Under the pieces are notes generated by a model. It worked only from the letters and a program-made list of their open reading frames with translations. It was not told where the DNA came from and made no database searches. Below, piece after piece: positions 1 to 64,000 of a stretch of DNA of 64,000 nucleotides (the stretch's first letter is position 1; each line of letters begins with the position of its first letter). The position numbers and the translations under genes were made by a program. Source of the stretch: Thiohalobacter thiocyanaticus (lineage in GTDB: Bacteria > Pseudomonadota > Gammaproteobacteria > Thiohalobacterales > Thiohalobacteraceae); assembly GCF_002356355.1 (NCBI RefSeq), contig NZ_AP018052.1, positions 2,294,001 to 2,358,000 on the forward strand. Direction: 5' to 3'.

Positions 1-983
1 GCCTCGTAGACCGCACCGGCCGGGCGGCCGACATCCACGCTGAGGAAGTTGCCCACCGAAGGGATATACGCCAGTCCCAACTTGTCGCAGGCCGCCCGCC
101 AGGCCTGCATGCCGGCGTCGTTCAAGGCCACGGCGCGGGCGATGTGCTCGGCATCGCCGAGTGCCACCTCGGCCGCGGCCAGGGCCAGGCTGTTCACGTT
201 GAACGGCTGGCGCACACGGTTCAGCAGATCGGCCACCACCGGGCTGGACAGGGCATAGCCCACGCGCAGGCCGGCCAGGCCGTAGGCCTTGGAGAAGGTG
301 CGGGTGATGACCAGGTTCGGCCAGCGGTCCAGCCAGGGAAGGCTGTCGGGATAGTCCGGCTCGCGGACATATTCGACATAGGCCTCGTCCAGCACCAGGA
401 TGACATCGCGCGGCACCTCGGCCAGGAAGGCCTCCAGTTCGCGCCCCGGTAGCCAGGTGCCGGTCGGGTTGTTGGGATTGGCGATGAACACCACCCGGGT
501 GGTGTCATCGATGGCCGCGCGTATGGCCTGCAGATCGTGGCCGTGGTCGCGCGCCGGTGCCACCTGGGGTGTCGCACCGATGGCCTGGGTGACGATGGGA
601 TAGACCGCGAAGGCGTGCTCGGAGAACACCGCGCCGCGCCCCGGGGCCAGAAAGGCCCGGGCGATCAGTTCCAGCACGTCGTTGGAGCCGTTGCCCAGGG
701 TGATCTGCTTCAGATCGACATCGTGGCGGTCGGCCAGCGCCCGCTTCAGACCGAAACCGTTGCCGTCCGGGTAACGGGCCAGTTCGGCGACATGGGCCTG
801 AATGGCTTCCTTCACCCGCGGACTGGGACCGAGCGGGTTCTCGTTGGAGGCCAGCTTGACCGCGTCGCGCACGCCGTACTCGCGCTCCAGTTCGGACAGC
901 GGCTTGCCCGGCTGATAGGGCTGCAGCCCCTGCACGCCGGCAGTGGCGCAGTCGAACAGGTAATGGCGTTCGTGGTCGTTCAT
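1..983 (-). CDS. hisC: Histidinol-phosphate aminotransferase (partial, 3' end cut by window edge)
   Basis: PLP-dependent aminotransferase of histidine biosynthesis that converts imidazole-acetol phosphate to histidinol phosphate in the cytosol. Translation from the ATG at 983 gives MNDHERHYLFDCATAGVQGL followed by the family hallmark KLASNENPLGPSP, and TFSKAYGLAG contains the PLP-binding lysine. About 327 codons are present before the left edge; the family usually has about 360, so roughly 30 residues are missing. It is the first of a run of leftward amino-acid genes (pheA, serA and serC lie upstream). This aminotransferase also often serves phenylalanine or tyrosine synthesis, which fits its place beside pheA. 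Confidence 0.9.
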   Translation of the reverse strand, partial: MNDHERHYLFDCATAGVQGLQPYQPGKPLSELEREYGVRDAVKLASNENPLGPSPRVKEAIQAHVAELARYPDGNGFGLKRALADRHDVDLKQITLGNGSNDVLELIARAFLAPGRGAVFSEHAFAVYPIVTQAIGATPQVAPARDHGHDLQAIRAAIDDTTRVVFIANPNNPTGTWLPGRELEAFLAEVPRDVILVLDEAYVEYVREPDYPDSLPWLDRWPNLVITRTFSKAYGLAGLRVGYALSSPVVADLLNRVRQPFNVNSLALAAAEVALGDAEHIARAVALNDAGMQAWRAACDKLGLAYIPSVGNFLSVDVGRPAGAVYE

Positions 984-1020
984 CAATCACTCGATTCGCG
1001 GTTTTTCACTCGATCTGCAA

Positions 1021-1097
1021 CGTAGGTCGGATTAGCCCGCAGGGCGTAATCCGACACCGGTGAGGCCCCTGTCGGATTACGCTGCGCCAACCCGACC
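1021..1097. repeat. Palindromic repeat, family A (GTAGGTCGG type)
   Basis: Two arms, GTAGGTCGGATTAGC and its imperfect inverse ending in AACCCGACC, with internal GTAATCCGACA and TGTCGGATTACG. Other copies of this family are at 1217, 8080 and 25804. REP-like intergenic element. Confidence 0.8.
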
Positions 1098-1120
1098 AGC
1101 CTATTCCAAACCACAAACTC

Positions 1121-1190
1121 GTCATTCCGGCGCAGGCCGGAATCCAGGACCCACTGCGGTCACTGGATCCCGGCCTGCGCCGGGATGACG
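1121..1190. repeat. Palindromic repeat, family C (GTCATTCC...GGATGAC type)
   Basis: Two small hairpins back to back: GTCATTCCGGCGCAGGCCGG and, about 30 bases on, CGGCCTGCGCCGGGATGAC. The outer ends GTCAT and ATGAC are inverse. Full or half copies recur at 7928, 14161, 20597, 25903, 28328, 32864, 35845 and 36757, and inside hsdS at 53209. Confidence 0.85.
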
Positions 1191-1216
1191 GGAAAACATT
1201 AATGCAGGTCAGCGGC

Positions 1217-1295
1217 GTAGGTCGGATCAGCCCAAAGGGCGTAATCCGACATCCGGCCGATCCCTGTCGGGTTACGCTGCGCCAACCCGACCTAC
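1217..1295. repeat. Palindromic repeat, family A
   Basis: Second family A copy in the 347-base hisC-pheA gap. It starts GTAGGTCGGATCAGC and ends AACCCGACCTAC. The gap holds only A, C and A copies; I see no gene in it. Confidence 0.8.
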
Positions 1296-1330
1296 ATACT
1301 TCGGCGATCCATATGATCGCTCGAACCCGC

Positions 1331-2416
1331 TCACACCTGCGCCCGGGGGTACGACCCCAGCACCTTGAGAACGCTCGCCCGCTGTTCCAACTCGGCCAGC
1401 GCCGCTGCGACCTGCGCATCCCCGGCATGGCCTTCGATGTCGACGAAGAAGACATAATCCCAGACGCCGCGCCGTGAGGGCCGCGATTCGATGCGGGTCA
1501 TGCTGATACCGTGCTCGTTGAACGGCGCCAGCAGGGTGTAGAGCGCGCCCGGTTCGTTGCGCACCGAGACCAGCAGCGAGGTCTTGTCCCGGCCCGAGGG
1601 CGCGACCGTCTGTTTGCCGATCACCAGGAAGCGGGTGGTGTTGCCCGGCTCGTCCTCGATGTTGCGCGCCAGCCGGTTCAGGCCGTACAACTCGGCGGCG
1701 GTTTCGCTCGCCACCGCGGCGCTGTCGGACTCGGCCGCGGCACGCCGTGCCGCCTCGCCGTTGCTGCTCACCGCGATGCGCTCGGCCTGCAGCAGGTTGG
1801 TGTCCAGCCATTCCCGGCACTGGGCCAGGGACTGCTGATGCGAGTACACCCGTTTGATGCCGGAGGTGTCAGCGGCCTTGCCGAGCAGGTGCAGTTCGAT
1901 GCGCTGCTGCACCTCGCCGCAGATGTGCAGCGGCGAGCGCATGAACATGTCCAGGGTATGATTGACCACGCCTTCGGTGGAGTTCTCCACCGGCACCACG
2001 CCGTAGTGGGCGCTGCCCGATTCCACCTCGCGGAAGACCAGGTCGATCGAACCCAGGGCGGTGCTGCGAATGGAATGGCCGAAGTGCTTGAGCGCGGCGG
2101 CCTGGGTGAAGGTACCCTCGGGGCCGAGATAGGCGATGGTCAGCGGCTTCTCCAGCGCCAGGCAGGCGGACATGACCTCCCGGATCAGGCGCGCGGCCTC
2201 GTCATCGCTGAGCGGACCGGGATTGAGCTCGCGGATGCGCGCGAGTATCTGCGCCTCGCGGTCCGGGCGGTAGAAGTCGTTCATCTCGCCGGCGGCCTGC
2301 TTGATGCGCGCCACATCCTGGGCACAGCGCGCCCGCTGACTGATCAGCTCCAGCAGCTGGTCATCGATCCGGTCGATGCTCTCCCGGATGGCCTTGAGTT
2401 GGTCCGACTCGTTCAT
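1331..2416 (-). CDS. pheA: Bifunctional chorismate mutase/prephenate dehydratase (P-protein)
   Basis: Converts chorismate to prephenate and then to phenylpyruvate, the committed steps to phenylalanine. The ATG at 2416 gives a 361-residue protein of normal length; a longer open frame exists upstream but has no family match. The AroQ-type mutase covers about residues 5-90, the prephenate dehydratase about 93-270 (TTRF at 260-263) and the ACT regulatory domain about 278-361 (GALY at 290 and ESRP at 310-313, the phenylalanine-binding motif). The protein is therefore probably feedback-inhibited by phenylalanine. It lies between hisC and serA, separated from both by palindromic repeats rather than overlapping them. 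Confidence 0.96.
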   Translation of the reverse strand: MNESDQLKAIRESIDRIDDQLLELISQRARCAQDVARIKQAAGEMNDFYRPDREAQILARIRELNPGPLSDDEAARLIREVMSACLALEKPLTIAYLGPEGTFTQAAALKHFGHSIRSTALGSIDLVFREVESGSAHYGVVPVENSTEGVVNHTLDMFMRSPLHICGEVQQRIELHLLGKAADTSGIKRVYSHQQSLAQCREWLDTNLLQAERIAVSSNGEAARRAAAESDSAAVASETAAELYGLNRLARNIEDEPGNTTRFLVIGKQTVAPSGRDKTSLLVSVRNEPGALYTLLAPFNEHGISMTRIESRPSRRGVWDYVFFVDIEGHAGDAQVAAALAELEQRASVLKVLGSYPRAQV

Positions 2417-2454
2417 GGCTGCCGTTTGGTTGTTCTGTTTCACCTGGGTGATGG

Positions 2455-2637
2455 TAACGCAAAGGATGCGGAGGCGTTTATGCCCTATGGATACAGAGGC
2501 TATCAAATATATTCATCGTCATTGCGAGGCGCGTAGCGCCGCGGCAATCTCGTAACGCGGTAGCCTCAATCAAGAGATTGCTTCGTCACTTTGTTCCTCG
2601 CAATGACGGACCATTGCGCCTCCGCGGCCTCTGCGTT
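2455..2637. repeat. Composite nested palindrome (family D inside a CTCTGCGTT element)
   Basis: The inner element at 2517-2608 runs from CGTCATTGCGAGGCGCGTAG to CTCGCAATGACG. It sits inside outer arms AACGC...GGAGGCGTTTATGCCCTATGG and CGCCTCCGCGGCCTCTGCGTT. The same nested arrangement, including GAGGCGTTTATGCCCTATGG, recurs at 11667-11839. Confidence 0.8.
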
Positions 2638-2653
2638 GATCCCGCCAAATTAT

Positions 2654-3817
2654 CTACAGGGTACGCACCGCCAGCACACCCTCGATGGCCCTGATCTGGT
2701 CCAGACAGTCCTGGTCCACCTCGCCCTCGACGTCGACCAGGGTGTAGGCCAGTTCGCCGCGCGACTTGTTCAGCATGTCGATGATGTTGTGGCCAGTGTC
2801 GGCCAGCACGGTGGAGATCTGGCCCAGCATCTTGGGCACGTTGGCATTTACCACCGCCAGGCGCTGACCGTCGCTGCGCGGCATGAATACCTCGGGGAAA
2901 TTGACCGAGTTGTGCACATTGCCATTTTCCAGGAACTCGCGCACCTGATCGGCCACCATGATGGCGCAGTTCTCCTCGGCCTCGCGGGTGGAGGCGCCCA
3001 TATGCGGCAGGGTCACCACCTTGTCGTGGTTCTTCAGCAGGTTGCTGGGGAAATCGCAGACATAGCCGCCGACCTTGCCGGCATCGATCGCCTTGACCAC
3101 GGCCTCGTCGTCGACGATGCCGTTGCGGGCGAAGTTGAGGATGACCACGCCGTCCTTCATGTTCTTCAGCCGGTCGGCATTGATCATGTGCTTGGTGGCA
3201 TCGATCAGCGGCACATGGAAGCTGACATAGTCCACCCGACTGAGCAGGTCATCCACGCTGCTGGCACTCTGCACGTCGGACGACAGCTGCCAGGCGCGCT
3301 GCACGCTGATATCCGGATCGTAGCCGATCACGTTCATGCCCAGCGCCTTGGCCGCGTTGCACACCAGCACGCCGATCGCACCCAGGCCGATCACGCCCAG
3401 GGTACGCCCCGGCAGCTCGGTGCCGACGAAGTTCTTCTTGCCGGCCTCCACCGCCTTGCTGATGGCGGCGTCGTCGCCTTCCAGGTTGCGGGCGAAGTCC
3501 CAGGCCGGGCAGATGTTGCGTGAAGCCAGCAGCATGCCGGTCAGCACCAGTTCCTTGACCGCGTTGGCATTGGCGCCCGGGGCATTGAACACCGGGATGC
3601 CCAGTTCGCTCATCCTGTCCACCGGGATGTTGTTCACCCCGGCGCCGGCGCGGCCCACGGCCTTGAGCGAAGCCGGGATCTCCATGTCGTGCATCTTGTA
3701 GGAGCGCAGCAGGATGGCGTCCGGATGAGTGATCTCGGAGGCGATTTCGTAGTTGTCGCGCGGCAGCCGGTCCAGGCCGGTGACGGAGATGTTGTTGAGG
3801 GTGAGTATCTTGTACAT
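2654..3817 (-). CDS. serA: D-3-phosphoglycerate dehydrogenase
   Basis: First enzyme of serine synthesis: NAD-dependent oxidation of 3-phosphoglycerate to 3-phosphohydroxypyruvate. The protein has 387 residues, the short SerA type with one C-terminal ACT domain (about 316-387). The nucleotide-binding motif GLGAIG is at 144-149. The catalytic arginine is in NFARNGIVDDEA (R231) and the histidine in LPHMGAST (H272); the usual acidic residue region reads GYVCDFP. The ACT domain suggests serine feedback control. It lies just downstream of serC, which makes the next enzyme of the pathway, with a family E repeat between them. Confidence 0.96.
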   Translation of the reverse strand: MYKILTLNNISVTGLDRLPRDNYEIASEITHPDAILLRSYKMHDMEIPASLKAVGRAGAGVNNIPVDRMSELGIPVFNAPGANANAVKELVLTGMLLASRNICPAWDFARNLEGDDAAISKAVEAGKKNFVGTELPGRTLGVIGLGAIGVLVCNAAKALGMNVIGYDPDISVQRAWQLSSDVQSASSVDDLLSRVDYVSFHVPLIDATKHMINADRLKNMKDGVVILNFARNGIVDDEAVVKAIDAGKVGGYVCDFPSNLLKNHDKVVTLPHMGASTREAEENCAIMVADQVREFLENGNVHNSVNFPEVFMPRSDGQRLAVVNANVPKMLGQISTVLADTGHNIIDMLNKSRGELAYTLVDVEGEVDQDCLDQIRAIEGVLAVRTL

Positions 3818-3844
3818 GAAATTTATCCTACCAAAGAGCGATCA

Positions 3845-3970
3845 GAGCGCCGCGGAACCCACGGAAGACACGGAAAATTTTATTGTCATTGCCGTGGCGC
3901 TGCGCGCCCGGCAATGAAAAACCATAATCATTTCAATTCCGTGTTTTCCGTGTATTCCGTGGCGCTCTTG
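3845..3970. repeat. Long inverted repeat, family E
   Basis: Arms AGAGCGCCGCGGAACCCACGG and, inverted, CCGTGTATTCCGTGGCGCTCTT enclose about 60 bases with a central CCGTGGCGCTGCGCGCCCGG. It fills the serC-serA gap. Related copies are at 20531-20765 and 30655-30761. Confidence 0.8.
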
Positions 3971-3972
3971 AT

Positions 3973-5055
3973 TTACCCGTTGCGTTTTTCGAAATCGGCC
4001 ATGAAGTCGATCAGCGCATCCACACCCGCCTCGGGCATGGCGTTGTAGATGCTGGCGCGCATGCCGCCGACGGAACGGTGGCCCTTGAGCGTGGTCAGCC
4101 CCTGGGCGGCTGCCTCCTTGAGGAAGGTGGCGTCCAGCTCCGGATTCGCCAGGGTGAAGGGCACGTTCATCCAGGAGCGGCACTCGGGATCGACCGGGTT
4201 GGCGTAGAAGTCCGAGCCGTCGATGGCGGCGTAGAGCTTGTCGGCCTTGCGCTTGTTGATCTCGGCCATGGCCTCAAGCCCGCCGTTGTCCCTGATCCAC
4301 TTGAACACCAGTCCGGCCAGATACCAGCCGTAGGTCGGCGGGGTGTTGTACATGGAATCGGACTCGGCGTGGGTCTTGTAGTCGAACATGGTCGGGGTGC
4401 GCTCCATCGCCTGGCCGATGAGGTCCTCGCGCACGATCACCACGGTCAGGCCGGCCGGGCCGATGTTCTTCTGGGCGCCGGCATAGATCACGCCGTATTT
4501 CGACACGTCGATCGGGCGCGACAGGATGGTGGAGGACATGTCCGCCACCAGCGGCTTGTCGCCGACCTCCGGGATCCAGTGAAACTCCACCCCGCCGATG
4601 GTCTCGTTGGGGGTGTAGTGGACATAGGCAGCGTCATCGGCCAGCTGCCAGGAATCGAAGGCCGGGATGGTCATGAAGTTCTCGGACTCGGAGGTGGCGG
4701 CGACGTTGACGTTGCAATAGCGCTTGGCCTCGGCGATGGCCTTCTTGGACCAGGCGCCGGTGTTGATGTAGTCGGCCTTGGCGCCCCCGCGCAGCAGGTT
4801 CAGCGGCACCATGGCGAACTGGCTGCTGGCCCCGCCCTGCAGGAACAGCACCTTGTAGTTGTCGGGGATGCCCATGACCTGGCGCAGGTCGGCCTCGGCG
4901 GCCTCGGCGATGGACATGAACTCCTTGCCGCGGTGGCTCATTTCCATGACCGACATGCCGCTGCCCTGCCAGTCGACCAGTTCCTCCTGCGCCTGTTTCA
5001 GGACTGCCTCCGGCAGCATGGCCGGGCCGGCGCTGAAATTGTAGATACGACTCAT
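3973..5055 (-). CDS. serC: Phosphoserine aminotransferase
   Basis: PLP enzyme converting 3-phosphohydroxypyruvate to O-phosphoserine; many homologues also act in pyridoxal phosphate synthesis. The protein has 360 residues, the full family length, starts [19 protein letters not shown], and has the PLP lysine in [10 protein letters not shown] (K196). With serA next to it, the window encodes the first two steps of serine synthesis; serB is not seen. The upstream gap to gyrA holds one family B repeat. Confidence 0.97.
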
Positions 5056-5082
5056 AAAAGACTCCGATTACCGTGTATTCCT

Positions 5083-5167
5083 GTAGGATGGGTGGAGCGA
5101 AGCGCAACCCATCATGCGTGCCGGCCTGACGATGGGTTCCGGCGCACAACGCCTGCACCCATCCTAC
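5083..5167. repeat. Palindromic repeat, family B (GTAGGATGGGTGG type)
   Basis: Starts GTAGGATGGGTGGAGCG and ends CACCCATCCTAC, with inner AACCCATC and GATGGGTT. It lies four bases from the gyrA stop codon. Other copies: 13233, 15045 (half), 17290, 17389 (half) and 23195. Confidence 0.85.
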
Positions 5168-5170
5168 GAC

Positions 5171-7726
<2,556 letters not shown>

Positions 7727-7844
7727 GGGTGCAGTCAGTCGGTAACGTTATTTATTGTGGGGTTCCTCCGACGCCGGCGCGGCTGAACCCCGCACAGGCG
7801 CTGTAATTCGATCAATACTACCACAGCCGGGGGGCAGCGTCCCA

Positions 7845-7876
7845 GAAAAACGCGCCTCAGATCGATCCTGAGGCGC
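7845..7876 (-). terminator. Rho-independent terminator between mtnA and gyrA
   Basis: Read leftward, a 9-bp stem GCGCCTCAG/CTGAGGCGC with a 7-base loop is followed by a GTTTTT run. It would end transcripts arriving from mtnA, so gyrA should have its own promoter between here and 7726; I could not define that promoter. Confidence 0.75.
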
Positions 7877-7927
7877 TCAGGCGGGGTTTTGACCAGGAAT
7901 CGGGTATATGACTGGAGTTTCCCCACC

Positions 7928-8057
7928 GTCATTCCCGCGCAGGCGGGACAAAAGCGCGCAGCGCGTTGAACGCCCGGAGGGCGGCCCGCAGGGTGAGCGA
8001 AGCGAATAATCCATAAACCGCCGCGGCTGCTGGATCCCCGCCTGCGCGGGGATGACG
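7928..8057. repeat. Expanded family C palindrome
   Basis: Outer arms GTCATTCCCGCGCAGGCGGGA and CCCCGCCTGCGCGGGGATGAC enclose about 85 bases with an extra GC-rich core (AAAGCGCGCAGCGCGTTGAA, GGAGGGCGGCCCGCAGGG), longer than the usual spacer. It lies in the 449-base gyrA-mtnA gap, where the only other content is the terminator at 7845 and the family A copy at 8080. Confidence 0.8.
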
Positions 8058-8079
8058 GGGTCTTGGGTGTTGCAGTGCG

Positions 8080-8158
8080 GTAGGTCGGGTTAGCGCAGCG
8101 TAACCCGACACCGGCCCGGGACACGTCGGGTTACGCCCTGCAGGCTAACCCGACCTAC
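8080..8158. repeat. Palindromic repeat, family A
   Basis: Arms GTAGGTCGGGTTAGCGCAGC and GGCTAACCCGACCTAC with inner GTAACCCGACA / CGTCGGGTTAC. It lies just after the mtnA stop codon. Confidence 0.85.
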
Positions 8159-8175
8159 GTATTGCCCGGCAGAAA

Positions 8176-9228
8176 TCAGGCCGCGGCTCGCGCCATCAGC
8201 GCGGCCAGCTTGTCGCGGTCGGGCCGTTCCACCACCCCGGCTTCGGTGACGATCACGTCCACCAGTTCCGCCGGGGTGATGTCGAAGGCCGGGTTCCAGG
8301 CCGCGGCGCCGGGCGCGGCGATATGTCGGCCGCCGGCGCCCAGCACCTCTTCCCCGGGCCGCTGTTCGATGGGAATGTCGGCGCCGGAGGCGGTGCCCAG
8401 GTCCACCGTGGAGGTGGGTGCGACCACCATGAATTTCACCCCGTGATGGCGTGCGGCCACGGCCAGCCCGTAGGTGCCGATCTTGTTGGCCACATCGCCG
8501 TTGGCGGCGATGCGGTCGGAACCGACGATCACCCACTGCACCTGCCCGGTATGCATCAGGTGTGCGGCGGCGGCATCGGCCAGCAGGGTCACCGGGATGC
8601 CGTCGCGGACCAGTTCCCATGCCGTCAGGCGCGCCCCCTGCAGCCAGGGCCGGGTCTCGTCGGCGAACACGCGCCGGATGCGGCCTTCGCCCCAGGCCTG
8701 ACGGATCACGCCCAGCGCGGTGCCGAAGCCGCCGGTGGCCAGCGAGCCGGTGTTGCAATGGGTAAGCACGCCCTCGACTCCGTCGAGGAAGGCCGCACCC
8801 AGTTCGCCCATGCGGCGGTTGGCGGCGATATCCTCCTCATGGATGCGCCCGGCCTCGGCGGTCAGGGCCGGTACCGGGTCGCCGTCCAGACACTGGATCA
8901 GACCGCGCATCCGCGCCAGCGCCCAGCACAGGTTCACGGCCGTGGGCCGCGCGGCGGCCAGTTGCTCCAGGTCGGGCTCCAGCGCCGTCTTCCAGTCAGC
9001 GGGGTTTTCCCGGTAGCGCTGCCGCGCGGCGATGACAACGCCATAGGCAGCGGCGATGCCGATGGCGGGCGCGCCGCGCACCACCATATCGCGAATGGCA
9101 TCGGCCACTGCGGCAGCGGTATCCAGCCGCAGCCAGCTTTCCGCATCCGGCAGCCGGCGCTGGTCGAGCAGGCGCAGTTCGCCTTCCTGCCACACCACCG
9201 CGCGAATGCTGTCAGGGGGTGTGTTCAT
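8176..9228 (-). CDS. mtnA: Methylthioribose-1-phosphate isomerase
   Basis: Isomerises 5-methylthioribose-1-phosphate to the ribulose form in methionine salvage. The protein has 350 residues with the family motifs [13 protein letters not shown] (51-63), [11 protein letters not shown] with the active-site cysteine C158, and [19 protein letters not shown] with the active-site aspartate D238. The eIF2B-like fold distinguishes it from ribose-phosphate isomerases only by these residues, which are all present. Its ATG overlaps the stop of the upstream response regulator (ATGA at 9225-9228), so the two are translationally coupled. The MTA/SAH deaminase gene 2.7 kb away on the other strand may feed the same salvage route. 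Confidence 0.95.
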
Positions 9229-9929
9229 GCTTCGTCTTCGACCGCCTGCGGTTCCAGCCGTTCCAGCCGGTAGCCGTGCTGGTAGACCGCGCCCAGCCTC
9301 CAGCCCTGCGCCGGGCTGATGCCGAGCTTGTTGCGCAGGCGGCTGACGTGGGTGTCGACGGTACGGGTGTTGAGTTCGGCCCGGGTGCCCCAGACTGCTT
9401 CCAGCAGGCGGCCACGGCTGATCAGCCGGCCCAGATTGCGGAACAGGTACAGGGCCAGGTCGAATTCCTTGTGGGTGAGATCGATCCTGTCGCCGTCCCG
9501 GTACAGGGTGCGACTGGCGGTATCGATGCGGTAGGGACCGAACTCCAGCACCTGCGCCCCCGGCGTGCTGGCCCGACGCGCCAGGGCCGTGACCCGGGCC
9601 AGCATCTCCAGCGGCTTGACCGGCTTGGCCATGTAGTCGTCGGCGCCGTGCTCCAGGGCGGTCACCACATCGCTTTCCCGGTCGCGCTGGGTGATGAACA
9701 GCACCGGTGTCGTGTCTCCCCGTTCGCCGCGCAGCCAGTCCAGCACCTCCAGCCCGCTGCCGTCGGGCAGAATCCAGTCAAGGATGAGCAGGTCGTAGTC
9801 CGCCTCCTGCAGCGCCGCGCGGAATCCGGCGCAGTCGTGCCGGACGCTGACCTGGTGGTCAGCCGCCTCCAGCCACACAGTCAGGGCCTCGGCCTGAAAA
9901 GTGTCGTCTTCAAGTAGAGCGATGCGCAC
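9225..9929 (-). CDS. OmpR/PhoB-family response regulator, no kinase partner adjacent
   Basis: Two-component transcription factor. The GTG at 9929 is preferred because it places the start right before RIALLEDD and has GAGGG 7 bases upstream; an ATG at 9989 would add 20 residues without family match. The receiver domain (1-115) has acidic pocket D8/D9, phospho-acceptor D51 in LILDW, T80 and K102. The winged-helix C-terminal domain (about 135-230) includes [26 protein letters not shown] and the DNA-recognition stretch [15 protein letters not shown]. No sensor kinase lies beside it. It overlaps mtnA by four bases. Confidence 0.9.
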
Positions 9930-10040
9930 CTCGATGCCCTCGTCTGTGACCCTGGCGCAGCCGGCACGGCAGGCCCGAAACCACCTCATAATTGTATACA
10001 GTTTGACACACTAGGCAGATGCTCTAAAGTCAGAGATATG

Positions 10041-10046
10041 TATAAT
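10041..10046 (+). promoter_or_regulatory. Possible -10 element for the OmpA-like gene
   Basis: A perfect TATAAT lies 84 bases before the start codon. The nearest TTGACA (10003-10008) is 32 bases away, too far for a normal pair, so the -35 is undefined. Low certainty. Confidence 0.3.
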
Positions 10047-10130
10047 CTGGTCCCAGAGCGGCCCGGGCGCGCCTCCCCTGCGCCTGCGGGCGACAAAGTT
10101 TTTTTCTTCTACCAATAAGGAGTAACAACA

Positions 10131-10754
10131 ATGAACAAACTCAGCTACGCCATTCTGGTTGCCTCCACCATCACCCTGACCGGCACCGCCACGGCGGCCT
10201 CCGAGCGCACCTGCTCCTACGTCTACGATTCCGCCGGGATGGTGGTGCGCGACAGCGCCGGCGACTGCGTACGCACCAGCGGCTGGCGTCCCGAGGGCGC
10301 GATTGCCGAGTGCGAACCGGATATGAAGAAGCCCGAGCCGGTCGCCGAACCCGAGCCGGAACCGGCCCCGGTCCCGGCGCCGCAGCCGGTCTACAAGACC
10401 GTCAACCTGGGCGCCGGCGCCCTGTTCGACCTGAACAGCGACACACTGCGTGCCGACGGCAAGCGCGAACTGGACCAGCTGGTCTCCGACCTGGGGCAGC
10501 TGAGTGACGTGCAGAGTATCCAGATCGCCGGCCACACCGACAGCACCGGCGATGCCGCCTACAACAAGGACCTGTCCGTACGCCGCGCCAACGCGGTCAA
10601 GAACTACCTGCTGGAGAAGGGCGTGGATCCCAGCATCATGACCACCGTGGGCTGGGGCGAGACCAAGCCCATCGCTGACAACTCCACCCGTGCCGGCCGT
10701 GCCCAGAACCGCCGCGTGGAGATCACCATCAGCGGCGAGCAGCGGGTCCAGTAA
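10131..10754 (+). CDS. OmpA-family outer membrane/peptidoglycan-binding protein
   Basis: Exported 207-residue protein. The signal peptide is residues 1-22 (MNKLSYAILV..., cleavage near TATA-ASE). A short region with C28 and C46 follows, then a Pro-Glu linker (about 63-85, PEPVAEPEPEPAPVPAP). The C-terminal OmpA domain (about 88-205) has the peptidoglycan-binding signature IQIAGHTDSTGDAAYN and NRRVEI. There is no eight-stranded barrel, so it anchors envelope to peptidoglycan rather than forming a pore. The start is supported by AAGGAG 8 bases upstream. A strong GC hairpin follows the gene, so it is probably monocistronic. Confidence 0.92.
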   Translation: MNKLSYAILVASTITLTGTATAASERTCSYVYDSAGMVVRDSAGDCVRTSGWRPEGAIAECEPDMKKPEPVAEPEPEPAPVPAPQPVYKTVNLGAGALFDLNSDTLRADGKRELDQLVSDLGQLSDVQSIQIAGHTDSTGDAAYNKDLSVRRANAVKNYLLEKGVDPSIMTTVGWGETKPIADNSTRAGRAQNRRVEITISGEQRVQ

Positions 10755-10773
10755 GCACCGACCGTGGCTCTCT

Positions 10774-10799
10774 CCTCCCCCGTCGACCGGCGGGGGAGG
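10774..10799 (+). terminator. Hairpin terminator after the OmpA-like gene
   Basis: The stem CCTCCCCCG/CGGGGGAGG (9 bp) with an 8-base loop is followed by CATTTC. The T run is short, so termination may be partial. Confidence 0.6.
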
Positions 10800-10827
10800 C
10801 ATTTCAGTCTGACCGGGACTTTCCCCC

Positions 10828-11658
10828 ATGGATAAAATCAACGAATTTCTGCAATCGGATTTCGTCACCACCCAACTGATTCCCTGGGCCGTCAGCCTCG
10901 TCGTTGCCCTGCTGATCTTCTTCATCGGCCGCTGGATCGCCGGAAAGATCGTCAACATCAGCAAACGCATGATGGCCCGCGGCGGCATGGACAGCATGCT
11001 GTCGAACTTCCTCGGCAATATCCTCTATACCCTGCTGATCGCAGTCGTGATCATCGCCGCCCTCGACCACCTCGGCATCCAGACCACCTCCCTGCTCGCC
11101 GTTCTCGGTGCCGCCGGCCTGGCCGTGGGCCTGGCATTGAAGGACTCGCTGGCCAACTTCTCCTCCGGCGTGATGCTGATCGTCTTCCGCCCGTTCCGGG
11201 AAGGTGACTATGTGGAGGCCGGCGGCGTCGCCGGGACGGTGGAGAACGTCGGCATCTTCGCCACCACCATGCTCACGCCGGACAACCGCGAGATCATCGT
11301 GCCCAACGGCCAGATCTACGGCGGCACCATCACCAACGTCACCGCCCGCGAGACCCGCCGCCTCGACCTGGTGGTGGGCATCAGCTACAGCGACGACATC
11401 CGCAAGGCGCGCGAACTGGTCATGGAGATCATCAATCAGGAAGAACGCATCCTGAAGGATCCGGCTCCGGTGGTTAATGTCGCCGCACTGGGCGAGAGCA
11501 GCATCGATCTCAATGTGCGGCCCTGGGTCAACAAGGGCGATTACTGGAACGTGCGTGCGGATCTGCTGGAGACCATCAAGACCCGTTTCGATGAGAACGG
11601 CATCAGCATCCCGTTCCCGCAGCAGGACGTGTACATGCACGAGGTGAAGTCGGCCTGA
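10828..11658 (+). CDS. mscS: Small-conductance mechanosensitive channel, MscS type
   Basis: Inner-membrane homoheptameric channel that opens under membrane tension to release solutes on osmotic downshock. The protein has 276 residues (E. coli MscS has 286). Three transmembrane segments lie at about 17-40, 62-84 and 88-120. The pore helix reads VLGAAGLAVGLALKDSLANF, with the Ala/Gly packing typical of TM3. The cytosolic beta domain (EGDYVEAGGVAGTVENVG, VPNGQI) and C-terminal alpha/beta region follow. It is a separate unit from the OmpA-like gene, from which the hairpin at 10774 divides it. Confidence 0.96.
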   Translation: MDKINEFLQSDFVTTQLIPWAVSLVVALLIFFIGRWIAGKIVNISKRMMARGGMDSMLSNFLGNILYTLLIAVVIIAALDHLGIQTTSLLAVLGAAGLAVGLALKDSLANFSSGVMLIVFRPFREGDYVEAGGVAGTVENVGIFATTMLTPDNREIIVPNGQIYGGTITNVTARETRRLDLVVGISYSDDIRKARELVMEIINQEERILKDPAPVVNVAALGESSIDLNVRPWVNKGDYWNVRADLLETIKTRFDENGISIPFPQQDVYMHEVKSA

Positions 11659-11666
11659 ACAACCTC

Positions 11667-11839
11667 AACGCAGAGGCGTTTATGCCCTATGGGTGCGAAG
11701 GCCGTAGAATATATCCATCGTCATTGCGAGGCGCGTAGCGCCGCGGCAATCTCGTAACCCGGCAGCCCGATCACGAGATTGCTTCGTCACTTTCGTTTCT
11801 CGCAATGACGGGGTTCTGCGCCTCCGCGCTCTCTGCGTT
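11667..11839. repeat. Composite nested palindrome (second copy, family D inside CTCTGCGTT element)
   Basis: Outer arms AACGCAGAGGCGTTTATGCC and CGCCTCCGCGCTCTCTGCGTT surround the inner CGTCATTGCGAGGCGCGTAG...TTTCTCGCAATGACG (11719-11810). The boundaries and nesting match the copy at 2455-2637. Confidence 0.82.
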
Positions 11840-11919
11840 CCCACCGCCCAGCCTGAACAGTTGCGCCATCCGCCGCCCGTCGGCACACTGACGCGGGCAC
11901 ACAACCACCAAGAATTCCC

Positions 11920-13236
11920 ATGCAAGACATCGATCTGCTGCTCCATGGCCGCTGGGTGATCCCGGTCGAGCCCGACGAACAGGTGCTCGAGCACCACTGC
12001 ATCGCCGTCAATGACGGCCGCATCCTCGCCCTGTTGCCCAGCGCCCGGGCCGCGCAGCACTACCGGGCCGAAACCGAACTGCACCTGGACCACCACGCCC
12101 TGATCCCGGGCCTGATCAACGCCCATACCCACACCCCGATGAACCTGCTGCGCGGGCTGGCCGACGACCTGCCGATGATGGAGTGGCTGCACGAGCACAT
12201 CTGGCCGGCCGAGCAGCGCTGGGTCAATGAAGAGTTCGTCCACGACGGCGGCCTGCTGGCCATGGCCGAGATGCTGCGCGGGGGCATCACCTGCTTCAAT
12301 GACATGTACTTCTTTCCCGAGGTCACGGCCCGCGCCGCCGCCCACCTGGGAATGCGTGCCTGTGTGGGCCTGATCGCCATCGACTTCCCCACCGTCTATG
12401 CCGGTGATGCAGACGAATACCTCGCCAAGGGCCTGGCGCTGCACGACAGCTACCGCAACGATCCACTGATCCGCACCGCCTTCGCCCCGCATGCGCCCTA
12501 CAGCGTCTCCGATGCCCCGCTGCAGCGTATCCAGACCCTGGCCGATGAACTCGACATTCCGGTGCACATGCACGTGCACGAGACCGCCGACGAAGTCGGG
12601 CAGGGCCTGCAGCAGAACGGCGAGCGGCCGCTGGCGCGACTGGACCGGCTGGGGCTGCTCTCCCCCGCCCTGGTCGGGGTGCACATGACGCAACTCGACG
12701 ATGACGAGATCGCGCGCCTGGCCGAGACCGGCAGCCACGTGGTGCACTGCCCCGAATCCAACCTCAAACTGGCCAGCGGCTTCTGCCCGGCAGCCCGGCT
12801 GGTGGCGGCCGGCGTCAATGTCGCCCTGGGTACCGACGGCGCGGCCAGCAACAATGACCTGGACCTGTTCAGCGAGATGCGCACCGCTGCCCTGCTGGGC
12901 AAGGCGGTCAGCAACGACGCCACCGCCCTGCCCGCCCACACTGTCCTGCGCATGGCCACCCTCAACGGCGCCCGCGCCCTGGGGCTGGGTGCCGAGACCG
13001 GCTCGCTGGAGACAGGCAAGTGGGCCGACATCACCGCCGTGGACCTGGCCACGCTGGAGAGCCAGCCGGTCTATCATCCGGTCTCGCAGCTGGTCTATGC
13101 CGCCGGCCGCCACCAGGTCAGCGACGTCTGGGTGGCGGGTCGCCACCTGCTCAAGGATCGGGTGCTGACGGGACTGGACAGCGACGAGCTGCTGGACAAT
13201 GCCGCTCGCTGGCAGGCGCATCTGGCCGAACCGTAG
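11920..13236 (+). CDS. mtaD: 5-methylthioadenosine/S-adenosylhomocysteine deaminase
   Basis: Amidohydrolase that deaminates MTA or SAH to the inosyl derivatives. The protein has 438 residues in a TIM-barrel metallo-hydrolase fold. Zinc ligands HTH are at 69-71 ([16 protein letters not shown]). The HMHVHE stretch is at 216-221 and the catalytic aspartate in GTDGAASNN is D306. Family members overlap in substrate with other TRZ/ATZ-type deaminases, so the exact substrate is inferred. With mtnA nearby, an MTI-type methionine salvage route is plausible, but no MTI phosphorylase is seen. The stop codon TAG (13234-13236) is made by the GTAGG start of a family B repeat. Confidence 0.9.
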
Positions 13237-13319
13237 GATGGGTGGAGCGCAGCGCAACCCATCGTTCACCGCACGTTCAACCGATGGGTTACGGCGCTGC
13301 GCGCCTCCACCCATCCTAC
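13233..13319. repeat. Palindromic repeat, family B, overlapping the mtaD stop codon
   Basis: Runs from GTAGGATGGGTGGAGCGCAG to CTCCACCCATCCTAC. The TAG of its first five bases is the mtaD stop. Confidence 0.87.
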
Positions 13320-13369
13320 CCTCGCCACCCGCCTTCGTTTATTACCTGCACAGCGTTATACTGCCCTCC

Positions 13370-14092
13370 ATGACCTCCCACACCGACAACCTGGACCCGG
13401 CCGAGATCGCCAAGTTCGAGAGCCTGGCCGCACGCTGGTGGGACCCGCACAGCGAGTTCAAGCCGCTGCATGATATCAATCCGCTGCGGCTGGACTACAT
13501 CCGCCAGCGGGCGCCGCTGGAGGGCCGGCACGTGATTGATGTCGGCTGCGGCGGCGGTCTGCTCAGCGAGGCCATGGCCCGGGCCGGCGCCACGGTCACC
13601 GGCATCGACATGGGCGAGGCACCGCTGTCGGTGGCCCGCCTGCACCTGCTGGAATCCGGCCTGGAGGTGGACTATCGCCAGACCACGGCCGAGGCCGTGG
13701 CGCACGAGCAGCCCGGACAGTTCGATGCGGTCACCTGCCTGGAGATGCTGGAGCACGTGCCCGATCCGGCCGCGGTGATCCGTGCCTGCGCCGAACTGGT
13801 CAAACCCGGCGGGCATGTGTTCTTCTCCACCATCAACCGCAACCCCAAGGCCTACGTCTTCGCCATCATCGGCGCCGAATACCTGCTGCGCATGCTGCCG
13901 AAGGGCACCCATGACTACCGCAAGTTCATCCGCCCCTCCGAGCTCGACGACTGGGCCCGCCGGGCCGGACTGGAGCTCGAGGATCTCACCGGCATGAGCT
14001 ACAACCCGCTCACCCGTCACTACCGCCTGGGCCGGGATGTGGATGTGAACTACCTGGCCTGCTACCGGAAAGAAGACGGCACTCAGGACTGA
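13370..14092 (+). CDS. ubiG: Ubiquinone biosynthesis O-methyltransferase
   Basis: SAM-dependent enzyme doing both O-methylations in ubiquinone synthesis. The ATG at 13370 gives 240 residues, matching the family; upstream codons run through a repeat. Motif [17 protein letters not shown] is at about 54-69. Other family features are the N-terminal [15 protein letters not shown] and the C-terminal [22 protein letters not shown]. It sits upstream of a HAD phosphatase, as in Pseudomonas and relatives, where ubiG is followed by mupP. Confidence 0.96.
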
Positions 14093-14160
14093 GCCCGACT
14101 GCAGCGGCTTCAACGCAGACAACGCAAAGGATGAATACCGCCTGTTAAGCTGCCAGCTGC

Positions 14161-14231
14161 CGTCATCCCCGCGCAGGCGGGGACCCAGATACCACCGCTG
14201 TTGCTGGATCCCCGCATTCGCGGGGATGACG
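14161..14231. repeat. Palindromic repeat, family C
   Basis: CGTCATCCCCGCGCAGGCGG and GATCCCCGCATTCGCGGGGATGACG, 27 bases apart, fill most of the ubiG-phosphatase gap. A CAACGCAGACAACGCAAAGG fragment before it (from 14109) resembles an arm of the composite at 11667. Confidence 0.82.
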
Positions 14232-14304
14232 ATGATGGGTATGACAACCTCAATTTATGCAATGATTGGGTCAATATCGCCCCCCCACTCCTGAACCCAG
14301 CCCC

Positions 14305-14985
14305 ATGATCAAAACCGTTCTGTTCGACCTCGACGGCACCCTGGCCGACACGGCGCCGGACCTGGCCCACGCGCTCAACCGCACGCTCGAGGCCTTCGGC
14401 CGGCCGCCGCTGCCCTATGAACGCATCCGGCCCGTGGTTTCCCACGGCGGCGTGGCCCTGCTCCGGCTGGGGTTCGATCTCGGTCCCGGCGAGCCCGGCT
14501 ACGACGAGCGCCGTGCGCACCTGCTCGAGGTCTACCGCGCCAACCTCACCCGGGAGACCCGACCCTTTCCGGGCATCCCGGAACTGCTCGACTGGCTGGA
14601 GGCCAGCGAGCGCAGCTGGGGCGTGGTCACCAACAAGCCGGCCTGGCTGACCGAACCCCTGCTGGAACAACTCGGACTGCTGGCGCGCGCCGCCGTGGTG
14701 GTCAGCGGCGACACGGTCGAACCGAACAAGCCGCATCCGGCCCCGCTGCTGCATGCCTGCCATCAGACCGGCAGCATGGCCGGGCAGTGTATATACGTAG
14801 GCGATGCCGAGCGCGACATCCAGGCAGGGCGGGCCGCGGGTATGCACACCCTGGTCGCGCTGTTCGGCTACCTCGCCGCCGCCGACGATCCGGCCGCCTG
14901 GCAGGCCGATGGCCTGATCAACGCGCCTGGAGACATCATGGAGTTCATTCTGAGCGCCGAAGCCAGCAAGCCGTCTGTTCGATAA
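14305..14985 (+). CDS. HAD phosphatase: phosphoglycolate phosphatase or MurNAc-6-P phosphatase (MupP)
   Basis: The protein has 226 residues from the ATG at 14305. The HAD motif I FDLDGTLADT has nucleophile D8 and acid/base D10; motif II is in VVTNKPAW and the metal motif in GDAERDIQAGRAAGM. Sequence alone does not separate Gph, which removes phosphate from 2-phosphoglycolate, from MupP, which acts on MurNAc-6-phosphate in cell-wall recycling. The position between ubiG and a YciK-like SDR matches the Pseudomonas mupP locus, which favours MupP, although here rmuC and hpnCDE lie between it and the SDR. Confidence 0.88.
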   Translation: MIKTVLFDLDGTLADTAPDLAHALNRTLEAFGRPPLPYERIRPVVSHGGVALLRLGFDLGPGEPGYDERRAHLLEVYRANLTRETRPFPGIPELLDWLEASERSWGVVTNKPAWLTEPLLEQLGLLARAAVVVSGDTVEPNKPHPAPLLHACHQTGSMAGQCIYVGDAERDIQAGRAAGMHTLVALFGYLAAADDPAAWQADGLINAPGDIMEFILSAEASKPSVR

Positions 14986-15044
14986 ACCGTTCGGTGGGCA
15001 GCATCCCGTTCGGCCAGTGAAGTGTTCCCGTCAGAAAAGCATCC

Positions 15045-15075
15045 GATGGGTTGCGCTGCGCTCCACCCATCCTAC
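15045..15075. repeat. Half copy of family B
   Basis: Only the right arm, GATGGGTTGCGCTGCG...CCATCCTAC, is present before rmuC. Confidence 0.75.
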
Positions 15076-15138
15076 GCGTCTCCCCTCACTCCTCATCACC
15101 CCTTACCCCCCGCCCCCTGGCCCTGTACCATTGGCCGC

Positions 15139-16437
15139 ATGAACGATCCTCTGCTGTTGAGCCTCACCGCCCTGGCCGGCCTGCTGCTGGGAACACTGAT
15201 TACCTGGTGGCGCCTGCACCGTCGCGAGTCCGCCCTGCGTGAGGAAAAGGAGGAACTGGCCGCCGCGCTGGCCGCGGAACGCCGCGCCGCCGAGGAACGC
15301 GCCAGCGCCTATGCAACCACCCGCGAGCAACTCGGTCAGGCCTTCAGCGCCATGGCCAGCGAGGCGCTCAAGCACAACAGCAGCGAGTTCCTCAAGCTGG
15401 CGCAGGAAAACCTGCAACGCTACCAGTCCCAGGCCCAGCAGGATCTGGCCCAGCGCGAGAAGGCAGTGGAGAACCTGGTCAAGCCCATCCGCGAGGCCCT
15501 GACCAAGACCGAGGCCGAGGTCCGGCGCATGGAGAACGAACGCAAGGAGGCCTTCGGCGCGCTGAATCGCCACATCCAGACCATCGCCGAATCCCACCGC
15601 CTGCTGCAGACCGAGACCCGAAACCTGGTGCAGGCGCTGCGCCGCCCCGAGGTGCGCGGCCAGTGGGGCGAACTGACGCTCAAGCGCCTGGCCGAACTGG
15701 CCGGCATGGTCGAGCACTGCGACTTCGTTGAGCAGGTGCACAGCGAAGGCGAATCCGGCCGGCTGCGGCCCGACATGGTGGTGCGCATGCCCGACAGCCG
15801 CGAGATCATCGTCGATGCCAAGACCCCGCTGGATGCCTACCTCAGCGCGGTCGAGGCCACCGACGACGCGGTGCGCGAGCGCCATCTCGACAGCCATGCC
15901 CGCAACGTGCGTCAGCGGGTGCGCGAGCTTTCCGCCAAGGCCTACTGGCAGCAGTTCAGCAAATCGCCGGACTTCGTGGTGCTGTTCATCCCCGGCGATC
16001 AGTTCCTCAGTGCCGCGCTCGACCGCGACCACGCGCTGCTGGAGGACGCCCTGGCCAACAAGGTGGTACTGGCCACCCCCACCAGCCTGGTGGCCCTGCT
16101 GCGTGCCGTCGGCTACGGCTGGCGGCAGGCGGTGCTGGCCGAGAACGCCGAGCATATCCGCCAGGTCGGCGAGGAGGTCTACAGCCGCCTGGGCACCTTC
16201 GCCGAACACCTGGGGCGGCTGGGCAAGAGTCTGGACAGCAGCGTGAATGCCTATAACAAGGCAGTGGGCTCCTTCGACAGCCGGGTGCTGCCGGGCCTGC
16301 GCAAGTTCACCGAGATGGGCATCAGCGCGAAGAAGGAAGCCGGCCCGCTGGACCAGATCGAACGCGCCCCGCGCCAGGTGGAGGGCCGCGACGAGGCCGC
16401 CGATACGCCGCCCGATGTCCCGCATGAGCCATCCTGA
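15139..16437 (+). CDS. rmuC: DNA recombination protein RmuC
   Basis: The ATG at 15139 gives 432 residues; earlier in-frame codons are repeat sequence. An N-terminal membrane anchor (about 5-24, LLSLTALAGLLLGTLITWW) and a long coiled coil (about 30-170, Glu/Ala-rich) precede the conserved RmuC domain. That domain has GQWGELTLKRLAELAGMVEHCDF, MPDSREIIVDAKTPLDAYL with a PD-D/EXK-like acidic-lysine arrangement, and FVVLFIPGD. The family limits inversions at short inverted repeats, of interest in a genome this rich in palindromes. The gene overlaps hpnC by 14 bases. Confidence 0.94.
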   Translation: MNDPLLLSLTALAGLLLGTLITWWRLHRRESALREEKEELAAALAAERRAAEERASAYATTREQLGQAFSAMASEALKHNSSEFLKLAQENLQRYQSQAQQDLAQREKAVENLVKPIREALTKTEAEVRRMENERKEAFGALNRHIQTIAESHRLLQTETRNLVQALRRPEVRGQWGELTLKRLAELAGMVEHCDFVEQVHSEGESGRLRPDMVVRMPDSREIIVDAKTPLDAYLSAVEATDDAVRERHLDSHARNVRQRVRELSAKAYWQQFSKSPDFVVLFIPGDQFLSAALDRDHALLEDALANKVVLATPTSLVALLRAVGYGWRQAVLAENAEHIRQVGEEVYSRLGTFAEHLGRLGKSLDSSVNAYNKAVGSFDSRVLPGLRKFTEMGISAKKEAGPLDQIERAPRQVEGRDEAADTPPDVPHEPS

Positions 16438-17293
16438 ACTCGCCCGCGCCTATCGCCACTGCCGCGCCCTGGCCCGCAGCCACTACGAGAACTTTCCCGT
16501 CGCCTCCCTGCTGCTGCCACGGCGACTGCGCGATCCGGTCGCGGCCATCTACGCCTTCGCCCGCCACGCCGACGACCTGGCCGATGAGGGCGACGCCCCG
16601 CCCGAGGCCCGCCTGGCGGCACTGGCGGACTGGGAGACCGGCCTGCTGGAGACGCTCGCCGGACAGCCCGCGCCGGAGCCGATCCTGCTGGCCTGCAGCA
16701 ACAGCATCCTGCGCTTCGGTCTGCCGGTCGAACTGTTCCAGGATCTGCTCTCGGCCTTCCGCCAGGATGTCACTCAGACACGTTATGACGATTTCGGCGA
16801 ACTGATGCAGTACTGCCGGCGCTCGGCCAACCCGGTCGGGCGGCTGCTGCTGCGCCTGCACGGGGTTGTCGATCCGCGCCGCGAGGCCGAGTCTGACGCC
16901 ATCTGCAGCGCCCTGCAGCTGATCAACTTCTACCAGGACCTGCGCCAGGACATCCTGGAGAACGACCGCATCTATCTGCCCCTGGATGAGCTGGAACGGT
17001 TCGAGGTAAGCGAGGACGATCTGCGCGCCGGCCGCGACAGCACCGCGTTGCGCCGGCTGCTGCAGTTCCAGTACAACCGCGCCCGCAGGCTGCTGCGCAG
17101 CGGCGCACCGCTGGGCCGGGCCCTGCGCGGACGCTTCGGCCTGGAGATCCGCGCCATCGTGCTCGGCGGCAGCCGCGTACTGGACCGGCTGCAGAACAGC
17201 GCCCCCTTCGCCCGGCCGCGGCTGACGACCGGAGACCGGCTGTGGCTGTTGTGGCATGCGTTGAGAAAAACAGGCCCCGTTCCGCAGAAGTAG
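16424..17293 (+). CDS. hpnC: Squalene synthase HpnC (hydroxysqualene synthase)
   Basis: Second step of the bacterial three-enzyme squalene route: presqualene diphosphate to hydroxysqualene. The protein has 289 residues of the squalene/phytoene synthase fold. The first Asp-rich motif is DDLADE (50-55) and the second is NFYQDLRQD (168-176), the two Mg-diphosphate sites. The ATG at 16424 (MSHPELARAYRHC) is preferred; an ATG nine bases earlier is also possible. The start lies inside rmuC and the TAG stop is in a family B repeat. HpnD and HpnE follow, so squalene for hopanoids is the likely product; no cyclase is in view. Confidence 0.92.
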   Translation: MSHPELARAYRHCRALARSHYENFPVASLLLPRRLRDPVAAIYAFARHADDLADEGDAPPEARLAALADWETGLLETLAGQPAPEPILLACSNSILRFGLPVELFQDLLSAFRQDVTQTRYDDFGELMQYCRRSANPVGRLLLRLHGVVDPRREAESDAICSALQLINFYQDLRQDILENDRIYLPLDELERFEVSEDDLRAGRDSTALRRLLQFQYNRARRLLRSGAPLGRALRGRFGLEIRAIVLGGSRVLDRLQNSAPFARPRLTTGDRLWLLWHALRKTGPVPQK

Positions 17294-17371
17294 GATGGGT
17301 GGAGGCGCCTGCGCCGCAACCCATCATCCAGCCGCCCCGCGATGGGTTGCGCTGCGCTCCACCCATCCTAC
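17290..17371. repeat. Palindromic repeat, family B, overlapping the hpnC stop codon
   Basis: GTAGGATGGGTGGAGGCGCC...GCGCTCCACCCATCCTAC. The hpnC TAG (17291-17293) is part of the left arm. Confidence 0.87.
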
Positions 17372-17388
17372 CAGCCGATTGCCACTGG

Positions 17389-17424
17389 GTAGGCTGGGTG
17401 AAGGCGCAGGCGCCGCAACCCATC
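17389..17424. repeat. Half copy of family B
   Basis: GTAGGCTGGGTGAAGGCGC...GCAACCCATC, a left arm only, 18 bases after the full copy. The rest of the hpnC-hpnD gap has no gene. Confidence 0.7.
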
Positions 17425-17528
17425 TCTGGTCTCCCATCCCACAGGCGTTTTTTTTGGCCGCCGCAGGCCCTGTAGTATACTTGGGCTCCTTTCACACAGC
17501 CGCACGCAGCGGCCACAACCATACATTC

Positions 17529-18398
17529 ATGGACCCAGCAGATTATTGCCAACGCAAGGCGGCAGGCAGCGGCTCCAGCTTCTATTACAGCTTCCGCTTC
17601 CTGCCGCCGGACCGCCGCGCCGCCATCATCGCCCTCTATGCCTTCTGTCGCGAAGTCGATGACGTTGTCGACGAATGCTCGGATCCGGGTGTGGCGCGCA
17701 CCAAGCTGCAGTGGTGGCGCGAGGAGATCGACCGCGCCTTCAACGGCACACCCCAGCATCCCGTCACCCGCGCCCTGCAGGCGCAGTTCGAGCAGTACAA
17801 CCTGCCGCGCGAATACTTTCTCGAAATCATCGACGGCATGGAAATGGATCTGGACCACCATCGCTACGCCGATTTCAGCGAACTGGCCCTGTACTGCTAC
17901 CGCGTGGCCGGGGTAGTCGGGCTGCTGTCGGTGGAGATCTTCGGCTACCGCGACCGCGCCACACTGAACTACGCCACCGAACTGGGCACGGCCTTCCAGC
18001 TGACCAACATCATCCGCGACGTGCGCGAGGACGCCGCCCGCGGACGCATCTACCTGCCCATGGACGAACTGGAGCGCTTCGGGGTTTCGCCGCAGGACAT
18101 CCTCGGCTTTCATGCCACCGGCGCCTTTCGCGATCTCATGGCCTTCCAGACCGGGCGTGCCCGCGAATACTACGCTCGCGCCTATGCCCGGCTGCCGGAC
18201 GAGGATCGTTACGCCCAGCGCAGCGGCCTGGCCATGGCGGCCATATACGAAGCCACACTGGACGAGATCGAACGCGACGGCTTCAACGTGCTCACGGCAC
18301 GCACCAGCCTCACCCCGCTGCGCAAGCTGTGGATCGCCTGGACCCGGGTACGGCGCGAACGCCGCCGGGCCCGGCGCCAGGGCCTGGCGCTGACATGA
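17529..18398 (+). CDS. hpnD: Presqualene diphosphate synthase HpnD
   Basis: Condenses two farnesyl diphosphates to presqualene diphosphate. The protein has 289 residues from the ATG at 17529 (MDPADYCQRKAAGSGSSFYY, the conserved N-terminus of the family). Asp-rich motif I is DDVVDE (44-49); motif II TNIIRDVREDAARGRIYLP carries D164 and D168. The residues HRYADFSELALYCYRVAGVVG are typical of HpnD rather than HpnC. The stop overlaps the hpnE start (ATGA), so the pair is translationally coupled. Confidence 0.95.
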   Translation: MDPADYCQRKAAGSGSSFYYSFRFLPPDRRAAIIALYAFCREVDDVVDECSDPGVARTKLQWWREEIDRAFNGTPQHPVTRALQAQFEQYNLPREYFLEIIDGMEMDLDHHRYADFSELALYCYRVAGVVGLLSVEIFGYRDRATLNYATELGTAFQLTNIIRDVREDAARGRIYLPMDELERFGVSPQDILGFHATGAFRDLMAFQTGRAREYYARAYARLPDEDRYAQRSGLAMAAIYEATLDEIERDGFNVLTARTSLTPLRKLWIAWTRVRRERRRARRQGLALT

Positions 18399-19726
18399 AC
18401 GGCGTCGCGGGCAAGCGCTGCAGCGTCAGCGTGATCGGCGGCGGCTGGGCCGGACTCAGCGCCGCCGTCTACCTGGCCCGGTCCGGGGTTCCGGTCACCC
18501 TGATCGAGGCCGCCCGTCAACTCGGCGGCCGTGCCCGCTGCGTGCCCTTCGGCGACCAGCGGGTCGACAACGGCCAGCACCTGATGATCGGGGCCTACCA
18601 CAACCTGCTGGACCTGCTGCAGGTACTCGGGCTGCGCGAGGAGGCGCTGTTCCAGCGTCACCCGCTCGGTCTGCGCTTCCGCTCTCCGGAGGGTCCCGGC
18701 TTCCGCCTGGAGGCCCGCGACCTGCCCGCCCCGCTGCACCTGCTCGCGGCCCTGTTCGGTGCCCGCGGCCTGAGCTGGCTGGAACGGTTCCGCCTCAGCC
18801 GCTTTCTGTACCGGGTCCAGCGCGGGCATATCGAACTCGACCGGGACATCAGCGCCCAGGCCTTTCTCATCAGTGAAAGACAGAGTCCGCGCCTGATTCG
18901 GCTGCTGTGGGATCCGCTGTGCCTGGCCAGTCTGAACACCCGGGTCAAGGAGGCCTCGGCGCGGCTGTTTCATACCGTATTGGATCACGCCTTCACCGAC
19001 CGGGCCGAGGACAGTGAACTGCTGTTTCCGCGCACCGATCTGGGCACCGCCATTCCGGCGCCGGCCTTTCAGTACATCGAGGCCAACCAGGGCAAGGTGA
19101 TCCTGAGCAAACGGGTGCACCACATCGACATCGAGGCCAACCGCTTTGTGGTCGAATGGCGCGAGGGTAAACTGGCCAGCGACCAGGTCGTCCTGGCCAC
19201 CAGTCCGGTCATGACCCGACGGCTGCTCGCCCCGCATCCGGTCTTCGCGCCGACCACGCAGCGGCTGGCCCGGCTGCGCCAGTCGCCCATCTGCACGGTC
19301 TATCTGCAGTATCCCCCCGAGGTCGGCCTGGAGACGCCCATGCTGGGGCTGATGGACGGCACCGGTCAGTGGGTATTCGATCGCGCGCTGTGCGGACAGC
19401 CCGGTCTCATGGCCGTGGTCATCAGCGGTCCGGGCGAGCACCTGCAACTGGACAATGTCGCGCTCAGCGAGCGTATCGCCGGGGAACTGGCCGCCCTGTA
19501 TCCAAACTGGCCGGCGCCGCGGGCGACACGGGTGATCCGGGAAAAACGCGCCACCTTCCATGCCGGGGTGGAGGTGGATCAGCTGCGCCCGGACCAGCGC
19601 AGCGCCGTGCCCGGACTGTGGCTGGCCGGGGACTACACCGCCACCGGCCTGCCCGCCACCCTGGAGGGGGCCGTGCTGAGCGGACGCCGGTGCGCCGAAC
19701 AGATACTCGAGGAGTTTGAACAGTGA
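18395..19726 (+). CDS. hpnE: Hydroxysqualene dehydroxylase HpnE
   Basis: FAD-dependent amine-oxidase-like enzyme reducing hydroxysqualene to squalene. The protein has 443 residues. The Rossmann FAD motif VIGGGWAGLSAAVYLARSG is at 13-31 and the C-terminal FAD contact LWLAGDYTATGLPATLEGAV completes the fold. The start is set by the four-base overlap with hpnD; an open frame extends further upstream inside hpnD but is not coding. The stop overlaps the GTG of the next gene. Confidence 0.95.
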   Translation: MNGVAGKRCSVSVIGGGWAGLSAAVYLARSGVPVTLIEAARQLGGRARCVPFGDQRVDNGQHLMIGAYHNLLDLLQVLGLREEALFQRHPLGLRFRSPEGPGFRLEARDLPAPLHLLAALFGARGLSWLERFRLSRFLYRVQRGHIELDRDISAQAFLISERQSPRLIRLLWDPLCLASLNTRVKEASARLFHTVLDHAFTDRAEDSELLFPRTDLGTAIPAPAFQYIEANQGKVILSKRVHHIDIEANRFVVEWREGKLASDQVVLATSPVMTRRLLAPHPVFAPTTQRLARLRQSPICTVYLQYPPEVGLETPMLGLMDGTGQWVFDRALCGQPGLMAVVISGPGEHLQLDNVALSERIAGELAALYPNWPAPRATRVIREKRATFHAGVEVDQLRPDQRSAVPGLWLAGDYTATGLPATLEGAVLSGRRCAEQILEEFEQ

Positions 19727-20514
19727 CAGTCGAATCCGAATTCAACCTGGCATTGCATGACTGGCAGCCCGCGCCCGATCTGTTCGCCGATCGCGTGATG
19801 CTGATCACCGGCGCGGGCGACGGCATCGGCCGGGAACTGGCGCGGCAGTGCGCCGGCCATGGCGCGACCGTCATCCTGCTGGGCCGCACGGTGCGCAAGC
19901 TGGAATCCGTCTATGACGAGATCGTCGCTGCCGGTGCGCCCGAGCCGGTCATCCATCCCATGGACCTGGCCGGCGCTCAGCCCGAGGACTACATCACCCT
20001 GGCCGATGCCCTGGCCGAGCAGTTCGGCCGCCTGGACGCACTGGTGCACAACGCCGCCATGCTGGGGTCCCTGACGCCGATCACCCATTACCCCGGGGAA
20101 CGCTGGTACCAGGTGATGCAGACCAACCTGCATGCGCCCTTCCTGCTCAGCCAGGCCTGCCTGGGTCTGCTCAATGCCGCCGGCGAGGCCCGCATGCTGT
20201 TCGTCGCCGATGAGGTGGGACGGCGTGCGCGCGCCTACTGGGGCGCCTATGCCGCTTCCAAGGCCGGCCTGGAGGCGCTGATGCAGACCCTGGCCGCGGA
20301 ACTGGAGACCAATACCGGCATCCGCGTCAACAGCCTGGATCCGGGCGCCGTGCGCACCCGGCTGCGCACCCAGGCCTATCCCGGCGAGGACCCCAACCCG
20401 CTGCCGCTGCCGGCGGACGTGATCGATGGCTTCCTCTACCTGCTGGGACCCGACGGCCAGGCCCATACCGGACGGCAGTTCACCCGCACCCCGGAGGGTC
20501 GGTTGATCGGCTGA
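19723..20514 (+). CDS. YciK-like short-chain dehydrogenase/reductase
   Basis: The 263-residue Rossmann protein starts at a GTG overlapping hpnE by four bases (GTGA). The cofactor motif TGAGDGIG is at 29-36 and NNA-type VHNAAML is present. The catalytic YxxxK is Y176/K180 (GAYAASKAG). The serine expected before it appears replaced: the stretch reads MLFVADEVG where relatives have a TSSSVG-like sequence. Either activity is altered or another residue compensates. The physiological substrate of the YciK group is not established. Coupling to hpnE could be accidental, since YciK-like genes commonly neighbour ubiG and mupP. Confidence 0.88.
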   Translation: MTVESEFNLALHDWQPAPDLFADRVMLITGAGDGIGRELARQCAGHGATVILLGRTVRKLESVYDEIVAAGAPEPVIHPMDLAGAQPEDYITLADALAEQFGRLDALVHNAAMLGSLTPITHYPGERWYQVMQTNLHAPFLLSQACLGLLNAAGEARMLFVADEVGRRARAYWGAYAASKAGLEALMQTLAAELETNTGIRVNSLDPGAVRTRLRTQAYPGEDPNPLPLPADVIDGFLYLLGPDGQAHTGRQFTRTPEGRLIG

Positions 20515-20530
20515 AGATCAGGAGCACGTT

Positions 20531-20765
20531 CAAGAGCGCCACGGAATACACGGAAAGCACGGACAATGTAATGTCTGGCGATGTTTCGTTTTCTGCCGTC
20601 ATTCCGGCGTATGCCGGAATCCACAATCCACAGCGGTAGCTGGATCCCGGCATACGCCGGGATGACGATAAAGAGTAAGGCTTTCCTGTCATGCCGGGCC
20701 GCAAGGCGGCACGGCAAAGGTAATCAATATGTCCGTGTTTTCCGTGTATTCCGTGGCGCTCTTGA
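20531..20765. repeat. Nested repeat: family C inside a long family E inverted repeat
   Basis: The outer arms CAAGAGCGCCACGGAATACA and TGTATTCCGTGGCGCTCTTG are near-perfect inverses about 190 bases apart. A complete family C unit (20597-20667, GTCATTCCGGCGTATGCCGG...CGCCGGGATGACG) sits between them. This shows two repeat families stacked at one locus between convergent genes. Confidence 0.85.
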
Positions 20766-20768
20766 TCT

Positions 20769-21803
20769 CTAATCCATCAGATCCACATGCACGCCCTGCG
20801 CCTCCAGCCGGTCGGCGCGGCTCTGGATGAAACGCTGCAGGTTGGGCTGATCCTGGTAGGCGCGGCTGGCGACATAGTCCATCACGGACTGGATATGAAA
20901 GGCGCGCAGATAGGCCTCGGCCCGGAACACCTCTTCGCCGCCGTCGAAGAACACCAGGCTGGGGGCGTACTTGACGCCGAGTTCGCGCGACCACTTGCGG
21001 GCAGTGGTCTGCCTGCCGGCAGGCGTGATCACCGGTGTGTCGGCCTGCATGTCCAGCAGCACCACGTCGAACCGGTCGATCAGTTCCCGGCTGGTCTCGC
21101 GCTCCAGGATGTCGGTGTGCAGTTCGTCGCAGGCCGGGCACTCCTTCTGCTCGAACAGCACCAGCAGCGGCTTGTCCAGGCCATGGCCGGACAGGTCATA
21201 GGGCGGCTGCAGATAATCCGGACTCGTGTGCAGCCTGCCGCTGGCCGCCGCCGGGGCCTGGCGCGCGGCAAATTCCTGGATGCTCATCTCCCGCTCGTGT
21301 CCGCCGGCCACATAGTCGAGCGCGACCTGGAACTGGTGCGGCGGATAATAGCCGTTCAGCCGCAGCACCCGGTTGCCCTGTTCGTCGAGAAAGATCAGGG
21401 TCGGGGTGTACATCACCTCCAGTTTCTCCGCCAGCCGCTTCTCGGTCGTCGCCTCGCCCTCGAGCGAGGTCACCTCGCGATCGCCCCACATGTTCAGCGC
21501 CAGCACATCGAAGTTCTCGCGGGTCTTGTCGACGATGTCCTTGAGCGAGAAATTGGTCTCGAGCAGTTTCTTGCAGTAGGGACAGCCGTCCTGATAGAAG
21601 TACAGGAGCAGGCGCTTGTCCGCCGCGGCCGCCTCCTGGACGTCCTCCGGGAGATCGAGGAAGGACTGCTTGAACCAGGCCGGGTGCTCATGGTATCCCG
21701 GGTTGACCATTCCCTCCTCCAGCCGTCCTTCTCCGGCGGCCAGCAGCATGGCCGGCCAGCCCAGCAGCAGTGCGGCCAGAGTACGAAGTGGTTGCAGTGA
21801 CAT
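20769..21803 (-). CDS. Exported protein with two thioredoxin-like domains
   Basis: 344 residues. The signal peptide is about 1-22 (MSLQPLRTLAALLLGWPAML...). The first thioredoxin-like domain (about 35-170) has active site CPYC (C74-C77) and the cis-proline segment VMYTPTLIF. The second domain (about 205-330) has CPAC (C222-C225) and VKYAPSLVFF. Both resemble the SoxW/thioredoxin_2 group, which acts in periplasmic thiol-disulfide chemistry, often tied to sulfur oxidation or cytochrome maturation. No sox or ccm gene is near, so the partner is unknown. The duplication of an intact redox site in one chain is unusual but not unique. Confidence 0.85.
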   Translation of the reverse strand: MSLQPLRTLAALLLGWPAMLLAAGEGRLEEGMVNPGYHEHPAWFKQSFLDLPEDVQEAAAADKRLLLYFYQDGCPYCKKLLETNFSLKDIVDKTRENFDVLALNMWGDREVTSLEGEATTEKRLAEKLEVMYTPTLIFLDEQGNRVLRLNGYYPPHQFQVALDYVAGGHEREMSIQEFAARQAPAAASGRLHTSPDYLQPPYDLSGHGLDKPLLVLFEQKECPACDELHTDILERETSRELIDRFDVVLLDMQADTPVITPAGRQTTARKWSRELGVKYAPSLVFFDGGEEVFRAEAYLRAFHIQSVMDYVASRAYQDQPNLQRFIQSRADRLEAQGVHVDLMD

Positions 21804-22301
21804 CGTCTTCCTCCCTTCCGGAAACCGGGTTGATTCATGAATAGGACACCGGACGGGGGATACAAATTCCCTGCCGGTGCCGGCGTCAAGATGCCGACCT
21901 GCGGCAATCCGATGCCGCGGCCGCCACGCACGCCGGCCGCACGCCCCTGTCGTGGCCGCCCATATCCCATATTATGCTCATGGATATATCGGGTGTTTGA
22001 AAAACAACACAACAATTCATCAAGTTATCATCATTATTGGCAGTATCGTCAACTTTTCGACGCTTTACTGGCAAACCGCTCCAGGGAACTCGCTCCGGGA
22101 TTGAAAAAGTAGCGTCAAGATATCGCCACGCTATTGACCTCTCCGGCAACTCCGTTTTCATGTTATTGTTATCAGTAGGTTTTGCCCGTATGTGCCGGAG
22201 TGGCACAGGATTCGCATAGTATTTTCCTGCCTCAGGGACATGGCAGTTGAAATCAAATGATTACGCTCAAGTCCGAAAGCAACAGCAAAGGAATCATCCC
22301 C
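21804..22301. other. Gene-poor, AT-rich stretch before the diguanylate cyclase
   Basis: About 450-500 bases without a credible gene. The middle (about 22000-22200) is clearly lower in GC than either side. Short open frames here have no family look and no good ribosome site. I see no hairpin repeat of the A-E families and no clear promoter pair. Confidence 0.5.
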
Positions 22302-23198
22302 ATGGCCGCAGCACCCGTGCATGCGTTCGACCGTACCGAACTGGACAGTATCTCGGATGACCACGCCCGGCTGACCCGGGTATTGCAGACCACCCTGAGT
22401 CTGCCGCTGCTGCTCGAGTTGTTCTATACCGAACTGGCCGAGCGCCTGCCCCTGGACGGCCTGAGCTACGTCAACCCGGAGCCGCCCTGCGACTGCCGGC
22501 ACGGGCGCCGCGCACGGCACAGCTGCAGCTATAACCTGGCATTGAGCGGCGCCGGCCTGGGCGAACTGGTGGTCTATCGCCGGCACGCCTTCACCGGCGA
22601 AGAGATCGCCCGGCTGGAAAACTATCTCTGCTGCCTGCTCTACCCGCTGCGCAATGCCCTGCTCTATCACGCCGCCCTGGCCCAGGCGCACAAGGATCCG
22701 CTGACCGGCATCCGCAACCGCGCCGCGCTGGAGGAGAATCTGGCCAGCGAAATCGCCCTGTCCCGGCGCCATGGTTCGGAACTGGCCCTGATCGTCTTCG
22801 ATCTGGACAACTTCAAGCGCATCAACGATACCCACGGGCACCAGCGCGGCGACTGCGCCATCAAGGCCGCGGTGCAGGCCGCACTCGACTGCGCCCGCGA
22901 CAGCGACAACCTGTACCGTTACGGCGGCGAGGAATTCGTCATGCTGCTGCGCAACACCGAGGCCAGGGGCGCCTGCATGCTGGCCGAGCGCATCCGCTCC
23001 AGCATCGAGAACCTGAGCATCGAATGCGACAAGGCCCGGATCCGCTTCACCGTCAGCGCCGGTGTGGCCTCTCTGCTGGCCGAGGATTCCGCCGACAGCC
23101 TGTTCGACCGCGCCGACCGCGCCCTGCTTCAGGCCAAGGAAAAGGGCCGCAACCGGGTGGTCTGCGCCAACCGCAGCTCCCCTGATTCCATCGCGTAG
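22302..23198 (+). CDS. Diguanylate cyclase (GGDEF domain)
   Basis: Makes cyclic di-GMP. The ATG at 22302 has AAAGGA 8 bases upstream and gives 298 residues; an ATG at 22257 would add 15. Residues about 10-120 form an unassigned sensory region with a cysteine-rich patch (PPCDCRHGRRARHSC). The GGDEF domain (about 130-295) has DPLTGIRNRAAL, the metal-binding FDLDNFKRIND and active site GGEEF at 208-212. The inhibitory site RxxD is present (R199-D202), so product feedback is expected. No transmembrane segment is obvious. The TAG stop is supplied by a family B repeat. Confidence 0.93.
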   Translation: MAAAPVHAFDRTELDSISDDHARLTRVLQTTLSLPLLLELFYTELAERLPLDGLSYVNPEPPCDCRHGRRARHSCSYNLALSGAGLGELVVYRRHAFTGEEIARLENYLCCLLYPLRNALLYHAALAQAHKDPLTGIRNRAALEENLASEIALSRRHGSELALIVFDLDNFKRINDTHGHQRGDCAIKAAVQAALDCARDSDNLYRYGGEEFVMLLRNTEARGACMLAERIRSSIENLSIECDKARIRFTVSAGVASLLAEDSADSLFDRADRALLQAKEKGRNRVVCANRSSPDSIA

Positions 23199-23275
23199 GA
23201 TGGGTGGAGGCGCTTGCGCCGCAACCCATCATTTACCGCGCCGTGATGGGTTGCGCTGCGCTCCACCCATCCTAC
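23195..23275. repeat. Palindromic repeat, family B, shared by two convergent genes
   Basis: GTAGGATGGGTGGAGGCGCT...GCGCTCCACCCATCCTAC. Its left arm holds the cyclase stop (23196-23198) and its right half encodes the last 15 or so codons of the nth-like gene on the other strand. Confidence 0.88.
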
Positions 23276-23942
23276 GCGATACCTCTGGCACGCCCCCACA
23301 TCCCCGCCGCAGCCGGCAGGCCTCACACCGCGGCTTCGGCCGGCAGTAGTCCTTGGCATGGTTGACGATCAGGGCGTGATATTCGTTGAACAGCCGCACA
23401 TCCCCGGGCAGCGCCGCCTCCACCGCCAGGCGCAGGCTGTCGTAGGGTTCGTCGCCTGCAATCAGTCCCAGACGCGTTAACAACCGCCGGGTGTAGGCGT
23501 CGATCACGAACACCGGCCGGTTGAAGGCATACAGCAGGATATCGTCGGCCGTCTCCGGACCGATGCCGCGCACCCCCAGCAGGGCCGTGCGCAGGGTGTG
23601 GGTACGACGCCGGCGCAGGCGCGCATAACCGCCCTGGTCCAGGTACCAGACACAGAACTCGCGCAGCCGCCGGGTCTTGATGTTGAAATAGCCGGAGGGA
23701 CGCAGCCAGTCGGCGACCTGGTCGAAGTCTGTTGCGAGGAGACACTCCGGTGTCAGGCAGTCCGCCTGCCGGAGATTGGCGATGGCGCGCTCGACATTGG
23801 TCCAGGCGGTGTTCTGGGTGAGGATGGCGCCGACCATGACTTCGAACGGCGTCTCGCCCGGCCACCAGTGCTGGGGACCGTGCTGGGCATAGAGGTGATC
23901 GAAGGTCCGCAGCAGGACGCGTTTCGACAGCCGCAGCGACAT
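23229..23942 (-). CDS. Endonuclease III-like DNA glycosylase
   Basis: HhH-GPD DNA-repair glycosylase, 237 residues from the ATG at 23942. The hairpin GVRGIGPETADDILLYAF (123-140) and aspartate D148 in VIDAYTRRLL are conserved. The position of the Nth catalytic lysine carries E130, so it is probably a monofunctional glycosylase without beta-lyase activity, unlike true Nth. An iron-sulfur cluster motif C200-x5-C206-x2-C209-x5-C215 is present. Residues 223-237 ([15 protein letters not shown]) are the translation of a family B repeat, so the C-terminus is repeat-derived. It follows rluB with a 4-base gap. Confidence 0.88.
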   Translation of the reverse strand: MSLRLSKRVLLRTFDHLYAQHGPQHWWPGETPFEVMVGAILTQNTAWTNVERAIANLRQADCLTPECLLATDFDQVADWLRPSGYFNIKTRRLREFCVWYLDQGGYARLRRRRTHTLRTALLGVRGIGPETADDILLYAFNRPVFVIDAYTRRLLTRLGLIAGDEPYDSLRLAVEAALPGDVRLFNEYHALIVNHAKDYCRPKPRCEACRLRRGCGGVPEVSRRMGGAQRNPSRRGK

Positions 23943-23946
23943 GGAT

Positions 23947-24783
23947 TCAGCGGCGGCGCGGTCCGGAACGGCGCGGCGGACCGCTGCGGGCCGCGGGCTT
24001 GCGTTTGGGTGCCGCCGGGGCCGTACGGACGCGCGGGGCATAGTCCTGCTTGTGCAGCCCGACCAGGTTCAGCAGCTGATTGACCGCGGCGGCGGGCAGG
24101 TTCTCCCAGCGGCCCTCCCTGAGACCGGGCGGCATCGCGACCGGCCCATAACGCACCCGGATCAGGCGGCTGACCTGCAGTCCCTGCGACTCCCACAGCC
24201 GCCGCACCTCGCGGTTGCGCCCCTCCTTCAGTACCACGTGATACCACTGGTTGGCGCCGCGGCCGCCGGCCTCGGTGATGGCTTCGAACCGCGCCATGCC
24301 CTCTTCCAGCTGCACGCCGCCGAGCAGGTTGTCGATCACCAGGCCATCGACCTGGCCGAACACCCGCACGGCATACTCCCGCTCGATCTGGCGCGAGGGA
24401 TGCATCAACCGGTTGGCGAGTTCGCCGTCGTCGGTCAGCAGCAGCAGCCCGGAGGTATTGATATCCAGCCGGCCGACGGCGACCCAGCGGCCCTGCGTCA
24501 GCGGCGGCAGCCGGTCGAATACGCTCGGCCGGCCTTCGGGATCCCTGCGGCTGGTGATCTCGCCCTCGGGCTTGTGATAGGCGATCACGCGCGGAAAGGG
24601 GCGCTGTTCGGACACCATGACGGGCCTGCCATCGAGCAGCACCTGGTCGGCTTCGGAGACGGTCACGCCCAGGGTGGCAATCCGGCCGTTCACGCTCAGA
24701 CGCCCGGCGCGGATCCACTCCTCAATCTGGCGGCGCGAGCCGAGGCCCTGGCGGGCGAGGACTTTCTGCAGGCGTTCGGGCAT
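23947..24783 (-). CDS. rluB: 23S rRNA pseudouridine synthase RluB
   Basis: Modifies the helix 89/90 region of 23S rRNA (U2605 in E. coli). The ATG at 24783 gives 278 residues beginning with the S4 RNA-binding domain (MPERLQKVLARQGLGSRRQI). The catalytic aspartate is in GRLDINTSGL (D107). A basic tail (KRKPAARSGPPRRSGPRRR) is typical of RluB. The order trpS-scpA-scpB-rluB is common in gammaproteobacteria, which supports the RluB call over RluE or RluF. Confidence 0.95.
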   Translation of the reverse strand: MPERLQKVLARQGLGSRRQIEEWIRAGRLSVNGRIATLGVTVSEADQVLLDGRPVMVSEQRPFPRVIAYHKPEGEITSRRDPEGRPSVFDRLPPLTQGRWVAVGRLDINTSGLLLLTDDGELANRLMHPSRQIEREYAVRVFGQVDGLVIDNLLGGVQLEEGMARFEAITEAGGRGANQWYHVVLKEGRNREVRRLWESQGLQVSRLIRVRYGPVAMPPGLREGRWENLPAAAVNQLLNLVGLHKQDYAPRVRTAPAAPKRKPAARSGPPRRSGPRRR

Positions 24784-24810
24784 GGAATCAGGGGTCAGGT
24801 TTATGAGTTT

Positions 24811-24905
24811 CCCCTCCCTTGATGGAAGGGGCCAGGCGAGGGTGAAGTCTGGCGGCCCCGCCGTGCTCACCCCCGCCTCAATCCTCCCCCATCACGGGGG
24901 AGGCA
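24811..24905. repeat. CCCTCCC-type repeat with hairpin between scpB and rluB
   Basis: CCCCTCCCTTGATGGAAGGGG near 24811 and an 8-bp hairpin CCTCCCCC/GGGGGAGG at 24883-24903. It may act as an attenuator within the operon. I see no second copy in the window. Confidence 0.6.
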
Positions 24906-24911
24906 GTCGGC

Positions 24912-25664
24912 TTAATGCAGCATCTCGGACGGTGGTTCGGCCGATGCCTGCTCGGCCGGGTCGCGCGGGGCCGTATCATCGGCAGCGGCCTGCGCTTCAT
25001 CCTCCTCCCACGCCACCGCGGCGCTGGCCTGAATGTCGGTATCGTCAGGCGTGGCCGTGACATCGATGGCGGATGGATCCCCCAGCTCGTCCGGCACCGT
25101 CCCGGCATCGCTGAAATTCAGTTCGGCATTGATGCTGTCGATGTCGCGCAACTCGGCCAGGGTGGGCAGTTCGTCCAGCGACTTGAGATTGAAATAGTCC
25201 AGGAATTCCCGGGTGGTGCCGTACATGGCCGGCCGGCCCGGCACGTCGCGATGCCCCACCACCCGCACCCATTCGCGCTCCTGCAGGGTCTTCATGATGG
25301 TGGTGCTCACGCTGACACCGCGCACGTCCTCGATCTCGCCGCGGGTGATGGGCTGGCGATAGGCCACCAGGGCCAGGGTCTCCAGCAGGGCGCGCGAATA
25401 CTTGGGCGCGCGCTCCTCCCACAGCCGCGAGATCCAGGGCTCGAGCTGCTGGCGCACCTGGATGCGGAAGCCGCTGGCGACCTCCCTCAGTTCCAGCCCG
25501 CGGCCGCTGTAATCCGCGTCCAGTTCCTTGAGGGCATCGCGCAGTTCGGTCTTGTCCGGGCGCTCGACCTCGCTGAACAGATTCTGCATCTGCTCCAGCG
25601 TCAGCGGCCGGCCCGCGGCCAGCAGGGCCGCTTCGAGAATGTGCTTCAGTGACAGATCGCTCAT
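24912..25664 (-). CDS. scpB: Segregation and condensation protein B
   Basis: Regulatory winged-helix subunit of the Smc-ScpAB condensin, which compacts and segregates the chromosome. The ATG at 25664 gives 250 residues. Two winged-helix domains (about 5-80 and 90-170) contain LKHILEAALLAAGRPLT, ETLALVAYRQPITRGEIEDVRGV and GRPAMYGTTREFLDYFNLKSLDELP, the most conserved ScpB stretches. The last 60 residues are an acidic, low-complexity tail that is longer than in most homologues. Confidence 0.95.
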   Translation of the reverse strand: MSDLSLKHILEAALLAAGRPLTLEQMQNLFSEVERPDKTELRDALKELDADYSGRGLELREVASGFRIQVRQQLEPWISRLWEERAPKYSRALLETLALVAYRQPITRGEIEDVRGVSVSTTIMKTLQEREWVRVVGHRDVPGRPAMYGTTREFLDYFNLKSLDELPTLAELRDIDSINAELNFSDAGTVPDELGDPSAIDVTATPDDTDIQASAAVAWEEDEAQAAADDTAPRDPAEQASAEPPSEMLH

Positions 25665-25803
25665 GTTGAATGCTTCGTCATCGATGTGTGTTAGTGCTTC
25701 CTGACCCGTTGCGGCAACAACACGGAGTGCGCAGAGGCGCGAAGGCGCAGTGATTGATATTTTCAAACCCCTCTGCGTTGACGTCACCACAGTTCAGCCA
25801 GCT

Positions 25804-25930
25804 GTAGGTCGGGTTAGCGCAGCGTAACCCGACAGCCCGCGACATGTCGGGTCACGGTGCTGCGCACCTAACCCAACCTACCTGGGCTGATTATCTCCTT
25901 CTCGTCATCCCCGCCTTCGCGGGGATGACG
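25804..25930. repeat. Two palindromic repeats (families A and C) between scpA and scpB
   Basis: Family A at 25804-25881 (GTAGGTCGGGTTAGCGCAGC...ACCCAACCTAC), then a minimal family C hairpin at 25903-25930 (CGTCATCCCCGCC TTC GCGGGGATGACG). Before them, AACACGGAGTGCGCAGAGGC...CCCCTCTGCGTTG (25720-25780) resembles the CTCTGCGTT outer element. Confidence 0.8.
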
Positions 25931-25956
25931 AGAAGAGAAGCTCCCAGAGTCACGGT

Positions 25957-26829
25957 TCAGGCACCCGCATCCGCGGTGGGTTCGGGGACCTCGGCCGGGG
26001 CCTCGCCGCCGGCGGCCTTGACGTAGATCGGGGCGTAGGGCTCGGCCTGGATCATCTCGATCAGGGACTCCTTGAGCAGTTCCAGGATGGCGAGGAAGGT
26101 CACCACCACGCCCATCCGCCCCTCCTCCACCTTGAACAGGTGGGTGAACTCCGAGAACTTGTCCCCGCTCACGCTGCTCAGTACCGCCGACATGCGCTCG
26201 CGCACCGACAGCGCCTCCATCTGCACATGATGGTGCGAGAACATGTCCGCACGCGACATCACGTCCTTGAACGCCAGCAGCAGTTCGCGCAGGTCGAGAT
26301 CGGGCTGCTGCTTGACCTGCTGGCGCTCGGGGGCGGCCGCCTCGGCGGGGAAGACGTCGCGCTGCAGCCGCGGCAGTTCGTCGATATCCTCGGCGGCCTT
26401 CTTGTAGCGCTCGTATTCCTGCAGCCGGCGCACCAGTTCGGCCCGCGGGTCCTCCTCGTCGGAGTCCGCCTCCACCGGCCGCGGCAGCAGCATGCGCGAC
26501 TTGATCTCGGCCAGCATGGCGGCCATGACCAGGTACTCGGCCGCCACCTCCAGCCGCAGTTCCTGCATCAGCCCGATGTAGTCCATGTACTGGCGGGTGA
26601 TCTCGGCCACCGGGATGTCCAGCACATCCAGGTTCTGGCGTTTGATCAGATACAGCAGCAGATCGAGCGGGCCCTCGAAGGCCTCCAGGATCACCTCCAG
26701 GGCATCGGGCGGGATATACAGATCCTGCGGCAGCTCCAGCACCGCCTCGCCATGGACGATGGCGAAGGGCATTTCCACCTGGCGGGGCGGCTCGGGCGCG
26801 GTCTCGGGCGGGATATCAGTGTCGGTCAT
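25957..26829 (-). CDS. scpA: Segregation and condensation protein A
   Basis: Kleisin that bridges the Smc heads. The ATG at 26829 gives 290 residues; a start nine codons earlier is possible. The N-terminal kleisin helix region reads FEGPLDLLLYLIKRQNLDVLDIPV, the signature of the family, and the C-terminal winged helix is VTFLAILELLKESLIEMIQ. ScpA and ScpB are usually adjacent or overlapping; here 292 bases of palindromic repeats separate them. Confidence 0.95.
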   Translation of the reverse strand: MTDTDIPPETAPEPPRQVEMPFAIVHGEAVLELPQDLYIPPDALEVILEAFEGPLDLLLYLIKRQNLDVLDIPVAEITRQYMDYIGLMQELRLEVAAEYLVMAAMLAEIKSRMLLPRPVEADSDEEDPRAELVRRLQEYERYKKAAEDIDELPRLQRDVFPAEAAAPERQQVKQQPDLDLRELLLAFKDVMSRADMFSHHHVQMEALSVRERMSAVLSSVSGDKFSEFTHLFKVEEGRMGVVVTFLAILELLKESLIEMIQAEPYAPIYVKAAGGEAPAEVPEPTADAGA

Positions 26830-26912
26830 GCGCGGCGGCTCGGCGGGTGGTTGCAATGGTTCGGGATTCTACCGTAATTCCGGCCCGGGATGTGACGGGC
26901 GGCCGTGCCGCC

Positions 26913-27047
26913 CGTCATTGCGATGCCCCGACCCGAAGGGTGGGGTACCCATAATGAAGCCCGGAGGGTTTCAATGGGGCAGCGCCGTGGCAATCTCCCA
27001 ACGTTACCTGCAACTTCATGAGATTGAAGTGCTTCGCTCGCAATGAC
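26913..27047. repeat. Divergent family D repeat between trpS and scpA
   Basis: Ends CGTCATTGCGA and TCGCAATGAC match family D. The core differs (GACCCGAAGGGTGGGGTACC, GCCCGGAGGG) and it lacks the outer CTCTGCGTT arms. Confidence 0.75.
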
Positions 27048-27056
27048 AGAGGCTTT

Positions 27057-28274
27057 TTATTTATAATTCAAGCCAATTACGGAGCGAACTTCCTGTAGAG
27101 TCTCACGTGCCACGGCACGCGCCTCGTCGCAGCCCTCCTCGATGATGTTGCGCACCAGGTTGGGGTTGGCGGCGTACTCCTCGGCCCGCTCGCGCACCGG
27201 CTCCAATTCCTCCAGCACCTTGTCGATCACCGGCTGTTTGCACTCCAGGCAGCCGATGCCGGCGCTGCGGCAACCCTGATTCACCCAGTCGCGGGTAGTC
27301 TCGTCCGAGTACACCTGGTGCAGCTGCCAGACCGGACACTTCTCCGGATCGCCCGGATCGGTGCGCCGCACCCGGGCCGGGTCGGTGGGCATGGTGCGCA
27401 GCTTGCGGGTGATCGACTCCGGGTCCTCGCGTAGGCCGATGGTGTTGTTGTAGGACTTGGACATCTTCTGGCCGTCCAGGCCGGGCATCTTCGCGGCCGG
27501 GGTGAGCAGGGCCTGCGGCTCGGGCAGGATGATGCGCCCGCCGCCCTCCAGGTAGCCGAACAGGCGCTCGCGGTCGCCCAGCGACAGGTTCTGCTGCTCC
27601 TCCAGCAGGGCGCGCGCCACGGCCAGGGCCTCGGCATCGCCCTGCTCCTGATAGCGCCGGCGATGCTCGTTGTAGAGTTTGGCGTTCTTCTTCCCCATCT
27701 TCTTGACGGCGGCCTCGGCCTTGTCCTCGAACCCCGGCTCGCGGCCGTAGAGATGGTTGAAGCGGCGCGCCACCTCGCGGGTGAGTTCGACGTGCGCGAC
27801 CTGGTCCTCGCCCACCGGCACGCCGGTGGCCTTGTAGACCAGGATGTCGGCGCTCTGCAGCAGCGGGTAGCCGAGGAAACCGTAGGTGGACAGATCCTTC
27901 TCCTGCAGCTTTTCCTGCTGGTCCTTGTAGGTCGGCACCCGTTCCAGCCAACCCAGCGGCGTGATCATGGACAACAGCAGGTGCAGTTCGGCGTGTTCGG
28001 GAATACGCGACTGGATGAACAGCTTGGCCGCCCCCGGGTTGACGCCGGCGGCCAGCCAGTCGATGACCATGTCCCAGACGCTGGCCGAGATGGTCTGCGG
28101 CTCGTCGTAGTGGGTGGTCAGGGCGTGCCAGTCGGCGACGAAGAAGAAGCAGTCGTACTCGTGCTGCAGCTTGATCCAGTTCTTCAGCACCCCGTGATAG
28201 TGCCCCAGATGCAGCTGGCCGGTCGGCCGCATGCCGGAGAGCACGCGGCCGTTTTGCACGACGGGTGTATTCAA
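27057..28274 (-). CDS. trpS: Tryptophan-tRNA ligase
   Basis: Class I aminoacyl-tRNA synthetase, 405 residues. The HIGH-type motif is HLGH (22-25) and the KMSKS loop is at 270-274. A 60-residue insertion (about 187-250, KKMGKKNAKLYNEHRRRYQE onward) marks the longer proteobacterial subtype. Two C-terminal cysteines (CLECK) lie in the anticodon-binding part. It is part of the leftward cluster M50 protease-trpS-scpA-scpB-rluB. Confidence 0.97.
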   Translation of the reverse strand: MNTPVVQNGRVLSGMRPTGQLHLGHYHGVLKNWIKLQHEYDCFFFVADWHALTTHYDEPQTISASVWDMVIDWLAAGVNPGAAKLFIQSRIPEHAELHLLLSMITPLGWLERVPTYKDQQEKLQEKDLSTYGFLGYPLLQSADILVYKATGVPVGEDQVAHVELTREVARRFNHLYGREPGFEDKAEAAVKKMGKKNAKLYNEHRRRYQEQGDAEALAVARALLEEQQNLSLGDRERLFGYLEGGGRIILPEPQALLTPAAKMPGLDGQKMSKSYNNTIGLREDPESITRKLRTMPTDPARVRRTDPGDPEKCPVWQLHQVYSDETTRDWVNQGCRSAGIGCLECKQPVIDKVLEELEPVRERAEEYAANPNLVRNIIEEGCDEARAVARETLQEVRSVIGLNYK

Positions 28275-28279
28275 GACGT

Positions 28280-28440
28280 CCTCCTACTGAATGAATGGCA
28301 CTCGCATGAGCCGGATTTCAGCCTGTACGTCATTCCCGCGAAGGCGGGAATCCAGAGCCAGGCAGGGCGGACAATCCCTGAATCCCCGCCTTCGCGGGGA
28401 TGACGAGGTAGCAGCAAGTGCCATTCCTCCTACTGAATGA
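28280..28440. repeat. Family C element bounded by a 15-bp direct repeat
   Basis: The family C core (28328-28405) lies between inverted octamers ATGGCACT/AGTGCCAT. These in turn are flanked by the identical 15-mer CCTCCTACTGAATGA at 28280-28294 and 28426-28440. The right copy includes the stop codon of the M50 gene, and the left copy repeats that gene end. This is the layout of an insertion with a duplicated target. Confidence 0.75.
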
Positions 28441-29131
28441 GTATTTGTATTATCTGCCAGAAGCCCTGCGGAGCGAAACCCGACACCGGCAGCACCACGA
28501 ACAGCACCAGGCTGATCAGCGGAAACAGGATCCAGCCCAGCAGCCCGGTCACCAGCAGCGCGATCAGGATCATGAAGCCGTAGGGCTCGATGCGGCTGAA
28601 CTTCATGGCCATCCGGCCGGGCAGCAGCCCCGCCAGCACCCGGCCGCCGTCCAGGGGCGGCAGCGGCAGCAGGTTGAGCACCATCAGGATGATGTTGATG
28701 TAGATGCCGGCAATGGCCATCAGCAGCAGCGGTTCGAAGAACAGGTGGCCCTGCTTGAGCAGTCCCATGCTGAGCCGCGCCAGCAGCGCCCAGAGAAAGG
28801 CCATGGTCAGGTTCGACAGCGGCCCGGCGGCGGCCACCACGGCCATGTCGCGCATGGGATTACGCAGGTTGTTGAAGCTGACCGGCACCGGCTTGGCCCA
28901 GCCGAAGACGAAGCTGCCGGGCAGCAGCAGCATGATCGCCGGCACCAGCACGGTGCCGATGGGATCGATGTGCTTGACCGGGTTCAGGGTCAGCCGCCCC
29001 AGCATGTAGGCGGTGGTGTCGCCGTAGGCGCGGGCCACATAGCCGTGCGAGACCTCATGCACCGTGATGGCGAGCAGCACCGGCACCACCCACACCGCCA
29101 GCTGCTGGATCAGACTCAACTGCGAGATCAT
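28430..29131 (-). CDS. Site-2-type intramembrane metalloprotease (M50 family)
   Basis: Multi-pass inner-membrane zinc protease, 233 residues. The zinc motif HEVSH is at 25-29, in the first membrane helix, and the third ligand D161 is in LPPLDGGR. About five hydrophobic segments are visible. This short group lacks PDZ domains and is unlike RseP. Its substrate is unknown. It overlaps the YciO-like gene by four bases (ATGA), so the two are co-translated, and it lies before trpS as in many gammaproteobacteria. Confidence 0.92.
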   Translation of the reverse strand: MISQLSLIQQLAVWVVPVLLAITVHEVSHGYVARAYGDTTAYMLGRLTLNPVKHIDPIGTVLVPAIMLLLPGSFVFGWAKPVPVSFNNLRNPMRDMAVVAAAGPLSNLTMAFLWALLARLSMGLLKQGHLFFEPLLLMAIAGIYINIILMVLNLLPLPPLDGGRVLAGLLPGRMAMKFSRIEPYGFMILIALLVTGLLGWILFPLISLVLFVVLPVSGFAPQGFWQIIQILIQ

Positions 29132-29748
29132 GCCAGCGCCTCGATCTCGCCCTGGCCCTGACGCAGCACCTCGGGCACCTCAGCGGTCATGTCCACCACC
29201 GTGGTCGGTTCCGGGCTGCAGGCCCCGGCGGCGATCACCGCACCCAGTTCGTGCTCCAGCCGCTCGCGGATCTCCTCGGGATCGTTCAGCGGCAGGCTTT
29301 CGCCCGGCAGGATGAGGGTGGAGCTCATCAGGGGTTCTCCCAGTTCATCGAGCAGCGCCTGGGTGACCCGATGGTCGGGCACGCGGATGCCGATGGTCTT
29401 GCGCTTGGGGTGCTGCAGCCGCCGCGGCACCTCGTGGGTGGCCTTGAAGATGAAGGTGTAGGGTCCGGGCGTATAGGTCTTGAGCAGCCGGAAGGCGGTG
29501 TTGTCCACCTTGGCATAGGCGGCGATCTCGGACAGGTCGCGGCAGACCAGGGTGAAATTATGCTTGTCTTCCAGACGGCGGATGCGGCGGATGCGTTCCA
29601 TTGCCGCCTTGTCACCCACCAGGCAGCCCAGGGCATAGCTCGAATCGGTGGGATAGGCAATCACCTCGCCGGCGCGCAGCAGTTCCACCGCGCGGCGCAC
29701 CAGGCGCGGCTGGGGATTGTCGGGATGGATGTCGAAGAACTGGCTCAT
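29128..29748 (-). CDS. yciO: YciO-type Sua5/YrdC-domain protein
   Basis: 206 residues of the YrdC RNA-binding fold. YAYPTDSSYALGC-like sequence (IAYPTDSSYALG) and KHNFTLVCRDLSEI match YciO, a paralogue of the TsaC threonylcarbamoyl-AMP synthase. Whether it makes threonylcarbamoyl-AMP for tRNA t6A is not settled. The neighbours (PHP gene upstream, rluB further down) follow the E. coli yciV-yciO-rluB order. Confidence 0.92.
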   Translation of the reverse strand: MSQFFDIHPDNPQPRLVRRAVELLRAGEVIAYPTDSSYALGCLVGDKAAMERIRRIRRLEDKHNFTLVCRDLSEIAAYAKVDNTAFRLLKTYTPGPYTFIFKATHEVPRRLQHPKRKTIGIRVPDHRVTQALLDELGEPLMSSTLILPGESLPLNDPEEIRERLEHELGAVIAAGACSPEPTTVVDMTAEVPEVLRQGQGEIEALA

Positions 29749-29766
29749 GGGATCGGCTGCCGGGGA

Positions 29767-30612
29767 TCAGGCGGCGTGCTGGGGCCAGGCCTGCCAGACC
29801 GGGGTCAGGTCCGCCGGCAACGCCGGCAGCCGGCCCAGTTCTATCCAGGCGTTTTCGGGACCGTGATAGTCGGAACCGCGTGAGGCCAGCAGTCCGCACT
29901 GGCGGGCCAGACTGGCCATATTGTGCATATCCTGCTGCGAATGGCTGCCCGAGACGACTTCCAGGCCCTCACCGCCGCAGTCGCGGAACTCAGCGATCAG
30001 ACGCCGCAGCTTGCTGCCGGTGAGGCGGTAGCGCGCCGGATGGGCGATCACGGCCTGGCCGCCGGCCGCACGAATCCAGCCCACGGCCTCCTCCAGTCCG
30101 GCCCACTGGCCGGAGACATGCCCCGGCTTGTTCCTGATCAGAAACTTTTTGAATACGGCACGCAGGTCCTTCGCCCGGCCGATCTCGACCAGATAGCGGG
30201 CGAAGTGGGTGCGGCTGATCAGCACCCCCTGCGCATGCCGGCGGGCGCCCTCAGTGGCGCCCTCGATGCCGGCCTTCGCCAACTGGCGGCCGATCTCCTC
30301 GGCCCGCCAGACGCGGAATTCCTGCAGCCGTTCCAGTCCCGCGCGCAACTCCGGCGCCGCGGGATCGACGTTCAGCGCCACCACATGGATGGTCTGGCGG
30401 TTCCAGGTCACCGAGATCTCCACGCCCGGGATCAGCCGGATACCGGCCGCCCGGGCCGCCGACCGCGCCTCGTCGATGCCGCTCAGGGTGTCGTGGTCGG
30501 TCAGGGCCAGTACCTCGACCCCGGCGGCGGCGGCGCGCTCGACCAGCGCGGTCGGTGTGAGCGTGCCGTCGGACTGGCGCGAGTGGGTGTGCAGGTCGTA
30601 GTGCGTGAACAT
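29767..30612 (-). CDS. PHP-domain phosphatase/exoribonuclease (YciV/RNase AM type)
   Basis: 281 residues. Metal-binding PHP motifs are DLHTHSRQSDG (6-16), LTDHDTLSG (36-45), GVEIS near 63 and the late GSDYHGPENAW. Homologues dephosphorylate 3',5'-bisnucleotides, and E. coli YciV (RNase AM) trims the 5' ends of rRNAs. It is the first gene of the leftward cluster, with an 18-base gap to yciO. It is divergent from yciB; the space between holds a family E repeat. Confidence 0.92.
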   Translation of the reverse strand: MFTHYDLHTHSRQSDGTLTPTALVERAAAAGVEVLALTDHDTLSGIDEARSAARAAGIRLIPGVEISVTWNRQTIHVVALNVDPAAPELRAGLERLQEFRVWRAEEIGRQLAKAGIEGATEGARRHAQGVLISRTHFARYLVEIGRAKDLRAVFKKFLIRNKPGHVSGQWAGLEEAVGWIRAAGGQAVIAHPARYRLTGSKLRRLIAEFRDCGGEGLEVVSGSHSQQDMHNMASLARQCGLLASRGSDYHGPENAWIELGRLPALPADLTPVWQAWPQHAA

Positions 30613-30654
30613 CCGGGCATTTTACCTGAATCCTCCGGCGCATGCCGCTTCGAG

Positions 30655-30761
30655 ATGGCCACGAAACCCACCAAGCCCACGAAAATTTTATTCGGCGCCG
30701 GGCGCGCAGCACCGCGGCGAAGCAATGAACCGTTGGTGGATTTCGCGGGTTTCGTGGCCAT
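30655..30761. repeat. Family E-like inverted repeat
   Basis: Arms ATGGCCACGAAACCCACCAA and, inverted, TTTCGCGGGTTTCGTGGCCAT surround GGCGCCGGGCGCGCAGC. The core resembles that of the copy at 3845 although the arm sequences differ. Confidence 0.75.
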
Positions 30762-30874
30762 TCGCAATCCACGCCGTCCGGGGTTGCCGGGCAGGCTATC
30801 GTCTGTTCACGCAAATCGGTTACCATGACAGCCCCGGCAACCACCCCGCTGGCCGGCACGGCCGCTCGGACAAC

Positions 30875-31429
30875 ATGAAATTCATATTCGATTTTCTCCC
30901 GATCCTGCTGTTCTTTGTCGCCTACAAGCTCTATGGCATCTATGTGGCGACGGCCGTGGCCATTGCCGTCACCCTGATCATGGTGGCCGGCTTCTGGCTC
31001 AGACACCGCCGGGTGGAGAAGATGCACCTGATCACCCTGATCATCATCTCCGTGTTCGGCGGCGCGACCCTGGCGCTGCAGGATCCGACCTTCATCATGT
31101 GGAAACCCACCATCGCCTACTGGTTATTTGCCCTGGTGTTTCTCGGCAGTCAGTATATCGGCGGCCGCTCCGTCACCGAGCGCATGATGGGCCACGCCAT
31201 TACCGCCCCGGCACGCGTCTGGCGCGGACTCAACCTGTCATGGGTGGTCTTCTTCGTGGTGATGGGGGTGCTCAATCTGTATGTGGCCTACAACTTCGCC
31301 GAGGACACCTGGGTGAACTTCAAGCTGTTCGGGCTGATGTCCCTGTCGCTGGTGTTCATCCTGGGCCAGGGCATCGTCATCGCCCGCTATGCCGCCTCGC
31401 GTGAGGACAAGGCCGAGGAGGAATCCTGA
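30875..31429 (+). CDS. yciB: Inner-membrane septation protein YciB (IspZ)
   Basis: 184 residues from the ATG at 30875. Five hydrophobic segments and the N-terminal [20 protein letters not shown] are characteristic, as is [14 protein letters not shown]. coli YciB affects cell-envelope synthesis and septation. The stop overlaps the next start by one base (TGATG), tying it to yciI and bolA in one operon. Confidence 0.95.
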
Positions 31430-31731
31430 TGCTCTACGCCATCATCAGCCAGGATGTGGAGAACAGCCTGGAGCTGCGCAAGGCCAACCGCCCGGCGCAT
31501 CTTGAACGCCTGGAACAGCTGCAGACCGAGGGCCGCCTGGTGCTGGCCGGTCCCTGTCCGGCGGCCGATACCGAGGAGCCCGGCCCGGCCGGCTTCACCG
31601 GCAGCCTGGTGGTGGCTGAGTTCGACTCCCAGGAAGCGGCCGAGGCCTGGGCCCAGGCCGACCCCTACCAGACCGGCGGGGTCTACGCCCAGGTGTCCGT
31701 CAAACCGTTCAAGAAGGTGTTTCCCAGATGA
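31429..31731 (+). CDS. yciI: YciI-like protein
   Basis: 100-residue dimeric alpha-beta-barrel protein. [25 protein letters not shown] has the His-Asp pair of the family (D9; RPAHLERL), and the C-terminal [14 protein letters not shown] is conserved. YciI homologues have an active-site-like cleft but no settled reaction. Sandwiched between yciB and bolA with overlapping ends. Confidence 0.93.
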
Positions 31732-32000
31732 CAGCAGAACGTGTCGCCATGATCCGTGAGCGCCTGACCGCGGCGCTGCAGCCCGAGGATCTCGAGATCC
31801 AGGACGATTCGGCCAGGCATGCCGGGCATGAGGGCGCCAAGGGCGGCGGCGGACATTTCAACGTCCGTATCGTCAGCCCGGCCTTCGCCGGCAGGAACCT
31901 GCTGGAACGCCACCGCATGGTCTACGATGCCCTGGGGGATGCCATGCACAGCGAGATCCACGCCCTCAGCATCGAGGCCAAGACCCCGGAAGAACTATAA
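31728..32000 (+). CDS. BolA-family protein
   Basis: 90 residues with the class II KH-like BolA fold. [31 protein letters not shown] contains the invariant histidine (HRMVY) used with monothiol glutaredoxins to bind [2Fe-2S] clusters. The start overlaps the yciI stop (ATGA). It could act in iron-sulfur trafficking or as a regulator; sequence alone does not decide which. Confidence 0.94.
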
Positions 32001-32010
32001 AAGGACAGCC

Positions 32011-32802
32011 ATGATGAAAAACCGCCTCGCCTCCCTGCTGCTCGCCGCCAGCCTGCCCCTGACCCCGGCGCTGGCCGCCGATGAGGACGTGGTCGCCCGC
32101 GTCAACGGCGAACCCGTCAGCCAGGCCATGCTCGACTTCTACCGGGCACAGAAACAACGCCAGCTCGGCGGCCGCGAGCCCGATCCCGACAACCTGCTGA
32201 AGGAAGTCATCGACATCGAACTGATGATCCAGGACGCGCACAGGCAGGGGCTGGACCAGCATCCCGAGTTGCAGCAGCAACTCGAGTTCTACCGTCAGAA
32301 CCTGATGGTGAACATGGCCGCCCGCCAGTACCTGCAGCGTCACCCCGTCACCGAGGACGACATCCAGGCCGCCTACGAGGAACTGGCCGCCAGCCAGACC
32401 GGCAATGAGTACCATGCCCGTCACATCCTGGTCGACAGCGAGGCGCAGGCCCGGGAACTGATCAGCAGACTCGACGACGGCGCCGACTTCGCCGAACTGG
32501 CCAAGGCCGAATCCACCGGCCCCACCGGCCCCCGCGGCGGCGACCTGGGCTGGTTCTCGCCCGACCGCATGGTGAAGGAATTCTCCGAGGCCGTTCAGCA
32601 GATGGACAAGGGCGAGCACTCCAGCGCGCCGGTGAAGACACAGTTCGGCTGGCACGTCATCAAGCTGGAGGACACCCGCAAGGCCCAGGCACCGGCACTG
32701 GAAGAGGTACGTGAGCAGATCGTCAACCGGCTGAACAATCAGCGGCTGAGCGAGTACATGGCGGAGCTGCGCAAGGACGCGAAGATCGAGACGACCGAAT
32801 AG
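32011..32802 (+). CDS. Periplasmic PpiC-type peptidyl-prolyl isomerase
   Basis: 263 residues. The signal peptide is 1-22 (ends TPALA-ADE). An N-terminal SurA-like chaperone segment follows (about 25-125), then a parvulin domain (about 130-225) with YHARHILVDSEAQARELI, GGDLGWF and TQFGWHVIKLED. AAGGA lies 8 bases before the ATG. It would help fold outer-membrane proteins. Last gene of the yciB operon; a GC hairpin follows. Confidence 0.93.
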   Translation: MMKNRLASLLLAASLPLTPALAADEDVVARVNGEPVSQAMLDFYRAQKQRQLGGREPDPDNLLKEVIDIELMIQDAHRQGLDQHPELQQQLEFYRQNLMVNMAARQYLQRHPVTEDDIQAAYEELAASQTGNEYHARHILVDSEAQARELISRLDDGADFAELAKAESTGPTGPRGGDLGWFSPDRMVKEFSEAVQQMDKGEHSSAPVKTQFGWHVIKLEDTRKAQAPALEEVREQIVNRLNNQRLSEYMAELRKDAKIETTE

Positions 32803-32818
32803 TCTCCACCCGAATGAG

Positions 32819-32888
32819 GCCGGGCACGGCATGGCCCGGCAGCCACCCCCCATCCCCCCTTTCCTCATCCCGGCGCAGGCCGGGATGC
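32819..32888. repeat. GC hairpin and half family C repeat
   Basis: GCCGGGC/GCCCGGC (7 bp, 32819-32840) could end transcription from the ppiC gene, but no T run follows. At 32864-32888 CTCATCCCGGCGCAGGCCGGGATG is half of family C. Confidence 0.6.
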
Positions 32889-32894
32889 GGGCAA

Positions 32895-34616
32895 TCAGTC
32901 ACCGGCGCTGTTGGCCTGGTTCCGTTCGCGGCTCTCCATCCCGTTGCCGGGGCGAACCACCCCGCAGAACAGCGGCGCCTTGCCGAAACGTTTCAGCCGG
33001 TAGACATCCATTTCCGTATCACTGAGATCGGCTTCGCGCACCAGGCGGTTGCGGTGGCGTTCGGCCAGTTCCGGCCAGGCCCCCGCCGGGACACCGCTGC
33101 GGACCAGCTGCGCCCGCGGGTCCGCCGCCGCTTCCGTCTGCGCCAAGCGTCCCTCACCGGTCGGGCTGGCCGTGACATGGATTTCGATCCTGGCCCGCGT
33201 CCGGTCGGAATCATCCAGCTTGATGCAGCCGTCACGATCGCTGGTCAGCCACAGATGCTGACTGGTGCCCAGTTCGCGGACATCACAGCCGTCGATCTCG
33301 CAGATATCCAGCACATCGTTGACGAACTGTCGCGGCTGCTCGACCGCCGTCAGCGTCAGGGCAATGCAGGTATAACGGCCCGGGATCAGATGCAGATTGT
33401 TGTCCGCGTCCAATTCACGGATGGCGGTATCGACAGTCACCGGGCCGCGGGCATGTTCCTGGGCCCGCAGCAGCAGCCGGCCGGTAATGCGGCGCAGCTG
33501 CAGGCCGTCGATCGGGGTCGGCCGGCGGTCCTGGCGCAGGCTGCGGGCATGGCGCGCACCGCGCGGAAGCCGGATCACGCCGACGCGGCGTTCAGGTCCG
33601 GCCGGCTCCGGTTCGGCCTCGGCGGCCGGCGGGCCGGCGGCGGGCGCCGGTTCAGGAGCGGACGGCGCGCCGACCTGTTCACTCAGGGCGCGGACCTGGC
33701 TGGACAGGTCATCCAGCCGGTGCGTGAGCTGTCGGATCAGATCGGCATCGGGATAGACGCTGGCCGTCTCGGCAGCGGCCGCGGGCGCCGCCGCCGGCGG
33801 TGCTGCCGGCGCTGCCTCGTCCGCCGGCAGCCGGGCCAGATAGTGCTGCCAGAACTCGTCGATGCCGTCCGTCACCGGCGCCGGGGATGTCAGCAGGCGC
33901 TCGGCCAGTTCCCCCAGCCGGCGGGCTGCCGGGGCATCGGGGGCGTGGGCCAGGAACGGGCGCTGCATACGGATGGCCTCGCTGACCCGGCTGTCGTAGG
34001 GCACCACACCCTGCAGCGGCAGGGAGCGCTGCAGGTAGACCCGGGCCACCTCGCGAAAACGCTCGAAGGTATGTTCGGCCAGGGCATGGGTACGGGCGTT
34101 GTTGACGATGACGCTGAGCCGGCCGGTGAAGCCGTCGCGGTAGAGCAGCTTGATCATGCCGTAGGCGTCGGTCAGCGAGGTGGGTTCGGGGGTGATGACC
34201 AGGCAGACCTCGGGCGAGGCCAGGATGATGGACATCACGCCCCGGCCGATGCCGGAGGAGGTATCGAACAGTACCAGATCGTAGTCCTTGAGCACCTCGA
34301 ACTGGGACTGCAGCGGCTGCAGCCGGGCCGGCGGCAGGTTGGCCATGACGTCCACCCCCGAACTGCCCGGCACCACGTCCACGCCATACTCGGTGGGCAG
34401 CAGGATGTCACGCAGCGTGTAGCGTCCCTCGATCACATCGACCAGGGTGCGTTCGGGCTGGAGCTTGAGCAGGATGTCGACGTTGGCCAGGCCCAGGTCG
34501 GCGTCGAACAGGCAGACCTTGAGCCCGCGGCGGGCCGCCTCGACGGCGAGGTTGACGGCGACGAAGGTCTTGCCCACGCCGCCCTTGCCGCTGCTGATTG
34601 TGATGACCCGGGTCAT
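32895..34616 (-). CDS. MinD/FlhG-type ATPase with a long C-terminal extension
   Basis: 573 residues. The N-terminal 250 are a deviant-Walker P-loop ATPase: KGGVGKT at 11-17, DADLGLANVDILL (switch region) and LFDTSSGIGR. This resembles FlhG/FleN and MinD, which position cell structures. After a Pro/Ala-rich linker (about 285-300 and 340-370) and a short coiled coil comes an unrecognised domain of about 190 residues. It includes GRLLLRAQEHARGPVTVDTA and many Cys/Asp-rich beta-like stretches (ICEIDGCDVRELG). I do not recognise this domain. No flagellar or min genes are adjacent. Confidence 0.85.
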   Translation of the reverse strand: MTRVITISSGKGGVGKTFVAVNLAVEAARRGLKVCLFDADLGLANVDILLKLQPERTLVDVIEGRYTLRDILLPTEYGVDVVPGSSGVDVMANLPPARLQPLQSQFEVLKDYDLVLFDTSSGIGRGVMSIILASPEVCLVITPEPTSLTDAYGMIKLLYRDGFTGRLSVIVNNARTHALAEHTFERFREVARVYLQRSLPLQGVVPYDSRVSEAIRMQRPFLAHAPDAPAARRLGELAERLLTSPAPVTDGIDEFWQHYLARLPADEAAPAAPPAAAPAAAAETASVYPDADLIRQLTHRLDDLSSQVRALSEQVGAPSAPEPAPAAGPPAAEAEPEPAGPERRVGVIRLPRGARHARSLRQDRRPTPIDGLQLRRITGRLLLRAQEHARGPVTVDTAIRELDADNNLHLIPGRYTCIALTLTAVEQPRQFVNDVLDICEIDGCDVRELGTSQHLWLTSDRDGCIKLDDSDRTRARIEIHVTASPTGEGRLAQTEAAADPRAQLVRSGVPAGAWPELAERHRNRLVREADLSDTEMDVYRLKRFGKAPLFCGVVRPGNGMESRERNQANSAGD

Positions 34617-34725
34617 GGGTAAGTCTTATTGTTGTCGCAGCCCCATAATCCCCGTTCCTCCCGGAACAGGACGCTTGCAGGGCATGGTAACAGTCCGGCC
34701 CGGCCCGGCCAACTGACAGGAAATC

Positions 34726-35094
34726 TTACAGTTTCAGCAGTTCGCTGTGCTGCTCGATGAATTCGCGGATGAAGTGCTGCGGCCGTGCGCTGCTGAAGCG
34801 GGCCTTCTCTTCGCCACGCTCGAACAGGATCAGGGTGGGAAAGCCGCGCACCCGGTAGTGGCCGGCCAGCTTCATGTTCTCGCCCTCGTCCACCTCCACC
34901 TTGGCCAGCCAGACCGCGCCGCCGAACCCGGCGATCACCCGCTCCAGCACCGGCGCGATGACCAGGCAGGGCGAACACCACTCGGCCCAGAGATCGACCA
35001 GGATCGGGCGTTCGTGCGAGGGGCTGAGCACCCGCGCCTCGAAATCGTCGTAATCGACATTGTAGATAGGGGTATCCCGCCGCTTGTCGTGCAC
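34726..35094 (-). CDS. Thioredoxin-family protein
   Basis: 122 residues with one thioredoxin domain. The active site is WCSPC, and the cis-proline is in VRGFPTLILFERG. The N-terminus lacks a signal peptide, so it is cytosolic. The middle Ser of the redox motif differs from the WCGPC of housekeeping thioredoxin, and the N-terminal DTPIYNVDYDDFEARVLSPS is typical of a minor paralogue. Partner unknown. Confidence 0.88.
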   Translation of the reverse strand: MHDKRRDTPIYNVDYDDFEARVLSPSHERPILVDLWAEWCSPCLVIAPVLERVIAGFGGAVWLAKVEVDEGENMKLAGHYRVRGFPTLILFERGEEKARFSSARPQHFIREFIEQHSELLKL

Positions 35095-35111
35095 TGTGCG
35101 CTCCGCTTGCC

Positions 35112-35777
35112 TTACTTGCCGTCGATGTAGAGCCGGTCATCAAAGGAACAGACCCAGGCCGGGCGCAGCGCGACCAGCATGGTCATGAGCATGCCGCTCA
35201 TCAGCGCCTCGGAGAAGAAGATCAGCGGGAAGTAGGCCAGGTACTGGTGCCCCAGCCAGCCGAACTCGTGCAGACCCAGCCCCCACAGCAGCAGGGTGCC
35301 GCTGAGCGCGGCCAGCACGATGGACAGACCGCCGGCGAGAAAGGCATTGATGTAGACATAGATGAAGAAATTGTGCGGCAGCCGACGCCGGGCCAGGTCC
35401 AGCAGCAGCTGGGTGAACATGATCGGCAACAGGCCCATGAGCAGGACATTGAGCGCGAAGGTCTCGAATCCGGCATTGCCGTTCAGGGTGGTGCCCAGGG
35501 CCACCAGCGACACCCCGATGAAGGCATAGGCCCAGCCGACCATCAGGGTCAGCACGGTCACCCCCAGCAGGTGGAAGTTCAGCGCCGGGTGGATGCCCGC
35601 CTTGATGCTCCACAGCAGCAGCATGGTCACGCAGGCGGCGAAGTATACATGGGTGAAGCCGTTGTCGCGCAGCCGCCGGCGCGGCAGCACATACAGGGCC
35701 AGCGCCAGCACCGGGATATAGATCAGGGCGCTCAGCCACAGCAGCCAGTCGGGCAGGAGTTGGGCGGGAAAGTCCAT
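35112..35777 (-). CDS. CbiM-like energy-coupling-factor membrane protein
   Basis: 221 residues from the ATG at 35777, about six transmembrane segments. HPALNFHLLGVTVLTLMVGWAYAFIG resembles the CbiM/NikM substrate-binding component of metal-uptake ECF transporters. The typical N-terminal His motif used for metal binding by CbiM is not at the start (MDFPAQLLPDWLL), and no ATPase or CbiQ gene is adjacent. It may be one of the orphan CbiM-like proteins of unknown role. Substrate not assigned. Confidence 0.75.
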   Translation of the reverse strand: MDFPAQLLPDWLLWLSALIYIPVLALALYVLPRRRLRDNGFTHVYFAACVTMLLLWSIKAGIHPALNFHLLGVTVLTLMVGWAYAFIGVSLVALGTTLNGNAGFETFALNVLLMGLLPIMFTQLLLDLARRRLPHNFFIYVYINAFLAGGLSIVLAALSGTLLLWGLGLHEFGWLGHQYLAYFPLIFFSEALMSGMLMTMLVALRPAWVCSFDDRLYIDGK

Positions 35778-35844
35778 GGTCGCATTCAGATAGTTGATTT
35801 CACACTTCACGCATGGATGCGTCGAGACAGCCTCAACAACACAG

Positions 35845-35915
35845 CGTCATTCCCGCGCAGGCGGGAATCCACAAGCCGCCGCGGCAACTGGATCCCCGCC
35901 TGCGCGGGGATGACG
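35845..35915. repeat. Palindromic repeat, family C
   Basis: CGTCATTCCCGCGCAGGCGG and CCCCGCCTGCGCGGGGATGACG, 28 bases apart, lie between tatD and the CbiM-like gene. Confidence 0.85.
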
Positions 35916-35958
35916 GTATGGTTCGGTGTTGTTGCCAATATTTCCAACCGCTGAGTCA

Positions 35959-36729
35959 TTATAGCCCGGGCAGCCCCAGCACCGCACGGGCGTTGGCACT
36001 GGTGGCGCGGGCGGCGTCCTCCGGCGTGATGCCGCGCACCCCGGCCAGGGCGGCCAGGCAGTCGGGCAGGTATTCGGGGCTGTTGCGCTCGCCCCGGTGG
36101 GCGGCCACGGTCAGGTCCGGCGCATCGGTCTCCAGCACGATGGACTCCAGCGGCAGGGCCGCAGCCAGTTCGCGCAGTTTGCGTGAACGCTCGAAGGTCA
36201 GCATGCCGCCGAAACCGAAACAGAAGCCCAGGTCGCGGTACTGCTGTGCCTGCTGCAGGCTGCCGTTGAAGGCATGGGCGATGCCGCCGCGCACCCGGAT
36301 GCGCTTGAGTGACTGCAGCACCTGGTCGTGGGCCTTGCGCACATGCAGGATCACCGGCAGACCGGCATCCCGGGCGATGACCAGCTGCGCTTCGAACAGT
36401 TGCTGCTGGCGGTCGCGGTCCAGTTCGCGCAGCTGGAAATCCAGCCCGATCTCGCCCACGGCCACCGGCGCTGTCTCGGCGAGCAACCGCTCCAGCCGGT
36501 CGAGGTCGGCGTCGCGGTGACACGCCAGATAGACCGGATGCAGGCCCAGGGCGTAATGCACGCCGGGGCTGTTCCGCGCCAGTTCGATCAGCGGCAGCCA
36601 TTCTTCGGCATGGATGCCGGGATTGACGAGGGTGGTCACGCCAGCCGCCTGTGCACGCCTGAGGACGGCTTCCCGATCGGAATCAAACTCCGGCACATCG
36701 AGGTGGCAGTGGGTGTCGATGAGTTCCAT
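35959..36729 (-). CDS. tatD: TatD-family metal-dependent deoxyribonuclease
   Basis: About 256 residues. The amidohydrolase-like metal motif DTHCHLD (6-12), VAVGEIGLDFQ, PVILHVRKA, GIAHAFNG and VLETDAPDL are all present in order, giving a complete active site. E. coli TatD-group proteins are 3'-5' exonucleases on damaged DNA. The ATG at 36729 is used; a TTG one codon before it is also in frame. Confidence 0.95.
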   Translation of the reverse strand: MELIDTHCHLDVPEFDSDREAVLRRAQAAGVTTLVNPGIHAEEWLPLIELARNSPGVHYALGLHPVYLACHRDADLDRLERLLAETAPVAVGEIGLDFQLRELDRDRQQQLFEAQLVIARDAGLPVILHVRKAHDQVLQSLKRIRVRGGIAHAFNGSLQQAQQYRDLGFCFGFGGMLTFERSRKLRELAAALPLESIVLETDAPDLTVAAHRGERNSPEYLPDCLAALAGVRGITPEDAARATSANARAVLGLPGL

Positions 36730-36756
36730 CAAGCAGATTCCAGGGGTGCGGCGGTT

Positions 36757-36785
36757 CTGGATCCCGGCCTGCGCCGGGATGACGG
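36757..36785. repeat. Half copy of family C
   Basis: GGATCCCGGCCTGCGCCGGG ATGACGG, right half only, between ycgL and tatD. Confidence 0.75.
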
Positions 36786-36810
36786 AAATAAACAGGCGGC
36801 GGGCCAGCCG

Positions 36811-37059
36811 CTACAAAACCGGATCCCGGGTCTCCGGCGGCAGCTGCAGATAGAAGCCCTGGCGGCGCAGGTGCTCGCGCACCTGCTCGGGATCGGCCCG
36901 GGCCAGGGTGCGTTCGGGATGCAGCTCCAGGGTCATGACCTGTTCGAGGTTGCCGAGCAGCTGCAGCAGCGAGTCGGGCACGCGGGAGAAATCGCCCTCA
37001 CATTCGACATAGAGATAGGTATCGGCCTTGCGGTCGCCCTTGTAGATAACGCATTGCAT
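36811..37059 (-). CDS. ycgL: YcgL-domain protein
   Basis: 82 residues. MQCVIYKGDRKADTYLYV and the C-terminal GFYLQLPP are diagnostic of YcgL, a small gammaproteobacterial protein of unknown function. The window gives no hint of a function beyond its placement next to tatD. Confidence 0.93.
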   Translation of the reverse strand: MQCVIYKGDRKADTYLYVECEGDFSRVPDSLLQLLGNLEQVMTLELHPERTLARADPEQVREHLRRQGFYLQLPPETRDPVL

Positions 37060-37177
37060 AGGAGTCGGTCGCGGCTGCGGAAAACGGCCTGATTATACCC
37101 CGGGACGGCCTGCAGGCCGACGCGACCGGTGCGGGGTCGGCAAATCATAAGCGGATGCAAATAGACTGGGCCGAAGC

Positions 37178-37224
37178 TATAATCCAGCGTTTATTAGTGC
37201 AACAAGTATATTGCACATTGCAAC
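37178..37224 (+). promoter_or_regulatory. Control region of the TSUP exporter operon
   Basis: TATAAT is at 37178-37183 without a good -35, which suits an activated promoter. Just downstream, GTGCAA-N8-TTGCAC (37197-37216) is a perfect dyad, followed by a third half-site TTGCAACAA (37218-37226). The same TTTGCAACA word occurs in the control region of the divergent two-component genes (42411-42418), so both may be regulated together. That link is inference. Confidence 0.45.
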
Positions 37225-37247
37225 AACTTGGCCGGAAGGGCAGAAGG

Positions 37248-38234
37248 ATGTCGGGCATCACAATAAGAATCAACTACTTCACTATCCTGCTGGGTCTTGG
37301 CGCAATCCTGTTCGGAGGCGCCGCCGGCGCCACCGAAGCGGCGGGCCTCAGCCCGGAACTGGAGGCCGCGACCGCTGCCGGGAGCGCCTCGGCCCTGCCC
37401 TGGTGGGGCTGGGTGATCCTGCTGTTCGTCACCACCTTCCTCATGGGCATCGTCGCGGTGCTGGGGGGTGTGGGCGGCGGCGTGCTGTTCGTGCCCATCG
37501 TCGGCGGCTTCTTCCCCTTCGGCATGGACTTCGTCCGCGGCGCCGGCCTGATGGTCGCGCTGGCCGGGGCCCTGGCCGCGGGGCCGGGGCTGCTGCGCTC
37601 GGGCATGGCCAGCCTGCGCCTGGCCATGCCGCTGGCGCTGATCGCCTCGGCCTCGGCCATCGTCGGGGCCATGATCGGTCTGGCCCTGCCGGCCAACGTG
37701 GTCAACCTGGCGCTGGGCATCATCATCCTGGGCATCGTCGCCCTGATGTGGATGGCGAAGAAATCCGAATTCCCCGAGGTGCCCCGGGCCGACAACCTGT
37801 CCAGCGCGCTGCATATCACCGGCATCTATCACGATGCCGCCGCCGGCAAGGACATCAACTGGAAGGTCCACCGCACCGCCACCGGGCTGTCGCTGTTCGT
37901 GGGTATCGGCATCATGGCCGGCATGTTCGGTCTCGGCGCCGGCTGGGCCAACATCCCGGTGCTCAACCTGCTGATGGGCGCACCGCTCAAGGTGTCGGTC
38001 GCCAGTTCCAAGTTCATGCTCTCGATCGTCGACACCTCCGCTGCCTGGGTCTATCTGAACCAGGGGGCCATCCTGGCCATCATCACCGTACCTTCCATCA
38101 TCGGCATCATGCTCGGATCGCTGCTGGGGGTGCGCCTGCTGAAGAAGGTCAACGCCTCGCTGGTGCGCAAGATCGTCATCGTCATGCTGCTGGTGGCCGG
38201 CTCACGCGCCCTGCTCAAGGGCCTGGGCATCTGA
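37248..38234 (+). CDS. TauE/SafE-family (TSUP) membrane exporter
   Basis: 328 residues from the ATG at 37248, chosen for GGAAGG about 12 bases upstream and because upstream codons cross the dyad region. Eight or more hydrophobic segments are present in two similar halves (IVAVLGGVGGGVLFVPI and GIGIMAGMFGLGAGWANIPVLN). The family moves sulfite, sulfoacetate or other organosulfur anions. A 60-residue cytosolic loop (about 170-210) lies between the halves. It heads an operon with a small membrane protein and a tandem UspA protein. In a likely sulfur oxidiser, sulfite export is plausible but not shown. Confidence 0.9.
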   Translation: MSGITIRINYFTILLGLGAILFGGAAGATEAAGLSPELEAATAAGSASALPWWGWVILLFVTTFLMGIVAVLGGVGGGVLFVPIVGGFFPFGMDFVRGAGLMVALAGALAAGPGLLRSGMASLRLAMPLALIASASAIVGAMIGLALPANVVNLALGIIILGIVALMWMAKKSEFPEVPRADNLSSALHITGIYHDAAAGKDINWKVHRTATGLSLFVGIGIMAGMFGLGAGWANIPVLNLLMGAPLKVSVASSKFMLSIVDTSAAWVYLNQGAILAIITVPSIIGIMLGSLLGVRLLKKVNASLVRKIVIVMLLVAGSRALLKGLGI

Positions 38235-38251
38235 CCAAGGAGACACACGTC

Positions 38252-38677
38252 ATGGCACACACCGAACACGGCTCCGACTACGCCTCCCGCGAACAGATCG
38301 TTTATGCCGGGCTGCTCGATGCGGGCATGAAGCTCGGCTTCGTGCTGCTGGTGGTGACCTTCATGCTCTATGTCTTCGGCGTGATCACCCCGCATGTGCC
38401 GCTGGAGGAGATCACGCACTACTGGTCGATGCGCGCCCCCGACTACCTGGCCGCGGCCGACGTGCCGATCGGCTGGGGCTGGTTGGGACTGGCCGGCACG
38501 GGCGATTTCCTCAACTTCGTGCCGATCGCCTTCCTGTCGGCCGTCACCATTATCTGCTACATCCGGGTACTGCCGATCCTGCAGGCCAACGGCGACCGGC
38601 CCTATGTCGTGATCGCCGCGCTCGAGATCCTGGTGCTGGTGCTGGCCGCCTCCGGCATCCTGGCCGCCGGCCACTGA
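38252..38677 (+). CDS. Small membrane protein of the TSUP operon (possibly DUF1634-like)
   Basis: 141 residues from the ATG at 38252, 17 bases after the exporter, with AAGGAG upstream. Three to four hydrophobic segments: LGFVLLVVTFMLYVFGV, FLNFVPIAFLSAVTIICYI and AALEILVLVLAASGILAAG. The region between (THYWSMRAPDYLAAADVPIGWGWLG) looks periplasmic. I recall DUF1634 proteins beside TSUP exporters, but I could not confirm membership. It may be an accessory subunit. Confidence 0.75.
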   Translation: MAHTEHGSDYASREQIVYAGLLDAGMKLGFVLLVVTFMLYVFGVITPHVPLEEITHYWSMRAPDYLAAADVPIGWGWLGLAGTGDFLNFVPIAFLSAVTIICYIRVLPILQANGDRPYVVIAALEILVLVLAASGILAAGH

Positions 38678-38697
38678 CGCGACTTGGAGAACACCTG

Positions 38698-39546
38698 ATG
38701 ACAGAGCTTTCGCCCCTGGGGCGCTTCGAGCAGCTGCTGCTGGCCACCGACGGTTCGGAATATTCCGACGGCGCCGTGCGCCTGGCCCTGGAACTGGCCG
38801 CCAGATGCGGCGCCGCCCTGACCGTGATGACCGTGGTCATCTCCAACCCCGAGTACGACGCCCTGGCCCCGCAGCTGGCGGAAGCGGCGGGACAGGAGGC
38901 CAGGGACATCATGGACAGGGTCCGGGATCAGGCCAGGGCCGCCGGGGTGGAGGTCGAAACCGTGATCCGGCACGGCCAGGAACCGGTGGCGGAGATCCTC
39001 CAGCAGAGCGAGGACATGCAGGCCGATCTGCTGATCATGGGCCGCCGCGGCCGCCGCGGCCTGGCGCGGATGATGGTCGGGGACGCCACCGGCCGGATCT
39101 GCGGCATGGCCAGCTGCAGCGTTCTGGTCGCCCCCCGGGCGGCGCAGATGCCGCGCAGCCGCATCCTGGTGGCGACCGACGGCTCGCGCTATTCCGATGC
39201 CGCCGCCTACGCCGCCGGCCGGCTGGCCCGGCTGTGCGAACTGCCGCTCACGGTGGTGTCGGCGACCCTGCCGAGCCACAGTGAGGCGCGCCAGGCCGAG
39301 GCGCAGGAGGCCGCCCAACGCACCCTGCAGGCCTATCTCGATGACGGCCTGGAGGCCGAGGCGCGGGTGGATGCAGGCGACCGTCCGGAGACGGCCATCG
39401 TGCAGGCCGCCGCCAGCACCGGGGCCGATCTGATCGTGGTCGGCAGCCATGGCCGCAGCGGCCTGCAGAAGGTACTGCTGGGGTCGGTCTCGGAGCGGGT
39501 CATCGGCGCCGCGCCGGGGCCGGTGCTGGTGGTCAGGGCGGGCTGA
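38698..39546 (+). CDS. Tandem universal stress protein
   Basis: 282 residues with two UspA domains (about 8-140 and 155-282). Each begins with LL(V)ATDGS. The second has the full ATP-binding signature G-x2-G-x9-G-S (GSHGRSGLQKVLLGSVS). The first ends GRRGRRGLARMMVGDATG, a degraded form, so probably only the second domain binds nucleotide. It is third in the TSUP exporter operon and converges on the regulator gene with an 11-base gap. Confidence 0.93.
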   Translation: MTELSPLGRFEQLLLATDGSEYSDGAVRLALELAARCGAALTVMTVVISNPEYDALAPQLAEAAGQEARDIMDRVRDQARAAGVEVETVIRHGQEPVAEILQQSEDMQADLLIMGRRGRRGLARMMVGDATGRICGMASCSVLVAPRAAQMPRSRILVATDGSRYSDAAAYAAGRLARLCELPLTVVSATLPSHSEARQAEAQEAAQRTLQAYLDDGLEAEARVDAGDRPETAIVQAAASTGADLIVVGSHGRSGLQKVLLGSVSERVIGAAPGPVLVVRAG

Positions 39547-39557
39547 GCGCGCCGCCT

Positions 39558-40913
39558 CTACTCCTGCGCCTCGTAGCGCTTGAGTTTGCGCCACAGGGAG
39601 ACGCGATCGATGCCCAGGATGCGGGCGGCCCGGGTCTGGTTGCCGCCCACTTCCTGCAACACCCACTGGATGTAGTCGCGCTCCTGTTCCTCCAGCGACG
39701 GGATGCGTCCGTCCTTGCGCCGGAAGGTGCGGATGGACAGGTTGCGCAGATGCTCGGGCAGATGCCCGGTATCGATGGCATGCCCGGTGGCCAGGGCCAC
39801 GCCGCGCTCGATGATGTTCTCCAGTTCGCGCACGTTGCCGGGAAAATCGTAGGCCGTCAGCAGCGCCATCGCCTCGGGCGTGATCTCGTCCACCGTCTTG
39901 TGCATCAACGCCGCGTGCCTGGCCAGGAAATGCTGGGCCAGCAGCGGAATGTCATCCCGGCGCTCGGCCAGCGCCGGCAGATGCAGATTGACCACGTTGA
40001 GCCGGAAGTACAGGTCCTGGCGGAAGGCACCGCTGTCCAGCGCCGCATCGATATCGCGATTGGTGGCCGCGATGAAACGCACATCCACCGGCACCGGCGT
40101 GGTCGACCCCAGCGGCAGCACCTCCCGCTCCTGCACCGCGCGCAGCAGCTTGACCTGCATGGCCGGCGACATCTCGGTGATCTCATCCAGAAACAGGGTG
40201 CCGCCCGAGGCGGCCTCGAGCAGACCGCGCTTGTCCGCGGCCGCCCCGGTGAAGGCGCCCTTGAGATGGCCGAACAGTTCGTTCGCCAGCAACTCTTCAT
40301 TGAAGGCGCCGCAGTTGAACGCGACAAAGGCACCATCGCGACGCGTGCTGTGGGCATGGAGATAGCGGGCGAACAGTTCCTTGCCGGTACCGGATTCGCC
40401 GGTGAGGAGCACGTTGCAATCGGTGGGCGCGACCTGCCGCGCCGTCTCCAGCAGCGACTGCATGCGCCCGTCCTGGGTCAGGATGCGGACCCGGCCCCGG
40501 TAGCGCTCCACCTGCTCGCGCAGACTGCGGTTCTCGCGCTTGAGCTGGATCTTCTCCATCGCCTCGGCCACCACCTTGCGCACTTCGTCCAGGCGGAACG
40601 GCTTGGCGATGTAGTAAAAGGCCCCCTGCTTCATGGTCTCGACTGCCGAGTCGAGCGTGGCATACCCCGTTATCATCACCACTTCGGTATCGGGGCAGGT
40701 CTCGCGGCACTTCTTCAGGATCTGCATGCCGTCGACCTTTTCCATGCGCAGGTCGGTCAGCACCACATCGAAGGGCTGACGCTCCAGCAGCGCCAGCGCC
40801 CGACTCCCGCTCTGGGTGGCGGTGACCGCGTAGCCCGCCTTGGCCATGACGTGTTCCAGGTTCTTCAGCGCGATCTTCTCGTCATCGACGATCAGCAGCC
40901 TGCCCTCGCTCAT
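39558..40913 (-). CDS. Sigma54-dependent response regulator (NtrC family)
   Basis: 451 residues. The receiver domain has phospho-site D54 (VLTDLRM). The AAA+ domain has Walker A GESGTGKE (172-179), the sigma54-contacting loop GAFTGA (219-224) and GGTLFLDEI. The C-terminal Fis-type helix-turn-helix reads NQTRAARILGIDRVSLWRKLKRY. All parts are intact, so it should activate RpoN promoters. Its start overlaps the kinase stop (ATGA). A sigma54-type promoter lies about 1.7 kb away at 42581, just beyond the kinase gene. Confidence 0.96.
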   Translation of the reverse strand: MSEGRLLIVDDEKIALKNLEHVMAKAGYAVTATQSGSRALALLERQPFDVVLTDLRMEKVDGMQILKKCRETCPDTEVVMITGYATLDSAVETMKQGAFYYIAKPFRLDEVRKVVAEAMEKIQLKRENRSLREQVERYRGRVRILTQDGRMQSLLETARQVAPTDCNVLLTGESGTGKELFARYLHAHSTRRDGAFVAFNCGAFNEELLANELFGHLKGAFTGAAADKRGLLEAASGGTLFLDEITEMSPAMQVKLLRAVQEREVLPLGSTTPVPVDVRFIAATNRDIDAALDSGAFRQDLYFRLNVVNLHLPALAERRDDIPLLAQHFLARHAALMHKTVDEITPEAMALLTAYDFPGNVRELENIIERGVALATGHAIDTGHLPEHLRNLSIRTFRRKDGRIPSLEEQERDYIQWVLQEVGGNQTRAARILGIDRVSLWRKLKRYEAQE

Positions 40914-42382
40914 GCCTCCCCCTCCCCTGCCGGCAGCCGGATGAAAAAGGCCGTACCCCGGCCGGGCACGCTTTCCACGGCAATGCAGCCGCCGTGTTCC
41001 TCGATGATCTCGAACACGATGAACAGCCCCAGTCCCGAACCCTGCCCCACGTCCCGGGTAGTGAAGAAGGGATCGAAGATGCGCGGCAGAATGTCGGCCG
41101 CAATGCCCGGGCCGTCGTCACGGATCTCGATCTCCACTGCCTCGCCCTGGCCCCGGCAGCGGCCGAAGGCCAGAAAATGCGGGCCGTCACCGCCCGCCCA
41201 GGCGTGCTCCTGCACCCGCCGGGCGCGGATATGCAGTGTGCCGCGGTTCTCCATCACCTCCAGCGCATTGCGGATCAGGTTGATGAAGGCCTGCTGCAGC
41301 CGCTGCTTGTCACCGTGCAGTTGCAGACCGGCCGGCAGATCCAGGTGGATGTTGACCCGGCTCGATACCTGGCCCCGCACCAGACGCAGCGTCTCCTCGA
41401 TCAGTTCGGCCAGCGGCAGCGCCTGCCTGCGGAAAGGGACATCGCGCGCATAATCGAGCAGCGTGCGGACGATGTGCCGCGCGCGCAGCGTCTGCTCATC
41501 GATCTGGCCCAGCAGCTCACGCCGATAGTCCGGGTCGAGCTCGTCTCCCTCCTCGGTCAGAATTTGGCAGGATGATGAGATGTTAGACAACGGATTGTTC
41601 AGTTCATGCGCCACACCCGAGAGCAGCGTGCCCAGCGAGGCCAGCTTCTCCGCCCGCACCAGCTGGCGCTGGCGCAGTTCCAGTTCGCCCATGACATGAT
41701 TGAAGGCCTGGGTCAGGGAGACGATCTCGCGGTGCGGGGAGGCCATGTCCAGCCGCGCCAGGCGGCCCTCGGCCACGGCCTCGATTCCCGCTTCCAGGCG
41801 CATGAGCGGGCGCGTCACGCGCCGCGACAGGAACTGACCGATGGCCACGGCCAGCAGCACCAGCAATGCCAGCGAGCCGAGCAGCAGCAGACGGTGGCGG
41901 TCCAGCGAGGCGCGCAGAAAACGCCGTTCCTCCTGGGCCAGGGCCTCAGCCGTGTCCACGATCTCGCGTCCGGTGAGGCGGATGGCCTGCTCCAGTTGCG
42001 TCCGCTCCGCCGCTGCGCCTTCCGCCAGTTCGGCGTAGCGCTGCATCTGGTCGGCATAGTCGGCCAGCGCCGTCTGCAGCGACTGCAGCCGGGCGGTGCT
42101 GGTGAAGGCCTCGAAGGCGGATTGGTGGAGCTCGAGCGTGCGCCGGGCCCGGTGCGCATACGCCAGCGCCTCGGTGATGTCCGCGGGCTGGTGATAGAGA
42201 AAGGCATTCTTCTCGAAGCGGCGGATTTCGAGCGCGAAGCCGAAGAACTCAGTGACATGCTCGCCGGCCATGACCCTGTCGCCGATCAGGCGCAGTTCCA
42301 GGATCGCCAGCAGCGACACCCCGACCAGCAGGGTGGCGAGCGCGTAGTAGCCCAGGGTGACCGTTTTGCGCAGCGAGGTCAT
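40910..42382 (-). CDS. Membrane sensor histidine kinase, partner of the sigma54 regulator
   Basis: 490 residues from the ATG at 42382; an upstream ATG would run through the dyad region and is less likely. TM1 (about 10-30), a periplasmic helical sensor (about 31-165) and TM2 (166-186) precede a HAMP linker. The phospho-acceptor H259 is in GVAHELNNPLSNI (NtrB-like H-box). The ATP-binding domain has NLIRNALEVM, DDGPGI and GSGLGLFIVFEI. The sensor has no recognised ligand fold beyond helices. Confidence 0.94.
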   Translation of the reverse strand: MTSLRKTVTLGYYALATLLVGVSLLAILELRLIGDRVMAGEHVTEFFGFALEIRRFEKNAFLYHQPADITEALAYAHRARRTLELHQSAFEAFTSTARLQSLQTALADYADQMQRYAELAEGAAAERTQLEQAIRLTGREIVDTAEALAQEERRFLRASLDRHRLLLLGSLALLVLLAVAIGQFLSRRVTRPLMRLEAGIEAVAEGRLARLDMASPHREIVSLTQAFNHVMGELELRQRQLVRAEKLASLGTLLSGVAHELNNPLSNISSSCQILTEEGDELDPDYRRELLGQIDEQTLRARHIVRTLLDYARDVPFRRQALPLAELIEETLRLVRGQVSSRVNIHLDLPAGLQLHGDKQRLQQAFINLIRNALEVMENRGTLHIRARRVQEHAWAGGDGPHFLAFGRCRGQGEAVEIEIRDDGPGIAADILPRIFDPFFTTRDVGQGSGLGLFIVFEIIEEHGGCIAVESVPGRGTAFFIRLPAGEGEA

Positions 42383-42403
42383 GATCCGGAATGATAGCGG
42401 AAA

Positions 42404-42460
42404 TTGCAGTTTGCAACACCTGTTACACAGCGTAACAGTCGTGAAAACAGCAAACTGCAG
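42404..42460. promoter_or_regulatory. Nested dyad: candidate upstream activator site
   Basis: An inner dyad CTGTTAC-acagc-GTAACAG (42420-42438) is enclosed by outer arms TGCAGTTTGC (42405-42414) and GCAAACTGCA (42450-42459). It lies right before the kinase start on one side and about 120-190 bases upstream of the sigma54-type promoter on the other, the normal distance for an NtrC-family enhancer. Autoregulation and activation of the small gene are both possible. Confidence 0.6.
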
Positions 42461-42580
42461 CCTCATCTGAGTAAAGGCCGGCCAGATCGTTACAATATGC
42501 AGCAGTCATGGACACTGCCTGCCCGCTGCAGGAATCCGGGTTTTCCTTTAAAAACAAGGTACTGCTGACCATTCCGGGGG

Positions 42581-42597
42581 TTGGCAGGGATTCTGCA
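42581..42597 (+). promoter_or_regulatory. Sigma54-type promoter
   Basis: TTGGCAGGGATTCTGCA has the invariant GG-N10-GC spacing of -24/-12 promoters (consensus TTGGCACG-N4-TTGCA). The start of transcription would fall near 42608, 30 bases before the 31-codon gene. It is oriented away from the kinase/regulator genes. Confidence 0.65.
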
Positions 42598-42639
42598 TCA
42601 GTCTATCAGGCTTTTCTAATTAACTGCAGGACCCCGGCC

Positions 42640-42735
42640 ATGATCAAACGCCTGACCACCCGACTCGAACAGCTGCTGACCGCCGCCGCCTTTGCCGAGG
42701 CCGGCGAGACCGAGTTCGCGCGGCAGCTGCTCTGA
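42640..42735 (+). CDS. 31-residue helical protein, likely target of the sigma54 regulator
   Basis: MIKRLTTRLEQLLTAAAFAE followed by AGETEFARQLL: an amphipathic helix with Leu and Ala stripes, too short for routine gene calls. AGGA lies about 9 bases upstream of the ATG. It follows a sigma54-type promoter and an 18-bp palindrome closes the unit. Small USP-associated helical proteins with an AAFAEAGE-like core may exist, but I cannot name a family. Function unknown. Confidence 0.5.
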   Translation: MIKRLTTRLEQLLTAAAFAEAGETEFARQLL

Positions 42736-42759
42736 TTCCTTTCTGGTCTCGCCTCCTTT

Positions 42760-42810
42760 AAAGGGGTCGGTGACAAATGATAATGATTGCGTTTTGTCAC
42801 CGACCCCTTT
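42760..42810. repeat. Perfect 18-bp inverted repeat
   Basis: AAAGGGGTCGGTGACAAA and its exact inverse are 15 bases apart. It could terminate the small gene, or be a REP-type mobile palindrome; the GGGGTCGGTGACAAA word is unlike the other repeat families here. Confidence 0.75.
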
Positions 42811-42827
42811 CAGAGGGTCAAGCCGGA

Positions 42828-43025
42828 TCATTTCGGACCGGGCTGCCGCCTCGGCGCTGACCTCAACTGCGGCTCGCACCCGCCCAGCCGCGCCAGACGC
42901 CGGGCGCTCTCGCGCTCGATCAGCGCGCACAGCCCTTCCCTTACCAGGGCGGCGTTTTCGGTTATGCCGGTGATACGCTGCGCTGCGTCCAGCAGCTGAT
43001 CATCGATGTTCAGGGTCATACGCAT
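42828..43025 (-). CDS. VapB-family antitoxin without a toxin
   Basis: 65 residues. MRMTLNIDDQLLDAAQRITG and TENAALVREGLCALIERESARRL are the ribbon-helix-helix and dimer region of VapB/DUF2191 antitoxins. The last 16 residues (CEPQLRSAPRRQPGPK) look unrelated to the family. A VapC gene would be expected just downstream (below 42828), but only the 18-bp palindrome is there, so the toxin has been lost. Confidence 0.75.
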   Translation of the reverse strand: MRMTLNIDDQLLDAAQRITGITENAALVREGLCALIERESARRLARLGGCEPQLRSAPRRQPGPK

Positions 43026-43110
43026 GACCGCACCTCATCCTGTCGATATACATCAAACAACCCGTCATATGACGCCAATTGCCGTAGTCCTGCGGCTGCC
43101 GACCGGACCG

Positions 43111-43443
43111 TCAGGCTGCGGCATTGTTGAGTGAGTGCAGCTTCTCCAGCGTATCCGGGTACTGACGAACCATCAGGATCAGAGCCGCCGCCTGGGCATT
43201 GGGTCTGGCGCGGCCTTGTTCCCAATTTTCGAGGGTTCGGGTCGACACACGCAGATGGCGGGCGAACACCGCACGGGACACATGCAGTTTTTCGCGCGTC
43301 TCCCGAATGGTGGCAGGATCGATCTCAAGCGGGGGCAATGCTTCAACCTCGTGGGTACGCAGCGTGATCTTGCCCTCGCGCTGCGAGCGCATGGCATCCA
43401 CCCCTTCCATCAATTCATCAAACAGCTTGCGTTTCCTGCTCAT
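43111..43443 (-). CDS. Xre-type antitoxin of a HigBA/RelE-like pair (NadS group)
   Basis: 110 residues. The helix-turn-helix (about 45-95, IRETREKLHVSRAVFARHLRVSTRTLENWEQGRARP) is typical of antitoxins encoded after their toxin. It overlaps the toxin stop by four bases (ATGA). It probably represses the pair through the dyad at 43797. Confidence 0.88.
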   Translation of the reverse strand: MSRKRKLFDELMEGVDAMRSQREGKITLRTHEVEALPPLEIDPATIRETREKLHVSRAVFARHLRVSTRTLENWEQGRARPNAQAAALILMVRQYPDTLEKLHSLNNAAA

Positions 43444-43787
43444 CGCTTTCGCCTCCTGGCGGCCAACTCCTGTTGAATCGCCTGTTTAAGCAGTCGTTTT
43501 TCCTCGGCACTTAAATCCACCGCCTCGTCCTTGTCATACAGCGCAAAGAACCAGATCTGACCATCGTCGGTGAGATAGTAATAAATCACCCGCAAACCGC
43601 CCCGCTTTCCCTTGCCCCGGCGTGAATCCGGCCAGCGCAACTTGCGGAACCCGCCCGTCCCGGGAATCACATCACCGAGTTCCGGATTTTCCAGTAACGC
43701 GGCTTGCAGATCCCGATAGGCCTCATCCGTGAGGTAGTCCGCCAGTAACCGAGTAAATGGCGGCGCTTCCACAAACACCAGTTTCAT
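43440..43787 (-). CDS. RelE/HigB-like toxin
   Basis: 115 residues. Signature stretches are MKLVFVEAPPFTRLL, DVIPGTGGFRKLRWPD, GKRGGLRVIYYYLTDDGQIWFFALYDKDE and LSAEEKRLLKQAI. This group inhibits translation by ribosome-dependent mRNA cleavage. Toxin-first order (HigBA style). The short dyad 10 bases upstream is a likely autoregulatory operator. Confidence 0.9.
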   Translation of the reverse strand: MKLVFVEAPPFTRLLADYLTDEAYRDLQAALLENPELGDVIPGTGGFRKLRWPDSRRGKGKRGGLRVIYYYLTDDGQIWFFALYDKDEAVDLSAEEKRLLKQAIQQELAARRRKR

Positions 43788-43796
43788 GGAATCGAG

Positions 43797-43815
43797 TATA
43801 CGTTATTTGCGTATA
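43797..43815. promoter_or_regulatory. Dyad upstream of the toxin gene
   Basis: TATACG-TTATTTG-CGTATA, 6-bp arms, directly before the toxin start. Candidate operator for the Xre antitoxin. Confidence 0.5.
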
Positions 43816-43870
43816 GTTTCAATCGAGGATTGAACTGTTCAGACAAATATTTGTTTTTGGATATCATTTC

Positions 43871-44316
43871 GTTCCGCCCATCGGCCGCCAGTGGTCTTCA
43901 TACAACTGGATCTGGTGTGCAGGATCCACCCCTATCAACACAAAGTTGCGGATCAGATCCACCTGGTGCTCAACTCGCGTCCGGTGGAGTTCATGCTCTC
44001 GAAGATGTGCTGCGGATTACCCTGGTCCCGGCTCAACGAAATATCCACGATGATGCGCGTCGCGGTGGTCAGCCGCTGCCGCCCGTCGATCACCAGCAAC
44101 GGCGACGGGCTGGAAACCTCATTCAGCCCCCTGTCGATATAGACATCGACCCGATGATGTCGGCGCTGATGCGCCCACTGCGCCCGGCGCGCAGAATCTC
44201 GTCCCACAACGACCGGCAGTGCAGCCCGGTTCAAAACCAGGTGCGCTGGTAAATGAGAATGACGAACTGGAGTGACTTTTCAGGAAGTCGAGGCGTTTGG
44301 CTTCGGCGGCTTTCAT
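43871..44316 (-). pseudogene. Frameshifted, truncated DUF262 (GmrSD-type) gene
   Basis: Pieces of one protein are readable in three frames from the ATG at 44316. First MKAAEAKRLDFLK, then (frameshift and stop) QFVILIYQRTW and CRSLWDEILRAG, then VYIDRGLNEVSSPSPLLVIDGRQRLTT. Next comes FESMNSTGRELS directly joined (internal deletion), and after another frameshift VDLIRNFVLIGVDP and QIQLYEDHWRPMG. The QR[D/T]Y, IDGxQRLTT and FESLNSTG motifs identify the DUF262 nuclease/NTPase domain of GmrS-like type IV restriction proteins. The 3' part is gone. Confidence 0.8.
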
Positions 44317-44373
44317 GGGGTCAGCGGCTGAAGCGTCTCGCATACTTCCCCGGAGATATCCGACGAACCATAA

Positions 44374-44406
44374 AAAAGGCCTGGAGCTTTGCACTCCAGG
44401 CCTTTT
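44374..44406. terminator. 13-bp terminator hairpin (copy 1)
   Basis: AAAAGGCCTGGAG/CTCCAGGCCTTTT with a 7-base loop; A and T runs on both sides make it work in either direction. The 23-bp direct repeat starts 8 bases later. Confidence 0.8.
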
Positions 44407-44414
44407 GCCTTTAC

Positions 44415-44437
44415 TGGCGTCCCCTAGGGGAGGCTAT
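44415..44437. repeat. 23-bp direct repeat, copy 1 (candidate att site)
   Basis: Begins TGGCGTCCCCTAGGGG and is identical to 45214-45236. On the minus strand it ends AGGGGACGCCA, like the 3' end of a tRNA, and a terminator follows, but there is no cloverleaf upstream. The pair brackets the VapBC genes. Confidence 0.6.
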
Positions 44438-44565
44438 GGTTTCCCTGTGGTGACCACCGTGGTGGAGATTGCGCTACCAATGCCTCGCAGCCGCCGTCCC
44501 TGGTGATTGACTCCCCATCGGGCAAGGATTACGCTTTACGAATACCGAATCGATGAGATATTCGT

Positions 44566-44772
44566 ATGACATCAGTAACCATTTCAGAGAAATATCAAAT
44601 CGTTATTCCAAAGGCCGCGCGCCAGGCATTGCACCTCAAGCCCGGAGAGAAGATCGAGGTGCTGGTGTATGACGGGCGACTCGAATTCATTCCCGTTCGG
44701 GACCTCAAAACTGCCCGGGGCTTCCTGAAGGGGATCGACACAGAGGTGCCACGCGACAAGGACCGGGTATGA
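44566..44772 (+). CDS. vapB: AbrB/VapB-type antitoxin
   Basis: 68 residues. The swapped-hairpin AbrB domain TSVTISEKYQIVIPKAARQAL is followed by the toxin-neutralising tail RDLKTARGFLKGIDTEV. It overlaps the vapC start by four bases (ATGA). It should bind its own promoter, but no obvious dyad was found. Confidence 0.93.
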   Translation: MTSVTISEKYQIVIPKAARQALHLKPGEKIEVLVYDGRLEFIPVRDLKTARGFLKGIDTEVPRDKDRV

Positions 44773-45146
44773 ACGTGGTGGACTCATCGGGTTGGCTCGA
44801 ATATTTCGCCGACGCCCCCAATGCCGATTTCTTCTCAGCCGCAATTCTCGATACAGAGAAACTGCTGGTGCCTTCCATCAGCCTTCTGGAGGTCTTCAAG
44901 CGCGTCTGTCAGCAGCGGGATGAAAATGCCGCCCTGTCCGCGATCGCACTGATGCGCCAGGGTGAGATCATTGATCTCGACGGCGACCTTGCCTTGACCG
45001 CGGCGAAACTGGGTATTGATCATAAACTGCCGCTGGCCGATTCCGTGATACTCGCCTGTGCCCGTGTTCATAATGCCACGCTGTGGACGCAGGACGCGGA
45101 CTTCGAAGGACTGAAGCAGGTGAAATATATCCCGAAACGGAGTTGA
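44769..45146 (+). CDS. vapC: VapC PIN-domain toxin
   Basis: 125-residue PIN endoribonuclease. The acidic metal site is D5 (NVVDSSGWLEYF), the glutamate in LLEVFK, and the aspartates in LPLADSVILACA and LWTQDADF. Targets in other VapC proteins are initiator tRNA or the sarcin-ricin loop; the target here is unknown. Together with vapB it forms a complete type II pair between the two direct repeats. Confidence 0.94.
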   Translation: MNVVDSSGWLEYFADAPNADFFSAAILDTEKLLVPSISLLEVFKRVCQQRDENAALSAIALMRQGEIIDLDGDLALTAAKLGIDHKLPLADSVILACARVHNATLWTQDADFEGLKQVKYIPKRS

Positions 45147-45175
45147 ACAACCCGCAGATATATTCGCTATACAAG

Positions 45176-45205
45176 AAAGGCCCGGGATCAGAACCCCGGG
45201 CCTTT
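45176..45205. terminator. 11-bp terminator hairpin (copy 2)
   Basis: AAAGGCCCGGG/CCCGGGCCTTT with an 8-base loop. Its sequence differs from copy 1, but it has the same spacing (8 bases) to the following 23-bp repeat. Confidence 0.8.
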
Positions 45206-45213
45206 GATCGTAA

Positions 45214-45236
45214 TGGCGTCCCCTAGGGGAGGCTAT
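45214..45236. repeat. 23-bp direct repeat, copy 2 (candidate att site)
   Basis: Identical to 44415-44437. Both copies are followed a few bases later by CCCTGT. From here to 45340 no gene is seen. Confidence 0.6.
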
Positions 45237-45340
45237 AGATCCCCTGTCTTAACAGCTATTTCCACTCTGAGACTGTGAGCGATAGAAGGAATTCCAGTTT
45301 TCTAGTTGAATAACATATAGTTATCTAATCACAGCATGGC

Positions 45341-45532
45341 TCAAGAATACCAATGGAGCCGAATATTAGATTTTATATATATACTTGAATAGCCGTGCGA
45401 TATATCTTCTTTCGCGATCTGGTCAGCAATCCACCCAATGGAGCGTCCAGGATTGCTTTTGGCCAGCTGCACTGCCCTAGCCTGCCATTTCCTAGCTAAT
45501 TTCAAGGCATTCCGGCTGCTGCGCTTCGCCAT
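45341..45532 (-). CDS. Small hypothetical protein
   Basis: 63 residues, basic and helical (MAKRSSRNALKLARKWQARA, then VQLAKSNPGRSIGWIADQIA). The second part resembles the short helix-turn-helix segments of DNA-binding proteins, but I cannot place it. AT-rich local sequence; the C-terminus may be foreign. It could be a remnant. Confidence 0.4.
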   Translation of the reverse strand: MAKRSSRNALKLARKWQARAVQLAKSNPGRSIGWIADQIAKEDISHGYSSIYIKSNIRLHWYS

Positions 45533-45545
45533 ATAACCTCTATGT

Positions 45546-46451
45546 TCAAGCCTTCGAAGTGAACGGCACTAATCCAAACCTTGATCTTCCCATTAATCCT
45601 AGCAATACACCAACACCACTAAGAAGAAGCAGTAGCGGTGCTGGTAGAGGCACTGCACTTACAGCTAATGCTACACCATCCTGTGAAGCGGCACTGAATC
45701 CACTCAGATTCGTTGCATCCCCCGTCATCGGGTCAATTGCAAAGGTTCCCCACATATTCGTCCCGTAGAGCGTCCCGTCTCCGTAGGCTAGCGCCACCCC
45801 GTCTTGGGAGGCCGCGTTGAATCCACTCAGATTAGCTGCATCTCCCGTCAACGGGTCAATTGCGAAGGTACCCCACATATTCGTCCCATAGAGCGTCCCG
45901 TCTCCGTAGGCTAGCGCTACCCCGTCCTGCGAAGCGGCACTGAATCCGCTCAGATTCGTTGCAGCCCCGGTCAGCGGGTCAATCGCAAAGGTACCCCACA
46001 TATTCGTCCCATACAAAGTCCCGCCCCCGTAGGCTAGCGCCACCCCGTCCTGCGAAGCGGCGCTGAATCCACTCAGGTTCGTTGCAGTCCCGGTCAGCGG
46101 ATCGATTGCAAAAGTGCCCCACATATTCGTCCCATAGAGCGTCCCGTCTCCGTAGGCTAGCGCCACCCCGTCCTGCGAAGCGGCACTGAATCCGCTCAGA
46201 TTCGTTGCAGTCCCGGTCAGCGGGTCAATCGCAAAGGTACCCCACATATTCGTCCCATACAAAGTCCCGCCCCCGTAGGCAAGCGCTACCCCGTCCTGGG
46301 AGGCCGCATTGAATACGCTAAGATTCGCTGCATCTCCCGTCAGCGGGTCAATTGCAAAGGTTCCCCATAAGTGTGTCCCATATATCGTGCTTGCTAAAAC
46401 GTTCTTGGTAAGGACCAATATTACAATAAATGAGATTTTGTATATTTTCAT
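45546..46451 (-). CDS. Secreted protein of six 41-residue repeats with a VPLPA C-terminal sorting signal
   Basis: 301 residues. The signal peptide is 1-20 (MKIYKISFIVILVLTKNVLA). Six nearly identical 41-residue units follow (22-264). Each reads like TLYGTNMWGTFAIDP, then LTGTATNLSGFSAASQDGVA, then LAYGDG. Unit length and the turn-rich GTxxWGTFAIDPLTG pattern suit blades of a six-bladed beta-propeller. The tail VPLPAPLLLLLSGVGVLLGL plus MGRSR is a PEP-CTERM-type sorting signal (motif, membrane helix, basic end). That implies an exosortase elsewhere in the genome. Function unknown; extracellular matrix or surface role possible. Confidence 0.8.
   Translation of the reverse strand: MKIYKISFIVILVLTKNVLASTIYGTHLWGTFAIDPLTGDAANLSVFNAASQDGVALAYGGGTLYGTNMWGTFAIDPLTGTATNLSGFSAASQDGVALAYGDGTLYGTNMWGTFAIDPLTGTATNLSGFSAASQDGVALAYGGGTLYGTNMWGTFAIDPLTGAATNLSGFSAASQDGVALAYGDGTLYGTNMWGTFAIDPLTGDAANLSGFNAASQDGVALAYGDGTLYGTNMWGTFAIDPMTGDATNLSGFSAASQDGVALAVSAVPLPAPLLLLLSGVGVLLGLMGRSRFGLVPFTSKA
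45660..46388. repeat. Six tandem 123-bp repeats inside the secreted-protein gene
   Basis: Landmark words such as CCGTAGGCTAGCGC recur every 123 bases (45781, 45904, 46027, 46150, 46273). Unit-to-unit changes are few, and some (YGGG or YGDG at unit ends) alternate, which suggests recent amplification, partly of pairs. Confidence 0.9.
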
Positions 46452-46552
46452 GATCGCACCGTTATTGTTCTTAAAAGACAGGCATTCTTTACCCGTTGCG
46501 TCTGCCTACATTGTAGAAATCCAGTTTGAAGTCAGCTCTTGTCTGGAGAGAG

Positions 46553-47647
46553 TCAGCCACTATTCCACTTCGAGAAGTACGTTTTCAGCCGTTCCACCGT
46601 ATGTCGCCATTTTGGTGTAGTAGGCTGGCAAACCGTATTCTGATTGCCAAACAAGCCAATTTCGTTCACCGCCTTGGACTCAGGCACCGTATCCAGCCAG
46701 TCAACACGAACGAAACATTCTGCCTTATCCGGATCATCAGCATTTTTCTTGTACAGTTCTGCAAATTTGAGTACGTCCAGCGCAGGCTTTTCACCTTCAG
46801 CGGTTTGCACTGTAAACTCCTTGACCGGCTGCACGGCCTCCGTAACACGCCCGACACCGACATAGCCCGTCTTTGGCACTTTCACCCATACCCGATCGCC
46901 AGGTGATAGCAGTTTCAACGTCTGGCTGTACCAACTCCCGCCACCCGCGCTGATAAAGCCATACTGGCGCGCATCTTCCCAACTACGGGAGTTCATATCC
47001 CCAAAGGAGACATAATACTCTCCATTCCAGGGCTCGTTCTCTGCCTTGGACTTGCTGGTACTTGCTACATTCACCTGTGTCTCGCCGGGATCAATCAGCC
47101 AGGCGCGACTCAAAAATTGCTCATCGCCATGCAGGAATACCTGGAAGAAAACAGCATTGATAGCAATATCGCGGGCATTGAGATAACCGATAATACGTTC
47201 AGTAGCGGGATCGAGTTCTGCGGCAACAATAATGATCTGATGCGATTGGTTAAGGTTTTCCTCATCCAAATCCGCGCCAAAATGATGCTGAAAATCCTCC
47301 TCAAGCTTCCCACCGTTGGAAAATCGCTGATAGATTTGTGCGATTCTATCAGTAGTCAGCTGCTCTACCCACGAGGCATAGTCCAGCGACTGAGCGATGA
47401 CCTCGCGTGGGGTGCGGTTTCGCTTGAGTTCAATCAACACAAGCGAGCTATCGGGCGCAATAGCCAGCAGGTCGATGCGACCACCATGACTGGTGGACTC
47501 TTGCCTGCCAATCAACAGCCACTCACCGGAAAGGATGCGAGGATCAGTCACAATCATATCTTCCAACTGCTGTTCACTCGCGAGGTGGCTGGTGGGAAGT
47601 GCGACGGGGGCTTCACCGACCTTCCAAATAGCGTGTTGTATCGGCAT
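46553..47647 (-). CDS. NucS/DUF91-like nuclease with C-terminal EVE/PUA-like domain
   Basis: 364 residues. The N-terminal PD-D/EXK fold reads GRIDLLAIAPDSSLVLIELK with D59, E73 and K75, plus a Q-rich helix (EVIAQSLDYASWV, Q86) as in endonuclease NucS. A middle part (about 125-200) precedes a C-terminal region with LLSPGDRVWVKVPKTGYVGV, similar in layout to EVE/PUA-like modules that bind modified bases. AAGGA lies 8 bases before the ATG. Fusion of such parts is common in restriction of modified DNA. It sits in the defence island next to the DRT gene. The EVE call is inference. Confidence 0.7.
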   Translation of the reverse strand: MPIQHAIWKVGEAPVALPTSHLASEQQLEDMIVTDPRILSGEWLLIGRQESTSHGGRIDLLAIAPDSSLVLIELKRNRTPREVIAQSLDYASWVEQLTTDRIAQIYQRFSNGGKLEEDFQHHFGADLDEENLNQSHQIIIVAAELDPATERIIGYLNARDIAINAVFFQVFLHGDEQFLSRAWLIDPGETQVNVASTSKSKAENEPWNGEYYVSFGDMNSRSWEDARQYGFISAGGGSWYSQTLKLLSPGDRVWVKVPKTGYVGVGRVTEAVQPVKEFTVQTAEGEKPALDVLKFAELYKKNADDPDKAECFVRVDWLDTVPESKAVNEIGLFGNQNTVCQPTTPKWRHTVERLKTYFSKWNSG

Positions 47648-47765
47648 TATTATTTTCCTTGATTGAGCTAGCCACAGTCACAGTAGTCGAACGATCTGGC
47701 TCAATGAGTATAACCTGGCCTGATTCCGCCTACTGGCGCCACAAAAACACTTCCTATTGACACTG

Positions 47766-50700
47766 TTACCCAGCAGGTTGTGTTTTAATTTCTTTGAGCT
47801 TTGTACTTGCCTTTCTTTTAAATGCGGCGAGATCAAGATCTGCCACATTTATTGAAATCTGGTCTGTGCCGTGTGCATGTGAAATAAGACGCTCATACGG
47901 TTGCTTATATGGTGCCTGAATTGTAGAGCCCCCAAATTCGCCTTTATTCACCAATGCGACATGCTGATACATATGATAATGCAGAGCCGAGGCCATTGTA
48001 TCGAAGGTGGTTACGTCTTTGTTATGCGCAAGTATAACAAATAACTCTGACTTCCCCTTCAAATCACTAGCCAGCTTCAAGTCTGTTGCGTCATAGCAAA
48101 TTGACGCCGTTATCCTGAATGGCCCTTCGTCAAATCCATCGACTTCTATGATGTGCTGACAAGGCCTTTCAGGACTAACCCCAAGGTCAATCTCGTTGTC
48201 CGTAGGAAAAAGCTTGCCCTGATCACGCACTATCCATTGTCGCCCCGTTATTCTGTAATCCGGTATCAACCATCTAGCCAGGTTGACCAACTTCCCATTT
48301 CTTTCCGTAAACACCATACCGGCAAGTATCATTGAACGTGTTTTATCCGCCAGCTGCTTCAGAAGGTCTAAATCATCGAGGTGAACACCTAGTTCTGGAA
48401 ACACGATTAGGTCTGAAAACGGCCGATCTCCGTTGTTATCTGCATGTATTTTTGCTGCTAGCGTTTTATAAGTAATCCTGCATAACCGAGCCACATGTTC
48501 GCGGTTTGTATTTTTGATTAACGTGGAATTAAGCTCCGGATCTGCCTTCGAAAAGTCCGATCCTTTTGGTAACAATTGTTGTACGGTCACCAACCTGAAT
48601 TCCCTGGCCGCGCTCTCTCTCGGGCGCTGAACATTGGTAATTAGTCCGGGCATATCCGACGCGTAGCAATACGTGTCGTTCAGCACACCAAGCCGCGTTT
48701 CCACGGAAGCTTGCAGAGAATCCAGATCCTCAATCAGTCGAATGTCATCATGAACGACATGCGTAGATTCGAAACCGGGCCATTGCAGGCACTTTCTTAT
48801 CAACTCGGCTACCCAGTCCGTTACGGTAGCATACTCACCAACTAACGATTCTGGTGCATGCATCATCCCCATGCGCCGCTTAAACCATCCCGTTCGTAGC
48901 CCCTTATAACCGACAATTTTGCTCTTCTTCCACCGATTACTTGTAAAGTCATTCGAGCCAACAACGGCAGCACGCAATATCATTCCTATCCAATAGATCT
49001 CCGCTGAGTCCGAGATTTCCGAATTAATCCACGATGGCGTATCAAAGCGCGGGTCGGTATTGTGTATACTTTTAGCAGTGGATTTTAAACTCACTTCAGG
49101 CCGCCAAAGCTCTGCCCAATCGCTCTTCTTGGCTTGCACTTGCCCAATGATCAATTTGTCAGGAGCTATTCCTAGCGCAAGGCGGTCACAACGAATACCA
49201 TCAATAAGCGCTAAAACCAGCTTTAATAGACCCGCTTCATGGATAAAGCCGTTGTTATCAGAGACGATTATTTTAGATAGGCGCTGCTGGACGTTTGGGC
49301 TTGGCACACCACCACTCGTAACAGGGATCGCCCACTGAAATTCATCCAGCAATTCCTTATTTGTTTTCTGGCGCTTTAGGCGTCTCCATAAACTAATCCA
49401 GAAATCCCCACCGCGAAGGGCAAAATCTTCAAGCACTCGCCTTTTCAGTGGCAAATCTACCACATCCATTTGCTCAGCCAGGAGAGATGCTACCGAATCA
49501 TTATTTCCCGTGATCTGCGCTGCTACTTCGTATAGCGCGAGGTTCTGGCGATGAAGCTTCATTGCTGAACCAGCGAGGATGGTATGCAACATCCTTTGTA
49601 TAGACCCGTCTGATTCCTGGCGCCGGACGGGTTTCTGCATAACGGCCAGCAACAGAAGCGCCTGTCTCTCTACAAACCCCGGCACCGAAGTTGCTGCAAT
49701 CGTCCTTTGCGCATAGCGTGTGGCAAGATCGAGCATGGCGTCTGGGTCCGATGTCGACGGATAATCAATCCGTTGAAAATATCCATGGAAATCCACACAA
49801 CTTCGGAATAGATCAGCGAGTAGATATTCAGCCTGTGCAGCGGTGATAGCATCAGAATCGCCACCACCGAAGTTTGTGCGGCGGAATATCGCTTCGAAAA
49901 CAGGCTCTGCCAACAGGGGAGAGGGAAATATTTCAAGGGCTTTCCGCAAAACCAGGGCCAACGATGGATCTTGCATCCACGCCCAAATAAGCTTCTTCGC
50001 GAGCAGCTCACTTTCATTATCAAGGGGAGTAACGCCTGTATCCAATACCTCACCCGCGATCTTGCGCTTGTTACGCATCACAGCCTCAAGTCGGTTTGCT
50101 GCAAAGCGCTTCAACGTGTCATGACGAACATCGTGATCAAATTTCGCCAATTTGAGCAGCGCGTTATCCTTCGTCATCTCTGTCATTACAGGGATATCAT
50201 CAGTTTTCAGTGTCAACAATCCCTCAAGTACACCCATGACGCTATCGAGAGTATCTCTGTCAGCAGGGCCGCTAATATCCTCTTGAAGACTCCTAATTCG
50301 TTCCGATAGTGTTCCCTTGTTATCGAGATCAGACAACGTGGTAACCTGAGTTTTTCCTTCATTTAACTCAAGAGATTCACCACCGAACTTGTGTAGCTTT
50401 TCGCAAACCCAATGGTTTACCTTATCCCCCAAAAACTCGCTGTCAATATCTACATCCAAACTGAAAACAAGCCGAATATCGTCCACATAACGGCAATAAT
50501 CATGTAGAACAACTCCGGTGTTATTCGGAAGCGACTTTCCGATCTGCTTTCCAATAGCGGCATCAAACTCATGAAGATAGGCATTGGCGAAAAATCCCGC
50601 TGCAACCAGACCCTGCGGCAAACCGTTTCCGAGTTTGACAGATAAACTCTCCGCGACCTGATGATCTTTGTCACGCCAGCGCCAATCGAATATTCGACCC

Positions 50701-51476
50701 AAAGCTGACCAGAATTCCGAATCTAGCTCTTCCTCATAAAATTCCCGAGCGAGCTTTTGCAATCGTTCACTAAGAAGCTTCCGATCAATGCAATCGTAGA
50801 ATTTCGACAGATCGAGACTGACGATAAATACATGCTCTTCATCAGTCTGGTTCAACGCAACCGAGCGCCCAATAGCTACAGGGCGTTTGAGAAATGCCTG
50901 ATAGTCTGTAAAGAACTTCCTATAAGTTTCACCGTTCCCCCACCGGAACCAGGCCTGATCGTCTCTCCAATCACACATAAGTCGGTTGCCATAGCTATAT
51001 ACCTTATTATTTCTGGCTTCGAATGGATTGGAATTATCACAATCACCTTGGGCGGTTTCTACAACATCAGCCAAGCAAAGCATAGCGGCTGTGGCCCACG
51101 TTTGGTCTCGAATACTCAAGTGTGCCAGGGGCCTGATCGGTGGTTTATTAAGACGAACCTTAGCGGCCTCATCATCTAAACGACTTTCCGCTAACCAGCC
51201 ATGTTTCTCATCAATAACCCATTTTTCACTCTTCGCAGCGGGGATAAGCTCTACCGGATACGGACATACATCGACCAAACGAATATCGTCGGCCCAACTC
51301 TTGGCGTTGGCTTCCAAACCGAGCGCAGATATATCGAGAGCCAAAGTATCGGCGTACCAATTGTGCGTACGCATATAGGCGTGGGTCTTCTTCCATGCCT
51401 GCGCCATTACCACACTGTCTGCAAGATGTTCAAGCGTTGGCTTTAGTTTTCTATACTTGTCTGCAATGAGTTTCAC
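47766..51476 (-). CDS. Reverse transcriptase-nitrilase fusion, defence system DRT type 1 (UG1)
   Basis: 1236 residues. The N-terminal reverse transcriptase has FIVSLDLSKFYDCID (motif A, D222), GLPQGLVAAGFFANAYL (285-301) and RYVDDIRLVF with the catalytic YVDD at 330-333. A long helical middle (about 400-1000) has no recognised domain. The C-terminal carbon-nitrogen hydrolase has the glutamate in VFPELG (E1028) and the nucleophile cysteine in ASICYD (C1127); a lysine at about 1088 is a candidate third residue but is not exactly placed. This architecture is the one described for DRT type 1 antiphage reverse transcriptases (Gao and colleagues, 2020). The start is a GTG. It follows hsdS by 58 bases on the same strand, so it is probably co-transcribed with the restriction system. 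Confidence 0.88.
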   Translation of the reverse strand: MKLIADKYRKLKPTLEHLADSVVMAQAWKKTHAYMRTHNWYADTLALDISALGLEANAKSWADDIRLVDVCPYPVELIPAAKSEKWVIDEKHGWLAESRLDDEAAKVRLNKPPIRPLAHLSIRDQTWATAAMLCLADVVETAQGDCDNSNPFEARNNKVYSYGNRLMCDWRDDQAWFRWGNGETYRKFFTDYQAFLKRPVAIGRSVALNQTDEEHVFIVSLDLSKFYDCIDRKLLSERLQKLAREFYEEELDSEFWSALGRIFDWRWRDKDHQVAESLSVKLGNGLPQGLVAAGFFANAYLHEFDAAIGKQIGKSLPNNTGVVLHDYCRYVDDIRLVFSLDVDIDSEFLGDKVNHWVCEKLHKFGGESLELNEGKTQVTTLSDLDNKGTLSERIRSLQEDISGPADRDTLDSVMGVLEGLLTLKTDDIPVMTEMTKDNALLKLAKFDHDVRHDTLKRFAANRLEAVMRNKRKIAGEVLDTGVTPLDNESELLAKKLIWAWMQDPSLALVLRKALEIFPSPLLAEPVFEAIFRRTNFGGGDSDAITAAQAEYLLADLFRSCVDFHGYFQRIDYPSTSDPDAMLDLATRYAQRTIAATSVPGFVERQALLLLAVMQKPVRRQESDGSIQRMLHTILAGSAMKLHRQNLALYEVAAQITGNNDSVASLLAEQMDVVDLPLKRRVLEDFALRGGDFWISLWRRLKRQKTNKELLDEFQWAIPVTSGGVPSPNVQQRLSKIIVSDNNGFIHEAGLLKLVLALIDGIRCDRLALGIAPDKLIIGQVQAKKSDWAELWRPEVSLKSTAKSIHNTDPRFDTPSWINSEISDSAEIYWIGMILRAAVVGSNDFTSNRWKKSKIVGYKGLRTGWFKRRMGMMHAPESLVGEYATVTDWVAELIRKCLQWPGFESTHVVHDDIRLIEDLDSLQASVETRLGVLNDTYCYASDMPGLITNVQRPRESAAREFRLVTVQQLLPKGSDFSKADPELNSTLIKNTNREHVARLCRITYKTLAAKIHADNNGDRPFSDLIVFPELGVHLDDLDLLKQLADKTRSMILAGMVFTERNGKLVNLARWLIPDYRITGRQWIVRDQGKLFPTDNEIDLGVSPERPCQHIIEVDGFDEGPFRITASICYDATDLKLASDLKGKSELFVILAHNKDVTTFDTMASALHYHMYQHVALVNKGEFGGSTIQAPYKQPYERLISHAHGTDQISINVADLDLAAFKRKASTKLKEIKTQPAG

Positions 51477-51534
51477 GGCCGCATAATTCCTTATGGCGCT
51501 TCATGCGTCATTATTACCGCTCGTTTTGCGTACC

Positions 51535-53289
51535 TTAGGCCACAGCTTGCTCTACGATGGCGTCGGCGAAATGCCTTTGGGTGTTTTGGGCGTCGGCGAG
51601 GCGCGACTTGAGCGCGTCGCACAGGAACATGAGTTCATCGACTTTGGCGACGATGCGGTGTTGTTCTGCAAGCGGTGGCAACGGAAAAATAGTACTAGCC
51701 AGGCGATTTAGTGCCATTTTTTGTACGCCGACTTGCTTGGTCTTATCTATAAATTGTTCCTGGCAAAATGCGGTAGAAAGCGCCTTGTATAGATAAATTT
51801 TTGAAACGAAGAATGGAGTAAGCCGTGCGGCATTTTCTGTTAAGTTCATTCCATCAAATTTATCCGGCACAAGGCCGCACTTTCCAATGGTCGCGCCAAC
51901 AATAGTCATGTAGATGTCGTTTTTAGTAATGATGTACTGACTAATCTTCGAGTACATCGCTTCGTCGATGTACCTTAAATCCGAATCATCAATTGCCCCA
52001 TCTTTCATATCGCTAACGCGTATGTAAATATAAGGGGTTGGATTAGACAAAAGTTGGTAGCCGTTCGATACACGCTTACCCCCTCGAATGTGAACCACCT
52101 GACCAAGCCTTACCCATTCCCATCCGTTCTTTTGCTCAAATGGCTTTTCATCCTCGCCTATCTCGGGCAACTTTTTCTCTTTCCTTATCTTTTTCTCTTT
52201 AACCAACCGCGTTTTTTCTTTGGCAATCTTTTCCAGCAACACACTCGCTGGTTCGTCGTTAGGGTCCTGGGGGACAAGCTTGCCCATGATGGCGAGTTGG
52301 AGGATGGTTTGTTTGAGTTGGTCGATACTGTGCTCGGTGGCGAACAGGGTGTCGAAGTGGCTGGCGATGCGGCTCCAGGCTTCGTCGAGGTCGTCTGCCG
52401 ATTCGACGCTCGTCAGCGTGGCGAGCAGGGTCTCGACCAGGGCTTGGTGGGCTTCGAGGCTGTGGGTCTGTTGTTGTTCCAGTTGGTCGCACAGAGCCAT
52501 GAGTTCGTCGACTTTGGAGACGATGCGGTGTTGTTCTGCTAACGGAGGAATTACCACAGGCAGTATATATGCTTCGTTACGACTTAGACCTGGCTTTATT
52601 CCTTTTCCTAAATTATCTAGCCCAAGTGTATGAAAGAGTTTAAATGTGAACTCCAAATCCATTGCACTAGGTGGAACGACACTGTAAGCAACATCAGTTA
52701 CCCAGCAGCCATCACTTAGACATAAATTCAAAGCCCCAGCAGATCCTTTTCTACCAACCACTATGCACGGGCTCTCTATACTGTATTCGTTGTGCGTGCC
52801 TACTACACCATTTGAACCATATACAGGATATTCTCCGGTATTACTTCTTTTTACTTGGGGTAAATTGTTACCATATTCAAGTTCGAAAATATTTCCAAAT
52901 CGAGCCCACTCCCATCCGACAGGCAATGCATATGGAATTTCATCTTTAGAAATTTTAGAAAGTGGTTGCGGTTTTTTAATTTTTCCTTCTTTTATCAACC
53001 GCGTCTTTTCGTCCGCGATCTTTTCCAGCAACACGCTTGCCGGTTCGTCGTTGGGGTCCTGCGACACCAGCTTGCCGCGTACGGCCAGTTCAAGGATCAG
53101 CTCGCGGAGTTTCTTGATGCCGTAGCCTTGCTGCTTGCCGTTGCTGCCACGCCCGGTGATGGACTTTGTGAGGATGGCCGAGGTCCAGAGGTCAAGGTTA
53201 TCGGTGACTGGATTCCGGCTTTTGCCGGAATGACAAGGCTGATTGTATTCCGGATTCACGCCTGTGCGGGGATGACGCTTTTCGTTCAT
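51535..53289 (-). CDS. hsdS: Type I restriction specificity subunit HsdS
   Basis: 584 residues with two target-recognition domains (about 120-260 and 385-545). Conserved repeats flank each: LRELILELAVRGKLVSQDPN and QTILQLAIMGKLVPQDPN before, IPPLAEQHRIVSKVDELMALC and LPPLAEQHRIVAKVDELMFLC after. The TRDs decide the bipartite methylation/cleavage site, which cannot be read from sequence. The start at 53289 is supported by the four-base overlap with hsdM (ATGA). Residues about 5-27 (HPRTGVNPEYNQPCHSGKSR onward) are the translation of a family C palindromic repeat, not normal HsdS sequence. Confidence 0.95.
   Translation of the reverse strand: MNEKRHPRTGVNPEYNQPCHSGKSRNPVTDNLDLWTSAILTKSITGRGSNGKQQGYGIKKLRELILELAVRGKLVSQDPNDEPASVLLEKIADEKTRLIKEGKIKKPQPLSKISKDEIPYALPVGWEWARFGNIFELEYGNNLPQVKRSNTGEYPVYGSNGVVGTHNEYSIESPCIVVGRKGSAGALNLCLSDGCWVTDVAYSVVPPSAMDLEFTFKLFHTLGLDNLGKGIKPGLSRNEAYILPVVIPPLAEQHRIVSKVDELMALCDQLEQQQTHSLEAHQALVETLLATLTSVESADDLDEAWSRIASHFDTLFATEHSIDQLKQTILQLAIMGKLVPQDPNDEPASVLLEKIAKEKTRLVKEKKIRKEKKLPEIGEDEKPFEQKNGWEWVRLGQVVHIRGGKRVSNGYQLLSNPTPYIYIRVSDMKDGAIDDSDLRYIDEAMYSKISQYIITKNDIYMTIVGATIGKCGLVPDKFDGMNLTENAARLTPFFVSKIYLYKALSTAFCQEQFIDKTKQVGVQKMALNRLASTIFPLPPLAEQHRIVAKVDELMFLCDALKSRLADAQNTQRHFADAIVEQAVA
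53209..53277. repeat. Family C repeat inside the hsdS coding region
   Basis: GATTCCGGC-tttt-GCCGGAATGAC (53211-53234) and GGATTCACGCCTGTGCGGGG ATGACG (53252-53277) match the intergenic family C units. Read on the minus strand they stay open in frame with hsdS. Confidence 0.8.
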
Positions 53290-54764
53290 ACCCTCTCCCC
53301 ACTCAATGCCTGTTGCAGAATGTGCTTGAGCTGGTTGCGCAGATCGCTGATTTCGGCCTGTTGCTTTTCATATTTCTGCAACAGTTCGTCCGGGTCGTGG
53401 CTGACCTGCTCGCCGACGTGAGGGTTTTTGATGTCGAGGTTGTAGTTGCGGGCGATGATCTCATCGATGCCGACCTTCCAGGCCTGTTCGGTCTGTTTGC
53501 GTTTCTTGAATCCATTGGCCTCTTCGCCCCACCATTTGATTTCGGCCTCAAATTCCTCGAAACGCATGGGCTTGGTTTTGTTGTAGCTCTTGACGCCTTC
53601 GGGATAGGGGTGTTCGTAGTACCAGACCTGTTTCGTAGGCGTGCCCTTGGTGAAGAACAGCAGGTTGGTCTTGATGCCGGTGTAGGGATTGAACACACCG
53701 TTGGGCAGGCGCACGATGGTGTGTAGGTTGCACTCTTCCAGCAGGGTCTGTTTGAGACGGGTTTTCATACCTTCGCCGAACAGGAAGCCATCTGGCAGCA
53801 CTACAGCGGCACGGCCGCCGTCCTTGAGCAGCTTGATAATGAGCGCCATGAATAGGTCGGCGGTTTCGCGGGTGCGGAAGTGGGACGGGAAGTTGTTTTC
53901 GATGCCGTCTTCTTCCATGCCGCCGAAGGGCGGGTTGGTGACGATGACGTTGACGCGGTCGGCGTTGCCGTAGTCCTTGTAAGGGCGGCTCAGGGTGTTG
54001 TCGTGTCTGATATTGGTAGGGGTATCGATGCCGTGCAGGATCATGTTGGTGACGGCCAGCATGTGCGGCAAGGCCTTTTTCTCCACACCGTGAATCGATG
54101 CTTGCAGGGTATCTTCGTCCGCGTGGCTTTTTACATAATTCTCACGCTTGTGATCGATGGTGCAGGTAAGAAAACCGCCGGTACCACATGCGGGATCGAG
54201 CACTTTCTCGTCCAGTTTGGGGTCAACGCGGTTGACGATGAAGCGAGTGACGGCTCGTGGCGTGTAGAACTCTCCGGCGTTCCCAGCGCTTTGCAGATCT
54301 TTGAGGATTTGCTCGTAGATACTGCCGAAGGTGTGACGATCACTCGTATTGTTGAAGTTGATTTCGCTGATCTTGTTGATTACCTGGCGGATCAGTGTGC
54401 CGGACTTCATGTAGTTGTAGGCGTCTTCGAACACTCCCCGTACCACCTGGGCGCGCTTGCCCTGGGCGCCGCTGGTGGGCAGCTTTTCCTTCAGATAGGG
54501 GAACAGTTGCACGTTGACGAAATCGGCCAGCTCCTCGCCAGTCATGCCTTCGGGGTCAGCGGCCCAGGCGCGCCAGCGCAAATGCTTGGGTAGCGGCGAT
54601 TTGTAGTTGTCTTCCAGCAGCTCCAGCTCGGCCTCGCGGTCGTCGAAGATCTTGAGGAAGAACATCCACACCAACTGACTGATGCGCTGTGCATCGCCGT
54701 CAACGCCGACATCCTTGCGCATGATGTCCTGGATGGATTTGATAATGCCGCTAACGTTGCTCAT
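53286..54764 (-). CDS. hsdM: Type I restriction methyltransferase subunit HsdM
   Basis: 492 residues. N6-adenine methyltransferase with SAM motif I VLDPACGTGGFL (about 190-200) and catalytic motif IV NPPF (about 272-275). The N-terminal helical domain (DIMRKDVGVDGDAQRISQLV) and AGEFYTPRAV are typical of HsdM. With HsdS it methylates host DNA; with HsdR it cuts unmethylated DNA. hsdR is 26 bases upstream and hsdS overlaps downstream. Confidence 0.97.
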   Translation of the reverse strand: MSNVSGIIKSIQDIMRKDVGVDGDAQRISQLVWMFFLKIFDDREAELELLEDNYKSPLPKHLRWRAWAADPEGMTGEELADFVNVQLFPYLKEKLPTSGAQGKRAQVVRGVFEDAYNYMKSGTLIRQVINKISEINFNNTSDRHTFGSIYEQILKDLQSAGNAGEFYTPRAVTRFIVNRVDPKLDEKVLDPACGTGGFLTCTIDHKRENYVKSHADEDTLQASIHGVEKKALPHMLAVTNMILHGIDTPTNIRHDNTLSRPYKDYGNADRVNVIVTNPPFGGMEEDGIENNFPSHFRTRETADLFMALIIKLLKDGGRAAVVLPDGFLFGEGMKTRLKQTLLEECNLHTIVRLPNGVFNPYTGIKTNLLFFTKGTPTKQVWYYEHPYPEGVKSYNKTKPMRFEEFEAEIKWWGEEANGFKKRKQTEQAWKVGIDEIIARNYNLDIKNPHVGEQVSHDPDELLQKYEKQQAEISDLRNQLKHILQQALSGERV

Positions 54765-54790
54765 TTAGTCCTTACTCGCCTCAATTCTGG

Positions 54791-57142
54791 TCATGCAGAT
54801 TCATCCGGTTTAAACAGCTCCTGCTCGAGCTCTTCGATGGCGTGGTCAAAGCTGTTCTTGCCGCCAAAGACGTCATTGATAATTTCCACTGGGGTGCCTA
54901 TGTCACTGAACGGTTTCAGTTTCAGCACCTTGGCACTTTCCAGGGTGCTGATGCCCTCATCAGCGTACTTGTCCAGCAGCGCGGTGAGCACGGCGCGGAC
55001 CTGCTCGCCGTATTTGGTGAAGTAGTTGCGCTTTTTGACCTTGTTGGCCCGCTCCTTCCGCGTGAGTGGTGGCTGATCATAAGCGATATGGCAAATGAGA
55101 TCGAAGTCGCCATAGTCCTTGCCAATTTCAGCGGCGAGATTATCCAGTACGATCCCGTGCTCTTCCAGCTCGTCGAGGATGGCCTGTTTTTTCTTCGCGC
55201 TATGCCAGCGGTTGAGGAACTCGTCTAGCGAGGCGTATTCCGACTGGATTTGCTTGCGGCTAAAGTCCTTGTAGGACTCGGTGATCAAATTGCCGTCCGG
55301 GCCAATGTATTCAATACGCTCGGAGATGATGCGGGCATCGACGCCGCTGACGCGAACCTTGTAGGTGCCGGGTTCTTCTTCGATGCCGCCTCCCTCGTCA
55401 TCACCCTCCTCTGGCGGCGGGTCCGGTGGTACGGGATCGTCGTCATCGCCGGGTTCATAGACCACGGCCGCCTCGCCATCGAAGTCCGGGTCGCGGAACA
55501 GTTGGGTGGCCTTCTTGAAGTCCATGATGGTGAAGAACCACTTGTTGTTGTCTTCGTCGATGCGGGTGCCACGGCCGATGATCTGCTTGAAGATAGTCAT
55601 CGAGGTGATGGTCTTGTCCAGCACGATGAGCTTGCACGTCCTGGCATCGACGCCGGTGGTGAGCAGCTCCGAGGTGGTGGCGATGACGGGAAACCTGCTT
55701 TCGGGGTCGATAAAGTTATCCAGCTCGGCCTTGCCCTCGACGCTGTCCCCGGTGATGCGCATGACGTACTTGGGGTTTTCGATGGCGATTTGGCCTGCGG
55801 CATTGACGATGGCGGCTCGCATGCGTTCGGCATGGTCGATGTCTTCGCAGAAGACGATAGTCTTGGCATAGGGATCGGTGGCGTTGAGATATTTCATGAC
55901 TCGTTTGGCGACCAGCTTGGTACGCTGGTTCAGGACCAGGATACGGTCCATGTCTTTCTGATTGTATTCACGTTCGTCAATTGCCTGGCCCAGGTCGTCC
56001 ACCATACCGGGCGGGGGCGTCCAGCCGAGGACGTCCTTGTCGATGTCGATGCGCACGACCTTGTACGGCGCGAGGAAGCCATCCTCGATGCCCTGCTTGA
56101 GGCTGTAGGTGTATACCGGCTCGCCGAAATAGGTGCTACTGGAGACGTATTTGGTCTCCTTGGGGGTAGCGGTCAGGCCGACTTGAATTGAATCAGAAAA
56201 ATACTCAAGGATTTCCCGCCAGGCGGAATCATCCGCCGCACTGCCACGGTGACATTCATCGATGACGATCATATCGAAGAAGTCACGTGAAATATTCTTG
56301 AAAATCTTGTCTTCCTCGTCCGGCCCGGTGATCGCCTGATACAGGCCAAGGTAGACTTCATAGGACGGGTCGATCTTGCGGTTTTTGATCTTGGTCATCA
56401 CTGCGCCAAAGGGCCTGAAGTCGTTGACCAGAGTCTGATCGACGAGGATGTTGCGGTCGGCGAGGAACAGGACGCGTTTAACTTTCCTGGCTTTCCATAG
56501 CCGCCAGATGATCTGGAAGGTCGTGTAGGTCTTGCCGGTGCCGGTGGCCATAACAAGCAACACGCGCCTTTTACCACTGGCCACCGCCTCGATCGTGCGG
56601 TTGATTGCCTCCACCTGGTAATAACGTGGTCCTTTGCCCGACATGTCTTCATGGTAGGGCTGAACGACCAGCGGCTCGGCCTGATCGTCAATACCGCGAA
56701 AGGTCTTGTACCTTTGCCAGAGGGCATCCGGCGTGGGGAAAGCCTCAAGGGGCAACTCGGTTTCGATCTCTTCGCCTGGCGCGGGTACCTTGTTGTGCAC
56801 GGCGAAGGCATCGCCATTGGAGCTGAAGGCGCTGGGGACTTCCAGGATCTCAGCATAGCCCAATGCCTGCTGCATACCCTGGCTGACGGTATGGTTGTTG
56901 TCTTTGGCTTCCACCACGGCGATGGGAATACCCGGCTCCCAGGAGAGCACATAGTCAGCGAATTTTTTCTTCTTCTTGTTACGTGAGGACATGTTGCCCC
57001 GGACGATGACCGGGCCCGGCGTCAGGGTGACTTCGCGCCGAATCTGTCTGACAGGTTCCCAGCCCGCATCCTTTATGGCCGGGGAGATGAACAGGTCGCA
57101 GATATCGGTCTCACTGAGAGATTTTTTTTCTTTATTATCCAT
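54791..57142 (-). CDS. hsdR: Type I restriction endonuclease subunit HsdR
   Basis: 783 residues. The N-terminal nuclease has the PD-D/EXK core ADYVLSWEPGIPIAVVEAK (D63, E78, K80). The translocase has Walker A ATGTGKT (about 200) and DECH box (about 294), with helicase motifs through about 560 (GRGTRIDEDN). The C-terminal HsdM-binding helical part follows an acidic linker (DDDDPVPPDPPPEEGDDEGG). Size and domain order match the EcoEI-type R subunits. First structural gene of the restriction operon, 34 bases after the Xre regulator. Confidence 0.95.
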   Translation of the reverse strand: MDNKEKKSLSETDICDLFISPAIKDAGWEPVRQIRREVTLTPGPVIVRGNMSSRNKKKKKFADYVLSWEPGIPIAVVEAKDNNHTVSQGMQQALGYAEILEVPSAFSSNGDAFAVHNKVPAPGEEIETELPLEAFPTPDALWQRYKTFRGIDDQAEPLVVQPYHEDMSGKGPRYYQVEAINRTIEAVASGKRRVLLVMATGTGKTYTTFQIIWRLWKARKVKRVLFLADRNILVDQTLVNDFRPFGAVMTKIKNRKIDPSYEVYLGLYQAITGPDEEDKIFKNISRDFFDMIVIDECHRGSAADDSAWREILEYFSDSIQVGLTATPKETKYVSSSTYFGEPVYTYSLKQGIEDGFLAPYKVVRIDIDKDVLGWTPPPGMVDDLGQAIDEREYNQKDMDRILVLNQRTKLVAKRVMKYLNATDPYAKTIVFCEDIDHAERMRAAIVNAAGQIAIENPKYVMRITGDSVEGKAELDNFIDPESRFPVIATTSELLTTGVDARTCKLIVLDKTITSMTIFKQIIGRGTRIDEDNNKWFFTIMDFKKATQLFRDPDFDGEAAVVYEPGDDDDPVPPDPPPEEGDDEGGGIEEEPGTYKVRVSGVDARIISERIEYIGPDGNLITESYKDFSRKQIQSEYASLDEFLNRWHSAKKKQAILDELEEHGIVLDNLAAEIGKDYGDFDLICHIAYDQPPLTRKERANKVKKRNYFTKYGEQVRAVLTALLDKYADEGISTLESAKVLKLKPFSDIGTPVEIINDVFGGKNSFDHAIEELEQELFKPDESA

Positions 57143-57176
57143 TTATATCGCTTTCTGGGAGTCGATAGCGGGCTAT

Positions 57177-57398
57177 TTAATGTGGTCCGGGCTGATCTCC
57201 GGTCACGAGCTCAAATAATTCACCCACTTCGCAGTCAAACAGGTGGCACAATTTCTCCACCGCATCCAGTTCTACCCGCTGGGCGGTTTCGTTGTAGAGG
57301 CGCGTGACAGTGCTCCTGTTGAGCCCGGTTTGGCGGGCGACGTCCATTATTTTCATTTTACGCTCCCCCATCATACGGGAGAGATGGCAGCGGATCAT
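57177..57398 (-). CDS. Xre-family regulator of the restriction operon
   Basis: 73 residues from the ATG at 57398 (MIRCHLSRMMGERKMKIMDV), one helix-turn-helix (MDVARQTGLNRSTVTRLYNE). It is the first gene of the leftward hsdR-hsdM-hsdS-DRT operon and likely works as a controller protein, delaying or tuning restriction. A 15-bp dyad lies 28 bases upstream. Confidence 0.88.
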   Translation of the reverse strand: MIRCHLSRMMGERKMKIMDVARQTGLNRSTVTRLYNETAQRVELDAVEKLCHLFDCEVGELFELVTGDQPGPH

Positions 57399-57426
57399 TT
57401 GACTCTGCGCTCCTGAAAAGCAGGAT

Positions 57427-57441
57427 GTTATACAGAATAAC
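57427..57441. promoter_or_regulatory. Dyad upstream of the Xre regulator
   Basis: GTTAT-acaga-ATAAC, 5-bp arms. Candidate autoregulatory operator for the Xre protein. Confidence 0.4.
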
Positions 57442-57600
57442 ATTACTTGCTATTGGGCTAAAGGGGCAATAAAAGCTGTCCCCACAGATGGCAGGCAATA
57501 GGTTCAGCGTTCAGGCAGTTGCGTTAAGTTCGCTGTGGCATTCAAAATAAACCAGAGGGGCGCTCCGCCACGAGGATGCATAAGTAACCTATTGGTCATA

Positions 57601-57654
57601 TTGACAAAAACACCAATCCCCCCTAAAGTTCACATAGAGAACAAATAGAGAACA
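57601..57654 (+). promoter_or_regulatory. Promoter and direct-repeat operator for the DUF5131/TcmP pair
   Basis: TTGACA (57601-57606) and TAAAGT (57623-57628) are 16 bases apart. Downstream, ATAGAGAACA is repeated at 57634-57643 and 57645-57654, an 11-base period that puts both copies on one DNA face. This suits a regulator bound over the transcription start. Confidence 0.5.
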
Positions 57655-57672
57655 TAACAGATAGGCCTTTCT

Positions 57673-58407
57673 ATGAGCCGGATTGAATGGACAGAACGAA
57701 CTTGGAACCCAGTAACCGGCTGCACCAAGATTTCGCCAGGCTGCAAATATTGTTATGCAGAGACAATGTCACGGCGGCTTCAGGCCATGGGAACACCGGG
57801 CTATGAGGATGGCTTTAAGCTATCCACTCACCGCCATAGGCTAGAAGAACCGCGAAAAAGAAAAAAACCGACAATTTATTTTGTAAATTCAATGAGTGAC
57901 CTTTTTCATCAGCAGGTCCCCCACGATTTTATTGAAGATGTTTTCAAGGTCATCTCAGATTGCCCGCAACATAATTTCCAGATCCTTACCAAGCGCCCCG
58001 AACGAATGGCTCGTTTCTTTAAACACCGGAATGTTCCTGATAACTGCTGGCTTGGCACAAGTGTAGAAAATCAAAAGCATGGGCTGCCCAGAATTGATAT
58101 ATTACGTTCTGTTAGCGCAAAAATCCGATTCCTATCAATTGAACCCCTGCTAGAGGATTTAGGCTCACTTAACCTGAGGGGAATCCACTGGGTCATTGTT
58201 GGAGGAGAGTCAGGACCCAAGTCGAGGCCGATGAAAGAGGAATGGGTAGAAAGGATCCGCAGGCAATGCCATTCCCAAAAGGTATCCTTTTTCTTTAAGC
58301 AATGGGGCGGATGGGGTGCCGATGGAATCAAGAGAGCCAAGAGCAAAAATGGTAGAACGCTCCACGGTAAGACATGGGATGAAATGCCAGACATACCAAG
58401 AAAATAG
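57673..58407 (+). CDS. DUF5131 (phage Gp37/Gp68-type) three-cysteine protein
   Basis: 244 residues. The N-terminal SRIEWTERTWNPVTGCTKIS and PGCKYCYAE have three cysteines (C17, C24, C27; C-x6-C-x2-C), similar to a radical-SAM cluster site but with unusual spacing. Further conserved stretches are FLLTKRP-like FQILTKRPERM, WLGTSVENQ, FLSIEPLLEDLG, IHWVIVGGESGP and FFFKQWGGW. The family occurs in phages and mobile elements beside a TcmP protein, as here. The biochemical role is not established; a radical-SAM-like enzyme is one possibility. Confidence 0.9.
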   Translation: MSRIEWTERTWNPVTGCTKISPGCKYCYAETMSRRLQAMGTPGYEDGFKLSTHRHRLEEPRKRKKPTIYFVNSMSDLFHQQVPHDFIEDVFKVISDCPQHNFQILTKRPERMARFFKHRNVPDNCWLGTSVENQKHGLPRIDILRSVSAKIRFLSIEPLLEDLGSLNLRGIHWVIVGGESGPKSRPMKEEWVERIRRQCHSQKVSFFFKQWGGWGADGIKRAKSKNGRTLHGKTWDEMPDIPRK

Positions 58408-58437
58408 CCAATAACACCAATAACAAAGGACCAGAAA

Positions 58438-59712
58438 ATGCCGAGAGCACACTATAATTTCACCCCAAACGGCCCCTTACCGGAAATTCATCAGCACAGT
58501 ACCGCCAAACATGAAGTCCTCCGCTCGTACCTTAGCGCTTATTTCCGAACTCTTGCACCCTCGCATCAGCAAGAAGAACTCAAACTGACAATTGTCGACG
58601 GTTTCGCCGGTGGCGGCCTTTATACACATTCGCTAACACGTGAGATCGTATACGGCTCTCCATTTGTTTTCCTTGGAGCTGCAAAAGAGGCGGATTTCCT
58701 GCTCAATAAAGATCGCCACAAACCGCTCAGGATGAATATCGACTTCTTTTTTATAGAAAAGGACAAAGGCGCATTCTCTCTTTTGGAGAACACACTAAAA
58801 CACGAGGGGTACAAGGATAGGATTGATAAAGATATAAAACTTATCAACGGCTCCTTTGCAGAACAAGTCAAACCTGTCACCGAATTCATTCGCAAGAAGA
58901 ACCCAAAAAATGGTCGATCAATATTTCTTCTTGACCAATACGGCTATACCGATGTTCCTACATCGCTTATCAGAAACATACTGAAGACATTACCTTCTGC
59001 CGAAATCATCCTTACTTTCAATGTCGACTCTTTTATCAATTATGCCTCAGACAACCCCGTAACAAAGAATTTACTCGAAAAAGCTGAGATTCCTGACGCC
59101 CTGAAAGGGCGCTCAATAGACGACATCAAGAGCAAAGAGAAGGATTTCCGACTTTACATCCAAAGCTGCTTACATCAACAGCTAGTCCAATCATGCGGAG
59201 CCAGATACTACACAACATTTTTTATTAGAACAGAAGGCCATGGGGTATATTGGCTTGTCCACCTCTCACAACACCACCGAGCTAGAGATGTAATGACTAC
59301 TGTCCATTGGTCAGTAAATAATCACTTTATACATTATGGAGGCCCTGGTTTAGACATGTATCATGTGCTCGGCTATGACCCGGCATCAGACAGCAGCATC
59401 TCTAATCAGCTCGAGCTTGGATTCTGTTTCGATGACCCAGCACAGGATAGATCGATAGCCATGCTCATGGAACAAATCCCGCATCATGTCTTTTCCCATG
59501 ATGAAGGAATTTCCTTTGGTGAACTTTTCGCCACAACGTGCAACTCTTCACCCGCAGACAGCACAAGATACAAACAAGCTATTGCATCATTGGCAGAGCT
59601 GAAAGAAATTGAAATCTTTTCTCCCGAAGGAAATAGGAGACTAAAATCAACAACAATTAAAGACGGCGACAGACTTATACCATCAAGGCAATTAACGCTC
59701 TTGCTTGGCTAA
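58438..59712 (+). CDS. tcmP: Three-Cys-motif partner protein TcmP
   Basis: 424 residues. HSTAKHEVLRSYLSAYFRTL and TIVDGFAGGGLY (D54-G60) are hallmarks. The DGFAGGG stretch looks like SAM-binding motif I, and FLLDQYGYTDVP may be its partner, so a methyltransferase-like fold is likely. The 30-base gap to the DUF5131 gene and shared orientation make them one operon. It is divergent from the Xre-hsd operon in a defence island. Function not established; a defence or DNA-modification role is inference. Confidence 0.9.
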   Translation: MPRAHYNFTPNGPLPEIHQHSTAKHEVLRSYLSAYFRTLAPSHQQEELKLTIVDGFAGGGLYTHSLTREIVYGSPFVFLGAAKEADFLLNKDRHKPLRMNIDFFFIEKDKGAFSLLENTLKHEGYKDRIDKDIKLINGSFAEQVKPVTEFIRKKNPKNGRSIFLLDQYGYTDVPTSLIRNILKTLPSAEIILTFNVDSFINYASDNPVTKNLLEKAEIPDALKGRSIDDIKSKEKDFRLYIQSCLHQQLVQSCGARYYTTFFIRTEGHGVYWLVHLSQHHRARDVMTTVHWSVNNHFIHYGGPGLDMYHVLGYDPASDSSISNQLELGFCFDDPAQDRSIAMLMEQIPHHVFSHDEGISFGELFATTCNSSPADSTRYKQAIASLAELKEIEIFSPEGNRRLKSTTIKDGDRLIPSRQLTLLLG

Positions 59713-59960
59713 AAATAGTTTATAGAGTGCTGACACCTTACCAGAGTATGTAATATCCGATAATATCATCGGGATAGCTAGGCTATCCTCACGCCCCTTT
59801 TGCACGCAGGCACCAGCGACAACCGCAATCCCGGCCACGGTTCTATTGCGACATGGGGGGCGCGAGGAACATACCCTGTAGTAATCCGCAACCTTCCAGC
59901 ACGGCACTTATACGATTGCGTAGCGATTCGAGAAAAGCGCCTGCTCAGCGGACCACACCC

Positions 59961-60425
59961 TTACTGCAACTTTTTGACGGGCATCATCTCGTCTAATTCC
60001 ATGAGAAATACTTTTTTCGACAGTTCCTCTGCAAGGACATTTATCTCATAGGTAATGCTCGCATGGAATTTCCTCAATAAATACTCACTGCGCAACATAT
60101 TGGGATCAAATCCATATCCCGACACTCCATCCGATTCGATTTCAAACCGGATATCCATGTCGCCACGAAACAGGTAAAGTCCCCGCATACTGATGTACTT
60201 TATGAGCATCTCCACTTCATCTTCAGGTATATGCCGCTTAACCAATTCCCCCAAATTATAAATCGCCCCAAAAAAGCCGAAAATATATGGGATACCGTCT
60301 TGGTGCATATCCCAATCAACCCATATATCGCTGGGATCATACCCTAGACGTGCCAGCTCTCTTTCGACGAGCGACTGATGTAGTTCTTTTACCTGAATTG
60401 AAAATTCAGTGTCATCACAGTTCAT
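59961..60425 (-). CDS. Hypothetical protein, about 154 residues
   Basis: MNCDDTEFSIQVKELHQSLV; acidic, with aromatic clusters (IWVDWDMHQDGIPYIFGFFG) and a helical C-terminus (EYLLRKFHASITYEINVLAE). No family recognised. Codon pattern is typical of coding sequence. The 22-bp dyad at 60566 is upstream. The gap to tcmP (59713-59960) holds no gene I can support, only short palindromes such as ATAGCTAGGCTAT. Confidence 0.65.
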   Translation of the reverse strand: MNCDDTEFSIQVKELHQSLVERELARLGYDPSDIWVDWDMHQDGIPYIFGFFGAIYNLGELVKRHIPEDEVEMLIKYISMRGLYLFRGDMDIRFEIESDGVSGYGFDPNMLRSEYLLRKFHASITYEINVLAEELSKKVFLMELDEMMPVKKLQ

Positions 60426-60565
60426 ACTGTTTCTCCTATTCGTTAGTTAGTGGTATATGGTATAGGTACAATCGAACCGAAACATGACACACATTTAGAT
60501 CTTTTTTCCTTGAGAGTAATCTGATGATCGATTGTGTTGAGTTTTGCAATACGATTGCCTTGACA

Positions 60566-60587
60566 ATACGTATTACATATTACGTAT
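60566..60587. promoter_or_regulatory. 22-bp dyad upstream of the 154-residue gene
   Basis: ATACGTA-TTACATAT-TACGTAT, perfect 7-bp arms. A candidate operator, possibly for the neighbouring KfrA-like protein. Confidence 0.5.
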
Positions 60588-60609
60588 CGATATAAACCCC
60601 ATGCGAATC

Positions 60610-61188
60610 TCAGGAAGACTCTTCGAGGTCACTTGAAGTCACTTCTCGACTTACTTTGGACATTAGGGTTTCCACTGCATGCGTGTGACTGTCGAGTCTC
60701 CCAAACAGCGACTCGTTGATATGCTTGAGGCTTGTGTTTTCTGCCTCCAGAGCAGCACGCACCTGTTCGGCCGATCGGAGTTGCACAGAGAGCTGATCCA
60801 GGGCAGTCTGCATTTGATCAACATGATCCTGCTGCTTGTCAAAGGCCGCGCTCAACGCCTCCAGCTCCTTCTCGGCGGCTTCCACTCGACCTTGGGCTGC
60901 CTGACGGATCGCCTCAATATCCGCGCGTGCGAGTTCCTGCGCCCGAGTCCAAAGGCTTGTTACGCTCTGCTCCATGGCCTGCGTTAGCTCGGAGGGAATT
61001 TGGCGAGGTGGGCCCTGCACTTCGGCTCGCCCCTCACGCAGAGTACGTAGATGAGCACCTATCGTTGTTAAGGACCCGGTATCTCCAAGGGCCTGACGTA
61101 CAGCCAGCTGCGTAACAGCCTCGCCTCTTCTTTCCAATTCCGATACTGCGGATTTAACATCATCGAGTTTGATTCCTGATCTCGGCAT
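60610..61188 (-). CDS. KfrA-like DNA-binding coiled-coil protein
   Basis: 192 residues from the ATG at 61188 (upstream codons cross a 17-bp dyad). The N-terminal domain (about 1-60, MPRSGIKLDDVKSAVSELER, TIGAHLRTLR) matches the KfrA DNA-binding domain. The rest (about 80-190) is a long coiled coil (VEAAEKELEALSAAFDKQQD). KfrA proteins are plasmid or integrative-element regulators that bind iterons or their own promoter, so this marks the start of a mobile-element segment. It is probably autorepressed at 61223. Confidence 0.85.
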   Translation of the reverse strand: MPRSGIKLDDVKSAVSELERRGEAVTQLAVRQALGDTGSLTTIGAHLRTLREGRAEVQGPPRQIPSELTQAMEQSVTSLWTRAQELARADIEAIRQAAQGRVEAAEKELEALSAAFDKQQDHVDQMQTALDQLSVQLRSAEQVRAALEAENTSLKHINESLFGRLDSHTHAVETLMSKVSREVTSSDLEESS

Positions 61189-61222
61189 GGTCGATCTCTT
61201 CTCGTTACGTAAAGGGTTTACT

Positions 61223-61239
61223 CCGATGGTAACCATCGG
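61223..61239. promoter_or_regulatory. Perfect 17-bp dyad before the KfrA-like gene
   Basis: CCGATGGT-A-ACCATCGG, 35 bases upstream of the KfrA start. Candidate autorepression operator. Confidence 0.55.
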
Positions 61240-61280
61240 GGTAAGGGGTATAGGGGAAAAATCTGCATGAAGTGACATAT

Positions 61281-61982
61281 TCAGGTATCACTCATCCCCC
61301 GACACCAATCGCTTAGCAGCACCGTGCTGTCCGGGAGCCGGTCTACGTATCCGAGCTTGGGTGCCAGCATCAACGCATCAGCGTTTCCGTGACGGCGGCG
61401 CCATTCGCTGCGTGCCAGGGCGATCAGTTTGCCCACTTGGTCACGGACACCCGAATATCCTGGGGTACGGTACAGGGAGCGTACCGCCCGGTTAATCTCT
61501 GTTGACACAGATCTTCGACTAGCCTGGATGATGCGCTCGCGCCACTGGCTGTAGCATTCGCGGGTCATACGCCAACTCCAGACTGCGCCACCGCCTTTGT
61601 CACGTCTACGAGTACGACGGATGAGTTCATAGTCATCGCCGACCCGCACCCGTCCTCGGGCATTCCGGGCATGCCTGAGTCGTTCCAGCCCATGTACCGC
61701 CCCCTCCCCCTCTGTTGCGAGAAGCCACCAGAGCAGCTGCGTAGGCGCCTCGGAGTTGACCAGAATAAACAACCTCGCGTTGGCTTGCCCCTTACGGCGG
61801 GCGTACGCCCTTTGATTCGCATTTCGGTGAACGGAGTAGCACTGCGCGAACTTCTCTGCCAGGCGCGGCGCTTTGTGTGCGGGGACGACACCGGCAGTGT
61901 GCCGCACATAACCCCGGCACACGGCGTCGAGGAGGCGCTGCATCACAATCGACTTGTGAAGGTAAATCTGAGGGTCATACAT
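61281..61982 (-). CDS. Uncharacterised integrative-element-type protein
   Basis: 233 residues from the ATG at 61982 (MYDPQIYLHKSIVMQRLLDA). It is rich in Arg and aromatic residues: RAYARRKGQANARLFILVNS, TQLLWWLLATEGEGAVHGLE, GGGAVWSWRMTRECYSQWRE and VRDQVGKLIALARSEWRRRH. I recall proteins of this look in integrative conjugative elements, where they have no known function, but I cannot confirm a family here. It lies between the KfrA-like gene and the structured RNA region. Confidence 0.7.
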   Translation of the reverse strand: MYDPQIYLHKSIVMQRLLDAVCRGYVRHTAGVVPAHKAPRLAEKFAQCYSVHRNANQRAYARRKGQANARLFILVNSEAPTQLLWWLLATEGEGAVHGLERLRHARNARGRVRVGDDYELIRRTRRRDKGGGAVWSWRMTRECYSQWRERIIQASRRSVSTEINRAVRSLYRTPGYSGVRDQVGKLIALARSEWRRRHGNADALMLAPKLGYVDRLPDSTVLLSDWCRGMSDT

Positions 61983-62091
61983 ACCAATCTCTCCGTCATG
62001 GGACTGGTACATATAGGAATCAGGGAGGCGCATCGAGGATGTAATGTTGAGCGCAGGTGGTACATCAGCGCTAAGTTATTGATGCAAAAAC

Positions 62092-62171
62092 TTCTTATGA
62101 ATTCATCGGGGATGAATTCATAAGAAACTACAGGAGATTCCAATGTAGGGGTCTCATGGGACCCCTACATT
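62092..62171. repeat. Two perfect hairpins before the large RNA candidate
   Basis: A 16-bp palindrome arm TTCTTATGAATTCATC with a 3-base loop (62092-62126), then a 12-bp stem AATGTAGGGGTC/GACCCCTACATT with a 6-base loop (62142-62171). Both are perfect. Either could be a terminator for leftward or rightward transcription, an origin-like structure or an att site. Confidence 0.7.
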
Positions 62172-62280
62172 CGCTATTAATAGACAGGACACTGGTATGT
62201 GGACGTCGCACGACGCACACAAACCGGGGGCCGGGCTCACCACCACATGGGGGCCTCACCAGCCCCCGACACCACTGTCT

Positions 62281-63218
62281 CTGACGCGAGAGCGTCGCGG
62301 TCAGCTTAACCAACTGACCAGGCCTGGACCTACCGATCCCGGCCGAACGTACGCCGTAGCGCAGTGCGGGTAATTCCGCTCGCTGCGCTGCAACGGGCGC
62401 TCAGGGCTGCAATGCCCTGTTCGACCCAATCCGCACCTTTGGTGAGATTGGGCGACGCGGAAACGGACCAATGGCGGATGGACGAATGTTCCTGAAACCG
62501 GCGGAATCCTGCCGCAGACGAAGTGGGCTGAAAATCCCCACCGAGGGGTGCTCGAAAGGGTACAACTCGGTCCCGACTGGTAGGCTGCACGCACTGTTCG
62601 AAAGGCAGTGAGGCCGTTAGGGGAAACCTGGAACGGCTGGTACCACCTGGGGCAACCTGGGTGGATCGCTGAATAGCTCAAGCCAGTAACGGCGGCCGCA
62701 GAGGTCGCTGTCGGGTAAGAGGACGATGCCAGTGCCAGCCCTGTAGTGGCTGGATGACTGAAACCGGAAGTGTTCATGCCGGTAAGGGAGGCGCTTTGGA
62801 ATCTCTGCCCCCCGAAAACCGACAGGCCAGGTGGAAAACACCACGTCATGAACATGAGGTGCTGGCTAGAAATCGACGTTTGTGTGCTAACGCGGGAAGG
62901 CCTACGGAACGACGAACCACGGGTGGTACTGTGGGAGTTCTACGGCCGGGAGCGAGTGTGAGTAGACAATAAACCTCATAGGCGATTCAGTCGAAGCCGT
63001 GAGGGAGGCAAAGCCAGTCGGGAGTGGTATCCCGGTGTCGAAAACACTCAGCGTACGTGAAAAGAGACTGGGGGTGGAACCCCATGTGGTGTGTGAGCGC
63101 GTTCTAGCTGAACGGATGGTGCCGCAGATCTGGAACGTATGTCGGGGTGGTACCCGGCATCTCAACAATTGTGTTCAACCGTAGCGTGGAAAGGAGGACA
63201 AACTGCACGTGGCTATTT
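62281..63218 (+). ncRNA. Candidate large structured non-coding RNA, about 940 nt
   Basis: No frame here has coding character, but hairpins follow one another throughout. Examples: GACGC-GAGA-GCGTC (62283-62296), GGTCAG/CTGACC, CAGGGC/GCCCTG (62402-62419), CCCAATC-CACC/GGTG-GATTGGG (62425-62452), CCAGCC/GGCTGG (62735-62753), ACCGG/CCGGT near 62763, GTGT-CGAAA-ACAC (63035-63047), GGGG/CCCC (63072-63084). Several loops are GNRA or CGAAA type only on the plus strand, which sets the direction. It ends near a T6 run (63213-63218) after a GTAGCGTG...CACGTGGCTAT hairpin, and a strong terminator follows. Size suits the ornate large RNAs of phages and mobile elements (GOLLD, ROOL), but I cannot assign a class. 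Confidence 0.55.
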
Positions 63219-63244
63219 TTTGATTTGGGTTTGGCCAGCCCATT

Positions 63245-63268
63245 CTCCCCACCCGTTTGGGTGGGGAG
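63245..63268 (+). terminator. Strong terminator hairpin after the RNA candidate
   Basis: CTCCCCACCC-GTTT-GGGTGGGGAG, 10-bp stem, followed by TTCTTACAATTT. It separates the RNA region from the convergent repressor gene. Confidence 0.7.
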
Positions 63269-63332
63269 TTCTTACAATTTGTCGGATCGAGCGTCCGTAT
63301 GGATGGATGGGCAATAAGACTAGCTCTTCCCT

Positions 63333-63755
63333 TCAGCTCTCACTTTTCTTCTGCTGTTTAGATTTCCGGACAGCACCTTGGTAGTGCGAAGCACTGGAAA
63401 CCGACAACACCAGATTCGCTACGGCGCTGAACGTGTCCGCAGGAAGCGCCTTGAGAGGAGCAAGAAGGTCCTCGGGCGAGACATTCGTGTCGCTTGCATT
63501 CTCTACCGGTTCGATAGGTTGCTCACCAGTGAGCAGCCAACCCACCCTGCATCCTAATCGCTGGGCCAGAGCAACGGCCTGCATGGCTGAAAGTTGGCGC
63601 CGTCCTGAGAGGTAGTGCCCCACCGCGCTGCGAGTAGCAACGTCCAGAGCAGACGCAATTTGATCATAGGTGAGGCCACGCCGGTCGAGCATCGTGCGGG
63701 CACGATCCGCCCACCCCTCAATATCGCGGTCCTCGCTCTTTTCGGAGAGTTCCAC
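63333..63755 (-). CDS. Phage-type Xre repressor
   Basis: 140 residues from a GTG with AGGAA upstream. The helix-turn-helix is TYDQIASALDVATRSAVGHYLSGRRQ (about 30-55). A C-terminal region (about 85-140) has no peptidase S24 motif (no Ser-Lys LexA-like pair seen), so SOS-type self-cleavage is unlikely. It is divergent from the gene at 63841 and should hold it off through the shared operator. Confidence 0.85.
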   Translation of the reverse strand: MELSEKSEDRDIEGWADRARTMLDRRGLTYDQIASALDVATRSAVGHYLSGRRQLSAMQAVALAQRLGCRVGWLLTGEQPIEPVENASDTNVSPEDLLAPLKALPADTFSAVANLVLSVSSASHYQGAVRKSKQQKKSES

Positions 63756-63767
63756 AGTGGATTCCTA

Positions 63768-63815
63768 TTGACACAGAAGTGTACATATTGTACACTATGC
63801 ATACATTAACGACAA
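63768..63815. promoter_or_regulatory. Divergent promoters with a shared 19-bp operator
   Basis: Rightward TTGACA (63768-63773)-N17-TACACT (63791-63796). Leftward TTGTCG (63815-63810)-N17-TACAAT (63792-63787). The perfect dyad AGTGTACA-TAT-TGTACACT (63778-63796) covers both -10 regions. This is a compact lysogeny-style switch for the Xre repressor. Confidence 0.75.
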
Positions 63816-63840
63816 CGGAGCAACATGAAAAGAGGTTAGT

Positions 63841-64000
63841 ATGACACACGTTATCAATGCAAATTTTGGTGGCCCTTTGCGGCCTCCTTCATGGCACGGA
63901 CTAAGCTTGGGACTGAGCGCGACGGCAGCGACCCCCGCTTTACATGCCATGGCGGACACTGCCGCGACGGTCGGTATCCCAGTAATTCAGGTTGCCCTAC
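63841..64000 (+). CDS. Unknown gene, 5' part (cut by right edge)
   Basis: ATG at 63841 with AAGAGG about 6 bases upstream and an open frame to the edge: MTHVINANFGGPLRPPSWHG, then LSLGLSATAATPALHAMADT. No family recognised. Position opposite a phage-type repressor suggests an early gene of a mobile element. Confidence 0.65.
   Translation, partial: MTHVINANFGGPLRPPSWHGLSLGLSATAATPALHAMADTAATVGIPVIQVAL

Follow-up and report, generated by a model that had tools for sequence, protein, structure and literature searches.

A DRT1 reverse transcriptase as probable cargo of an EcoAI-type restriction operon

In the window, that is, the whole 64,000-nucleotide stretch of DNA analysed here, a gene for a reverse transcriptase-nitrilase fusion stands directly behind the genes of a type I restriction system, which raises the question of whether the two belong to one unit or merely lie side by side. 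The answer favoured here, with fair confidence, is that they form one defence operon, in which DRT1 and a second gene, PDC-S11, occupy as cargo the 3' slot of a type I restriction operon of the EcoAI type, expressed by read-through and acting as separate layers.

Organization of the locus

As the first-pass annotation of this DNA had claimed, the reverse transcriptase-nitrilase gene lies 58 bases past hsdS, on the same strand and behind Xre-hsdR-hsdM-hsdS (Table 1). The segment delimited there covered hsdS and DRT1, but the whole unit extends further, spanning about 46553-57443 in the gene order Xre-hsdR-hsdM-hsdS-DRT1-PDC-S11, with a 4 bp overlap between hsdM and hsdS. HsdR scores 1139 bits with the EcoAI type profile NF046051, whose curated cut-off is 550, HsdM matches the N6_Mtase and HsdM_N families, and HsdS carries two Methylase_S stretches; with all three subunits encoded in one operon, the genes are predicted to form a type I restriction-modification system of the EcoAI type. 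For the Xre gene, the mechanically called reading frame runs from 57443 to 57177, while the ATG at 57398 is the likelier start.

Table 1. Positions of the genes, active-site residues and regulatory candidates within the window.
Feature	Position	Strand	Basis
HTH_26 (Xre/Cro-type) regulator, 73 aa from likely start	57177..57398	-	family match
Candidate operator of the Xre-like protein: perfect 7-5-7 palindrome of 19 bp	57425..57443	.	exact match
hsdR, 783 aa; type I restriction subunit of the EcoAI type	54791..57142	-	profile match
hsdM, type I methyltransferase, 492 aa	53286..54764	-	profile match
hsdS, 584 aa; type I specificity subunit with two stretches for target recognition	51535..53289	-	profile match
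hsdS-DRT1 gap, 58 bp	51477..51534	-	no terminator-like or sigma-70-like match
DRT1 (Drt1a, UG1), 1236 aa from a GTG start; contains reverse transcriptase, helical repeat region and nitrilase domain	47766..51476	-	
YVDD 330-333, reverse transcriptase active site	50478..50489	-	alignment
S402, equivalent of 9YFD priming serine S402	50271..50273	-	alignment
E1028, first nitrilase glutamate	48393..48395	-	alignment
K1088, nitrilase lysine	48213..48215	-	alignment
E1095, second nitrilase glutamate	48192..48194	-	alignment
C1127, nitrilase nucleophile (9YFD C1116)	48096..48098	-	alignment
PDC-S11, 364 aa; second cargo gene, NucS-like nuclease + YTH/EVE-like domain	46553..47647	-	

On its coding strand, the gap between hsdS and DRT1 holds neither a terminator-like nor a sigma-70-like match. 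DRT1 and PDC-S11 would be co-transcribed with the restriction genes by read-through from a promoter before Xre and hsdR. Counting against the operon model, the gap in the window could conceal a promoter that is not of the sigma-70 type.

The Xre gene is preceded by a palindrome whose chance expectation in the window is 0.04 with two mismatches allowed and whose core recurs once elsewhere in the genome; Xre may control the operon through this candidate operator. The Xre gene, earlier described as the controller, belongs to this restriction backbone and is no regular part of the pairing; its lack of conservation in the other hsd-DRT1 loci also counts against the operon model. The window contains no tRNA that could provide an attachment site. 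An empty-site search covering 10 family members matched the left-flank gene in 3 and the right-flank gene in none.

The DRT1 protein

Judged by its sequence, the 1236-aa gene product is a bona fide DRT1, the identity originally proposed for it: it matches the Drt1a family with 1398 bits and aligns over its full length with PDB 9YFD (E 3e-285). YVDD, E1028 and C1127 are located where they had been placed, and YVDD aligns with D324/D325 of 9YFD. The equivalent of the single priming serine of 9YFD is invariant in 82 of 82 DRT1 homologues, as is the nitrilase E-K-E-C set (E1028, K1088, E1095 and C1127). The first-pass annotation had described the nitrilase lysine as falling outside the usual KxxL spacing and had suggested aligning the domain to find the third catalytic residue. 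That alignment yielded the overlooked lysine, K1088, which sits in the motif RDQGK seven residues ahead of E1095, the second glutamate. Furthermore, K1231 and A1235 are the equivalents of K1219 and A1223 of 9YFD, the conserved C-terminal residues that are required for DRT1 defence (PMC13275509).

Among 369 sampled genomes of the class, DRT1 was found in none apart from its own genome, and a search of phage records likewise returned none. The optional partner Drt1b is absent from the window and was not found in the genome. It follows DRT1 in 12 of the loci read (for example L034-L036, L047-L049, L117 and L118), and L106 has hsd genes upstream of DRT1 together with Drt1b downstream. Because most DRT1s are without Drt1b, the idea that its absence marks a defect of the window locus was rejected.

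PDC-S11 and the slot after hsdS

PDC-S11, which the first-pass annotation had overlooked, as it had the palindrome, the absence of Drt1b and the recurrence and scars in other genomes, lies 118 bp downstream of DRT1 on the same strand. Profile and fold both match its N-terminal part to NucS, and in a model with a pLDDT of 68 its C-terminal part is similar to YTH, DUF55 and EVE-like folds; folding without an alignment gave a pLDDT of 35 and was useless. Since PDC-S11 follows DRT1, the earlier count of two defences in the unit gives way to a probable three, which would share one transcript in the window. HsdRMS would restrict unmodified DNA; DRT1, by homology, would act through abortive infection, with protein-primed DNA synthesis on S402 and the nitrilase as effector; and PDC-S11, to judge from its modelled fold, probably cleaves modified DNA. 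It is flagged here as a candidate modification-dependent nuclease.

The order hsdRMS-DRT1-PDC-S11 recurs in L093 and L103, and related operons hold SIR2+patatin, AbiD, GmrSD or PDC-S11 in the slot after hsdS, which is a cargo bay for defence genes. Such varied cargo would also fit addiction, in which post-segregational killing by the restriction system stabilises whatever is linked to it and DRT1 is a passenger; some type II restriction systems do cause addiction. Yet nearly all of the identified cargo consists of genes that are themselves defences, and the deletion scars described below have lost the supposed stabiliser while keeping the cargo, so that this explanation appears highly improbable.

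Recurrence of the pairing and deletion scars

A comparison of gene neighbourhoods, one of the checks initially proposed for this locus, shows that the pairing recurs. The loci read number 83, the window included; for one DRT1 search, which matched 206 stretches, 77 loci were read. In 11 of the 83 (the window and 10 others), the gene immediately before DRT1 is an EcoAI-type hsdS in the same orientation, and six further loci carry scars. The gaps in the 10 other paired loci are mostly 8-63 bp; the hsdS-DRT1 gaps of eight loci, when aligned, revealed no shared element. Another type I operon lies upstream of DRT1 in four loci, and in two DRT1 is found just upstream of hsdR, while 52 of the 83 have no adjoining restriction module or scar by the criteria of this analysis, a point against the operon model. 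The pairing is not due to chance.

At the six scar loci, all that is left of an EcoAI-type operon is a remnant in the 350 bp that precede DRT1. Three of them have the N-terminus of HsdR fused in frame to the C-terminus of HsdS, and these fusions end 3, -4 and 10 bp from DRT1. A deletion of about 5.7 kb in L097 is proven at the DNA level by comparison with its sister L094, and across pairs of scarred and intact loci DRT1 is itself intact and under purifying constraint. HsdR hits of just 78-109 aa might have been small genes of another kind, but that interpretation was rejected; they are deletion scars. Two loci count against the read-through model: the scar of L101 is without the hsdR start, and in L034 an HsdR piece alone remains, 155 bp before DRT1, which therefore may use another promoter there.

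Because the scars place DRT1 directly behind the hsdR start, they argue for read-through, and the retention of DRT1 after loss of the hsd genes argues that it is independent of the restriction system. These remnants thus suggest that transcription from hsdR once extended into DRT1 and that DRT1 can persist when the restriction genes are gone.

The same observations bear on defence-island hitchhiking, in which DRT1 would be expressed separately from its own promoter and nearby restriction genes would merely travel with it. Many DRT1s do belong to mixed defence islands that contain no hsd genes, and promoter-like matches occur within the genes. The association is, however, specific in strand, order and spacing, since 10 of the 12 EcoAI-type operons within 10 kb of other DRT1s have their hsdS end directly upstream on the same strand. 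Several loci have gaps of 8-21 bp and therefore no space for a promoter outside hsdS, and the scars keep DRT1 beside a remnant of hsdR or hsdS. Hitchhiking is therefore considered unlikely.

Relation between DRT1 and the restriction genes

Vertical co-inheritance of the hsd genes with DRT1 is unsupported: the Mantel correlation with DRT1 is 0.24 for HsdR and 0.31 for HsdM, as against 0.84 between HsdR and HsdM, and a single clade of paired DRT1s is rejected by the AU test (p 2.6e-28). Since the histories of DRT1 and HsdM disagree, these sequence comparisons indicate that the pairing has formed, or been reshuffled, on several occasions.

The neighbours of DRT1 include several methylation-based, DNA-translocating modules, namely the EcoAI type, other type I systems and DISARM-like modules, and the published trigger, knowledge of which is incomplete, involves a DNA helicase, T4 Dda (PMC13275509). 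Both points would suit a guard for which PrrC, in a type IC operon, is the precedent: DRT1 would sense the activity or inhibition of the neighbouring restriction enzyme and, once restriction had failed or left DNA products behind, kill the cell. DRT1 does lie within or next to a type I operon, as such a guard would, but it is not kept only with the module it would guard. It is intact after hsd loss in the six scar loci, and many DRT1s have no such neighbour; unrelated defence genes occupy the same slot, and the DRT1 and hsd histories disagree. A guard function thus seems quite improbable. Coupling to DNA-translocating, methylation-based modules in general, in which motor products or inhibition would help to trigger DRT1 and so account for its repeated placement, is rather improbable; if it were true, the scar loci would be cases in which another trigger suffices. 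The E. coli strain of the published DRT1 assays, MG1655, carries EcoKI.

With a single operon of separately acting layers as the preferred reading, one neighbourhood becomes a pattern that includes natural experiments, in which the restriction genes of several lineages were excised and the cargo was left behind the old start. The pattern makes testable whether layered defences share a promoter and whether restriction has any part in the DRT1 trigger.

Comparison with known systems

DRT1 itself is already known, while its recurrent linkage and the scars were found in no report (the survey neighbourhoods of Mestre et al. for UG/Abi reverse transcriptases lie outside this comparison). The DRT1 of PDB 9YFD acts by abortive infection, with protein-primed DNA synthesis on S402 and a nitrilase effector (Neville et al. 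2026, PMC13275509). The window protein has its YVDD, priming serine, nitrilase E-K-E-C and C-terminal K and A, but is without the five-residue tail beyond PAG. Moreover, the 9YFD protein is treated as a single-gene system (PMC13275509), whereas the window DRT1 stands behind hsdRMS and is followed by PDC-S11. DRT1 with Drt1b (RTasTM) has the Drt1a protein family in common with the window, which is without Drt1b.

PDC-S11 combines within one protein, behind type I operons, domains resembling NucS/EndoMS and YTH/EVE proteins. A type IV (modification-dependent) restriction enzyme joins a nuclease to a reader of modified bases; the NucS-like and YTH/EVE-like folds in a medium-confidence model of PDC-S11 may correspond to these two parts.

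Close known systems also include the EcoPrrI-PrrC and RptR-RMS-DarTG2 islands, in which a second, cell-killing defence is embedded in a type I operon; the whole of the RptR island is controlled by a small regulator encoded at its head (PMC12255303, PMC12707154). The window likewise holds a type I operon with a second defence, but its cargo lies 3' of hsdS rather than between hsdS and hsdR and is a reverse transcriptase, and its regulator is of the HTH_26 family. The AbiA and AbiK reverse transcriptases have also been reported in restriction-modification neighbourhoods, as single plasmid examples (PMC8934634); they belong to other reverse transcriptase classes, without a nitrilase domain or a recurrent slot, and DRT1 differs from them in all three respects.

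DRT1 behind an EcoAI-type restriction operon

On the minus strand of the window, an HTH_26 regulator is followed by hsdR, hsdM, hsdS, the RT-nitrilase gene (DRT1) and PDC-S11. Family searches unambiguously assigned HsdM and HsdS to type I and the RT to Drt1a (1398 bits), and identified HsdR as EcoAI-type (score 1139 bits, cut-off 550). Together with the intergenic gap, these assignments bear out the first-pass annotation, which had described an RT-nitrilase fusion 58 bases past hsdS, on the same strand and behind Xre-hsdR-hsdM-hsdS. A consensus scan of the gap on the DRT1 strand found neither a terminator-like nor a sigma-70-like site, and promoter-like matches inside the operon genes were weak and no more numerous than in shuffled sequence. 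The G+C content of these genes is 47-56%, against 61% for the window, and is lowest in DRT1 (47%) and hsdS (48%), which is consistent with a foreign origin.

The type I models start at residue 28 of HsdS and leave the N-terminal 25-40 residues of its frame, including QPCHSGKSRNPV, uncovered; this stretch may represent a dispersed repeat that is translated, with the true start internal. Another type I HsdM, only distantly related (37% identity), is encoded elsewhere in the same genome. The window also holds a protein built from near-identical repeats, each about 40 residues long (GTFAIDPLTG...DGTLYGTNMW), whose C-terminal hydrophobic tail (VPLPAP...LLLLSG) resembles a sorting anchor.

Positions of features at and around the locus (window coordinates unless a contig is named)
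Feature	Position	Strand	Remark
Palindrome	57425-57443		perfect, 7-5-7; just 5' of the Xre gene
Xre (HTH_26) gene	57398	-	likely start, ATG
Operon genes measured for G+C	46553-57398	-	
HsdS frame N-terminus	53170-53289	-	
hsdS-DRT1 gap	51534-51477	-	58 bp
DRT1	47766-51476	-	1236 aa
PDC-S11	46553-47647	-	
Repeat protein	45546-46451		301 aa
Second type I HsdM	G000:C1:2150757-2152214		window's own genome

Catalytic residues of DRT1

The window's DRT1 is complete. The alignment to PDB 9YFD, a DRT1 with a structure and mechanism reported in 2026 (PMC13275509), spans the full length and maps the RT residues D332/D333 onto D324/D325, the priming serine S402 onto S402, and the nitrilase nucleophile C1127 onto C1116. 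The nitrilase lysine had been noted as falling outside the usual KxxL spacing; the lysine itself was located by domain alignment as K1088, within RDQGK, with E1095 as the second glutamate, and both align to 9YFD. The YVDD motif (Y330, V331, D332, D333), E1028 and C1127, all singled out at first pass, are invariant in 82 of 82 DRT1 sequences, as are S402, K1088, E1095 and A1235, while K1231 is kept in 81; the count for the RT motif is biased, as this motif was one of the search patterns, from which S402 and the nitrilase E, K, E and C are absent.

The published DRT1 carries out template-independent DNA synthesis primed on its own serine, its filaments are dormant and require DNA adducts, infection leads to an abortive response via the nitrilase domain, and T4 escapes through mutations in the Dda helicase (PMC13275509). 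By homology, the window's DRT1 would act by the same mechanism. The optional partner Drt1b, found beside approximately 18% of drt1 genes (PMC13275509), is absent here.

Restriction modules recur beside DRT1

GTDB species genomes were scanned with an alignment of six DRT1s, giving 77 loci with flanks of up to 10 kb per side; with plasmid loci, viral loci and the window itself added, the total read came to 83 (L-numbers denote loci other than the window). Neighbourhood comparison confirmed a recurrent pairing in other genomes: a methylation-based restriction module adjoins DRT1 on the same strand in 25 of the 83 loci, and a scar of one is present in six more. The sample was drawn by similarity to the window's DRT1 with an upper limit of 80 loci, so these frequencies are not population estimates. 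Neighbouring genes were called with models built from these loci, which may miss distant restriction genes.

In the window and in L039, L041, L043, L055, L066, L087, L093, L094, L103 and L106, a co-directional EcoAI-type hsdS lies immediately 5' of DRT1, at a spacing of mostly 8-63 bp; the gaps in L093 and L103 are imprecise because of mechanical ORF starts, L066 ends at a contig edge, and hsdR of L055 is split over two frames. L045, L047, L056 and L091 have a different type I operon, whose end lies 11-137 bp 5' of DRT1, and in L033 and L065 DRT1 is itself immediately 5' of hsdR. DRT1 comes after a DISARM-like cassette of helicase and methyltransferase genes in L058, L059, L062, L072, L076, L085 and L090, and L050 has DrmD-DrmMI 3' of DRT1.

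This DISARM-like cassette, whose methyltransferase is large, stands directly before DRT1 and is a second recurrent partner; most examples include one further gene (about 660 aa) that has no PADLOC match. L065 (Pseudomonas) has hsdRMS 3' of DRT1 and the related L070 has, 5' of DRT1, the scar of a closely similar hsd operon (83% identical in DNA where hsdR begins), as if one pair were arranged both ways. In L033 (IMGVR_UViG_3300015370_001134, filed as viral), a CARF-AAA-HTH regulator, PDC-S14, DRT1, hsdRMS and a PtuA-like gene are consecutive on one strand.

Deletion scars before DRT1

The strongest evidence comes from the scars. Forward frames in the 2.5 kb before each DRT1 were searched using models for the N-terminal part of HsdR and the C-terminal part of HsdS. 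In L068, L070 and L097, pieces of both proteins share one open frame, which runs for 109, 95 and 80 codons and stops at a distance of 3, -4 and 10 bp from DRT1, respectively; L052 and L034 retain only an HsdR piece, and L101 only an HsdS piece. No isolated EcoAI-type pieces turned up at other places when all flanks were searched in six frames.

At the DNA level, L097 aligns with L094 over the start of hsdR and then from the hsdS end into DRT1, showing that approximately 5.7 kb is missing from L097. In the large DRT1 tree (FastTree), L097 is sister to the intact L094 and L101 to the intact L103, and L034 is nested among intact loci in one clade. Of the two directions, loss is the simpler, although the tree alone is no proof. 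DRT1 at the scar loci is full length with every catalytic residue present, and two scar/intact pairs have dN of 0.14-0.16 against dS of about 1.4-1.5, the latter near saturation. We read these loci as having lost their restriction genes and kept DRT1 behind the hsdR start, as read-through expression would predict.

Repeated entry or exchange of DRT1 in a cargo slot

Could the EcoAI-type pairing have arisen once? EcoAI-linked DRT1s, intact and scarred, require a minimum of nine changes on a 41-sequence tree, and constraining them to one clade was rejected (AU p 2.6e-28, on a quick IQ-TREE tree without a mixture model). The HsdM and DRT1 identities are also discordant across linked loci. HsdM of L106 and L041 is 86% identical, and DRT1 46%; the window's HsdM is 73-75% identical to those of L094, L093 and L103, whose DRT1s share only 33% with the window's, and 67% identical to those of L039, L041 and L043, whose DRT1s share 54-55%. 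A single origin is thus rejected, and DRT1 was either inserted many times into the same slot or swapped in place.

The slot 3' of hsdS is a cargo bay. When EcoAI-type operons in the window's own class were surveyed via HsdM instead of DRT1, it held a SIR2-like gene and patatin in L161 (the closest backbone, HsdR 78%), AbiD in L162, PDC-S11 behind a 91-codon frame in L163, a GmrSD-Schlafen fusion in L164, and in L165 a regulator that weakly resembles RmrA, with DarG further along; no recognised cargo followed hsdS in L166 or L168, and the L167 locus is cut.

PDC-S11 lies 3' of DRT1 in L093, L098 and L103, as in the window, 10 bp 3' of hsdS in viral-collection contigs L119-L122, and on plasmids after type I genes without DRT1. 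It thus recurs behind type I restriction genes whether or not DRT1 is present (window, L119-L122, L125, L130). Its profile matches NucS, and its model (pLDDT 68, medium confidence) matches the NucS/EndoMS fold and, in separate hits, the YTH, DUF55 and EVE-like folds, whose role in characterised proteins is to read modified bases. PDC-S11 is probably a nuclease, and it may, as a fair guess, be a restriction nuclease that depends on modification.

Proposed control of the operon and relation to known systems

The core of the palindrome preceding the Xre gene occurs at only one other genome position. An HTH_26 gene also lies 5' of hsdR in L164, indicating that the regulator belongs with the restriction backbone. 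Among the loci read, such a gene was not seen in most DRT1-linked operons. The proposal that two defences share one controller therefore describes this locus, but not the pairing in general.

The locus is most likely a layered defence whose parts would be co-expressed yet separable. A guard-like coupling of DRT1 to restriction is less likely, as the scars weaken it. In the available literature, which does not include the main UG/Abi survey, no report was found of DRT1 as recurrent cargo, of scars, or of DRT1 exchange behind related hsd genes. Defence genes embedded in type I operons are already known, namely PrrC and DarTG2 with its regulator RptR, and AbiA and AbiK have been reported close to restriction genes.
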